A DNA stretch of 32,770 bases, taken from positions 1 to 32,770 of the forward strand of contig JAIOPP010000121.1 in assembly GCA_021413845.1 (NCBI GenBank), in the 5' to 3' direction. This document shows, piece after piece, positions 1 through 32,770 of this stretch (position 1 is its first letter; the number at the start of each line of letters is the position of its first letter). Origin of the DNA: Planctomycetia bacterium (GTDB lineage Bacteria > Planctomycetota > Planctomycetia > Pirellulales > PNKZ01). The notes under the pieces are model-generated. The model did no database searches. It was not told the DNA's origin and was given only the letters and a program-made list of their open reading frames with translations. The translations under genes and the position numbers were made by a program.

Positions 1-141
1 GAGCCGTTCACGCGGGCCTACATGACTGCGTTTCCGTTGATCCTCTGCGCCGTCGTCCTTTACGCCGCCGATGCCGTATTGGCGAACCGCCGCAAGAACG
101 CCGACACGTCGAACGCACCGCTGCCGCTGGAAGATCTTTAA
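1..141 (+). CDS. C-terminal end of an unidentified protein (partial)
   Basis: Frame 1 is open from the window edge and ends in TAA at 139-141, giving the last 46 residues of a protein that starts outside the window. The visible part has a hydrophobic stretch (AFPLILCAVVLYAADAVLA) followed by a charged, proline-containing tail ending PLEDL. This fits a last transmembrane helix with a short cytoplasmic tail. The stop lies only two bases from the stop of the convergent gene at 144. The family cannot be told from so little sequence. Confidence 0.6.
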   Translation, partial: EPFTRAYMTAFPLILCAVVLYAADAVLANRRKNADTSNAPLPLEDL

Positions 142-143
142 GA

Positions 144-683
144 CTACTTACGAAGGGCTGAGTCTCGCTTCGACCTGATCCATAACATCACTAGAGCGAC
201 GGTCGCAGCGGTGCCGACCCAACGTGTCGCACCGTGCCCGAATACGACGACGGCATTCAATGCCATGAACGCCATGAACCCCTGCACCGCGAAATCGTAC
301 CGACGTGGTCGTCGGCGATAACCTTCGCGATCGCAAAGTTGCCATGCCGCATCGCCGACCCAAACGACGGTGAACAGATAGTTGAGATACAGCCCTTCGC
401 CGAATCGCCGGCCGACGACTTCGGCCGAGCGGACGGCCGTATGTTCAAGCGCCGCGGCATGGCTCCAATGATGAAAATAGTGGAACGCGCAAGCGACATG
501 TACGATATAGAACAAGCACCCGAGCCCCCACAACGACGCCGCAAGACCATCGACCGATGCGCTCCGACCGTCCGACGCGCGCGAGCCGAGCGAGCGCTCC
601 TTGATCCGCAACCCCAAGCCGAGCGCATAGCACGCCATCGCGATACGCACGGTCCAGTGGGTAAGAAGTTCGCCGGTATCCAC
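144..683 (-). CDS. Hypothetical multi-pass membrane protein, His-rich
   Basis: This is a 179-residue protein starting at GTG (683); no in-frame ATG lies upstream before a stop. About five hydrophobic segments can be seen, near residues 8-26, 47-68, 98-116, 131-149 and 155-169, so it is probably an inner-membrane protein. Between helices 2 and 3 is a histidine cluster (FHYFHHWSHAA, 67-77), with further His at 62, 81 and 150, which could bind a metal or heme; that is inference. The C-terminus is basic (SKRDSALRK). I do not recognise the family. It is convergent with the partial gene at 1-141 and lies about 50 bp downstream of the toxin gene on the same strand, but nothing suggests a link to it. 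Confidence 0.6.
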   Translation of the reverse strand: MDTGELLTHWTVRIAMACYALGLGLRIKERSLGSRASDGRSASVDGLAASLWGLGCLFYIVHVACAFHYFHHWSHAAALEHTAVRSAEVVGRRFGEGLYLNYLFTVVWVGDAAWQLCDREGYRRRPRRYDFAVQGFMAFMALNAVVVFGHGATRWVGTAATVALVMLWIRSKRDSALRK

Positions 684-734
684 GTTATCGAAGCATGCTC
701 GATCTAGAATCCGAATCGTAAATAACGATCGCAG

Positions 735-1124
735 TTACCAAACTCGTGTTACGCCATATCGGTCGAAGATCGGGTCGGCGCTGAGAAGCGTCAACTCTTC
801 CCGGAGCGACTGAGCAACCAAGAGCCGATCGAAAGGATCGCCGTGATGTCGCGGCAGAGTTTCGACATCGACGACGTGCGTTAGATCGATGGTCAACAGC
901 TTAAAGTTATTCCGAGCGATCTCACGCGGTAGAAAAATCTCGCATGGTTCCCCGAGTTGCAGCTTGCCCGATCCGCTCTTGATCGCGATTTCCCAGCAAG
1001 CGGCCAGGCTGATCAGTTTGAGATTGCGAGGCTCTTCGATAAGCGATTTGGCAACGCCGCTGAGGCGAGGATGGTTCCATACGAACCAAAGAAAAGCGTG
1101 AGTATCGAGCAATAAGCTCGTCAC
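735..1124 (-). CDS. vapC: PIN-domain ribonuclease toxin, VapC type
   Basis: The 129-residue protein has the full PIN-domain pattern: D7 in LLLDTHAF, E45 in ACWEIAIKSG, D96 and D99 in HHGDPFDRLLVAQ, and D117 in LLSADPIFDRYG. These acidic residues normally hold Mg2+ or Mn2+ in the active site of VapC toxins, which cleave tRNA or rRNA. The WEIAIKSG and GDPFDRLL motifs match the subgroup often paired with Phd-type antitoxins. Its ATG (1124-1122) overlaps the antitoxin stop by four bases (ATGA), so the two genes are translationally coupled with the antitoxin first, the usual order. No catalytic residue is missing, so it is probably active. The specific RNA target cannot be told. Confidence 0.88.
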   Translation of the reverse strand: MTSLLLDTHAFLWFVWNHPRLSGVAKSLIEEPRNLKLISLAACWEIAIKSGSGKLQLGEPCEIFLPREIARNNFKLLTIDLTHVVDVETLPRHHGDPFDRLLVAQSLREELTLLSADPIFDRYGVTRVW

Positions 1125-1351
1125 TCCATATACTCCCGAAACTCGTCCAACGGTTCATCGAAATCATCCGCCATCCAATGAGGAAGATGTGCGGCGCTTC
1201 CGGCTTTGCACGGCCACTCGCCTGCGGTCGAACGGGTCAGCACAGCCAGCGGTTGGTCGTTCTGCAGAATGACGAGCTGCTCGCCGGGTAAGAGTCCGGA
1301 AATGATCTCCGGCAAGCGCGCTTGCGCTTCTTGAATGTTGACGGTAACCAT
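1121..1351 (-). CDS. Phd/YefM-type antitoxin partner of VapC
   Basis: The open frame could begin at 1399, but the ATG at 1351 gives a clean 76-residue protein starting MVTVNIQEAQARLPEII. This is the typical Phd-like N-terminus, where a short beta strand and helix (NIQEAQARL) form the DNA-binding dimer, followed by GEQLVILQNDQPLAVL. The acidic C-terminal tail (DDFDEPLDEFREYME) is expected to bind and block the toxin. The stop overlaps the toxin ATG. By family behaviour the antitoxin, alone or with the toxin, would repress this operon. The extra 16 N-terminal residues available upstream do not look antitoxin-like and were left out. Confidence 0.82.
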   Translation of the reverse strand: MVTVNIQEAQARLPEIISGLLPGEQLVILQNDQPLAVLTRSTAGEWPCKAGSAAHLPHWMADDFDEPLDEFREYME

Positions 1352-1520
1352 AATGAACTCACAGTTTGAATGCTCGGCGCATCGGAGCCACGGCTGCATT
1401 ATACCTCAATTTCACTATGCCTTTCAAATCCGCCGGCTCAAGTCACCCATTGGCTCCGCAGCGGCTCGCGAACATAATATCCGGCTCGGCTTACCGGCAA
1501 CGTGTCTGGAGATCGTCGGC

Positions 1521-2621
1521 GTGGAACCGCTTGATTTTACTCGCTTGAAGGTCTTCCCGCTCGCGGCGCGCAAGAGTTTGTCGCGGGTCCAAGACATTTT
1601 GATCGATCCGGACGCTCCGCCGAAGCCCTGCGACGCGCACAATCTCGAACTCATCGCGATGTGCGCCGAACGGATGCTCGCCGCGCGCCGGCGCGACGCC
1701 TCGATCATGCTCATCTACGGGGCGCATCTTTTGCGCAACGGCACCGCGCGCATCATGGAACGGCTCATGGCCCGCGGACTCGTCACGCATCTCGCCACGA
1801 ACGGGGCCGGCACGATCCACGATTGGGAATTCTCCTGGTTCGGCGAATCGTGCGAGAGCGTGCGCATGAACGTCTCCGAGGGAACCTTCGGCGCTTGGCA
1901 TGAGACGGCCTTGCATATCCATCTCGCTCTGCTGGCCGGCGGCGTTCGTCGCGAAGGCTACGGTCGCTCGCTCGGTCGCCTGATTATCGAAGACGGCGTC
2001 ACGCTGCCGACCATCGCGGAGCTCGAAACGGCGATTCGCGCCGAGCCGGGCCACCCGCTCACGGCGGCCCGAGCCGATCTCTTGCGCGCGATGCAAGTGC
2101 ATGGCTTGGCGCCGGGCCGCACCGAGGTGCTGCATCGTTGGAAGGAAGCGTCGATCGTGGCTCAGGCGTTTCGCCACGGCGTGACGATGACCGTGCATCC
2201 CGGCATCGGCTACGACATCATCTCGAACCATCCGATCTTCAACGGCGCCGTGATCGGTCGCGGTGCCGAGACCGATTTCAAACTGTTCGGCGCGAGCGTC
2301 GAAGGGCTCGACGGCGGCGTGGTCATGTCGGTCGGCTCGGCGATCATGGGCCCGCAGGTGTTCGAGAAGAGCCTAAGCTGCGTGAACAATCTGCGCATGC
2401 AAGACGGTCGGCCGACGGTGAGCGACCATTCTTTCTTCGTCGTCGATCTGCAAGACGGCGGGCGCTGGGACTGGTCGCAAGGGGAGCCGCCGAAGACGAA
2501 CCCCGCTTATTATCTCCGCTTCTGCAAGAGCTTCGCCCGCATGGGAGGAACGATGCAGTACCTGCAATGCGACAACGCCCTCTTCCTCCACCACCTTTAT
2601 CATAAACTGCGCGACGCATGA
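1521..2621 (+). CDS. Deoxyhypusine-synthase-like protein
   Basis: I chose the GTG at 1521, preceded by GGAG nine bases upstream, giving 366 residues. The frame stays open back to 1335, but that part is antisense to the antitoxin and reads like noise. The segments YGAHLLRNGTARIMERLMARG (66-86, joined here to show order only) and LATNGAGTIHDWE (91-103) resemble bacterial and archaeal proteins annotated as deoxyhypusine-synthase family, with a Rossmann-like NAD-binding fold. Later conserved-looking blocks are VHPGIGYDII (225-234) and VGSAIMGPQVFEKSLS (271-286). The catalytic-lysine motif of true eukaryotic deoxyhypusine synthase (GGGxxKH) is not seen, so hypusine formation is unlikely. The stop overlaps the start of the PfkB kinase by four bases, implying coupled expression and a shared pathway. 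The substrate is unknown. Confidence 0.6.
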   Translation: MEPLDFTRLKVFPLAARKSLSRVQDILIDPDAPPKPCDAHNLELIAMCAERMLAARRRDASIMLIYGAHLLRNGTARIMERLMARGLVTHLATNGAGTIHDWEFSWFGESCESVRMNVSEGTFGAWHETALHIHLALLAGGVRREGYGRSLGRLIIEDGVTLPTIAELETAIRAEPGHPLTAARADLLRAMQVHGLAPGRTEVLHRWKEASIVAQAFRHGVTMTVHPGIGYDIISNHPIFNGAVIGRGAETDFKLFGASVEGLDGGVVMSVGSAIMGPQVFEKSLSCVNNLRMQDGRPTVSDHSFFVVDLQDGGRWDWSQGEPPKTNPAYYLRFCKSFARMGGTMQYLQCDNALFLHHLYHKLRDA

Positions 2622-3712
2622 TGTCCGACCGCACGACCTCCGAGCGTATGACTCCGGCCCGCTTCGACGACCTCACGGCGCGCTATGCGTCGCTGCGCAT
2701 CGCGCTCGTCGGAGATTTTTGCCTCGATCGCTATCTCGAAATCGATCCCGCGCGCGAAGAGCTTTCGATCGAAACCGGTCGCGCCGTTCACAACGTCGTC
2801 CGCGTGCGCAGTCAGCCGGGAGGCGCGGGAACCATTCTTAACAATCTCGCGGCGCTCGGCATCGGCCGCATCCACGCGATCGGCTTCTCCGGCGACGACG
2901 GCGAGGGCTTCGAGCTTCGCCGCGCGTTGGCCGAACGCCGTACGCCCGACGGCCGCGCTTGCGTCGACCTCACGCACTTCCGCACCTCAACCGCGCGCCG
3001 CACGTTCACGTATTGCAAGCCGCTCGTCGTCGAAGCGGGCCGCGATCCCGTCGAGCTGAACCGGCTCGACAGCAAAAACTGGACGCCGACGCCGCGCGAC
3101 TTGGAAGACGCGTTGATCGACGCCGTCGCAAGCTTGCGCGACGAAGTCGATGCCGTGATCCTGCTCGATCAAGTCGACGTTCCGGAAACGGGAGTCGTGA
3201 CGCAACGAGTGCGCGAAGCGGTCGCGGAGACGTTTGCCTCGCGTCCCGAAATCGTCGTGCTGGCCGACAGCCGGCGCGGACTGAGCGAGTTCCCGAAACT
3301 CGGCTTCAAGATGAACGCCGCGGAATTGCACCGCATGAGCGAGGTCCGACTCGATACGAACGCAGCCGATCTCGACGCCGTGCGCGCCGCCGGCGCAGCG
3401 CTGGCCCAAGCCAACGGCAAGCCGGTGTTCGTCACTTTGGCCGAGCGCGGCATCGTCGGGGCGTTGCCGAATCACGACGTGTCAGGCGGCGCGGCGGTCG
3501 AGCACGTTCCCGCGCTGCCGGTGCGTGGGGCGATCGACGTCGTCGGCGCCGGCGACTCCGTGACGGCGAACCTCTCGGCCGCGCTCGCCGCAGGCTCGAC
3601 GATCCGCGAAGCCCTGGAGCTGGCGATGGCCGGCGCATCGCTCGTCGTACATCAACTCGGCACGACCGGCACGGCGAACGTCGCCGAGTTGCGAGCGTTG
3701 TTATTCCGCTAA
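2618..3712 (+). CDS. PfkB-family sugar kinase, RfaE/HldE-like
   Basis: This 364-residue kinase has the N-terminal strand and substrate motif ALVGDFCLDRYLEID (29-43), a glycine-rich segment QPGGAGTILNNLAALG, and the PfkB signature IDVVGAGDSVTANLSAA with catalytic base D313. The layout and the VGDFCLDRY opening are closest to the kinase half of HldE, which phosphorylates heptose 7-phosphate. The nucleotidyltransferase half is absent, so it could act on another sugar or a carbohydrate-like metabolite. Its ATG overlaps the stop of the DHS-like gene (ATGA), so the two are coupled. No obvious terminator follows before the convergent amidohydrolase gene 31 bp away. The kinase fold is certain; the substrate is not. 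Confidence 0.85.
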   Translation: MMSDRTTSERMTPARFDDLTARYASLRIALVGDFCLDRYLEIDPAREELSIETGRAVHNVVRVRSQPGGAGTILNNLAALGIGRIHAIGFSGDDGEGFELRRALAERRTPDGRACVDLTHFRTSTARRTFTYCKPLVVEAGRDPVELNRLDSKNWTPTPRDLEDALIDAVASLRDEVDAVILLDQVDVPETGVVTQRVREAVAETFASRPEIVVLADSRRGLSEFPKLGFKMNAAELHRMSEVRLDTNAADLDAVRAAGAALAQANGKPVFVTLAERGIVGALPNHDVSGGAAVEHVPALPVRGAIDVVGAGDSVTANLSAALAAGSTIREALELAMAGASLVVHQLGTTGTANVAELRALLFR

Positions 3713-3743
3713 CGTTGCGCCGACCGAAACCGAAATCGTTCGC

Positions 3744-5489
3744 TTACTTTGCTTGATAAACCAACTTGCCGCCGAGGTAAGTCCGCAGCACTTGCGTCTC
3801 GCGCACCTGATCGACGGGGCACGTGAGCGGATCGCGATCGACGACGATCAAGTCGGCGAGCTTGCCCGGTTCGAGCGAGCCGGTCTGCTCTTCCAAGAAC
3901 ATCAGCCGCGCATTGTAAAGCGTGTACATCTTCAACACGTCGGCTCGCGAAGGGGTCTCTTCCGGATGCAACGGCTCCGTCAAACCGCGCGGGATGCGCG
4001 TCATCGCGATCTCCATGCCGAGAAACGGATCGTAAGGGTTCACGCTCCGCATCGAGCCGATCTTTTGCATGTGATCGCTCCCGCCGCCGACCGTAACGCC
4101 GGCCGCGAACAAGCTCTTGAGCGGTTGGAAGTAGCGCGTGCGGGCTTCGCCGAATTGCAGCTTCAACGTTTCGCCGTCGAGGAACAACCACGCCGGTTGG
4201 ATATCGACGTACACTCCGAGTCGCGCCGCTTGTTCGACCGACTCCTTGCTCATGAAGTTCGAGTGGACCAAGCAGGGGCGCGTCTTCGCGATCGGATTCG
4301 ATTTGTTCACTTCCTCGTAAGCAGCCAACAACGCATGCACGGCTCCGTCGCCGACGCTATGCGCCGTGAACTGCAAGCCGGATTCCACCGCGGCGCGCAC
4401 CATCGGCACGAGCTTCTCGTTCGGGATGTAGAGCATGCCGCGATAGTTGGGATCGGTGATCGAGTAGATCTTGCTCACGCCCCAAGGCTCGCGCATGTAA
4501 GCGCTGCCGGTCAGCATGCCGCCGTCGAGAAAGCATTTGATCCCGACGATCCGCAACATCGGGCCTCCTTTGCAGAGGGGCTCGTTGGCGACGTTCTTAA
4601 TGCCCTCGACGAGCTTCTCGACCGCGCCGCTGCCGCCGACTCCGCGCGACACGGCGACGCGCACCGTCAGCTTGTCGTCGGCCAAGAGCTTCTGATACTG
4701 AGCGGTCGCCCCTTGCGAGCTGTTGCGATCGACGATGCCCGTGATACCGCGGCGATTGTAATCGGCGAAGAGCTCCGCGAGCCGGGCTTGCGATTCTTCC
4801 GGCGATGCCGATTTCTTCTTCTTGCTCGGAGTGATCTTCAAATAACCGCCGCCGCTGCGAAGGATGCCGGTCGGCTCACCGGTCGTCGGATCCTTTTCGA
4901 TTTTGCTCCCCGGATTGTCCGGCTTGAAGTCTTTGTCGATCCCGGAAACCTTCAGCGCAAGCGAGCTCACCGAGTTGTCGGGCCCGGTGGAAAACGCAAC
5001 GGGGTTGTTCGGCGCCGCGGCGTCGAGCTCGGCTTTCGTCGGATAGCGACGCTCCTTGAGTCGCGTGATGAACACTTGGCTCATCGTGATCCATTCGCCC
5101 GGCTCCACGACCTTCGCGCGAGCCGAGATATAGTCGAGCACGTCTTGAATCGAATTCATGTCCGGAATCGGATGATCGAACTCGTGCATCGCGGCGCCGG
5201 TCGGATGCGTGTGCGAATCGATCAGCCCGGGCAGCACGGTCTTGCCGGCTGCGTCGACCACTTCGGTCTTCGGCCCGCGGAGCTTGAGCACCGTAGCGTT
5301 GTCGCCCACGCCGATGATCTTCCCCTCGCGCACGGCCACGGCTTCGACGATGCTCATGTTCGCATCGACGGTATGCACGCGCCCGTTATGCACGATCAGA
5401 TCGGCCGGTTGTTCTTGAGCTTGCGATGCGGACGAGTACGCGAAGAGGATCGCGGCGAAGTAGACGAAGCGATGACGAGGAAAAATCAT
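3744..5489 (-). CDS. Secreted amidohydrolase, YtcJ-like (amidohydrolase 3)
   Basis: The 581-residue protein begins with a Sec signal peptide (FVYFAAILFAYSSASQAQ, cleavage near residue 25). It then shows the metal-dependent hydrolase plan: a beta-sandwich start (LIVHNGRVHTVDANMSIVEA), the metal motif GLIDSHTHP with H93 and H95, a TAHSVGDGA histidine, the late aspartate in GGGSDHM, and the closing GKLADLIVVDRDPL. The LIVHNGRVHTVD opening and about 580 residues fit the YtcJ subfamily, whose members hydrolyse amides or formamide-type bonds. Export suggests scavenging of an external or periplasmic substrate. It sits 75 bp downstream of the oxidoreductase on the same strand, so the two may be co-transcribed. 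No Shine-Dalgarno site precedes the ATG; the leader just before it reads ACCTACCTCC. Confidence 0.85.
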   Translation of the reverse strand: MIFPRHRFVYFAAILFAYSSASQAQEQPADLIVHNGRVHTVDANMSIVEAVAVREGKIIGVGDNATVLKLRGPKTEVVDAAGKTVLPGLIDSHTHPTGAAMHEFDHPIPDMNSIQDVLDYISARAKVVEPGEWITMSQVFITRLKERRYPTKAELDAAAPNNPVAFSTGPDNSVSSLALKVSGIDKDFKPDNPGSKIEKDPTTGEPTGILRSGGGYLKITPSKKKKSASPEESQARLAELFADYNRRGITGIVDRNSSQGATAQYQKLLADDKLTVRVAVSRGVGGSGAVEKLVEGIKNVANEPLCKGGPMLRIVGIKCFLDGGMLTGSAYMREPWGVSKIYSITDPNYRGMLYIPNEKLVPMVRAAVESGLQFTAHSVGDGAVHALLAAYEEVNKSNPIAKTRPCLVHSNFMSKESVEQAARLGVYVDIQPAWLFLDGETLKLQFGEARTRYFQPLKSLFAAGVTVGGGSDHMQKIGSMRSVNPYDPFLGMEIAMTRIPRGLTEPLHPEETPSRADVLKMYTLYNARLMFLEEQTGSLEPGKLADLIVVDRDPLTCPVDQVRETQVLRTYLGGKLVYQAK

Positions 5490-5564
5490 GGAGGTAGGTC
5501 CGACGTGAGAAGAAGCCGAATCCGGCGACAGAGCAAAACGGAAATCAGAGCGAACAACCCGGCC

Positions 5565-6923
<1,359 letters not shown>

Positions 6924-6992
6924 GGCATAAATCTCCGGAAGGCAAATGGGCGGGAAGGGGAGCGGGCAGGAGCGTTCTTACGCGGATCTCAA

Positions 6993-7052
6993 CGATTCAT
7001 AGGACGTCGATCAATAGAACATCGATTAATAGGACAGCGATTAATAGGACAG
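6993..7052 (+). repeat. Four tandem 15-bp repeats in a divergent promoter region
   Basis: Four head-to-tail units begin at 6993, 7008, 7023 and 7038: CGATTCATAGGACGT, CGATCAATAGAACAT, then CGATTAATAGGACAG twice. The last two are identical and the first two diverge, as in an old array that has grown at one end. Unlike the GC-rich surroundings the units are AT-rich. They lie between the oxidoreductase start (6923) and the cupin start (7167). They could be operator sites or a neutral minisatellite. Confidence 0.9.
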
Positions 7053-7069
7053 CGGTGCGGTAGTATAAC
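7041..7069 (+). promoter_or_regulatory. Possible sigma70-type promoter for the cupin gene
   Basis: TTAATA (7041-7046) and TATAAC (7064-7069) are separated by 17 bases and match the -35 and -10 consensus at four and five of six positions. The -35 box falls inside the last 15-bp repeat unit, and transcription would start near 7076, leaving a leader of about 90 bases. This rests on sequence resemblance only. Confidence 0.35.
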
Positions 7070-7166
7070 GTGCCGAGCGAGGGGGGTGTGAGAGTCGGCC
7101 GCGAAGAAGTTTTCGGGCCGAAAGCGACTGTTCGCAGAGCGGAAAATCAGACCAGGAGCGAGATCG

Positions 7167-7535
7167 ATGGACGTTTGGAACATTGCGGCCGTCGCGCCGT
7201 TTGCGACGAAAGACGGCTCGGAGATTCGCGAGCTGTTGAACTCCGGCAACTCCTGCATTCGGAACCAGAGCTTGGCCGAAGCGCGACTGCCGAGCGGCAC
7301 CGGCACCACGCCGCACCATCATCCGCTGGCCGAAGAGATCTACTACATCCTGACCGGCAGCGGCCGAATGCGGATCGAAGCCGAGACGCGCGAGGTCGGG
7401 CCCGGCGATGCCATCGCGATCGCGGCCGGAGCGCGACATCAGATCATGAACACCGGAGACGTCGAATTGAAGTTTCTCTGTTGCTGCGCACCCGGCTATC
7501 GCCACGACGACACGGTACTCGACCCGACGTTCTGA
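7167..7535 (+). CDS. Small single-domain cupin protein
   Basis: The 122-residue protein is a one-domain cupin. Cupin motif 1 is seen as TPHHHPLAEEIYYILTGSGRMRI, with metal ligands H50, H52 and E57 by pattern, and motif 2 as GPGDAIAIAAGARHQIMNTGD, ending with the conserved His in ARHQI. Such proteins bind Fe, Mn or Zn and serve as dioxygenases, isomerases or small-molecule sensors; nothing here tells which. A good ribosome site (AGGAG, 7154-7158) lies eight bases before the ATG. It is divergent from the oxidoreductase and seems to be a single-gene unit. The C-terminus (CCCAPGYRHDDTVLDPTF) contains three consecutive cysteines, which is unusual. Confidence 0.87.
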   Translation: MDVWNIAAVAPFATKDGSEIRELLNSGNSCIRNQSLAEARLPSGTGTTPHHHPLAEEIYYILTGSGRMRIEAETREVGPGDAIAIAAGARHQIMNTGDVELKFLCCCAPGYRHDDTVLDPTF

Positions 7536-7901
7536 CCTCGGCCCGAACTCGGTCTCATCGTTGCGCTCGGAAGGGGCGGTTGGAAGGAGCGGCCGTGGAC
7601 GGGCCGGGGAGCCGCTCCCTCGTCGGAAGGGCGTGCCGGCGGCAAGGTTTAACGCCTATCCGAGGTGTGCCGTAGGAGGTTCGGCAGCGGCATTGCCGGC
7701 GGAACCTACCAGCAGGTCGTGTTTGTCGTGTGTGCGTAACGGCTTAGGTGCCGCGCAGCAGTCCTTTGCCGGCAGCTGCGCCAATATAAATCTTCGGAGC
7801 TTACCTCTAAGAACATGCAGGCGACTGCCGATTCCCATTGATACGGAATGCATGGACGGCATCTTTGGAGCTTTCCGCTTCAACCACGGACGGTCGACGT
7901 T
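7536..7901. other. Intergenic region before the proline-rich protein gene
   Basis: This stretch of 366 bases has no convincing gene. The one open frame crossing it (7561-7905, plus strand) is arginine- and glycine-rich and resembles nothing. The sequence turns AT-richer near 7781-7800, where TATAAA (7785-7790) could be a -10 box for the downstream gene, but no matching -35 box is visible at the usual distance. No terminator hairpin with a T-run was found after the cupin stop. Confidence 0.5.
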
Positions 7902-10900
7902 ATGACAAAGCAAAAAGCGACACCGATTTGGCCGTTCATGCTGGCCTTGGTGTTCTTGTTCGCCATGAGCCTGACTTCGCCTCGTGGTTGGGAAGCGTTT
8001 GCGCAACGATCCGAACTCGAAGCGCCGGCCGGCAAGGTCGTCAACGGCCCGAAGCCGGCGAGCATTCCGACGCAAACCCGTCCGCAGTTCGTCGGCCATG
8101 AATCGGTCGCTCCCGCTCCTTCGCCGATGCCTGGCTTGCGTGCCGAAACCCGACCTCGCATCACCGCGGAATTCGCTCCCGCTGCGAGCGCACCTGCACA
8201 GCCGAACCTGAACACGAGCACGTCGACAGCCGGCGCAACGCAGTTGCCTGCACCGAGCATGACAGCGGTTGCCCCTTTCCGCCTCAACGGTAGCCCGCGC
8301 GTGCAAGCGATCGAAGCGTCGATGCCGACGCCGGCTGCGATCGACCTGACCTCTTCGTTCGCCGCCCCGACCCCGAAGCCGGTCGCCCTGCCGCCGGCGC
8401 AACTGTCGGGCCCGACCTTAAACAAGACGCCGTTAGTCAAAGCCCCGGTCGTGCAGCCGCCGGTTGTGCAGCCGATCGCGCAACCACAACCAATCGCGCA
8501 GCCAACCGTGTCGCCGGCACCAAGCCTCGTCGCGACGCCGAAGCCTGAGACTCGTCCGGTCGCGGAAGTGAGCCTGTTGCCGAAGAAGAATGTGCCGACT
8601 TTGGCTCCTCCGATCCAAGCCCCGGTCGCTCAACCGAACCTGATCTCGGCGCAACCGGCTCCTTCGCAATCGACTCAGCTGAAGCCGATCGAACCTAAGT
8701 TGGCCGAACCGAAGCCAGCCGAACCGAAGTTGGTTCAGTCCGCGCCGGTCGCACCAACCCCGCTCGCGATCCCCGCTCCGCCGGTGCAAACTCCGCCGAG
8801 TGGCTTCTCGTTGCACGGTGGTCATCGTCCGACTGCCGCCACGCCGACGGTCGCCGCGCCGGCTCCCGTGCGCGATCCGAGCTTGGTCGCGCATCGCCCG
8901 GATGTCGCTCCGCTGAAGAAGCCCGTCGCGGTGGAATCGCCGGTTGCGAAACCAGCGGCTCCGTCGAGCCTCTCGCCTCTGCCGCGCACGCAGCAGACGG
9001 TGGAAATTCCACCAGCCGTGCAGCCCGAGAAGACCTGGTGGCCGAAGCCGGCCGATCTGTTCGCCCGCTTAGACCGGCTGCAACAACGGCGCGAGACGAA
9101 GCCTTGGGCCGAACGGACCTCGAAGCTCTTAAGCCATCTCTCGCAGTTGAACGACACCTCGTCGGGCGGCATCCAAGAGACGGTCGGCATGCTGCGCGCC
9201 GCAGTAGCGGATACGCATCTCGTCGACGAACGCGATCTCGACGCCGCCACGGCCGTCGAAGTTCGCCTCACGCGCCACGCCTTGATTCGCCGGCTCGACG
9301 TTTGGGAATCGCTCGGCAACTTGCTGAAGAAGCGACATGCCGGAGTCGAAGTCGACCTCGCGGCGAACGACACCAAGCAACTCGAACTCTGCTTGGTCGA
9401 AGTCGATCGTCACGTCGCCGCCTCGGGCGAGACCGGTCAACAATGGCGCAACTACCTGATGCTCGACCCGCTCGGCGAAGTCGCGCAAGGCAAGGTCGAT
9501 CGTAAGCATCGCCGCGATCTCGCGCAAACCATCTTAGAACGCATTCAACGGGCCGGCGCCACGTCGGATCAAAACACGTTCTTAAGCGAAGGGCCGTTCG
9601 CTCAACTGACCGACCAACTCCGCAGCTTCGCGGCCGAAGAAGTCGACGGCCGCAAGTTGCTCGAAAGCATCGAGCGCTTCGAAGCCGGCGGCTTGCCGAC
9701 CGATGCCCACGCGCTGGCCGCGCAGTGTCGTCTGCTCGATGCTTCGATCGACGAAGAACGCCGGCAACTCGCGACCTGGCTCACCTCGCACTATCGCAAC
9801 GCGAACGTCCGCGTCACGCTTTCGGCCGACTTGCTCAACCGGATGATGCCGGCCGAACTGAAGAAGAGCGGTCCGGTAAACGAAATGGTGCTCGGCCTGC
9901 CGACGCACGGCTGGAGCACGACGCGCACCGGGGTCGGCATCAAGTTCATGCCGAGCCAAGATCGCCTTGCGATGCGGATGGAAGCCGAAGGGGTCGTGCA
10001 AGCGCAAACGCAAACGCATAGCGGTCCGGTTCATGTCTTCAATCAAAGCGACTCGAACTTCATCGCGCATAAAGACGTCGCTCTGACTCCCGAAGGGGTG
10101 CAAGTTCATCGGGCCGTGGCTTCGACGCACAGCCGCAATCGGCTTCGCGGCATCAAGACCGACTTCGATCACATGCCGATCCTCGGCTCGATCGTCGAAT
10201 CGATCGCGATGGATCAGCATGCCGAGAAGAAAGGCCTGGCGCAACAGGAATCGCAGTCGCGCGTCTCGCGCGGCGTCGAGCGAGGCCTCGATGCTGAGAT
10301 CGACAAACACCTGAAAGACGCCGATGCCGTGTTGAACGAACGGATCTTAACTCCGCTGGCCGGCCTGCAACTCAAGCCGGAAGTGATCGAGATGCAGTCG
10401 AACGAAGCTCGCGCGATCATGCGGGTACGGATCGCCGGCGACGACCAACTTGCTTCGCATACTCCTCGACCGCGAGCCTATAGCGACAACGTCGGCAGCG
10501 TGCAGGTGCATCAATCGGCCTTGAACAATGTGCTGGAGAAGTCCCAAGTCAACGGTCGACGGTTCACGCTACCGGAGCTGCACCGCTTCGTCGTCGAGAA
10601 GTTCTATCTTCCCGATAACGTCGACCCGGCGACGCTGCCGCAAGACTTGGAGATCACGTTCGCGCAAGTCGACCCGATTACGATTCGTTGCGAAGGGGGC
10701 CAAATCGAGCTCCGCTTGGCGATCGAAGAGCTCAGTCGCGCCGGCAAGAGCTGGCGCGATTTCGTCGTGCGTGCTCGCTTCAAGACGGAAGTCGTCAACG
10801 GTCGGACATGCTTCGTACGCGACGGCTTCGTGAACCTCAGCGGCCAACGGATGAGTGCGACGGCGCAGATTCCGCTTCGCACCGTGTTCGCGAAGGTTTT

Positions 10901-11063
10901 TCCGGACGATATGTGCGTCGTGATCTGGCCCGACAAGCTGCGTGAGGATCCGCGTTTCGCCGATCTCGACGTCGAACAAGTCGACATTCGCGACGGCTGG
11001 ATCGGCATGGCGATCGGCCCGCGACGGTTGCAAGCGTCGAACCTGTTGCCGCCGAAACGGTAG
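7902..11063 (+). CDS. Large proline-rich secreted protein of unknown function
   Basis: I chose the ATG at 7902, which gives 1053 residues starting with a clear signal peptide (MTKQKATPIWPFMLALVFLFAMS); starting at 7848 would add 18 residues that spoil it. Residues of about 35-390 are a disordered linker rich in Pro, Ala, Val and Gln, with loose repeats such as VVQPPVVQPIAQPQPIAQP and KLAEPKPAEPKL. From about residue 395 the protein becomes an ordinary folded, charged domain of roughly 660 residues without membrane segments, containing SADLLNRMMPAE, a beta-rich middle and a closing WPDKLREDPRF. This fits a protein tethered across or into the cell envelope, with the linker spanning it. I do not recognise a family. 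The gene stands alone, followed by a hairpin at 11084. Confidence 0.8.
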   Translation: MTKQKATPIWPFMLALVFLFAMSLTSPRGWEAFAQRSELEAPAGKVVNGPKPASIPTQTRPQFVGHESVAPAPSPMPGLRAETRPRITAEFAPAASAPAQPNLNTSTSTAGATQLPAPSMTAVAPFRLNGSPRVQAIEASMPTPAAIDLTSSFAAPTPKPVALPPAQLSGPTLNKTPLVKAPVVQPPVVQPIAQPQPIAQPTVSPAPSLVATPKPETRPVAEVSLLPKKNVPTLAPPIQAPVAQPNLISAQPAPSQSTQLKPIEPKLAEPKPAEPKLVQSAPVAPTPLAIPAPPVQTPPSGFSLHGGHRPTAATPTVAAPAPVRDPSLVAHRPDVAPLKKPVAVESPVAKPAAPSSLSPLPRTQQTVEIPPAVQPEKTWWPKPADLFARLDRLQQRRETKPWAERTSKLLSHLSQLNDTSSGGIQETVGMLRAAVADTHLVDERDLDAATAVEVRLTRHALIRRLDVWESLGNLLKKRHAGVEVDLAANDTKQLELCLVEVDRHVAASGETGQQWRNYLMLDPLGEVAQGKVDRKHRRDLAQTILERIQRAGATSDQNTFLSEGPFAQLTDQLRSFAAEEVDGRKLLESIERFEAGGLPTDAHALAAQCRLLDASIDEERRQLATWLTSHYRNANVRVTLSADLLNRMMPAELKKSGPVNEMVLGLPTHGWSTTRTGVGIKFMPSQDRLAMRMEAEGVVQAQTQTHSGPVHVFNQSDSNFIAHKDVALTPEGVQVHRAVASTHSRNRLRGIKTDFDHMPILGSIVESIAMDQHAEKKGLAQQESQSRVSRGVERGLDAEIDKHLKDADAVLNERILTPLAGLQLKPEVIEMQSNEARAIMRVRIAGDDQLASHTPRPRAYSDNVGSVQVHQSALNNVLEKSQVNGRRFTLPELHRFVVEKFYLPDNVDPATLPQDLEITFAQVDPITIRCEGGQIELRLAIEELSRAGKSWRDFVVRARFKTEVVNGRTCFVRDGFVNLSGQRMSATAQIPLRTVFAKVFPDDMCVVIWPDKLREDPRFADLDVEQVDIRDGWIGMAIGPRRLQASNLLPPKR

Positions 11064-11083
11064 AGTTCGCGAGCTCGAAAGAT

Positions 11084-11151
11084 CCGCGTAACCGCAAGCG
11101 AGCGACGACACCGATACGACGGACACCGCAACGTCGCTTGCGGTTTCGCGG
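11084..11151 (+). terminator. Strong hairpin between convergent genes
   Basis: CCGCG (11084-11088) and AACCGCAAGCGA (11090-11101) pair with TCGCTTGCGGTT (11134-11145) and CGCGG (11147-11151), giving 17 paired bases with one mismatch and a 32-base loop. There is no T-run, so it is not a classic rho-independent terminator. Its place between the proline-rich gene and the convergent DUF1501 gene suggests a two-way transcription barrier or a dispersed palindrome. Confidence 0.55.
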
Positions 11152-11178
11152 GCGCCAAGCGTCTTATCTCCATCGCCC

Positions 11179-12642
<1,464 letters not shown>

Positions 12643-12662
12643 GAACAAATTGCCTTCATCAA

Positions 12663-12690
12663 CTGACCACTGACCACCGATCACCGACCA
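12663..12690 (+). repeat. Four tandem 7-bp repeats between the paired genes
   Basis: Heptamers CTGACCA, CTGACCA, CCGATCA and CCGACCA follow each other without gaps, with the start of a fifth (CTG). They fill most of the 54-bp gap between the DUF1553 stop and the DUF1501 start. No function is evident; it looks like a short slippage-derived minisatellite. Confidence 0.8.
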
Positions 12691-12696
12691 CTGCCG

Positions 12697-15600
12697 TCAA
12701 TCCACGTAAATAAACTCGTTCGCATTCAACAGCACATGGCAAAAGTCGATCCACGCTTGTCGCTCGGGAGCGATATCGCTCATCTTAGCGTCGCGGGCAC
12801 GGAAGCGAATGTCGAGCTTGTTCGCCGAGGTGTCTTTGAACACGCCGGCTTGCGGCTCGAACTCCCAGAAGCCGACCGTCGTCGGGCCGAGCTGTTCGGC
12901 GGTGAGCAGTAGTTGTTCGTTCGTCAGCGCAACGTTCGACAATCGCACGTCGTCGACGAGCCCGTCCCAGACTTTGCTGTAAACTCGGTCGCCGCAGCCG
13001 CCGATGGTGAACATCCCGCGCTCGCCCGGGATCTTCACCACGCGATGCGCATTCTGCGACGTGAGCAGCGGCTCGTCGTCGTTCGAAAGATCTTTCGCAT
13101 AGAACGTCACGCCGGTCGGGCCTTGTTCGCCGAGTTTCACCGTGCAGGCGACGAAGTACGGCTTGTTCAGTTGCACGTTGAGGCTCGAAAAGATCGGCTC
13201 GTACGTCAGCTGCTCGTAAGCGTCGGTCCCCCAAAGTTGCAACACGAGCATCTGCGGCTTGAACTGCGACTTGCGACTCGTCACCCCGAACGACCAGCCC
13301 GGGCTCTGCTTGTCGCCGTTCCAGTGTGCGGCGATCGTGCGCACGCTGGCGTCGTCGTAGGTCGAGCGCAGCACGACGAACGCCTCGACGGTGAAATCGC
13401 CGACCGGAAGCTTGGAGCTCTCCGGCACATCGGCTCGGCGCATCGGGCCTTGCGGTTCGAGCACGACCGCGCTGCCGTCGCGAAACGGAATTTTGTCGAG
13501 CTTCACGACCGGCGGAGGAACGTCGTCGGGCCGAATCCGTTTGGCTTGCTCGACGAGAAAGCCGGCGGCGGCGCGGCGCTCGTCGTCACTCGGCAAGCGC
13601 CCGAACGCGAGGCGAAACGCCGCTTCGACCTTACCGATCGCGTCGCTGCTCGCATGCTCTTCCTCCACGCGACGGGCTAGCGCTTCGGCTTGCTCGAGCA
13701 TATAGCCGCTGTTGATCATCAGCAGCGCTTGCGTCGGAGTCGTCGTCACGTTGCGGTTCGCCGCGCTTTGAAATCCTTCCGGAGCGTCGAACACATCCAA
13801 CAGCGGATCGCGCGTATTGCGCAATACGCGGCTATAGATCGAGCGGCGCGGTTTCGAGAAATCGACCGCCGGTCCGCCGGCCGTGAGGTCGAGCTTTCCC
13901 GTCGCCGCTAAGAGCGCGTCGCGCACTTGTTCGGCGTCGAGTCGACGAGTCGACATGCGCCACAGCAGCCGGTTCTCCGGATCGACGACGAGCGGATCGG
14001 CTCCCTCTCCCGTCGGGAGAGGGCTGGGGTGAGGGGCACCCCTCATCCGGCCTCCGGCCACCTTCTCCCGACGGGAGAAGGCATTCGCGCCATGAGCCGC
14101 CTGTTGATACGTTTGCGAAGTCATCATCAGCCGATGCATCCGCTTGATGCCCCAGCCCTCCTTCACGAACTGCGCAGCAAGCCAATCGAGCAGCTCCGGA
14201 TGAGTCGGCGGTTCGCCTAGGCGGCCGAAGTCGCTGCTCGTCGCCGTGAGGCCGCGACCGAAATGATACTGCCAGATCCGATTGACCATCACGCGCGCCG
14301 TGAGCGGATTCTCCGGACGAACGAGCCAATTCGCCAAAGCCGTGCGGCGCCCGGTCGAGTCGAGTCCGGCCGGCGGCATGATGACAGGCGCCTTTTCGCC
14401 GAGCACTTCCAAGAACGCCGGCGCGACGGGATCGTTCCCCTTCTTCGGGATGAATACCGGCGGCGCTTCGCGGCCGACATCGCGCACGATCGGCGCCGAC
14501 GGCAACGGCTCAGGCTTCTGCGCGGCGTGCGTCGCCAGTTGCTTCCGCAGATCGACGAGCTTTTGTTTTTTCGCGTCCTTGAAGTTTCGATCGAGCCGAT
14601 CGAACTCATACGTCACTTGCCGATACGCCAACGCACCGAGTTGTTTTTCGATCGCCGTTCGCTTGTCGAGCGGGCGGGCGAGAATCTCGCGAATGTCTTC
14701 GGGAAATTTTTCCACCGCGCCGCGCTCCACCTTCTCGCGAACCGGTGCCTCGAGCGCTTCCAACTCGGCCAAGATCACGGCGGTTTTCGCGCGCCATGCC
14801 GCCATGCGCCGCTCATGCGAGGCTAGTTCCACTTGGGTTGCGAGCGGTAGGTCGTCGTGCGGCAAGATCGGCGCGAGAAAAGCTTGCAGTCGATAGTAGT
14901 CTTTCTGCAAGATCGGATCGAACTTATGGTCGTGACACCGTGCGCAGCCCATCCCGAGGCCGAGAAAAACATCGGCGGTGACATCCGTGACGTCGTTGAG
15001 CATGTTCGCCCATTGGCCGCGGACGTCGCGATTGTTGTACTCGTAAATTCCGAGTCGCAGGAACGAAGTGGCGAGCTGCGCTTCCGGATCGTCGGGCGCA
15101 AGCTCATCGCCGGCGAGTTGCTCGCGCACGAAACGATCGTACGGCTTGTCGTCGTTGAACGCGCGAATCACGTAATCGCGATAGCGCCACGCTTCGGCCC
15201 GATAGTCGTCGATGCGAAATCCGTCCGACTCGGCATAGCGGACCAGATCGAGCCAATGCCGCGCCCAGCGTTCGCCATACCGCGGGCTCGCCAACAGCCG
15301 ATCGATCAACTTCTCGAACGCCTCGGGCGAGTCGTCGGCAACGAACGCATCGACCTCGTCCGGCGACGGCGGCAAGCCGACGAGATCGAAATAGGCACGG
15401 CGAATCAACACCGCACGTTCGGCCGGCGGCGAGGGAGCGAGCTTCGCGCTCTCGAGCTTGGCGCGCACGAACCGGTCGATCGGATTCCGCGACCAAGCGG
15501 CAGCGGCGACCTCCGGCAGCGCCGGCTCGCGCACCGGCTGGAACGCCCAATAGCGCCGATCTTCGTCGGTGATTTTTCCGCGCGGACGCGCCGCCGATTT

Positions 15601-16005
15601 CGTGTCGTCGCCCGGCCAAGGGGCTCCGCGACGCACCCATTCGACCAATACCGCAACATCGGCGTCGGGCAACTTTCCTTTCGGCGGCATGCGCGGATAA
15701 TCTTCTTCGTAACGCACGGCCGTGATCAGTAGGCTTTGCTTGAGATCGCCGGGCACGAGCGCCGCGCCGCTGTCGCCGCCCGTGAGCATCGACCCGCGCG
15801 AGTCGAGCATGAGCCCGCCGTTGTCTTTGCCGGCGGCATGGCTATGGCAAGCGAAACAATGCTTCGCCAAGATCGGGCGAACGGCCGCGTCGAAGAACTG
15901 CGCGTCTTTCGCAGCGTCCGCAGCGACGGCAACATCGAGCCATGCGCAGAACAGGGCCGGCGCGAGCCAAAGTCTTAGCGTAATCGGCCGGCGCGGGAAG
16001 GGCAT
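12697..16005 (-). CDS. PSCyt1/DUF1549/DUF1553 protein with nested LamG domain
   Basis: I chose the ATG at 16005 because it opens a normal Sec signal peptide (ITLRLWLAPALFCAWLDVAVA); the frame extends to 16050. The 1102-residue protein has a PSCyt1 domain with heme motif CFACH (50-54), DUF1549 (about 170-390) with a second motif CARCH (354-358), a helical linker (395-495), and DUF1553 from about 550 (RRTALANWLVRPENPLTARVMVNRIW). A LamG/concanavalin-like beta domain (about 838-1065) sits before the closing DUF1553 piece (WIDFCHVLLNANEFIYVD). Residues 642-668 come from an inserted palindromic repeat. The family is planctomycete-specific, probably periplasmic and heme-binding, with a supposed role in using complex carbohydrates. 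Its DUF1501 partner follows. The start choice is uncertain. Confidence 0.88.
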   Translation of the reverse strand: MPFPRRPITLRLWLAPALFCAWLDVAVAADAAKDAQFFDAAVRPILAKHCFACHSHAAGKDNGGLMLDSRGSMLTGGDSGAALVPGDLKQSLLITAVRYEEDYPRMPPKGKLPDADVAVLVEWVRRGAPWPGDDTKSAARPRGKITDEDRRYWAFQPVREPALPEVAAAAWSRNPIDRFVRAKLESAKLAPSPPAERAVLIRRAYFDLVGLPPSPDEVDAFVADDSPEAFEKLIDRLLASPRYGERWARHWLDLVRYAESDGFRIDDYRAEAWRYRDYVIRAFNDDKPYDRFVREQLAGDELAPDDPEAQLATSFLRLGIYEYNNRDVRGQWANMLNDVTDVTADVFLGLGMGCARCHDHKFDPILQKDYYRLQAFLAPILPHDDLPLATQVELASHERRMAAWRAKTAVILAELEALEAPVREKVERGAVEKFPEDIREILARPLDKRTAIEKQLGALAYRQVTYEFDRLDRNFKDAKKQKLVDLRKQLATHAAQKPEPLPSAPIVRDVGREAPPVFIPKKGNDPVAPAFLEVLGEKAPVIMPPAGLDSTGRRTALANWLVRPENPLTARVMVNRIWQYHFGRGLTATSSDFGRLGEPPTHPELLDWLAAQFVKEGWGIKRMHRLMMTSQTYQQAAHGANAFSRREKVAGGRMRGAPHPSPLPTGEGADPLVVDPENRLLWRMSTRRLDAEQVRDALLAATGKLDLTAGGPAVDFSKPRRSIYSRVLRNTRDPLLDVFDAPEGFQSAANRNVTTTPTQALLMINSGYMLEQAEALARRVEEEHASSDAIGKVEAAFRLAFGRLPSDDERRAAAGFLVEQAKRIRPDDVPPPVVKLDKIPFRDGSAVVLEPQGPMRRADVPESSKLPVGDFTVEAFVVLRSTYDDASVRTIAAHWNGDKQSPGWSFGVTSRKSQFKPQMLVLQLWGTDAYEQLTYEPIFSSLNVQLNKPYFVACTVKLGEQGPTGVTFYAKDLSNDDEPLLTSQNAHRVVKIPGERGMFTIGGCGDRVYSKVWDGLVDDVRLSNVALTNEQLLLTAEQLGPTTVGFWEFEPQAGVFKDTSANKLDIRFRARDAKMSDIAPERQAWIDFCHVLLNANEFIYVD
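14003..14081 (+). repeat. Palindromic repeat element inserted in a coding region
   Basis: The element has a hairpin at each end: CCCTCTCCC (14003-14011) with GGGAGAGGG (14015-14023), and CCTTCTCCC (14061-14069) with GGGAGAAGG (14073-14081), each with a three-base loop. The middle GGGGTGAGGGG faces CCCCTCATCC, so the two halves also fold on each other. This is the layout of the widespread REP-like intergenic elements of the CTCTCCC...GGGTGAGGG type. Here it lies in frame inside the DUF1553 gene. Confidence 0.85.
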
Positions 16006-16100
16006 CCGAAGCTCGCGGGCGGAGGGGAAGCGAAACGGCCTCTCCATCATAAGCCGTGGGTTCGGCTACGTCACTGGCGAAGGGCGTCTTCAGAGAAACA

Positions 16101-16133
16101 GGCCTGAGGAAAATCCGCTGGTGAATTCAGGCC
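16101..16133 (-). terminator. Weak hairpin at the end of epmA
   Basis: GGCCTGA (16101-16107) can pair with TCAGGCC (16127-16133) across 19 bases. Read on the minus strand it spans the epmA stop codon and is followed by TGTTTC. The stem has only seven pairs and the T-run is poor, so this is a weak terminator candidate. Confidence 0.25.
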
Positions 16134-17092
16134 CGTTCGATCGGGAAAGCGATCACGTCCGTGATCTCGCGCTTCCCCGCCACGAGCATCAGTAGGCGAT
16201 CGAAGCCGAGCGCGCAGCCGGTGCAGGGGGGAAGCCCGGCGCGCATGGCTTCGACGAGCCGGCTCTCGACCGGCAGCGTCGACTTGCCGTCGGCGGCGCG
16301 CAGCCGATTGTTTTCCACATTCCGCGCGACCAGCGCTTCGGCATCGAGCAGTTCATGATAGCCGTTCGCCAGCTCGATGCCGTCGACATAGAGTTCGAAC
16401 CGTTCGGCAACCGGCAACGCTTCGGCTCGCACCTGCGCCAGCGCCGCTTGGCTCGGCGGATAGTCGCACAAGATCGTCGGGCTCGAAGCACCCAACCGGG
16501 GCTCGATCAATTCCGTCAGCAAGAGATCGAGCCACGCATCGCGATCCGTGTCGTCGCCGAAGGCCGCGGCGGCATTCGGAAGCCGCGCACGCGCCGCTTG
16601 CCGCAGGTCGGCGTCGGAGATCACAAGCGGATCGAGACCGACGTACGTCTCGAACGCGTTGCGATAGGTCAGCCGCTGGGCAGTGCCGCGGTTGAGAATC
16701 GCTGCGCAGAGATCGCTGAGAAGTTGCATTCCGGCGGTGTAGTCGTCGCCGCGGCGATACCACTCGACGAGCGTAAACTCAGGGTTGTGCCTGCGGCCGC
16801 GCTCCCCTTGGCGGAAGACCCGAGCGACTTGATAGATCGCTTCGCCGCCGGCCGCCATGAGTCGCTTCATGGCAAACTCCGGCGAGGTCTGCAAGTACAT
16901 CGTGCGCGGCTTGCCGAGGCCGGTCAGTTCGGTCGTGAGGGGGTCGAGATGCCGATCGACGACCGTATCGGCCGAAAGAATCGGGGTCTCGACTTCTAAG
17001 AACCCGCGTGCCTCGAAGAACGCGCGGACTTGCTTCAACAACTCCGCGCGGGCTCGCAACAGACTCCAATCGGCGGTCGGAAGAAACGACAT
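16127..17092 (-). CDS. epmA: EF-P beta-lysylation ligase EpmA (GenX/PoxA)
   Basis: EpmA attaches (R)-beta-lysine to a conserved lysine of elongation factor P, which helps ribosomes through proline stretches. The 321-residue protein is a class II lysyl-tRNA-synthetase-like catalytic core with no anticodon-binding domain, as expected (E. coli EpmA is about 325). All three class II motifs are seen: FLEVETPILS (motif 1), VFRQGERGRRHNPEFTLVEW (motif 2) and GCALGFDRLLML (motif 3). YLQTSPEFAMKRL and ELANGYHEL are also typical. It lies 30 bp downstream of the GH16 gene on the same strand. EF-P and EpmB, which makes the beta-lysine, are not in this window. The product would be relevant to translating proline-rich proteins such as the one at 7902. 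Confidence 0.93.
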   Translation of the reverse strand: MSFLPTADWSLLRARAELLKQVRAFFEARGFLEVETPILSADTVVDRHLDPLTTELTGLGKPRTMYLQTSPEFAMKRLMAAGGEAIYQVARVFRQGERGRRHNPEFTLVEWYRRGDDYTAGMQLLSDLCAAILNRGTAQRLTYRNAFETYVGLDPLVISDADLRQAARARLPNAAAAFGDDTDRDAWLDLLLTELIEPRLGASSPTILCDYPPSQAALAQVRAEALPVAERFELYVDGIELANGYHELLDAEALVARNVENNRLRAADGKSTLPVESRLVEAMRAGLPPCTGCALGFDRLLMLVAGKREITDVIAFPIERA

Positions 17093-17122
17093 CGGGCTCT
17101 CGCGGACTCACGAACGTAGCAA

Positions 17123-18109
17123 CTACCGGCTGCCGAACGGCAAGGTCTCCGTGCCGCGCGGCTTCGGCTCGCCATACGGCTCCGTCCGATCGTACACGCG
17201 CACGTAGTCGACGACCATCTCGGCCGGAAACTTCGTCGTCGCATCCGGCTTGCCGAGAAAGCGCCCGCCGACGGCGACGTTCATCACCAAGTAAAACGGC
17301 TGGTCGAACGGCGCGGGCCAGGGGTTGAGCTCCGCTTCCTTCGTCGGCTTCGCACCTTTGTTGCCGTCTTGCTTGTTGCTGCTCCACCACGAAGATTGCG
17401 TTTGATGGAGGACGTCGTCGCAATACCAGCGGATCTCGCCCGGCTCCCACTCGACGGCATACGTGTGCATCTCGGCGATCGTGCGCCCCTCGGGCAGGAC
17501 GTATTCTTTCCCTTTGTAAGCGTTCGCCGGCCATCGGGAGCCGAAGTGCAACGTGCCGTGAATGCGATCCGGCTCCTGACCTTTGGCTTCGAGCACGTCG
17601 ATCTCGCCCGAGGCGGCCCAGGTGCCGTACTTATCTTCTTGCGGCAACATCCAGAGGGCCGGCCAAACGCCGCGCCCGACGGGAAGCTGCGCCCGCCACT
17701 CGAATCTGCCGTAGCGTTTCGCGAAGAGCGAGGTCCCGTCGCGCTTGCGAGACTTCAACTTCGCCGAGGTGTAGCCGCACCCGAGATACGATTCCTTCAC
17801 GGCTCGAATGTGAAGATTACCGTCGGCTAGGAAAACGTTGTCGGGCGAGGTGGTGTAATACTGCAACTCCTCGTTGCCCCAACCGGAGATCCAAGTGTTG
17901 GCGTCGTAATTAAAGAACCCGTTGCCGAGGTCATGGTCCCACTTGCTCTTATCGAGCACGGCACCGTCGAACTCATCGCTCCAGACGAGCTTCCAACCCT
18001 CGCGCGCAGGCGGAGGCGATGCGCCGGCAACTTGAGCCTCAGCCCGCTCGGCAATGCCGCCAAGAAGCATCGACACGGCGAGCAATAGGATTCGTAATAA
18101 GACGCGCAT
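17123..18109 (-). CDS. Secreted GH16-family beta-glucanase
   Basis: The ATG at 18109 opens a signal peptide (MRVLLRILLLAVSMLLGGIAERAEA) and is preceded by AGGAA eight bases upstream; the frame extends to 18262 but the extra 51 residues do not fit. The 328-residue enzyme begins its GH16 domain at WKLVWSDEFDG (39-49) and carries the catalytic motif GEIDVLEAKG, with nucleophile E169, helper D171 and acid/base E174. WGNEELQYYT and the tryptophan-rich RGVWPALWML are typical of the laminarinase (beta-1,3-glucanase) type of GH16; agarase or carrageenase activity is less likely. It would hydrolyse glucan outside the inner membrane. epmA follows 30 bp downstream on the same strand. Confidence 0.92.
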   Translation of the reverse strand: MRVLLRILLLAVSMLLGGIAERAEAQVAGASPPPAREGWKLVWSDEFDGAVLDKSKWDHDLGNGFFNYDANTWISGWGNEELQYYTTSPDNVFLADGNLHIRAVKESYLGCGYTSAKLKSRKRDGTSLFAKRYGRFEWRAQLPVGRGVWPALWMLPQEDKYGTWAASGEIDVLEAKGQEPDRIHGTLHFGSRWPANAYKGKEYVLPEGRTIAEMHTYAVEWEPGEIRWYCDDVLHQTQSSWWSSNKQDGNKGAKPTKEAELNPWPAPFDQPFYLVMNVAVGGRFLGKPDATTKFPAEMVVDYVRVYDRTEPYGEPKPRGTETLPFGSR

Positions 18110-18551
18110 GCGTAGATTCCTGTAAGAAGCGGTCGGCAACCAACATCGGGAGAAGATCGCCCGGAGCGACCTGCCGATTATCTCTGCGCGTAGAACGGGC
18201 TCGCAATACCCGATTCGCGGGAAAGACGACGAATTCGAAGTCATTAGAAACGAGTTTCGCAATGCTCCAGCGAGTTTTGTAACGCCTCAGGGTTCCTCTG
18301 CGCGGCGTCGGCTGGGGCGCTTCTCTTCGCGCGCCGGCTGTGGTTCTCGTAAGGTTCGCGCGCGGAATCGTGACAACTCGTTAAGGCTTGCAAGAGTTGC
18401 CGCCGAGCGTCTCGACCGCTGCGTAGCTACGGTATGCTTCGTTAAGTATTTGACTTCGAGCAAGAGGTTTCCACTTTGATTCGATGGATGAAAACGGGCC
18501 GAGATTCGCCGCAGCGGGGCAAAACGCAGGCAATCGAAAGGTTGGTTAGTT
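18110..18551. other. Divergent intergenic region between GH16 and VWA genes
   Basis: This stretch of 442 bases holds upstream regions of two genes. The only sizeable open frame (18287-18568, minus strand) is basic, has no recognisable domain and would run into the VWA gene start, so I did not call it. AT content rises from about 18425 on. TTGACT (18450-18455) resembles a -35 box for the VWA gene, but 17 bases later there is only ACTTTG, so no promoter is claimed. Confidence 0.5.
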
Positions 18552-20213
18552 ATGAGTGCAGGGAACATTTACTTTACACAAGGCGGTGACGAAGGTTTAC
18601 GATCGCGACTCCCCAGCGCGATGAATTCACAAGGGGACACAAGCGCGGGAGCTCGAACGAGTTTCCGCGATGTACGAGCCGCTTCGGCCTGGTGCCTCGC
18701 GGTTCTGCTCACGCCGGCGATCTTCGTCGGCTCGGCGTTCGCGCAGACGCCTGCGGCGGGGACCACGGCCGGCAGCGCAGCAACCGGAAATTCGACTACT
18801 TCCAGTCCGCCGGCAGGCACTTCGACTGAGACGCGGGTAACGGCCAACCGCGTCACGGCCGACGGCACCGCGATCGGCAATCCGTCGCCGGCAGGCGTCG
18901 CCCCGGAGGCCGGGCCCGTCGCGGCGAGAATCGCTTGGACGTTCGAGGCGAGCCAAGCGACCGTGCCGTCGCAAGGGGATGCGTTGTATCTGCGCATTCG
19001 CATCGACACGGGAAAATCGACCGCGGCGCAAGCGCGCAAGCCGTTGAATGTTGCTCTCGTGCTCGATCGCTCGAACTCGATGAACATCGACTCGAAGCTC
19101 GGGTTCCTAATCAAGGCGGCACACTTAGTCACCGACAATCTCACGCCGCAAGACCATGCCGCGCTCGTGACCTATCATCATGAAGTGCAAACGATGGTGC
19201 CGATGCATCCGGTCGTGAATCGAGAATATCTTCACGACCGCATCGACGAGATCGAAGCCGACGGCTATACGAACATCAGCGGCGGCTTGCTCGAAGGCAT
19301 GGCGCAAATGAAGGAGCGCGCCGGAGCGCCGGGCTTGCACCACATGATCCTCTTCACCGACGGCGTCGCCAACGAAGGGGTCACCGATTCCGATAAGCTC
19401 GTCGGCATCGTGCGCATGGCCCATGATCGAAACATGACGATCTCGACGATCGGCGTCGGCGTCGAGTACGACGAGTCGCTGATGAAGCGCATGGCGCAGG
19501 CCGGCGGCGGACGCTATTCGTACGTCGCACAACCGGACCAGATCCCGGACGTGATCCGCTCGGAACTCGGCTCGCTGTTGGCGGTCGCGGCGCAAAACGC
19601 GAAGCTCACGATCGAAGTCCCACCCGGCTTGAAGGTCGATCATATCTTCGGCCGGGAAGAAAGGCTCGGGCCGGGGAAGGTCGAGATTCCGCTGGGCGAT
19701 CTGACGATCGGAGTCAACCGAACTTTGACGATTCGGATGCGCCCGACGGCGACTTATGGGTTTAGCGGCGGCAAGTTCCCGATCGTCGGGACGCTGACCT
19801 TCGACGACGCGACGACGTTCGAGCGGCGAAAATCGCAACAAACGATCGACCTCATCGATCGCCGAACGACGCAAGCCGATCTCAACGAGGTCGCTTCCTT
19901 CGGGCAACTCGTCGAGGAAGTCGACAAGATCATCGTGGCCGTGAAGAGCATGGATAGCACGCTGGCGCACGAAGTGCTTCGCTTTCGGCAGAATCAATTT
20001 CCGCGTCTCAAACAGGCGGCACTCGCCGGCGGCGATCAGGAGTTCGTGAACAAAGCGTTTCTCTACGAGTATTTCTCGGGCGAGCTCGCCGAGCTCGTCG
20101 AGGCCGGCGCGTTGCACGAGCACAACGAAGATCGGCAGCATTTGCAGAAGGACCTGCACTATCGCCACTACTTGATGGAACATCAAGCACACGCGCACGC
20201 GAAGCATAAGTAA
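18552..20213 (+). CDS. Secreted von Willebrand factor A domain protein
   Basis: The 553-residue protein starts at ATG 18552, preceded by GAAAGG at a usable distance; an inner ATG at 18621 has no ribosome site. The long basic N-region (about 44 residues) leads to a hydrophobic segment (AWCLAVLLTPAIFVGSAFAQ). A low-complexity Thr/Ala/Gly linker follows (67-125). The VWA domain begins near residue 165 with VALVLDRSNSMNIDSK; D172, S174 and S176 form the MIDAS metal site, and LFTDGVANEG gives the later aspartate. The C-terminal third is beta-rich, then helical, ending in a His-rich tail (HQAHAHAKHK). VWA proteins of this sort mediate metal-dependent protein contacts in the envelope. The partner is unknown. 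Confidence 0.85.
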   Translation: MSAGNIYFTQGGDEGLRSRLPSAMNSQGDTSAGARTSFRDVRAASAWCLAVLLTPAIFVGSAFAQTPAAGTTAGSAATGNSTTSSPPAGTSTETRVTANRVTADGTAIGNPSPAGVAPEAGPVAARIAWTFEASQATVPSQGDALYLRIRIDTGKSTAAQARKPLNVALVLDRSNSMNIDSKLGFLIKAAHLVTDNLTPQDHAALVTYHHEVQTMVPMHPVVNREYLHDRIDEIEADGYTNISGGLLEGMAQMKERAGAPGLHHMILFTDGVANEGVTDSDKLVGIVRMAHDRNMTISTIGVGVEYDESLMKRMAQAGGGRYSYVAQPDQIPDVIRSELGSLLAVAAQNAKLTIEVPPGLKVDHIFGREERLGPGKVEIPLGDLTIGVNRTLTIRMRPTATYGFSGGKFPIVGTLTFDDATTFERRKSQQTIDLIDRRTTQADLNEVASFGQLVEEVDKIIVAVKSMDSTLAHEVLRFRQNQFPRLKQAALAGGDQEFVNKAFLYEYFSGELAELVEAGALHEHNEDRQHLQKDLHYRHYLMEHQAHAHAKHK

Positions 20214-20380
20214 GCACGCCGCTGCCACTCGATTTCGATCTTCGGCGCGACCGATCGGGACGCGATACGCGCGTCGGCTCGGACGGGTCGAAGCGAGTCG
20301 TCGTTCCGACGAAGCGGCAAGCGGCCGAGTTGCCGCCTCGTCTTTACCGTGTTCCCGCCTCGGCCGACCCACGTTTTAGA

Positions 20381-20387
20381 AGGAGGT
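20381..20387 (+). promoter_or_regulatory. Consensus Shine-Dalgarno site of the Tyr/Gly-rich gene
   Basis: AGGAGGT, preceded by another A (20380), is a perfect anti-16S match five bases before the ATG. Few genes in this window have anything as strong, and it fixes the start codon. Confidence 0.85.
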
Positions 20388-20392
20388 AGATC

Positions 20393-21313
20393 ATGAAGCG
20401 AATGTTGATCGGCATAGCGCCGGCCATCGTCATGCTCGTGCATGCGATGGCGCCCCCCGCGGCCCAGGCGTCTTGGTTCAGAAGGTGCCACACGTATTAC
20501 TCACCACGGTATTCGTGCGGTTATTCGAACTACTATCGCCCGACGTATTACGGCTACTCGAATAACGGGTACTCCAACTACGGCTATGCCAACGGCTACG
20601 GCAACTACGGTGCGCAATACGGCGGGATGCCGTATGGCGTGCCGGGCGGCTTCGGGGGAAACTCCGCGTTGACGACGATTCTCGCCATGAACGGCGGGCT
20701 CGGCGGTGCCAACACGTCGATGTATATGACCGTGCCGATGTCCAACGGATACGGACCTGCGAGCTTGTTGCAGGTTCCGCTCGGCGGCGCGGCCGGACGA
20801 CCGACGTTTTTGCAAGTGCCGATGGGAGGTGGACCGGGACAACCGATCTATCTGCAAATGGAAATCGGCGGTGGAGCCGGCTCGGCTCCGGTAGCGCCGA
20901 CTCCAAGATCGGTCGGCAGCACATCGACTCCTTCGTCGGGCAGTTTGGTGGTCGATGAAGAGAGCTCGGAGCGCGTTGCGTCGAACATCGAGGCGACGTT
21001 TACCGCTGCCGCGATGCCGTACGTCGTGCAAACGTCGGCTCCCGTCGCAGATCGGACAAGCGCCGTAGCAACGACGGCGACCGACGGTGCGAACGGTTCA
21101 GTACCGGAAGTTGCAGACTCGGATTTCGATCCGGGTCGCGGCTCTTCGAGGCTGTTCCGATTCGCGGTGTTCGAGAAGGAACGAAAGAGCCCGGCAGCGC
21201 CGACCGCGGCGCCTCGCCGAGAAGTAGAAGCACGGCTCGTCGGCCCGAGCGACGAACTCTCCTCGGAACCGAGCCTTTCCGATAGCTCGATTCCCTGGAA
21301 GGTGAAGCAGTAG
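20393..21313 (+). CDS. Secreted Tyr/Gly-rich repeat protein of unknown function
   Basis: The 306-residue protein has a signal peptide (MKRMLIGIAPAIVMLVHAMAPPAAQA). Residues 33-85 are unusually rich in Tyr, Gly, Asn and Ser (YYGYSNNGYSNYGYANGYGN). Residues 111-166 hold four 14-residue repeats, such as LLQVPLGGAAGRPT and FLQVPMGGGPGQPI. The C-terminal half is Ser/Thr/Ala-rich with no clear fold and ends IPWKVKQ. An ideal ribosome site (AGGAGGT, 20381-20387) and a strong terminator (21384) frame it as a one-gene unit, likely strongly expressed. A surface or matrix protein is a reasonable guess. The preceding 179-bp gap shows nothing else. Confidence 0.8.
   Translation: MKRMLIGIAPAIVMLVHAMAPPAAQASWFRRCHTYYSPRYSCGYSNYYRPTYYGYSNNGYSNYGYANGYGNYGAQYGGMPYGVPGGFGGNSALTTILAMNGGLGGANTSMYMTVPMSNGYGPASLLQVPLGGAAGRPTFLQVPMGGGPGQPIYLQMEIGGGAGSAPVAPTPRSVGSTSTPSSGSLVVDEESSERVASNIEATFTAAAMPYVVQTSAPVADRTSAVATTATDGANGSVPEVADSDFDPGRGSSRLFRFAVFEKERKSPAAPTAAPRREVEARLVGPSDELSSEPSLSDSSIPWKVKQ
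20723..20890 (+). repeat. Four 42-bp coding repeats (14 residues each)
   Basis: The protein segments YMTVPMSNGYGPAS, LLQVPLGGAAGRPT, FLQVPMGGGPGQPI and YLQMEIGGGAGSAP follow one another exactly. The shared pattern is an aromatic or Leu, then L/M-Q/T-V/M, a Pro or Glu, a hydrophobic residue and a Gly-rich turn. Repeats 2 and 3 are closest, so the array probably grew by duplication. Confidence 0.8.
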
Positions 21314-21383
21314 CTGCCGCACGGACGCGCGGACGATCTCCCCTCGATCACGGTAGGCGTGCGAGCGTATCACGGTGTGCAAG

Positions 21384-21419
21384 CGCCCGCGGATTGATTT
21401 CCGCGGGCGTTGTTTTTTT
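21384..21419 (+). terminator. Rho-independent terminator
   Basis: CGCCCGCGGA (21384-21393) pairs perfectly with TCCGCGGGCG (21400-21409) around a TTGATT loop and is followed by TTGTTTTTTT. It ends transcription of the Tyr/Gly-rich gene, 70 bases past its stop. The hairpin also lies just beyond the convergent acylase stop (21430), but in that direction there is no T-run. Confidence 0.93.
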
Positions 21420-21429
21420 GCGCGCCGGC

Positions 21430-22560
21430 TTAACGCCGATTCGTGACGTCTTCGATCTGTTCTTCGCCTTGCATCGAGATGGTCCGGATGTCCGCGGAAT
21501 CGAGCACGATCGTTCTCAGGTCGACCATACGAATCCGGCTGTTGTCGAAGGTGCGGAAATAGTAGCGCAGGTTTTTCAGATCGGCCGCGGAAGTCCAGAT
21601 CGTGTACTCGGCGACTTCCTTGCCGGCTTCGAGTTGGCGCGTCGAGCCTTTCGGAATATCGAACTGATTGAGGATGTGAAACGCTTGCAGCACGCCCGCC
21701 TGAGCCGTGTCGACCGGCAGCGCGGTCTTCGAAAACGCGACGGCTCGAACGAAGCGCGACGGAGGCGTGAAGTCGCCGGGAAGGCCGAGCATGCCCGACC
21801 CTTGACCCAGGCTCTTGATCTCGCCGCCGGCGAGATCAAGCTTGCCGACGTTCTTATCCGAGATCGTCACGTAGTTGCCGAGGTTGGTCATGTGCCAATC
21901 GAACGGCGGCGAGTTCGACATGACGCCGAGCGGGTTCGGGTACAGCTTCAAGGCACCGTCGATGTACTCGATCACGAAGCTGCTGCCGGCCGCATCGGTG
22001 ACGATGTAATGCACCGGCGGAACGAAACCCATCTCTTTCTGCACGACTGCCCCGACCAACACCTGCTCGACGGCGGCGACCGCTTCCTTAGCGTCGGCAC
22101 AAGTGCCGAGCAGATAGATGCCGAGCTCCCACGGAGCGAGCGACCGGTCGGCATCGGCAGGAGCGACGTTGTGATACTTCGCGAAGCCGGGAAAGTAAAA
22201 CAACCCGACATGCAGGCCGCGCTCGTTGAGCCCGTCGATCGTGATCGGCATGCCGAACGCATTGGCCCCGATGACGTCGTACTTGCTCGCCCAAGCGAGG
22301 CCCGACGCCGGCTTTTGCACGTTATTCGTCGTGCCGACGTACTTCGTGCCGCGCGGGATCACGAGCACGTTCGATTGGAGATCGACGCCGAATTCCAACG
22401 TCCGTCCGAAGACGACGGATCCATCCTTCGGCCTCAACGTGATGCCGGTGCAAGCCGGCGCGGAAGCGGAAAGCAGGGCACTCGCAATGAAGCTGACGCC
22501 GACGACCAAGCCGAGAAACCGGCGCGCGACAGCGGCCGAACGAAGAGGAGAGCGCATCAT
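21430..22560 (-). CDS. Secreted choloylglycine-hydrolase-family acylase
   Basis: The 376-residue protein is a linear-amide C-N hydrolase of the Ntn superfamily, related to bile salt hydrolase and penicillin V acylase. A signal peptide (VVGVSFIASALLSASAPA) ends right before C37 in PACTGITL, so cleavage would expose the cysteine that is both N-terminal amine and nucleophile in this family. Other family blocks are VVFGRTLEFG, ITIDGLNERGLHVGLFYFPG, the NSPPFDWHMTNL segment and TPPSRFVRA. In a free-living planctomycete the substrate is more likely an N-acyl amino acid, N-acyl homoserine lactone or penicillin-like amide than a bile salt. It is divergent from the SGNH hydrolase gene. Confidence 0.9.
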   Translation of the reverse strand: MMRSPLRSAAVARRFLGLVVGVSFIASALLSASAPACTGITLRPKDGSVVFGRTLEFGVDLQSNVLVIPRGTKYVGTTNNVQKPASGLAWASKYDVIGANAFGMPITIDGLNERGLHVGLFYFPGFAKYHNVAPADADRSLAPWELGIYLLGTCADAKEAVAAVEQVLVGAVVQKEMGFVPPVHYIVTDAAGSSFVIEYIDGALKLYPNPLGVMSNSPPFDWHMTNLGNYVTISDKNVGKLDLAGGEIKSLGQGSGMLGLPGDFTPPSRFVRAVAFSKTALPVDTAQAGVLQAFHILNQFDIPKGSTRQLEAGKEVAEYTIWTSAADLKNLRYYFRTFDNSRIRMVDLRTIVLDSADIRTISMQGEEQIEDVTNRR

Positions 22561-22612
22561 GTGTGAGAGCCCAAAGTGGCCGGAGTTATGAGGGGAAAAC
22601 GAGAGCCGTCGG

Positions 22613-22641
22613 ATTATAGGTCGGCGCGTGCGACTGTACTA
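22613..22641 (-). promoter_or_regulatory. Possible promoter of the acylase gene
   Basis: Read on the minus strand, a perfect -10 box TATAAT lies at 22618-22613. The -35 region, 16 to 17 bases further up, is poor (AGTACA or TAGTAC). Transcription would begin near 22605, leaving a leader of about 45 bases. Confidence 0.4.
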
Positions 22642-22774
22642 CCGAGTGAATTTTAAGGAGCAAACCGATCCCTGAGCGAAACAGGCGGTTGCACTATCCC
22701 GAACGCCTAAGTACGTTGCTAAGTTGAGACCGATCCGAATTGGGAACGATGGAATTAACGAGGAAGCACCTTCG

Positions 22775-23503
22775 ATGAAGAACGCTCTGCGACACATTGC
22801 TTGGACGGTAGTATTTCTGTTGACGACGACGGGCCTCGCATGTGCCGACGACGCGGCGCAGCCGTCGCGCCGGACGCAGGAATACAGTTGGATGTCGGTG
22901 GCGACTTGGAACAAGATGCACGACGCGTTCCTGGCCCGCGCGAAAGCAGGGGACATCGACTTGCTGTTCCTCGGCGACAGCATCACGCAGGGCTGGGGTG
23001 AGAACGCGCCGTGGAAAAAATACTTCGCGCCGCATAAAGCCGCCAACTTCGGCATCGGCGGCGACACCACGCGGACCGTGCTGTGGCGAATCACGAACGG
23101 TGAGCTTGATGGCATCCACCCGAAGGCCGTCGTGCTGTTGATCGGCACGAACAACTTCGGCCTGCACGGCGACAAGCCCGAGGACGTGCTGCGCGGGGTA
23201 ACGGCCGTCGTTGCGACGCTGCGCGAACGGCTCCCGCAAGCGAAGATTCTGCTGATGGGAGTGTTGCCGCGCGACGCGAAGCCCGACACCGACTTCCGTC
23301 GCCGGATCAAGACGCTCAACGAAGGTTTGGCGAAGCTGCAAAACGGCGAGAGCGTCCGCTACCTCGACATCGGCGATAAATTTCTCGCCGCCGACGGCAC
23401 GCTTCCCAAAGAGCTGATGCCCGACGCGCTGCACTTATCCGAGCAGGGCTACAACGTCTGGGCCGAAGCGATCGACCCGATCGTGAAGGCGTGGCTGAAG
23501 TAG
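22775..23503 (+). CDS. Secreted SGNH/GDSL esterase
   Basis: I chose the ATG at 22775, with GAGGAA upstream, because it opens a signal peptide (LRHIAWTVVFLLTTTGLACA); the frame extends to 22724. The 242-residue enzyme has all SGNH blocks: FLGDSITQGW with nucleophile S69, NFGIGGDTT with oxyanion G95 or so, LLIGTNNFG with N126, and DALHLSEQGY with D217 and H220. The overall form resembles the PAF-acetylhydrolase-like GDSL lipases, which remove acetyl or other small acyl groups from lipids and sugars. A cysteine at 23 could mark a lipoprotein, but the lipobox (GLAC) is only partly convincing. It is convergent with the acyltransferase-SGNH gene. Confidence 0.92.
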   Translation: MKNALRHIAWTVVFLLTTTGLACADDAAQPSRRTQEYSWMSVATWNKMHDAFLARAKAGDIDLLFLGDSITQGWGENAPWKKYFAPHKAANFGIGGDTTRTVLWRITNGELDGIHPKAVVLLIGTNNFGLHGDKPEDVLRGVTAVVATLRERLPQAKILLMGVLPRDAKPDTDFRRRIKTLNEGLAKLQNGESVRYLDIGDKFLAADGTLPKELMPDALHLSEQGYNVWAEAIDPIVKAWLK

Positions 23504-23551
23504 GTCGCGAGACGGGCATGAAAGCGCAGCTTGGCAAGAAACGCGGCTCGG

Positions 23552-25519
23552 CTAGCGAGTCTTCGTCGTCGTGCGCGCGCCGTTCGTCATGAGAATCGGT
23601 TGCGCGAGTAGCGTATCGACCACCGGCGTGAACATCGGCTTGATGACTTTCGCTCCGTAGGCGCTCAAGTGGTTGGAGTCGCGGTAGAATGAGCCGCCGG
23701 CGTCGCTCGGGCGCATTTCGAGCGAGCCTGTACGCGCCTGCAAGCTCGGCAGAGGATCGAGAATCTTCGCGCCATGCGCAGTCAGCAGCGGAATCAAAGT
23801 CGCATAGTAAGGACTCTGAGCAGCATACTCTTGCGGCGAGATCGCAATCGAGGGGGCATCGTGCCTGCGCCAAAGGCATTGCAGCAGCTTCGCCGCGACG
23901 TCGTACTCGAATACCGGTACGTCTTTCATAAAGTAGACTTCGCAGCCCGTGGCGCGGAGCTCGTCGACCAGCGTCGCGAGCGCTGCGGCGAAGTTCGGCA
24001 GGTGCCGGTACTCGTTCCAATAGGCCACGAGAATCACCGCGCGAATCTTGCTCGCCGGGAGATACTCTTTCACGGCCGCGCCTACGGCGGTGGCGCGAGT
24101 AAAATCGCGCGCGGGGCGTGGCGCGAGGTGCGCGGCGACCGGAGACCAGCCGGAGTGAACCACGGCGCGAGCCCCGATGCCCGACGTTCGGCAGAGCTCG
24201 TCGATCGCCGGCAAAACCGCCATCGCATGGCTATCGCCCCACACCAGCAGCTCAGGCTCCGCACCTTCGGCACCGACCGACAGCAGATTTTGAGGAACAT
24301 CGGCGGCGTAGTGGTCTCGATAGAAGCGAGAATCTCCGACGATCGTCTGCGCGAACTCTTGCACATGCGGCGGCATCCGACCAGCCAGTCCTTCCGTGCT
24401 GCGTAGCACTCTGCCGCCGGTGTGTAGGGCGACCAAGACGAGTGCGGCGACCCCGATCAGGCCGGGCCTTGAAGCGAGGTAGCGTCGACGACGAAACGGC
24501 GTTTCGATGCAGCGCTGCGTGACGACGGCCAGCGCCACGGACGCCGCGACCAACAGCACGCGCTCGAAGTTCGTCGGCGCGGCAACATTCCCTTGCTTGA
24601 AGAAGACGAGCAACGGCCAATGCCAAAGATAGAGCGAGTAGGAGATCAACCCGATGTACACGGCGCTGCGAGACTCGAGCAGCCGATGGACCCAGGTCTT
24701 GCGCTCCGTATCGGCACCTAAGCCGATGAGCAACATCGCGCCGACGACCGGCGGCAACGCGGCCAAGCCGGGAAACGGAGTCCGAGCGTCGTAGAACAAG
24801 CATGGCAGCACGATCCCCGCCAAGCCGAGAGTCGCGAAGGCTTCGCGCCATCGCACGGCGACCGGATAGCCGGCGACGGCAGGGCAGTTGTATAACCGGA
24901 TCGCCAACGCCACGCCGGCCAGAAGCTCCCAAGCGCGCGTCGTAAGGAAATAATACGAAGCTTGATTGTCGTGGAAGACCCCGCGCAGACCGGCGACGAA
25001 ACTAGTCAGTGCGATCAAACCGACGAGCGGCTCCAGCCAGCTTCGCCGACCGAAACGAACGGCCAACCAAAACAACAACGGCACGAACAAATAGAATTGC
25101 TCTTCGACGGCCAGCGACCACGTATGCAGCAGCGGCTTCTCGTCGGCAGCGGCGGCGAAGTAGCCGACGTCGCGCGAGAAATGGACGTTCGCCTTGAGCA
25201 GCACCAGATCGTCGACCGAACGACCGAACGAACTATAAGCCGACGGGACCAGCAAGAACCAGCCCGCGACGAACGACGCCGCGACGACGACCGCCAGCGC
25301 CGGAAGAATGCGGCGAATGCGCCGCTCCCAAAACTGCGCAAGCGAGAAGGTCCCCGCTTCCAAGTCTTTGAGCATCAGGCAAGTGATCAGATAGCCCGAG
25401 ATGACGAAGAAGACGTCGACGCCGACGAAGCCGCCTGGAAACCCGAGGCCGGCATGGCACAGCACCACGCTCGCCACGGCCACGGCACGAAGGCCATCGA
25501 TGTCGGGTCGATACGTCAT
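23552..25519 (-). CDS. OafA/YrhL-type O-acyltransferase fused to an SGNH domain
   Basis: The ATG at 25519 (MTYRPDIDGLRAVAV) is the usual start for this family; the longer frame begins at a GTG seven codons upstream. The 655-residue protein has an acyltransferase-3 membrane domain of about ten helices (1-390), with the catalytic H22 in VVLCHAG and the FVGVDVFFVISGYLI and RRIRRILPAL motifs. An extracytoplasmic SGNH domain follows, with WGDSHAM (S430) and DSNHLS (D614, H617). Such fusions move acetyl groups across the membrane onto cell-wall or lipopolysaccharide sugars. The convergent neighbour is a separate SGNH esterase. Confidence 0.93.
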   Translation of the reverse strand: MTYRPDIDGLRAVAVASVVLCHAGLGFPGGFVGVDVFFVISGYLITCLMLKDLEAGTFSLAQFWERRIRRILPALAVVVAASFVAGWFLLVPSAYSSFGRSVDDLVLLKANVHFSRDVGYFAAAADEKPLLHTWSLAVEEQFYLFVPLLFWLAVRFGRRSWLEPLVGLIALTSFVAGLRGVFHDNQASYYFLTTRAWELLAGVALAIRLYNCPAVAGYPVAVRWREAFATLGLAGIVLPCLFYDARTPFPGLAALPPVVGAMLLIGLGADTERKTWVHRLLESRSAVYIGLISYSLYLWHWPLLVFFKQGNVAAPTNFERVLLVAASVALAVVTQRCIETPFRRRRYLASRPGLIGVAALVLVALHTGGRVLRSTEGLAGRMPPHVQEFAQTIVGDSRFYRDHYAADVPQNLLSVGAEGAEPELLVWGDSHAMAVLPAIDELCRTSGIGARAVVHSGWSPVAAHLAPRPARDFTRATAVGAAVKEYLPASKIRAVILVAYWNEYRHLPNFAAALATLVDELRATGCEVYFMKDVPVFEYDVAAKLLQCLWRRHDAPSIAISPQEYAAQSPYYATLIPLLTAHGAKILDPLPSLQARTGSLEMRPSDAGGSFYRDSNHLSAYGAKVIKPMFTPVVDTLLAQPILMTNGARTTTKTR

Positions 25520-25694
25520 GGGCGGGATCGCGGCTCGCACGGAGAACCCAGCTCACGCGCGAAGCCGAACCATCGGCCCTGCCGCTCGCTTGAAGGGAGG
25601 GGGAGTGTAGTTCGCCCCTCCGGCGCCAGCAAGCCGGATCGCCGCACGCACGGCGAAGCTGCACGCGCTGCCGGCAACCGAGGGTGCGATTCCG

Positions 25695-27143
25695 CTACGC
25701 CTCGACGATCTCGGCGATCGGGCGGCCGTGATCCATGTCGATCCGCTTGCGGCCGGGGATGTCGAGCGCGTGGGAATCGAGCCCGAGCTGCTGCATCACC
25801 GTGGCATGGATGTCGGTAACGTAATGCGGATTCTCGGTGGCGTAGAACCCGAGCTCATCGGTCGCACCATGCACGACGCCCCCTTTGATGCCGCCGCCGG
25901 CGAGCCACGCGCTGAAGGCGTTGGGATGATGGTCGCGGCCGGTTCCCTGCGCTCCCGGCGAACGGCCGAACTCGGTGCCGCAGACGACCAAGGTTTCTTC
26001 CAGCATGCCGCGCCGCTTGAGATCTTTCAGCAAGCCGGCGATCGGCAAGTCGACCTGTTCGGCGAGCTTAGTGTGGCTGTCTTTGATGCCGGAGTGCGAG
26101 TCCCACGCGCCTCCTCCGCCGCCGCCGTGAAACACTTGCGTAAAGCGCACACCGCGCTCGGCCATGCGCCGCGCGGCTAAGCAGAGCTTGCCGAACGACG
26201 CGGTCGCCGGGCGATCGATGCCGTATAGCCGGCGCGTCGCTTCCGTTTCGTCGCGCGTCAGGTCGAGCGCTTGCGGAACGGCCGTCTGCATGCCGAACGC
26301 GAGCTCGTAGCTCTTGATGCGGGCCCGCAGTTGAGGGTCGTCGGGATAGTCGATCCCGGCGAGGCGATTGAGCTTGCCGATCAGGCCGAACTCGGCCGCT
26401 TGCTCTTCGGCCGACATGCCGCCGCCGGCCGGCGAGACGAACGGCAGCGGAGCATCTCCGACGTTCAAGCGAACTCCCGCATGCTCGGGCCCGAGATAGC
26501 CGGAGCCGTGCGTCCATTCGCCGCCGCAACAGTCGCCGGTCGGTTCGCCGAGGACGACATATTGCGGCAGGTTCTCGTTGAGCGTGCCGAGGCCGTAGCT
26601 GGTCCACGAGCCGATCGTCGGCCAGGAGCCTTCGCGCGGGTGCCGGCCGGTGTGCCAAGTGAGTTGCGTGCCGTGATCGTTGTGGATCGTCCAGAGGGAG
26701 CGAACGACGGCGATGTCGTCGGCGCAGGTGCCGATGTTCGTAAACCAGTCGCCGACGGTCAGGCCCGACTGCCCGTACTTGCCATAACCGGTGTTGAGCC
26801 CCATCAGGAGCTTGCGGTTGCCGTGCGAAGGGTTGATGCCGACGAGGTTTTGATTGACCCGTTTCTCATCGAGCAACGACGCGAACGGCGTCTCGTCGAT
26901 GCTTTTGCCGGCGTACTTGTTGAGCGCCGGCTTGACGTCGAAGCTCTCCATGTGGCTCACGCCGCCGCAGAGAAAAATCCAAATGACGTTCTTCGCCTTC
27001 GCCGGCTTAGGCTTCGCGCCGACATTCGCCAACCCTTCGCGTTGCAACATCGCCGACAGCGCCAGGCCGGTGAAGCCCATGCCGGTGTCGGCGAGAAACG
27101 AACGGCGCGAGCGGTGCTCAGGGCGTTGTGGGTTCATGCTCAT
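25695..27143 (-). CDS. DUF1501 protein 2, Tat-exported
   Basis: The ATG at 27143 overlaps the stop of the upstream DUF1553 gene by four bases (ATGA), so translation is coupled; the frame itself extends to 27257. The 482-residue protein starts with a Tat signal (RSRRSFLADTGMGFTGLALSAML, RR at 13-14). It has the same family blocks as the copy at 11179: WIFLCGGVSHMESFDVKP, LVVCGTEFGRSPG, GRDHHPNAFSAWLAGGGIKGG and the late TDIHATVMQQLGLD. The two copies are only moderately alike, so they are not a recent duplication. Metal-dependent phosphatase- or sulfatase-like chemistry is inferred from the fold. Confidence 0.92.
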   Translation of the reverse strand: MSMNPQRPEHRSRRSFLADTGMGFTGLALSAMLQREGLANVGAKPKPAKAKNVIWIFLCGGVSHMESFDVKPALNKYAGKSIDETPFASLLDEKRVNQNLVGINPSHGNRKLLMGLNTGYGKYGQSGLTVGDWFTNIGTCADDIAVVRSLWTIHNDHGTQLTWHTGRHPREGSWPTIGSWTSYGLGTLNENLPQYVVLGEPTGDCCGGEWTHGSGYLGPEHAGVRLNVGDAPLPFVSPAGGGMSAEEQAAEFGLIGKLNRLAGIDYPDDPQLRARIKSYELAFGMQTAVPQALDLTRDETEATRRLYGIDRPATASFGKLCLAARRMAERGVRFTQVFHGGGGGGAWDSHSGIKDSHTKLAEQVDLPIAGLLKDLKRRGMLEETLVVCGTEFGRSPGAQGTGRDHHPNAFSAWLAGGGIKGGVVHGATDELGFYATENPHYVTDIHATVMQQLGLDSHALDIPGRKRIDMDHGRPIAEIVEA

Positions 27144-29863
27144 GGCAGCGTCACGAATTCGTGGTGATTGAAGAGGGCATGCACGAGCATCTCGCGGGCC
27201 CGAAGTTGCGGCGAGGGGGAAGGCTTCGGCGGTGGCGATTGCCGGGCGGCGAACCACGCTTGTTGTTGCGTGAGAAACTCACGACACGCGGCCTGCTCCG
27301 CTTCGTTCGGCGCTCGGGTCACGACCGTTTCATACGCGGCGACGACGAACGCGCCGTCGTCGGCCGCATGGGCTGCGTGCAGCCGGCCGGCAAGCAACCG
27401 CGATTGGGTCAGCGTGAGCTCGCTGTTCGCCAGCGCCAAGGCCTGCTGCGGCATTACGCTTTCGCGCCGTTCATAACACTCCGTCACGGCGGCGGCATCG
27501 AACAGCTTGAGGAACGTCATCTGCTTTTCGGCGGCATGGCGAAAGTAGAGGCTGCGGCGTTTCGTCGTCAGGCCTTGAGCGTGGTCGATGTCGGGCCCGC
27601 CGAACGTCGGGTCGAGCTCTCCCGCGCAACTGAGCACGCAGTCTCTTACGACTTCCGCTTCCAAGCGCCGGGCGGGAAACTTCGTGAGATAATGATTATC
27701 GGGATCGCCGCCGACAGCGGTTGCCGCGGCGTGCGACGATTGACGGTAGGTGCTCGACGTGACGATCAGGCGCTGGAGATGCTTGATCGACCACGGCCGG
27801 GCCGACGGGGTCGTTTGCGGGTCGACGAACTCGGCCGCCAGCCAATCGAGCAGCTCCGGGTGCGTCGGCTTCGCGCCGAGCGTGCCGAAGTTGGCGGTCG
27901 TGGCGACGATCGCTCGATCGAAGTGTCGGCCCCAAAGATGATTCACCGCCACGCGCGCCGTCAGCGGGTTCTTCGGATCGACGACCCACCGGGCCAGCGC
28001 CGAGCGGCGACCGCTGCTTTGCGGTGGATAGACTTCGAGCTTGCGTTTCGCATACGCCGAGCTCTCGGGCAGCGCGAGCGCCGCCTCGGCATCTTTCAAT
28101 ATTTTTTGCGTATCGGCTTTCTTCTTCGCCGCTTGCTCGACTCGTTTCACGTCCGACGCCGGCTTATCCGGCTTCCCCGCCACGACCGGCTTGGCTTTGC
28201 TCAGCGCTTCGTCCGCAGCGAGCACTTCGTTCTCGGCTTTCGCTACTTCCACGCGCGCCTCGGCCACGGCCTGACGCCGCTGCGCTAGAGTCGAGGCCGT
28301 CGCCGACTTCTTCCAAGCTTCGGTGTTCGATTTCCCGGCGGCTTCGAGTTGCTCGACCTCGATGACGAGCTTGAGCGTTTCATAACGCTGCCGGGCCGAA
28401 GCCGCTTCGAGTTCGGCCAGCTTGCGATCGCCGGCTTTCGTCGGGGTCGGCAGCGCGGCGACTTTCTTCTCGGCCTCTTCGGCCATGCGCAGGGCTCCGG
28501 CCAAGTCGTCTTGCAAGACGAACGCTTGCCGTAGCGGATCGTACGCCTCGCGAGGAAGCGAGACCGTGCTCACTTCGTACTTACCGCCGAACAGCGCGGG
28601 CACGCCCGGCGGGATCGGCTTGTCTTTGCGCGGCGTCCGTTCGTCGCCGCGCACGAACAGAAACGTCGCGGTTGCGAGATCCTTATCGAACACGCGCGGC
28701 AAACCATCGACGGCGACGTCCGCCGTGCCTGGTAGGCGATCGAGCCGAACTTGATGCGGCTCGAAGATCGCGCGGAACGCGTAGTATTCCGTCTGCTCGA
28801 TCGGGTCCGACATATGATCGTGGCACCGCGCGCAATTCAACGTCAGCCCTAAGAGCGACTTGAACGTATGCTCGACCGTGTCTTGCAGCCATTGCTCGCG
28901 GCTCAGCAGCTTGAAGTTGCGCACCAAGTATCCCGTAGCCCGCAGCTCGTTGCGATCGGTCGGCGCAAGTTCGTCGGCGGCGAGCATCGCCGTCACCATC
29001 TGATCGTACGGGCGATCGGCGTTGAGCTGCTCGATGATCCAATCGCGCCAATGCCAGATGTGCGGTTGGCTGTCGCGGATTTGTTTGTTCCAACCGGCCC
29101 AATCGCTGTAGCGCCAGATATCCATCCAATGCCGACCCCAGCGCTCGCCGTATTGCGGACGAGCCAAGAGACGATCGACCACTTTTTCATAAGCATCGGG
29201 AGCGTCGTCGTGGAGGAAGTCTTGCAGCTCTTGGCGCGTCGGCGCGAGGCCCGTCAGGTCGAGATAGAGACGACGGAGCAAGACCTGCTTCGCTGCTTCC
29301 GGGGCCGGCGCAAGGCCGCGTCGGCGTTGCTCGGCCGCGACGAACGTATCGATCGGGTTGCGAGCCCAACCTTTCGCGTCGACGGCAGCGGCCGGCCGCC
29401 GCACCGGTTGGAACGCCCAATGGGCCCGCGGGTCGGCGATCGGCGTCTCGGCGGGAGCCTTCGCGCCCGCATCGATCCAGCTTCGCAAGATCGAGACTTC
29501 GCTTTCGTCCAGCGCCTTGCCTTCCGCCTCGGGAGGCATGCGCGAATGGTCGTGTGTCCCGAGGACGGCGTGCATCAACGGGCTGTCGGCACTTCGTCCG
29601 GGAACGACCGCGGGACCGCTGTCGCCTCCGCCGATCACGCCGGCTGCCGTGTCGATGCGGAAGCCCGACTTTTGCCGCACGGCGCTATGGCACGCCAAGC
29701 AATGTTTCGCGAGCAACGGCTTGACGTCGCGAACGTAATCGACCGCTTCGGCCGCAACGACGCCGGAGCTCAAAGCCGCGAAAACCACGACCAGCACAAG
29801 CGACGCCATTCCCGCGCTTCGGGTGCAGCGCAAACATCGCCGGTAGAAAGGAGTTGCGAGCAT
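27140..29863 (-). CDS. PSCyt1/DUF1549/DUF1553 protein with coiled coil
   Basis: The 907-residue protein begins with a signal peptide (MASLVLVVVFAALSSGVVAAEA from residue 19). PSCyt1 carries heme motif CLACH (55-59) and the MPPEAEGKAL metal-ligand region. DUF1549 (about 168-370) contains a second motif CARCH (344-348). Residues of about 452-600 form a long Ala/Glu/Lys-rich coiled coil, longer than the matching linker of the copy at 12697. DUF1553 (about 618-907) begins RRSALARWVVDPKNPLTARVAVNHLWGRHF and ends without interruption (EMLVHALFNHHEFVTLP). The pyrimidine-rich leader has no Shine-Dalgarno site. It is coupled to DUF1501 protein 2. Family role: supposed periplasmic heme protein in polysaccharide use, not proven. 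Confidence 0.92.
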   Translation of the reverse strand: MLATPFYRRCLRCTRSAGMASLVLVVVFAALSSGVVAAEAVDYVRDVKPLLAKHCLACHSAVRQKSGFRIDTAAGVIGGGDSGPAVVPGRSADSPLMHAVLGTHDHSRMPPEAEGKALDESEVSILRSWIDAGAKAPAETPIADPRAHWAFQPVRRPAAAVDAKGWARNPIDTFVAAEQRRRGLAPAPEAAKQVLLRRLYLDLTGLAPTRQELQDFLHDDAPDAYEKVVDRLLARPQYGERWGRHWMDIWRYSDWAGWNKQIRDSQPHIWHWRDWIIEQLNADRPYDQMVTAMLAADELAPTDRNELRATGYLVRNFKLLSREQWLQDTVEHTFKSLLGLTLNCARCHDHMSDPIEQTEYYAFRAIFEPHQVRLDRLPGTADVAVDGLPRVFDKDLATATFLFVRGDERTPRKDKPIPPGVPALFGGKYEVSTVSLPREAYDPLRQAFVLQDDLAGALRMAEEAEKKVAALPTPTKAGDRKLAELEAASARQRYETLKLVIEVEQLEAAGKSNTEAWKKSATASTLAQRRQAVAEARVEVAKAENEVLAADEALSKAKPVVAGKPDKPASDVKRVEQAAKKKADTQKILKDAEAALALPESSAYAKRKLEVYPPQSSGRRSALARWVVDPKNPLTARVAVNHLWGRHFDRAIVATTANFGTLGAKPTHPELLDWLAAEFVDPQTTPSARPWSIKHLQRLIVTSSTYRQSSHAAATAVGGDPDNHYLTKFPARRLEAEVVRDCVLSCAGELDPTFGGPDIDHAQGLTTKRRSLYFRHAAEKQMTFLKLFDAAAVTECYERRESVMPQQALALANSELTLTQSRLLAGRLHAAHAADDGAFVVAAYETVVTRAPNEAEQAACREFLTQQQAWFAARQSPPPKPSPSPQLRAREMLVHALFNHHEFVTLP

Positions 29864-29944
29864 GGCGGGGAGGGGGAGGCGGGAGGAAACCGAGACGGTG
29901 CGGGAACTCTATTCAATCGTGTCCGGCCGCCGCGGTCAACCTAA

Positions 29945-31042
29945 TTATCGGACGCCTTCAGAGCCCGGCACCAGACCTTCGGTGGCGATCAATAAAATTT
30001 TGCTCCGCTCGTCGAGCGCGAGCTCTTGCGCAAGCGGAGAACCGGGCAGGGCCGACAACAAGCCCGCCAGGCCGGTCGCGCCGGAAGCGGTCGTCGCCGG
30101 TCCGCCGCAGGCGAGGAGCAGAGCGACGGCTTCGCTTAGCGCCGCTTCGCTCACGCTCACGGCATCGGCTTGCACACGGCGCAAAATCTCCACGGCCGGC
30201 GCCGAGGCTTCGCCGCACGACAACATCTCGGCCGACGTTTGCAAATCGCCCGACAGCCGCTCGATGCGCCGCTCGCGCAGCGCGAGCCCGACGCATGCCA
30301 CCGCTTCCGGCTCGACGACGACGATGCGACAAGCGAGCGAGTAAGTCTCGCGGAGTCCTTGCGCCAAAGCCGCCGCGAGGCCGCCGACTCCCGCTTGCAC
30401 GAACAAGTGCGTCGGCCGCGCAGCGCCGCGACTGCCGAGTTGCTCGACGATCTCTTCGACCATGAGCCCGTAGCCGGCCATCACGTCGGCCGTGACGGGA
30501 TCGTTCAGATGCGGCGACGTATCGGAGATGAGCAAGCCCTCGCCGCGCTCGACCGCCAGAAACGCGGCATCCACCGCATCGTCGTACGAGCCGTCGATCC
30601 ACACGATCTCGGCACCCCGAGCGGCGATCCGCTTCGCGCGCGACTCCGGCACCTGCGTGTGCAAGTACACGCGGGCCGACGCTCCGGCCAGCTCGGCCGC
30701 TGCGGCCACGGCGAGCCCATGATTGCCGTCGCTCGCACAGATGAGGGTCGGCAGCTTCGCGGTCGGTAGTTTCTGGGTCGGTAGCTTACTGTCGGAGCCG
30801 TTGCGAGCCGTGAGCGAAGCGATCGTCGGCAGTTCGGCGGCGCGGGCCAAGGCGCGCAGTCCGGCGTACATCCCCCCGAGCACCTTGAAGCTGCCGAGCG
30901 GACGGCGACCTTCGTCTTTCACATACACCGCGCCGACTCCGCAACGCTGCGCCAGCGCGGGAAGATCGAGGAGCGGCGTCGGCTCATAAGCAGGCCAAAG
31001 CCGAAACAAGGCCCGCGGCGATTCGTCGGAAAGGGAAGTCAT
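29945..31042 (-). CDS. Diaminopropionate-ammonia-lyase-like PLP enzyme
   Basis: The ATG at 31042 gives 365 residues; a TTG at 31090 is the only longer start and adds an unlikely proline-rich segment. The fold-type II PLP enzyme has its cofactor lysine K53 in PLGSFKVLGG, the phosphate loop GVGGLAAAL, and ASDGNHGLA, where D105 matches the catalytic aspartate of diaminopropionate ammonia-lyase; a second Asp is in GSYDDAV (154-155). The opening LFRLWPAYEPTPLLDLPALA is typical of that family, which turns 2,3-diaminopropionate into pyruvate and ammonia. Threonine or serine dehydratase activity is possible. Residues 85-99 are a (KLPT) repeat missing from usual members. It is divergent from the SDR gene. 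Confidence 0.85.
   Translation of the reverse strand: MTSLSDESPRALFRLWPAYEPTPLLDLPALAQRCGVGAVYVKDEGRRPLGSFKVLGGMYAGLRALARAAELPTIASLTARNGSDSKLPTQKLPTAKLPTLICASDGNHGLAVAAAAELAGASARVYLHTQVPESRAKRIAARGAEIVWIDGSYDDAVDAAFLAVERGEGLLISDTSPHLNDPVTADVMAGYGLMVEEIVEQLGSRGAARPTHLFVQAGVGGLAAALAQGLRETYSLACRIVVVEPEAVACVGLALRERRIERLSGDLQTSAEMLSCGEASAPAVEILRRVQADAVSVSEAALSEAVALLLACGGPATTASGATGLAGLLSALPGSPLAQELALDERSKILLIATEGLVPGSEGVR
30746..30790 (-). repeat. Three tandem 15-bp repeats within the PLP lyase gene
   Basis: Plus-strand units are GGTCGGCAGCTTCGC (30746-30760), GGTCGGTAGTTTCTG (30761-30775) and GGTCGGTAGCTTACT (30776-30790). On the coding strand they encode SKLPT, QKLPT and AKLPT. The unit length is a multiple of three, so copy number can change without breaking the frame. 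Confidence 0.9.
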
Positions 31043-31249
31043 CGGTGTCGGGGTCGGCCTTTCATCCGGCGGCCTTACATGCGGCGGCAACTCGGCAACG
31101 GCGAGCTTAATATCTTACGGTGCCAAGCATAACAGGTATCCCATCGCGATCATCCGGGCAACCGATTTCAGCGCAGCGTGTATCTCGCCGCGCATGCCGC
31201 TGATAAACTGGCGGCCTCACCATTAAAACCACTCGGAAAGTATGCACTC

Positions 31250-32008
31250 ATGGCAAACGAGTTGAAAGATCGGGTCGCGTTGGTCACCGGCTCCGGAGTC
31301 GGCATCGGGCGGGCCTGCGCCGTAGCGCTGGCTCGTGCGGGAGCGGTCGTCGGCGTGCATTACAACAGCAGCGCAGCCGAAGCTCGCGAGACGCTAGAAC
31401 TGGTCGCCGAGGCCGGGTCGCGCGGCTTTCTCTTGCAGGCCGATCTCACCGACGAAGCGGCGGCGAACCGGATCGTCGACGAGTTGTTCGAGCAAGCCGG
31501 TCGGCTCGATGTGTTGGTGAACAACGCCGGCAATCCGCTGCGCCGCTCGAGCTTAGAGAACTGCCCGCTCGACCTCTGGCGGCAAGCGTTCGACATCAAC
31601 GTCACGGCCCCGTTCTTAGTCACGCGCCGAGCGATCCCGCACTTGCGCGCGTCGGGCCACGGCAGCATCATCAACAATCTTTCGCTCTCGGTGCAGACCG
31701 GCGGAGCAGGGGGGGCCGGGCCCTACGCCGCCGCGAAGGGAGCGCTGCAAGTGATGACGCGAACCCTTTCGCGCGAGCTCGCGCCGCAGGTCCGAGTGAA
31801 CTCGATCATGCCGGGCGTCGTCGAGACACGGCACCACGAAGTGTTCAGCACGCCAGAACGCATGGAAGACTACCGCCGCCAAACGCCGCTAGGCCGCAAC
31901 GCCACGGCCGACGAAGTGGCGGGCGCAGTCGTCTTCCTCGCCTCCGACGGAGCCGCCTTCATGACCGGCGCCACCCTCGACATCAACGGCGGCCGGTTCT
32001 TGCGATGA
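31250..32008 (+). CDS. SDR-family oxidoreductase
   Basis: The ATG at 31250, with GGAAAG ten bases upstream, gives 252 residues starting MANELKDRVALVTG; the open frame to 31178 has no good start. The classical SDR pattern is complete: cofactor motif TGSGVGIG (13-20), ADLTD (64-68), NNAG (91-94), N117, S145 or S147, and Y159xxxK163. VHYNSS after the second strand (H37, Y38, N39) suggests NADP(H) rather than NAD(H). The closing DGAAFMTGATLDINGGRFLR is typical of FabG- and glucose-dehydrogenase-like members. The substrate cannot be told. It is divergent from the PLP lyase. Confidence 0.92.
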   Translation: MANELKDRVALVTGSGVGIGRACAVALARAGAVVGVHYNSSAAEARETLELVAEAGSRGFLLQADLTDEAAANRIVDELFEQAGRLDVLVNNAGNPLRRSSLENCPLDLWRQAFDINVTAPFLVTRRAIPHLRASGHGSIINNLSLSVQTGGAGGAGPYAAAKGALQVMTRTLSRELAPQVRVNSIMPGVVETRHHEVFSTPERMEDYRRQTPLGRNATADEVAGAVVFLASDGAAFMTGATLDINGGRFLR

Positions 32009-32139
32009 GCCGCGTTGTTACGACGAGCAAAATCGGACTCGCGTTATCGCTGGTGGGCCTGACTTGTCGTCGACAAAAGGGGTGAGCTACGTCTTGCCGT
32101 GCAACTGCACGAGCCGTACGAGACCGGCGCCGAGCAAGG

Positions 32140-32556
32140 CTACCCGTCAGCCAAGCCTTCGAATGTCGATTTGAAGTCGTCTTCGGTGAGCGTGGTGTCG
32201 AACAGACCGCGTTGCAGACCTGCGTGCCGACTTACGCCCATGTAGCGTAGGCTGGCGTCCTCATACCGGCGGAACTTCCATACGGCGTCGTTCATGAGGG
32301 CGCTGTTGAACACGCCCAAGCTCATCAGTCGCTCGAAGTCCGCCGTCGTCAGGCCGGTTACTTGCTTAAACAGCTTGGGCTCCAGTTTCGTGATGACATC
32401 CTTCAGTCGTTGTTCACGAAAGTCGGTGAGATACATAAACACGGGAACCCGCGCGGCGAACTTGATCAGTTTCTCCTGAACCTGCTTACGGAGACTCTTG
32501 CGCTCTTTTTCCGCTTCGGTGAGCTCCTTCTTTTCTTTCGCGTTCGGCTCATCTCC
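32140..32556 (-). pseudogene. 3' remnant of a helicase or restriction-type gene
   Basis: Reading the minus strand from the insertion point at 32556 gives 138 residues ending in TAG at 32140-32142. It begins GDEPNAKEKKELTEAEKERK and passes through KFAARVPVFMYLTDFREQRL, QVTGLTTADFERLMSLGVFN and FRRYEDASLRYMGV. This resembles, from memory, the C-terminal end of large DEAD/DEAH helicase or restriction-subunit proteins, which is only a moderate match. The frame continues straight into the IS3-type element at 32557, where the residues stop making sense. The gene is therefore probably cut by the insertion, with its N-terminal part to the right of the window. It has no start of its own and is likely dead. 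Confidence 0.65.
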
Positions 32557-32581
32557 TGACCTGCCCCCCTTAAACGAGTCC

Positions 32582-32606
32582 GGTCGTCAGTCGTAGACTG
32601 ACGACC
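32582..32606 (+). other. Perfect hairpin in the IS leader
   Basis: GGTCGTCAGTC (32582-32592) pairs with GACTGACGACC (32596-32606) around the loop GTA. It lies between the IS end and the transposase start. A hairpin here may limit transcription or translation that reads in from outside, as in several IS families. Confidence 0.75.
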
Positions 32607-32630
32607 ATCACTTGAAAAAGGGAGGGGATC

Positions 32631-32770
32631 ATGGGCACGAAGCGTTTGCAGGTCGAGCAGATCATTCAGCAGTTACGGGAAGCGGAATTGGAGATCTCGC
32701 GGGGCCAGACGGTGCCGCAGGCGGCGAAGAAGATCGGCGTGACGGAGCAGACGTACTACCGGTGGCGGAA
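32631..32770 (+). CDS. IS3-family transposase OrfA (partial)
   Basis: The first 46 residues of an IS3-family OrfA are visible, starting MGTKRLQVEQIIQQLREAE and running to EQTYYRWRK at the edge. The IIxxLREAE start and the AAKKIGVTEQTYYRWR helix-turn-helix are characteristic; this part binds the IS ends. In IS3 elements a -1 frameshift joins OrfA to the DDE catalytic OrfB, which would lie outside the window. A strong purine ribosome site (GGAGGGG, 32621-32627) precedes the ATG. Confidence 0.88.
   Translation, partial: MGTKRLQVEQIIQQLREAELEISRGQTVPQAAKKIGVTEQTYYRWR

Follow-up and report, generated by a model that had tools for sequence, protein, structure and literature searches.

A GSU2086-family protein coupled to an HldA-type PfkB kinase in a planctomycete: candidate enzymes of a heptose-type sugar-phosphate pathway

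Two overlapping genes in the window (the whole 32,770-nucleotide stretch of Planctomycetia DNA analysed here) encode a GSU2086-family protein, which we call ORF1, and a PfkB kinase of the heptose-7-phosphate-kinase (HldA) type, and the pairing of these genes exceeds chance. We propose, at a probability of roughly 0.42, that both act in a heptose-type sugar-phosphate pathway that includes an epimerase-like step dependent on NAD; this chemistry we infer. We describe the pairing with an HldA-type kinase and the exchange of a shorter form of the family with HldD; the family itself had already been named, as NCBIfam NF052581.

The gene pair in the window

The reading frame of ORF1 is open from an ATG at 1335 to the stop at 2621. 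We take the GTG at 1521 as the likely start, since the similarity of relatives begins there, a Pfam search of the stretch 1335-1520 gave no match, and a GGAG lies at a suitable spacing (Table 1). Promoter and terminator scans around the pair found nothing decisive. The first-pass annotation had reported a four-base overlap of the two genes, which the shared ATGA bears out. The coupling goes beyond chance because a kinase lies adjacent on the same strand in 46 of 80 named GSU2086 loci and a four-base overlap is also possible in 27 of these 46, where the 80 are the best of at least 587 confirmed stretches and are biased to the long form. Adjacency is thus not confined to the source genome, and the pair recurs in several bacterial phyla among the matches listed.

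Table 1. Positions of the two genes and associated sites in the window
Feature	Position	Strand	Description
ORF1: GSU2086-family protein, long form	1521..2621	+	GTG start, 366 aa; DHS/AgrE-OCD fold; probably depends on NAD
PfkB kinase of heptose-7-phosphate-kinase (HldA) type	2618..3712	+	364 aa, ATG start; without nucleotidyltransferase half
ATGA stop/start overlap coupling ORF1 and kinase	2618..2621	+	sequence
GGAG, likely ribosome-binding site for GTG 1521	1508..1511	+	sequence, putative; ends 9 bases 5' of GTG
Weak promoter-like site TTGGCT-17-CATAAT, 9/12	1450..1478	+	sequence scan; candidate only

Family and fold of ORF1 and its kinase

ORF1 belongs to the GSU2086 family (NF052581; 319.2 bits over residues 3-361, curated cut-off 250), for which a literature search, with subscription journals and preprints outside its scope, found no described function. 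Its AlphaFold (AF2) model has a pLDDT of 94.7. In structure comparison the best fold match is AgrE (6lrf; Z 19.9, rmsd 3.4, 220 residues aligned), followed by deoxyhypusine synthase (DHS; 8put; Z 17.8, rmsd 4.0, 264 residues aligned). The earlier description of the first protein as DHS-like therefore stands for the fold, and with it the pair as such, though it had overlooked both the family name and AgrE as the better match. The fold closest to ORF1 is the ornithine cyclodeaminase (OCD) domain of AgrE/ArgZ (PF21570, TIGR00300), but ORF1 scores 21.8 bits against PF21570, below the Pfam cut-off of 27, and the sequences can be aligned in their first part only, where a profile alignment places NGAGTIHDWE against GNALATHDIE.

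Although the folds are alike, we rejected ORF1 as a deoxyhypusine synthase: Pfam DS (PF01916) gave no match at E 0.01, and the GGGxxK(H/N) and SWGK motifs are absent. In profile alignments ORF1 reads SVGSAIMGPQ at the GGGxxKH region and YYLRFCK at the SWGK region, the C-terminal alignment being weak. We take the catalytic lysine of DHS to sit in SWGK, not in GGGxxKH. In a global profile alignment, unreliable in its C-terminal part, that lysine falls beside the invariant R333 of ORF1. The first-pass annotation was correct that ORF1 is without GGGxxKH, but not in treating this as the lysine motif, the catalytic lysine of human DHS being Lys329 (PMC7780104). Its argument that hypusine is not a bacterial modification turned out to be beside the point, as the source genome has a separate DHS-family gene on another contig (C166; PF01916 318 bits, motifs GGGVPKN and SSWGK) whose product scores as 1,9-bis(guanidino)-5-aza-nonane synthase, a bis-guanidino-polyamine synthase. 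An ArgZ-like protein is also present in this genome. HldD and ORF1 come from separate families: HldD is an Epimerase (PF01370), and its profile TIGR02197 does not match ORF1 at E 0.01.

Across the clades of the family, 28 columns are invariant in 30 of 30 rows, including H69, H100, E103, E112, H226, D232, H237, D252, K283, D309 and R333. K336 is present in all 42 long-form rows and retained by intermediate forms, but is missing from 12 of 13 HldE-type rows (alignment A1); this split suggests that the clades may differ in chemistry, which argues against the heptose reading. Relative to other GSU2086 proteins, the long form in the window carries an insert of about 45 residues (E103-S211 spacing of 108 versus 62-63), and long forms make up their own clade with support 100/100 in a tree of 43 hand-picked rows. 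A scan of viral contigs with ORF1 and a tblastn search of phages with one short-form protein each gave no match.

The kinase matches PF00294 (PfkB) at 75.7 bits. Its nearest structure is the heptose-7-phosphate kinase HldA (4e84, Z 34.5) and its best NCBIfam profile is TIGR02198, so that HldA and the HldE kinase domain are its closest relatives in fold and profile, yet the score of 126.7 bits is under the TIGR02198 cut-off of 345. The catalytic GAGD motif (G310-A-G-D313) is invariant in 34 of 34 rows. Unlike HldA/HldE, the kinase has a motif of its own, LNRLDSKNW, and there is no HldE-like nucleotidyltransferase half: across its 364 residues Pfam gives only PfkB, with rfaE_dom_II not matched, as the earlier annotation had read it.

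Partner genes and the exchange of the short form with HldD

Among the same best 80 of at least 587 stretches, a HAD phosphatase neighbours GSU2086 in 40 loci and HAD and kinase occur together in 36, and in some loci a GmhA-like SIS isomerase is added. Of the 60 well-flanked loci among this best 80, 21 have neither kinase nor HAD nearby, all 5 acidobacterial named loci being among those without either, which counts against the heptose reading. Phylum labels of the 80 were assigned by hand from record titles, in some cases from general taxonomy, and 9 loci have titles that give no phylum. ORFs in the locus maps were picked automatically, with some labels (such as D+KIN in L046) being long-open-frame artefacts. 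Of the 19 genomes with the kinase, 16 also have the HAD, where 1.6 would be expected, and this holds when the genes are dispersed; in the source genome the HAD gene (contig C133) and the SIS gene (C128) are both separated from the pair. Partner HADs matched no NCBIfam family, GmhB included (L079 at E 0.001, L159 at 1e-8, L194 at 1e-10). The best family for the partner SIS proteins is gmhA, but their TIGR00441 scores of 115.9 bits (L084) and 101.8 bits (C128) are below the cut-off of 209.45. The earlier picture of a coupled pair thus holds, but it had overlooked a frequent third and occasional fourth operon gene, as well as short forms in the place of HldD.

In 294 sampled Planctomycetota genomes, the GSU2086 family exceeds the NF052581 cut-off in 141. 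As short we counted every copy that scored above this cut-off and did not belong to the 21 long ones, a definition that pools the HldE-type clade with intermediate forms. Each genome search scored few candidates (6 to 8), so the absences are lower bounds. At least 150 HldE places were listed, and adjacency covers 80 of 126 short, 11 of 21 long and 52 of 75 HldD copies. Of the 80 testable short-form copies, 46 have hldE as the next gene downstream, and the long form adjoins HldE in 0 of 11. Short form and HldD occur together in 6 of 294 genomes versus 31.1 expected, a near exclusion with p 5.5e-5 in a within-family permutation. Neither control, DHS or ArgZ, shows such an exclusion (p 0.46 and 0.55). 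The long form shows none either, with HldD in 3 of 21 long-form genomes (5.4 expected, p 0.3). Since the long form neither excludes HldD nor stands beside HldE in its testable copies, its substrate may differ from that of the short form, from which it is also set apart by a partner kinase without the nucleotidyltransferase half.

At the level of operons, the short form and HldD share a slot: in family f33 the operon LpxK-LpxL-X-HldE has a GSU2086 protein as X in 4 genomes and HldD in 3. Against the heptose reading, short form and HldD are both present in 3 of 7 genomes of family f22. HldE occurs without HldD in 174 genomes, 109 of them with the short form; as 65 of 243 HldE-positive genomes have neither, the exchange cannot account for all. 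The HldE of one locus (L199) was detected by both profile and tblastn. In PMC5585712 (Table 1 of that paper), Geobacter transposon values are -3.1 for hldE, -3.2 for GSU2086 and -3.7 log2 for gmhA, and the numbering GSU2085-2087 for hldE, GSU2086 and gmhA implies that short form and hldE are adjacent there too. These phenotypes could reflect polar effects in one operon.

A heptose-type pathway and its alternatives

In the pathway we propose, a GmhA-like SIS isomerase would provide an aldose phosphate, and the kinase would phosphorylate O-1 of the sugar phosphate, as HldA and HldE do on heptose 7-phosphate. A HAD phosphatase would strip the distal phosphate to give a sugar 1-phosphate. With NAD bound in its DHS/OCD fold, the GSU2086-family protein may act on the same sugar phosphate in a redox-neutral, epimerase-like step, in which a CH-OH group would be transiently oxidised and then re-reduced; the order of these steps, like the extension from short to long form, is provisional. 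Favouring this reading are the NAD-enzyme fold of AgrE-OCD and DHS, the invariant residues, the HldA-like kinase, the HAD and SIS partners, the exclusion and slot sharing between short form and HldD, and the Geobacter data. HldD itself, the ADP-heptose 6-epimerase, is NAD-dependent in E. coli (PMC10948575). The source genome speaks against the heptose reading, since it encodes HldD as well as an HldE-like kinase-nucleotidyltransferase that lies next to GT9 and LpxK. The earlier suggestion of two consecutive steps on one metabolite, perhaps in the making of an envelope sugar, gains from the HAD and GmhA-like partners and from relatives in lipid A/heptose operons, though its chemistry is something we still infer.

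A rival reading is a catabolic cassette that feeds a sugar or polyol, once imported, to central metabolism, with the kinase phosphorylating, the DHS-fold enzyme epimerising or oxidising, and SIS and HAD handling phosphate esters. A Chloroflexota plasmid carries GntR, a sugar phosphate isomerase/epimerase, Gfo/Idh/MocA, DeoC, a sugar ABC transporter, Gfo/Idh/MocA, HAD, GSU2086, kinase and SIS in one operon of catabolic appearance, which weighs against the heptose reading and where the isomerase resembles IolE and the oxidoreductases IolG below cut-offs and DeoC is above its cut-off. At locus L033 a kinase-HAD fusion and GSU2086 are accompanied by a GntR regulator, SIS and a protein of the GlcNAc 2-epimerase family, and a kinase with no nucleotidyltransferase seen also favours catabolism. 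However, most mapped loci contain at least two of the three genes HAD, GSU2086 and kinase, with few other close same-strand neighbours, which were annotated in part; short forms are located in lipid A/heptose operons; and on a Solidesulfovibrio plasmid a nucleotidyltransferase-kinase fusion stands beside GSU2086 with sialic/pseudaminic acid genes close by. We therefore consider the cassette rather unlikely. At the other extreme, two unrelated housekeeping genes overlapping by accident would fit the 23 of 60 well-flanked loci (among the best 80 of at least 587) where the kinase is non-adjacent, but adjacency across several phyla and co-occurrence above chance make this highly improbable.

The fold could instead signal amine chemistry, the enzyme making or breaking a C-N bond in an amino- or alkylamino-sugar before the kinase acts on the product. 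OCD, one of the two nearest fold families, acts on amines through NAD. So does DHS, the other (PMC7780104), and both the invariance of K283 and the retention of K336 would suit such a role. We judge it quite improbable, as ORF1 has neither DHS motif, the partner genes are sugar-phosphate enzymes and the short form swaps place with an epimerase. Improbable to a similar or slightly greater degree is that the short form replaces HldD in genomes but not in reaction, a different heptose being made for which HldD is unneeded. Exclusion and slot sharing do show alternative use and not the same chemistry, and other heptoses exist, HygP (an isomerase), GmhB and HldE yielding an ADP-D-altro-heptose (PMC10948575); but in family f33 operons of both kinds share the neighbours LpxK, LpxL and HldE.

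Extending the heptose-type reading, we put forward a broader version that is tentative and, taken whole, doubtful. The GSU2086 family may represent a novel type of sugar epimerase that uses NAD on the DHS/OCD fold. Its short form may stand in for HldD in heptose/LPS synthesis, as a non-homologous enzyme whose role has gone unrecognised. The long form, together with HldA-type kinase, HAD and GmhA-like isomerase, may form a second, undescribed route to a heptose-like sugar 1-phosphate common to Planctomycetota, Verrucomicrobiota and other phyla. ADP-heptoses serve as precursors of LPS and also act as immune signals (PMC10948575). If the proposal is true, a large family so far without a function would be given one, heptose completion would be accounted for in many HldE bacteria that have no HldD, and a fold known from amine chemistry would also serve sugars.

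Gene pair and neighbourhood

The frame of ORF1, the first gene of the pair, is open already from ATG 1335, with likeness to relatives setting in at GTG 1521, nine bases downstream of a GGAG. ATGA is common to the ORF1 stop and the kinase start. ORF1 is a member of the NCBIfam family NF052581, "GSU2086 family protein". At E 0.01 its sole Pfam match is an ArgZ-like C-terminal Rossmann domain, sub-threshold at 21.8 bits (cut-off 27), and the Pfam deoxyhypusine synthase (DHS) family DS gave no match at that value. The kinase reaches 126.7 of 345 bits on the kinase domain profile of HldE, the heptose kinase-nucleotidyltransferase, far under cut-off.

Gene pair and other features in the window
Feature	Position	Strand	Remarks
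ORF1, GSU2086-family protein	1521-2621	+	GTG start; NF052581 319.2 bits (cut-off 250)
Kinase, PfkB	2618-3712	+	ATG start; PF00294 match 75.7 bits
PIN-domain protein and preceding 92-aa ORF	735-1399	-	PF01850; just upstream of the gene pair
EpmA, EF-P beta-lysine ligase	16127-17092	-	TIGR00462 362.9 bits (cut-off 286.9)

The PIN-domain gene is preceded by a 92-aa ORF without a Pfam match, whose internal part resembles a Phd/VapB-type antitoxin by eye; the two may possibly form a toxin-antitoxin pair. EpmA represents the bacterial counterpart to eIF5A modification; its gene is ∼13 kb away from that of the DHS-fold protein, without sign of a link.

A scan of genome contigs yielded 80 named loci, the best 80 of 587 confirmed stretches. 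Going by record titles, most are Verrucomicrobiota (35) or Planctomycetota (19), nine have titles that name no phylum, and the remainder come from Acidobacteriota, Lentisphaerota, Latescibacterota, Gemmatimonadota, Armatimonadota, Spirochaeta, one Bacteroidetes MAG and one Proteobacteria MAG. The coupling proposed in the first-pass annotation is borne out and extended: among these best 80, a same-strand kinase adjoins the GSU2086 gene in 46, a HAD-family phosphatase (HAD) in 40, and both in 36. For the 60 flanked by 1.5 kb or more at both ends, the counts are 37 kinase, 31 HAD, 29 both and 21 neither. By phylum within the best 80, the kinase adjoins in 23/35 Verrucomicrobiota, 11/19 Planctomycetota, 2/2 Latescibacterota, 1/2 Gemmatimonadota, 1/1 Spirochaeta and 0/5 Acidobacteriota. 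Of the 46 adjacent pairs, 27 could share the four-base overlap. The five acidobacterial loci (L088, L095, L100, L103, L107) carry long-form GSU2086 genes, as in the window, with kinase or HAD nearby in none.

The pair is conserved and often part of something larger. Across 119 loci (the 80 named and 39 from planctomycete genomes), HAD, GSU2086, kinase is the most frequent arrangement; HAD, kinase, GSU2086 occurs in L138, L140 and L145, and a fused kinase-HAD protein, both domains confirmed, directly precedes the GSU2086 gene in L033, L038, L144 and L150. Several loci, such as L075, L083, L084, L130 and L131, also hold a GmhA-like SIS isomerase (SIS), whose best family is gmhA at a score under cut-off. 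In L144, an ORF (12060-13334) that matches the C-terminal domain of DNA polymerase III delta lies amid glycosyl hydrolase genes downstream of this cassette, probably by chance gene order. L048 and L051 form a divergent NF052581 branch (length 1.35) with its own extra alignment segment; their upstream genes clustered with HAD, but Pfam gave nothing at 1e-4 for the stretches examined.

Of 294 Planctomycetota genomes, 19 have the kinase type (E <= 1e-60), 25 the HAD type (E <= 1e-50) and 21 the long form (E <= 1e-60). With kinship ignored, kinase and HAD types coincide in 16 genomes (1.6 expected, p 1.8e-17); the long form is found with the HAD type in 14 (against 1.8 expected) and with the kinase type in 9 (against 1.4). 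Cassette parts thus tend to be kept by the same genome even where they are dispersed: G152 has HAD, kinase and SIS side by side ∼570 kb from its GSU2086 gene.

Predicted folds and clades

The AlphaFold2 model of ORF1 (alignment of 42 relatives; pLDDT 94.7, pTM 0.92) is nearest to AgrE/ArgZ among solved structures (Z 19.9, rmsd 3.4, 220 residues). Next come 3c2q, an archaeal protein of LOR/SDH type (Z 18.1; Foldseek E 5.7e-8), and the deoxyhypusine synthases, whose best Z is 17.8 (rmsd 4.0, 264 residues); as regards fold, "DHS-like" was therefore right. The DHS motifs GGGxxK and SWGK, the latter presumably containing Lys329 of the human enzyme, were not found in ORF1 by profile alignment. That lysine is the catalytic residue (PMC7780104). 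The kinase model (pLDDT 93.7) is closest to Burkholderia HldA (Z 34.5, rmsd 2.9, 307 residues), with pseudouridine kinase the next protein (Z 30.7).

A tree of 43 hand-chosen rows resolves the long clade (support 100/100), an intermediate clade of seven rows (96/90), some with the cassette, and a 17-row clade containing HldE-associated forms (100/99). The 28 columns invariant in a 30-row alignment spanning the three make a common chemistry plausible. A difference in substrate or chemistry is no less plausible, given the long form's insert of ∼45 residues and given that K336, present in 18/30 rows (those of the long and intermediate forms plus a few more), is missing in 12 of 13 HldE-type rows.

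Proposed pathway and its alternatives

In OCD, NAD shuttles hydride internally. It has the same role in DHS (PMC7780104), and HldD, the ADP-heptose 6-epimerase, is NAD-dependent (PMC10948575) with a net redox-neutral reaction. By this analogy, the economical view is that the GSU2086 family would be NAD-dependent epimerases of heptose-type sugars. We place a probability of roughly 0.4 on the window pair serving a heptose-type sugar-phosphate pathway with an NAD-dependent, epimerase-like step. The GSU2086-family protein would epimerise the sugar, more likely as a sugar phosphate than as an ADP-sugar, since the cassette kinase has no nucleotidyltransferase half. The envelope-sugar pathway initially proposed is supported in part: the DHS-like fold stands, and that both proteins act on one substrate is what we infer. 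A wider scheme, in which the family is a new NAD-dependent sugar epimerase on the DHS/OCD fold, the short form replacing HldD and the long form working in a second kinase/HAD/SIS pathway, is more tentative.

Whether the sugar handled by the window pair is a heptose is less certain, because HldE-like and HldD genes are already present in the genome and because of the cassette's context on a Chloroflexota plasmid. There, HAD, GSU2086, kinase and SIS follow a sugar ABC transporter, with distant IolE-/IolG-like genes and DeoC, which favours catabolism at that locus. A cassette channelling an imported sugar or polyol into central metabolism is nevertheless a rather unlikely general account: a Solidesulfovibrio plasmid has, in this order, a fusion of nucleotidyltransferase and kinase (L160, 8441-9970; domains in reverse order to HldE), GSU2086 and SIS beside sialic/pseudaminic acid genes, favouring biosynthesis. 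Less probable still is amine chemistry as in DHS/OCD, a C-N bond being formed or broken before the kinase acts on the product, with which the retention of K336 in long and intermediate forms would agree.

Elsewhere in the window's genome, a DHS-family protein (L162, G000:C166:2928-3824; PF01916 318 bits) falls by score in the 1,9-bis(guanidino)-5-aza-nonane synthase family, at 606.5 bits (cut-off 500), and an ArgZ-like protein reaches 349.6 bits. Contig C8 encodes an HldE-like protein that combines a PfkB with a cytidylyltransferase-like domain (kinase domain 313.2 bits, under the cut-off of 345) and adjoins a GT9 heptosyltransferase-family protein and LpxK, and HldD lies on C20 (337.7 bits, above its cut-off). 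The window pair is therefore neither the organism's DHS nor its most HldE-like gene. Cassette-type HAD (50% identity to that of L079) and SIS (38% identity) lie on C133 and C128.

The short form and HldD

Geobacter GSU2085, GSU2086 and GSU2087 are annotated hldE, hypothetical and gmhA, and their transposon insertions gave like log2 ratios on electrodes (-3.1, -3.2 and -3.7; PMC5585712 Table 1), to which polar effects could contribute. For these reasons we compared the family with HldD and HldE. Among the 294 genomes, NF052581 is above cut-off in 141, HldD in 75, and HldE is found at E 1e-55 in 243. The short form (above cut-off, outside the 21 long-form places) occurs in 122 and coincides with HldD in 6, against 31.1 expected (p 5.9e-13): G018, G164 and G191 (3/7 of family f22), G171, G065 and G053, the last without an HldE match at E 1e-55. 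HldE-positive genomes at least 90% complete comprise 72 with the short form only, 30 with HldD only, 1 with both and 34 with neither. Within-family permutation agrees (4 vs 9.8 expected, p 5.5e-5), and a weak test over 86 families points the same way (8 vs 13.1, p 0.017). In 99 genomes, the fold cousins DHS (p 0.46) and ArgZ (p 0.55), taken as controls, do not exclude HldD, whereas the short form does (p 3.9e-4); the long form shows no exclusion in the full set (3 vs 5.4, p 0.3). Neither HldD nor the short form is present in 65/243 HldE-positive genomes, which counts against exchange as a complete account; these would either use D,D-heptose as such or have a further epimerase.

Gene order was compared in genomes with an HldE place among the matches listed. 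On that basis, 46/80 short copies (23 families), 11/52 HldD copies (3 families) and 0/11 long copies immediately precede HldE on its own strand. Seven f33 genomes share an operon of LpxK, LpxL, X and HldE, in which X is the GSU2086 protein in G030, G092, G140 and G183 and the unrelated HldD in G240, G268 and G293; profiles confirmed the families for G140 and G240, including HldE of G240. In the other three f33 genomes with HldD, it lies apart from HldE. Such an exchange is what one would see had an unrelated gene taken over the role of another, though it does not prove that the chemistry is identical. The finding of greatest value is not in the window itself; it is the short form, a candidate substitute for HldD that had gone unrecognised.
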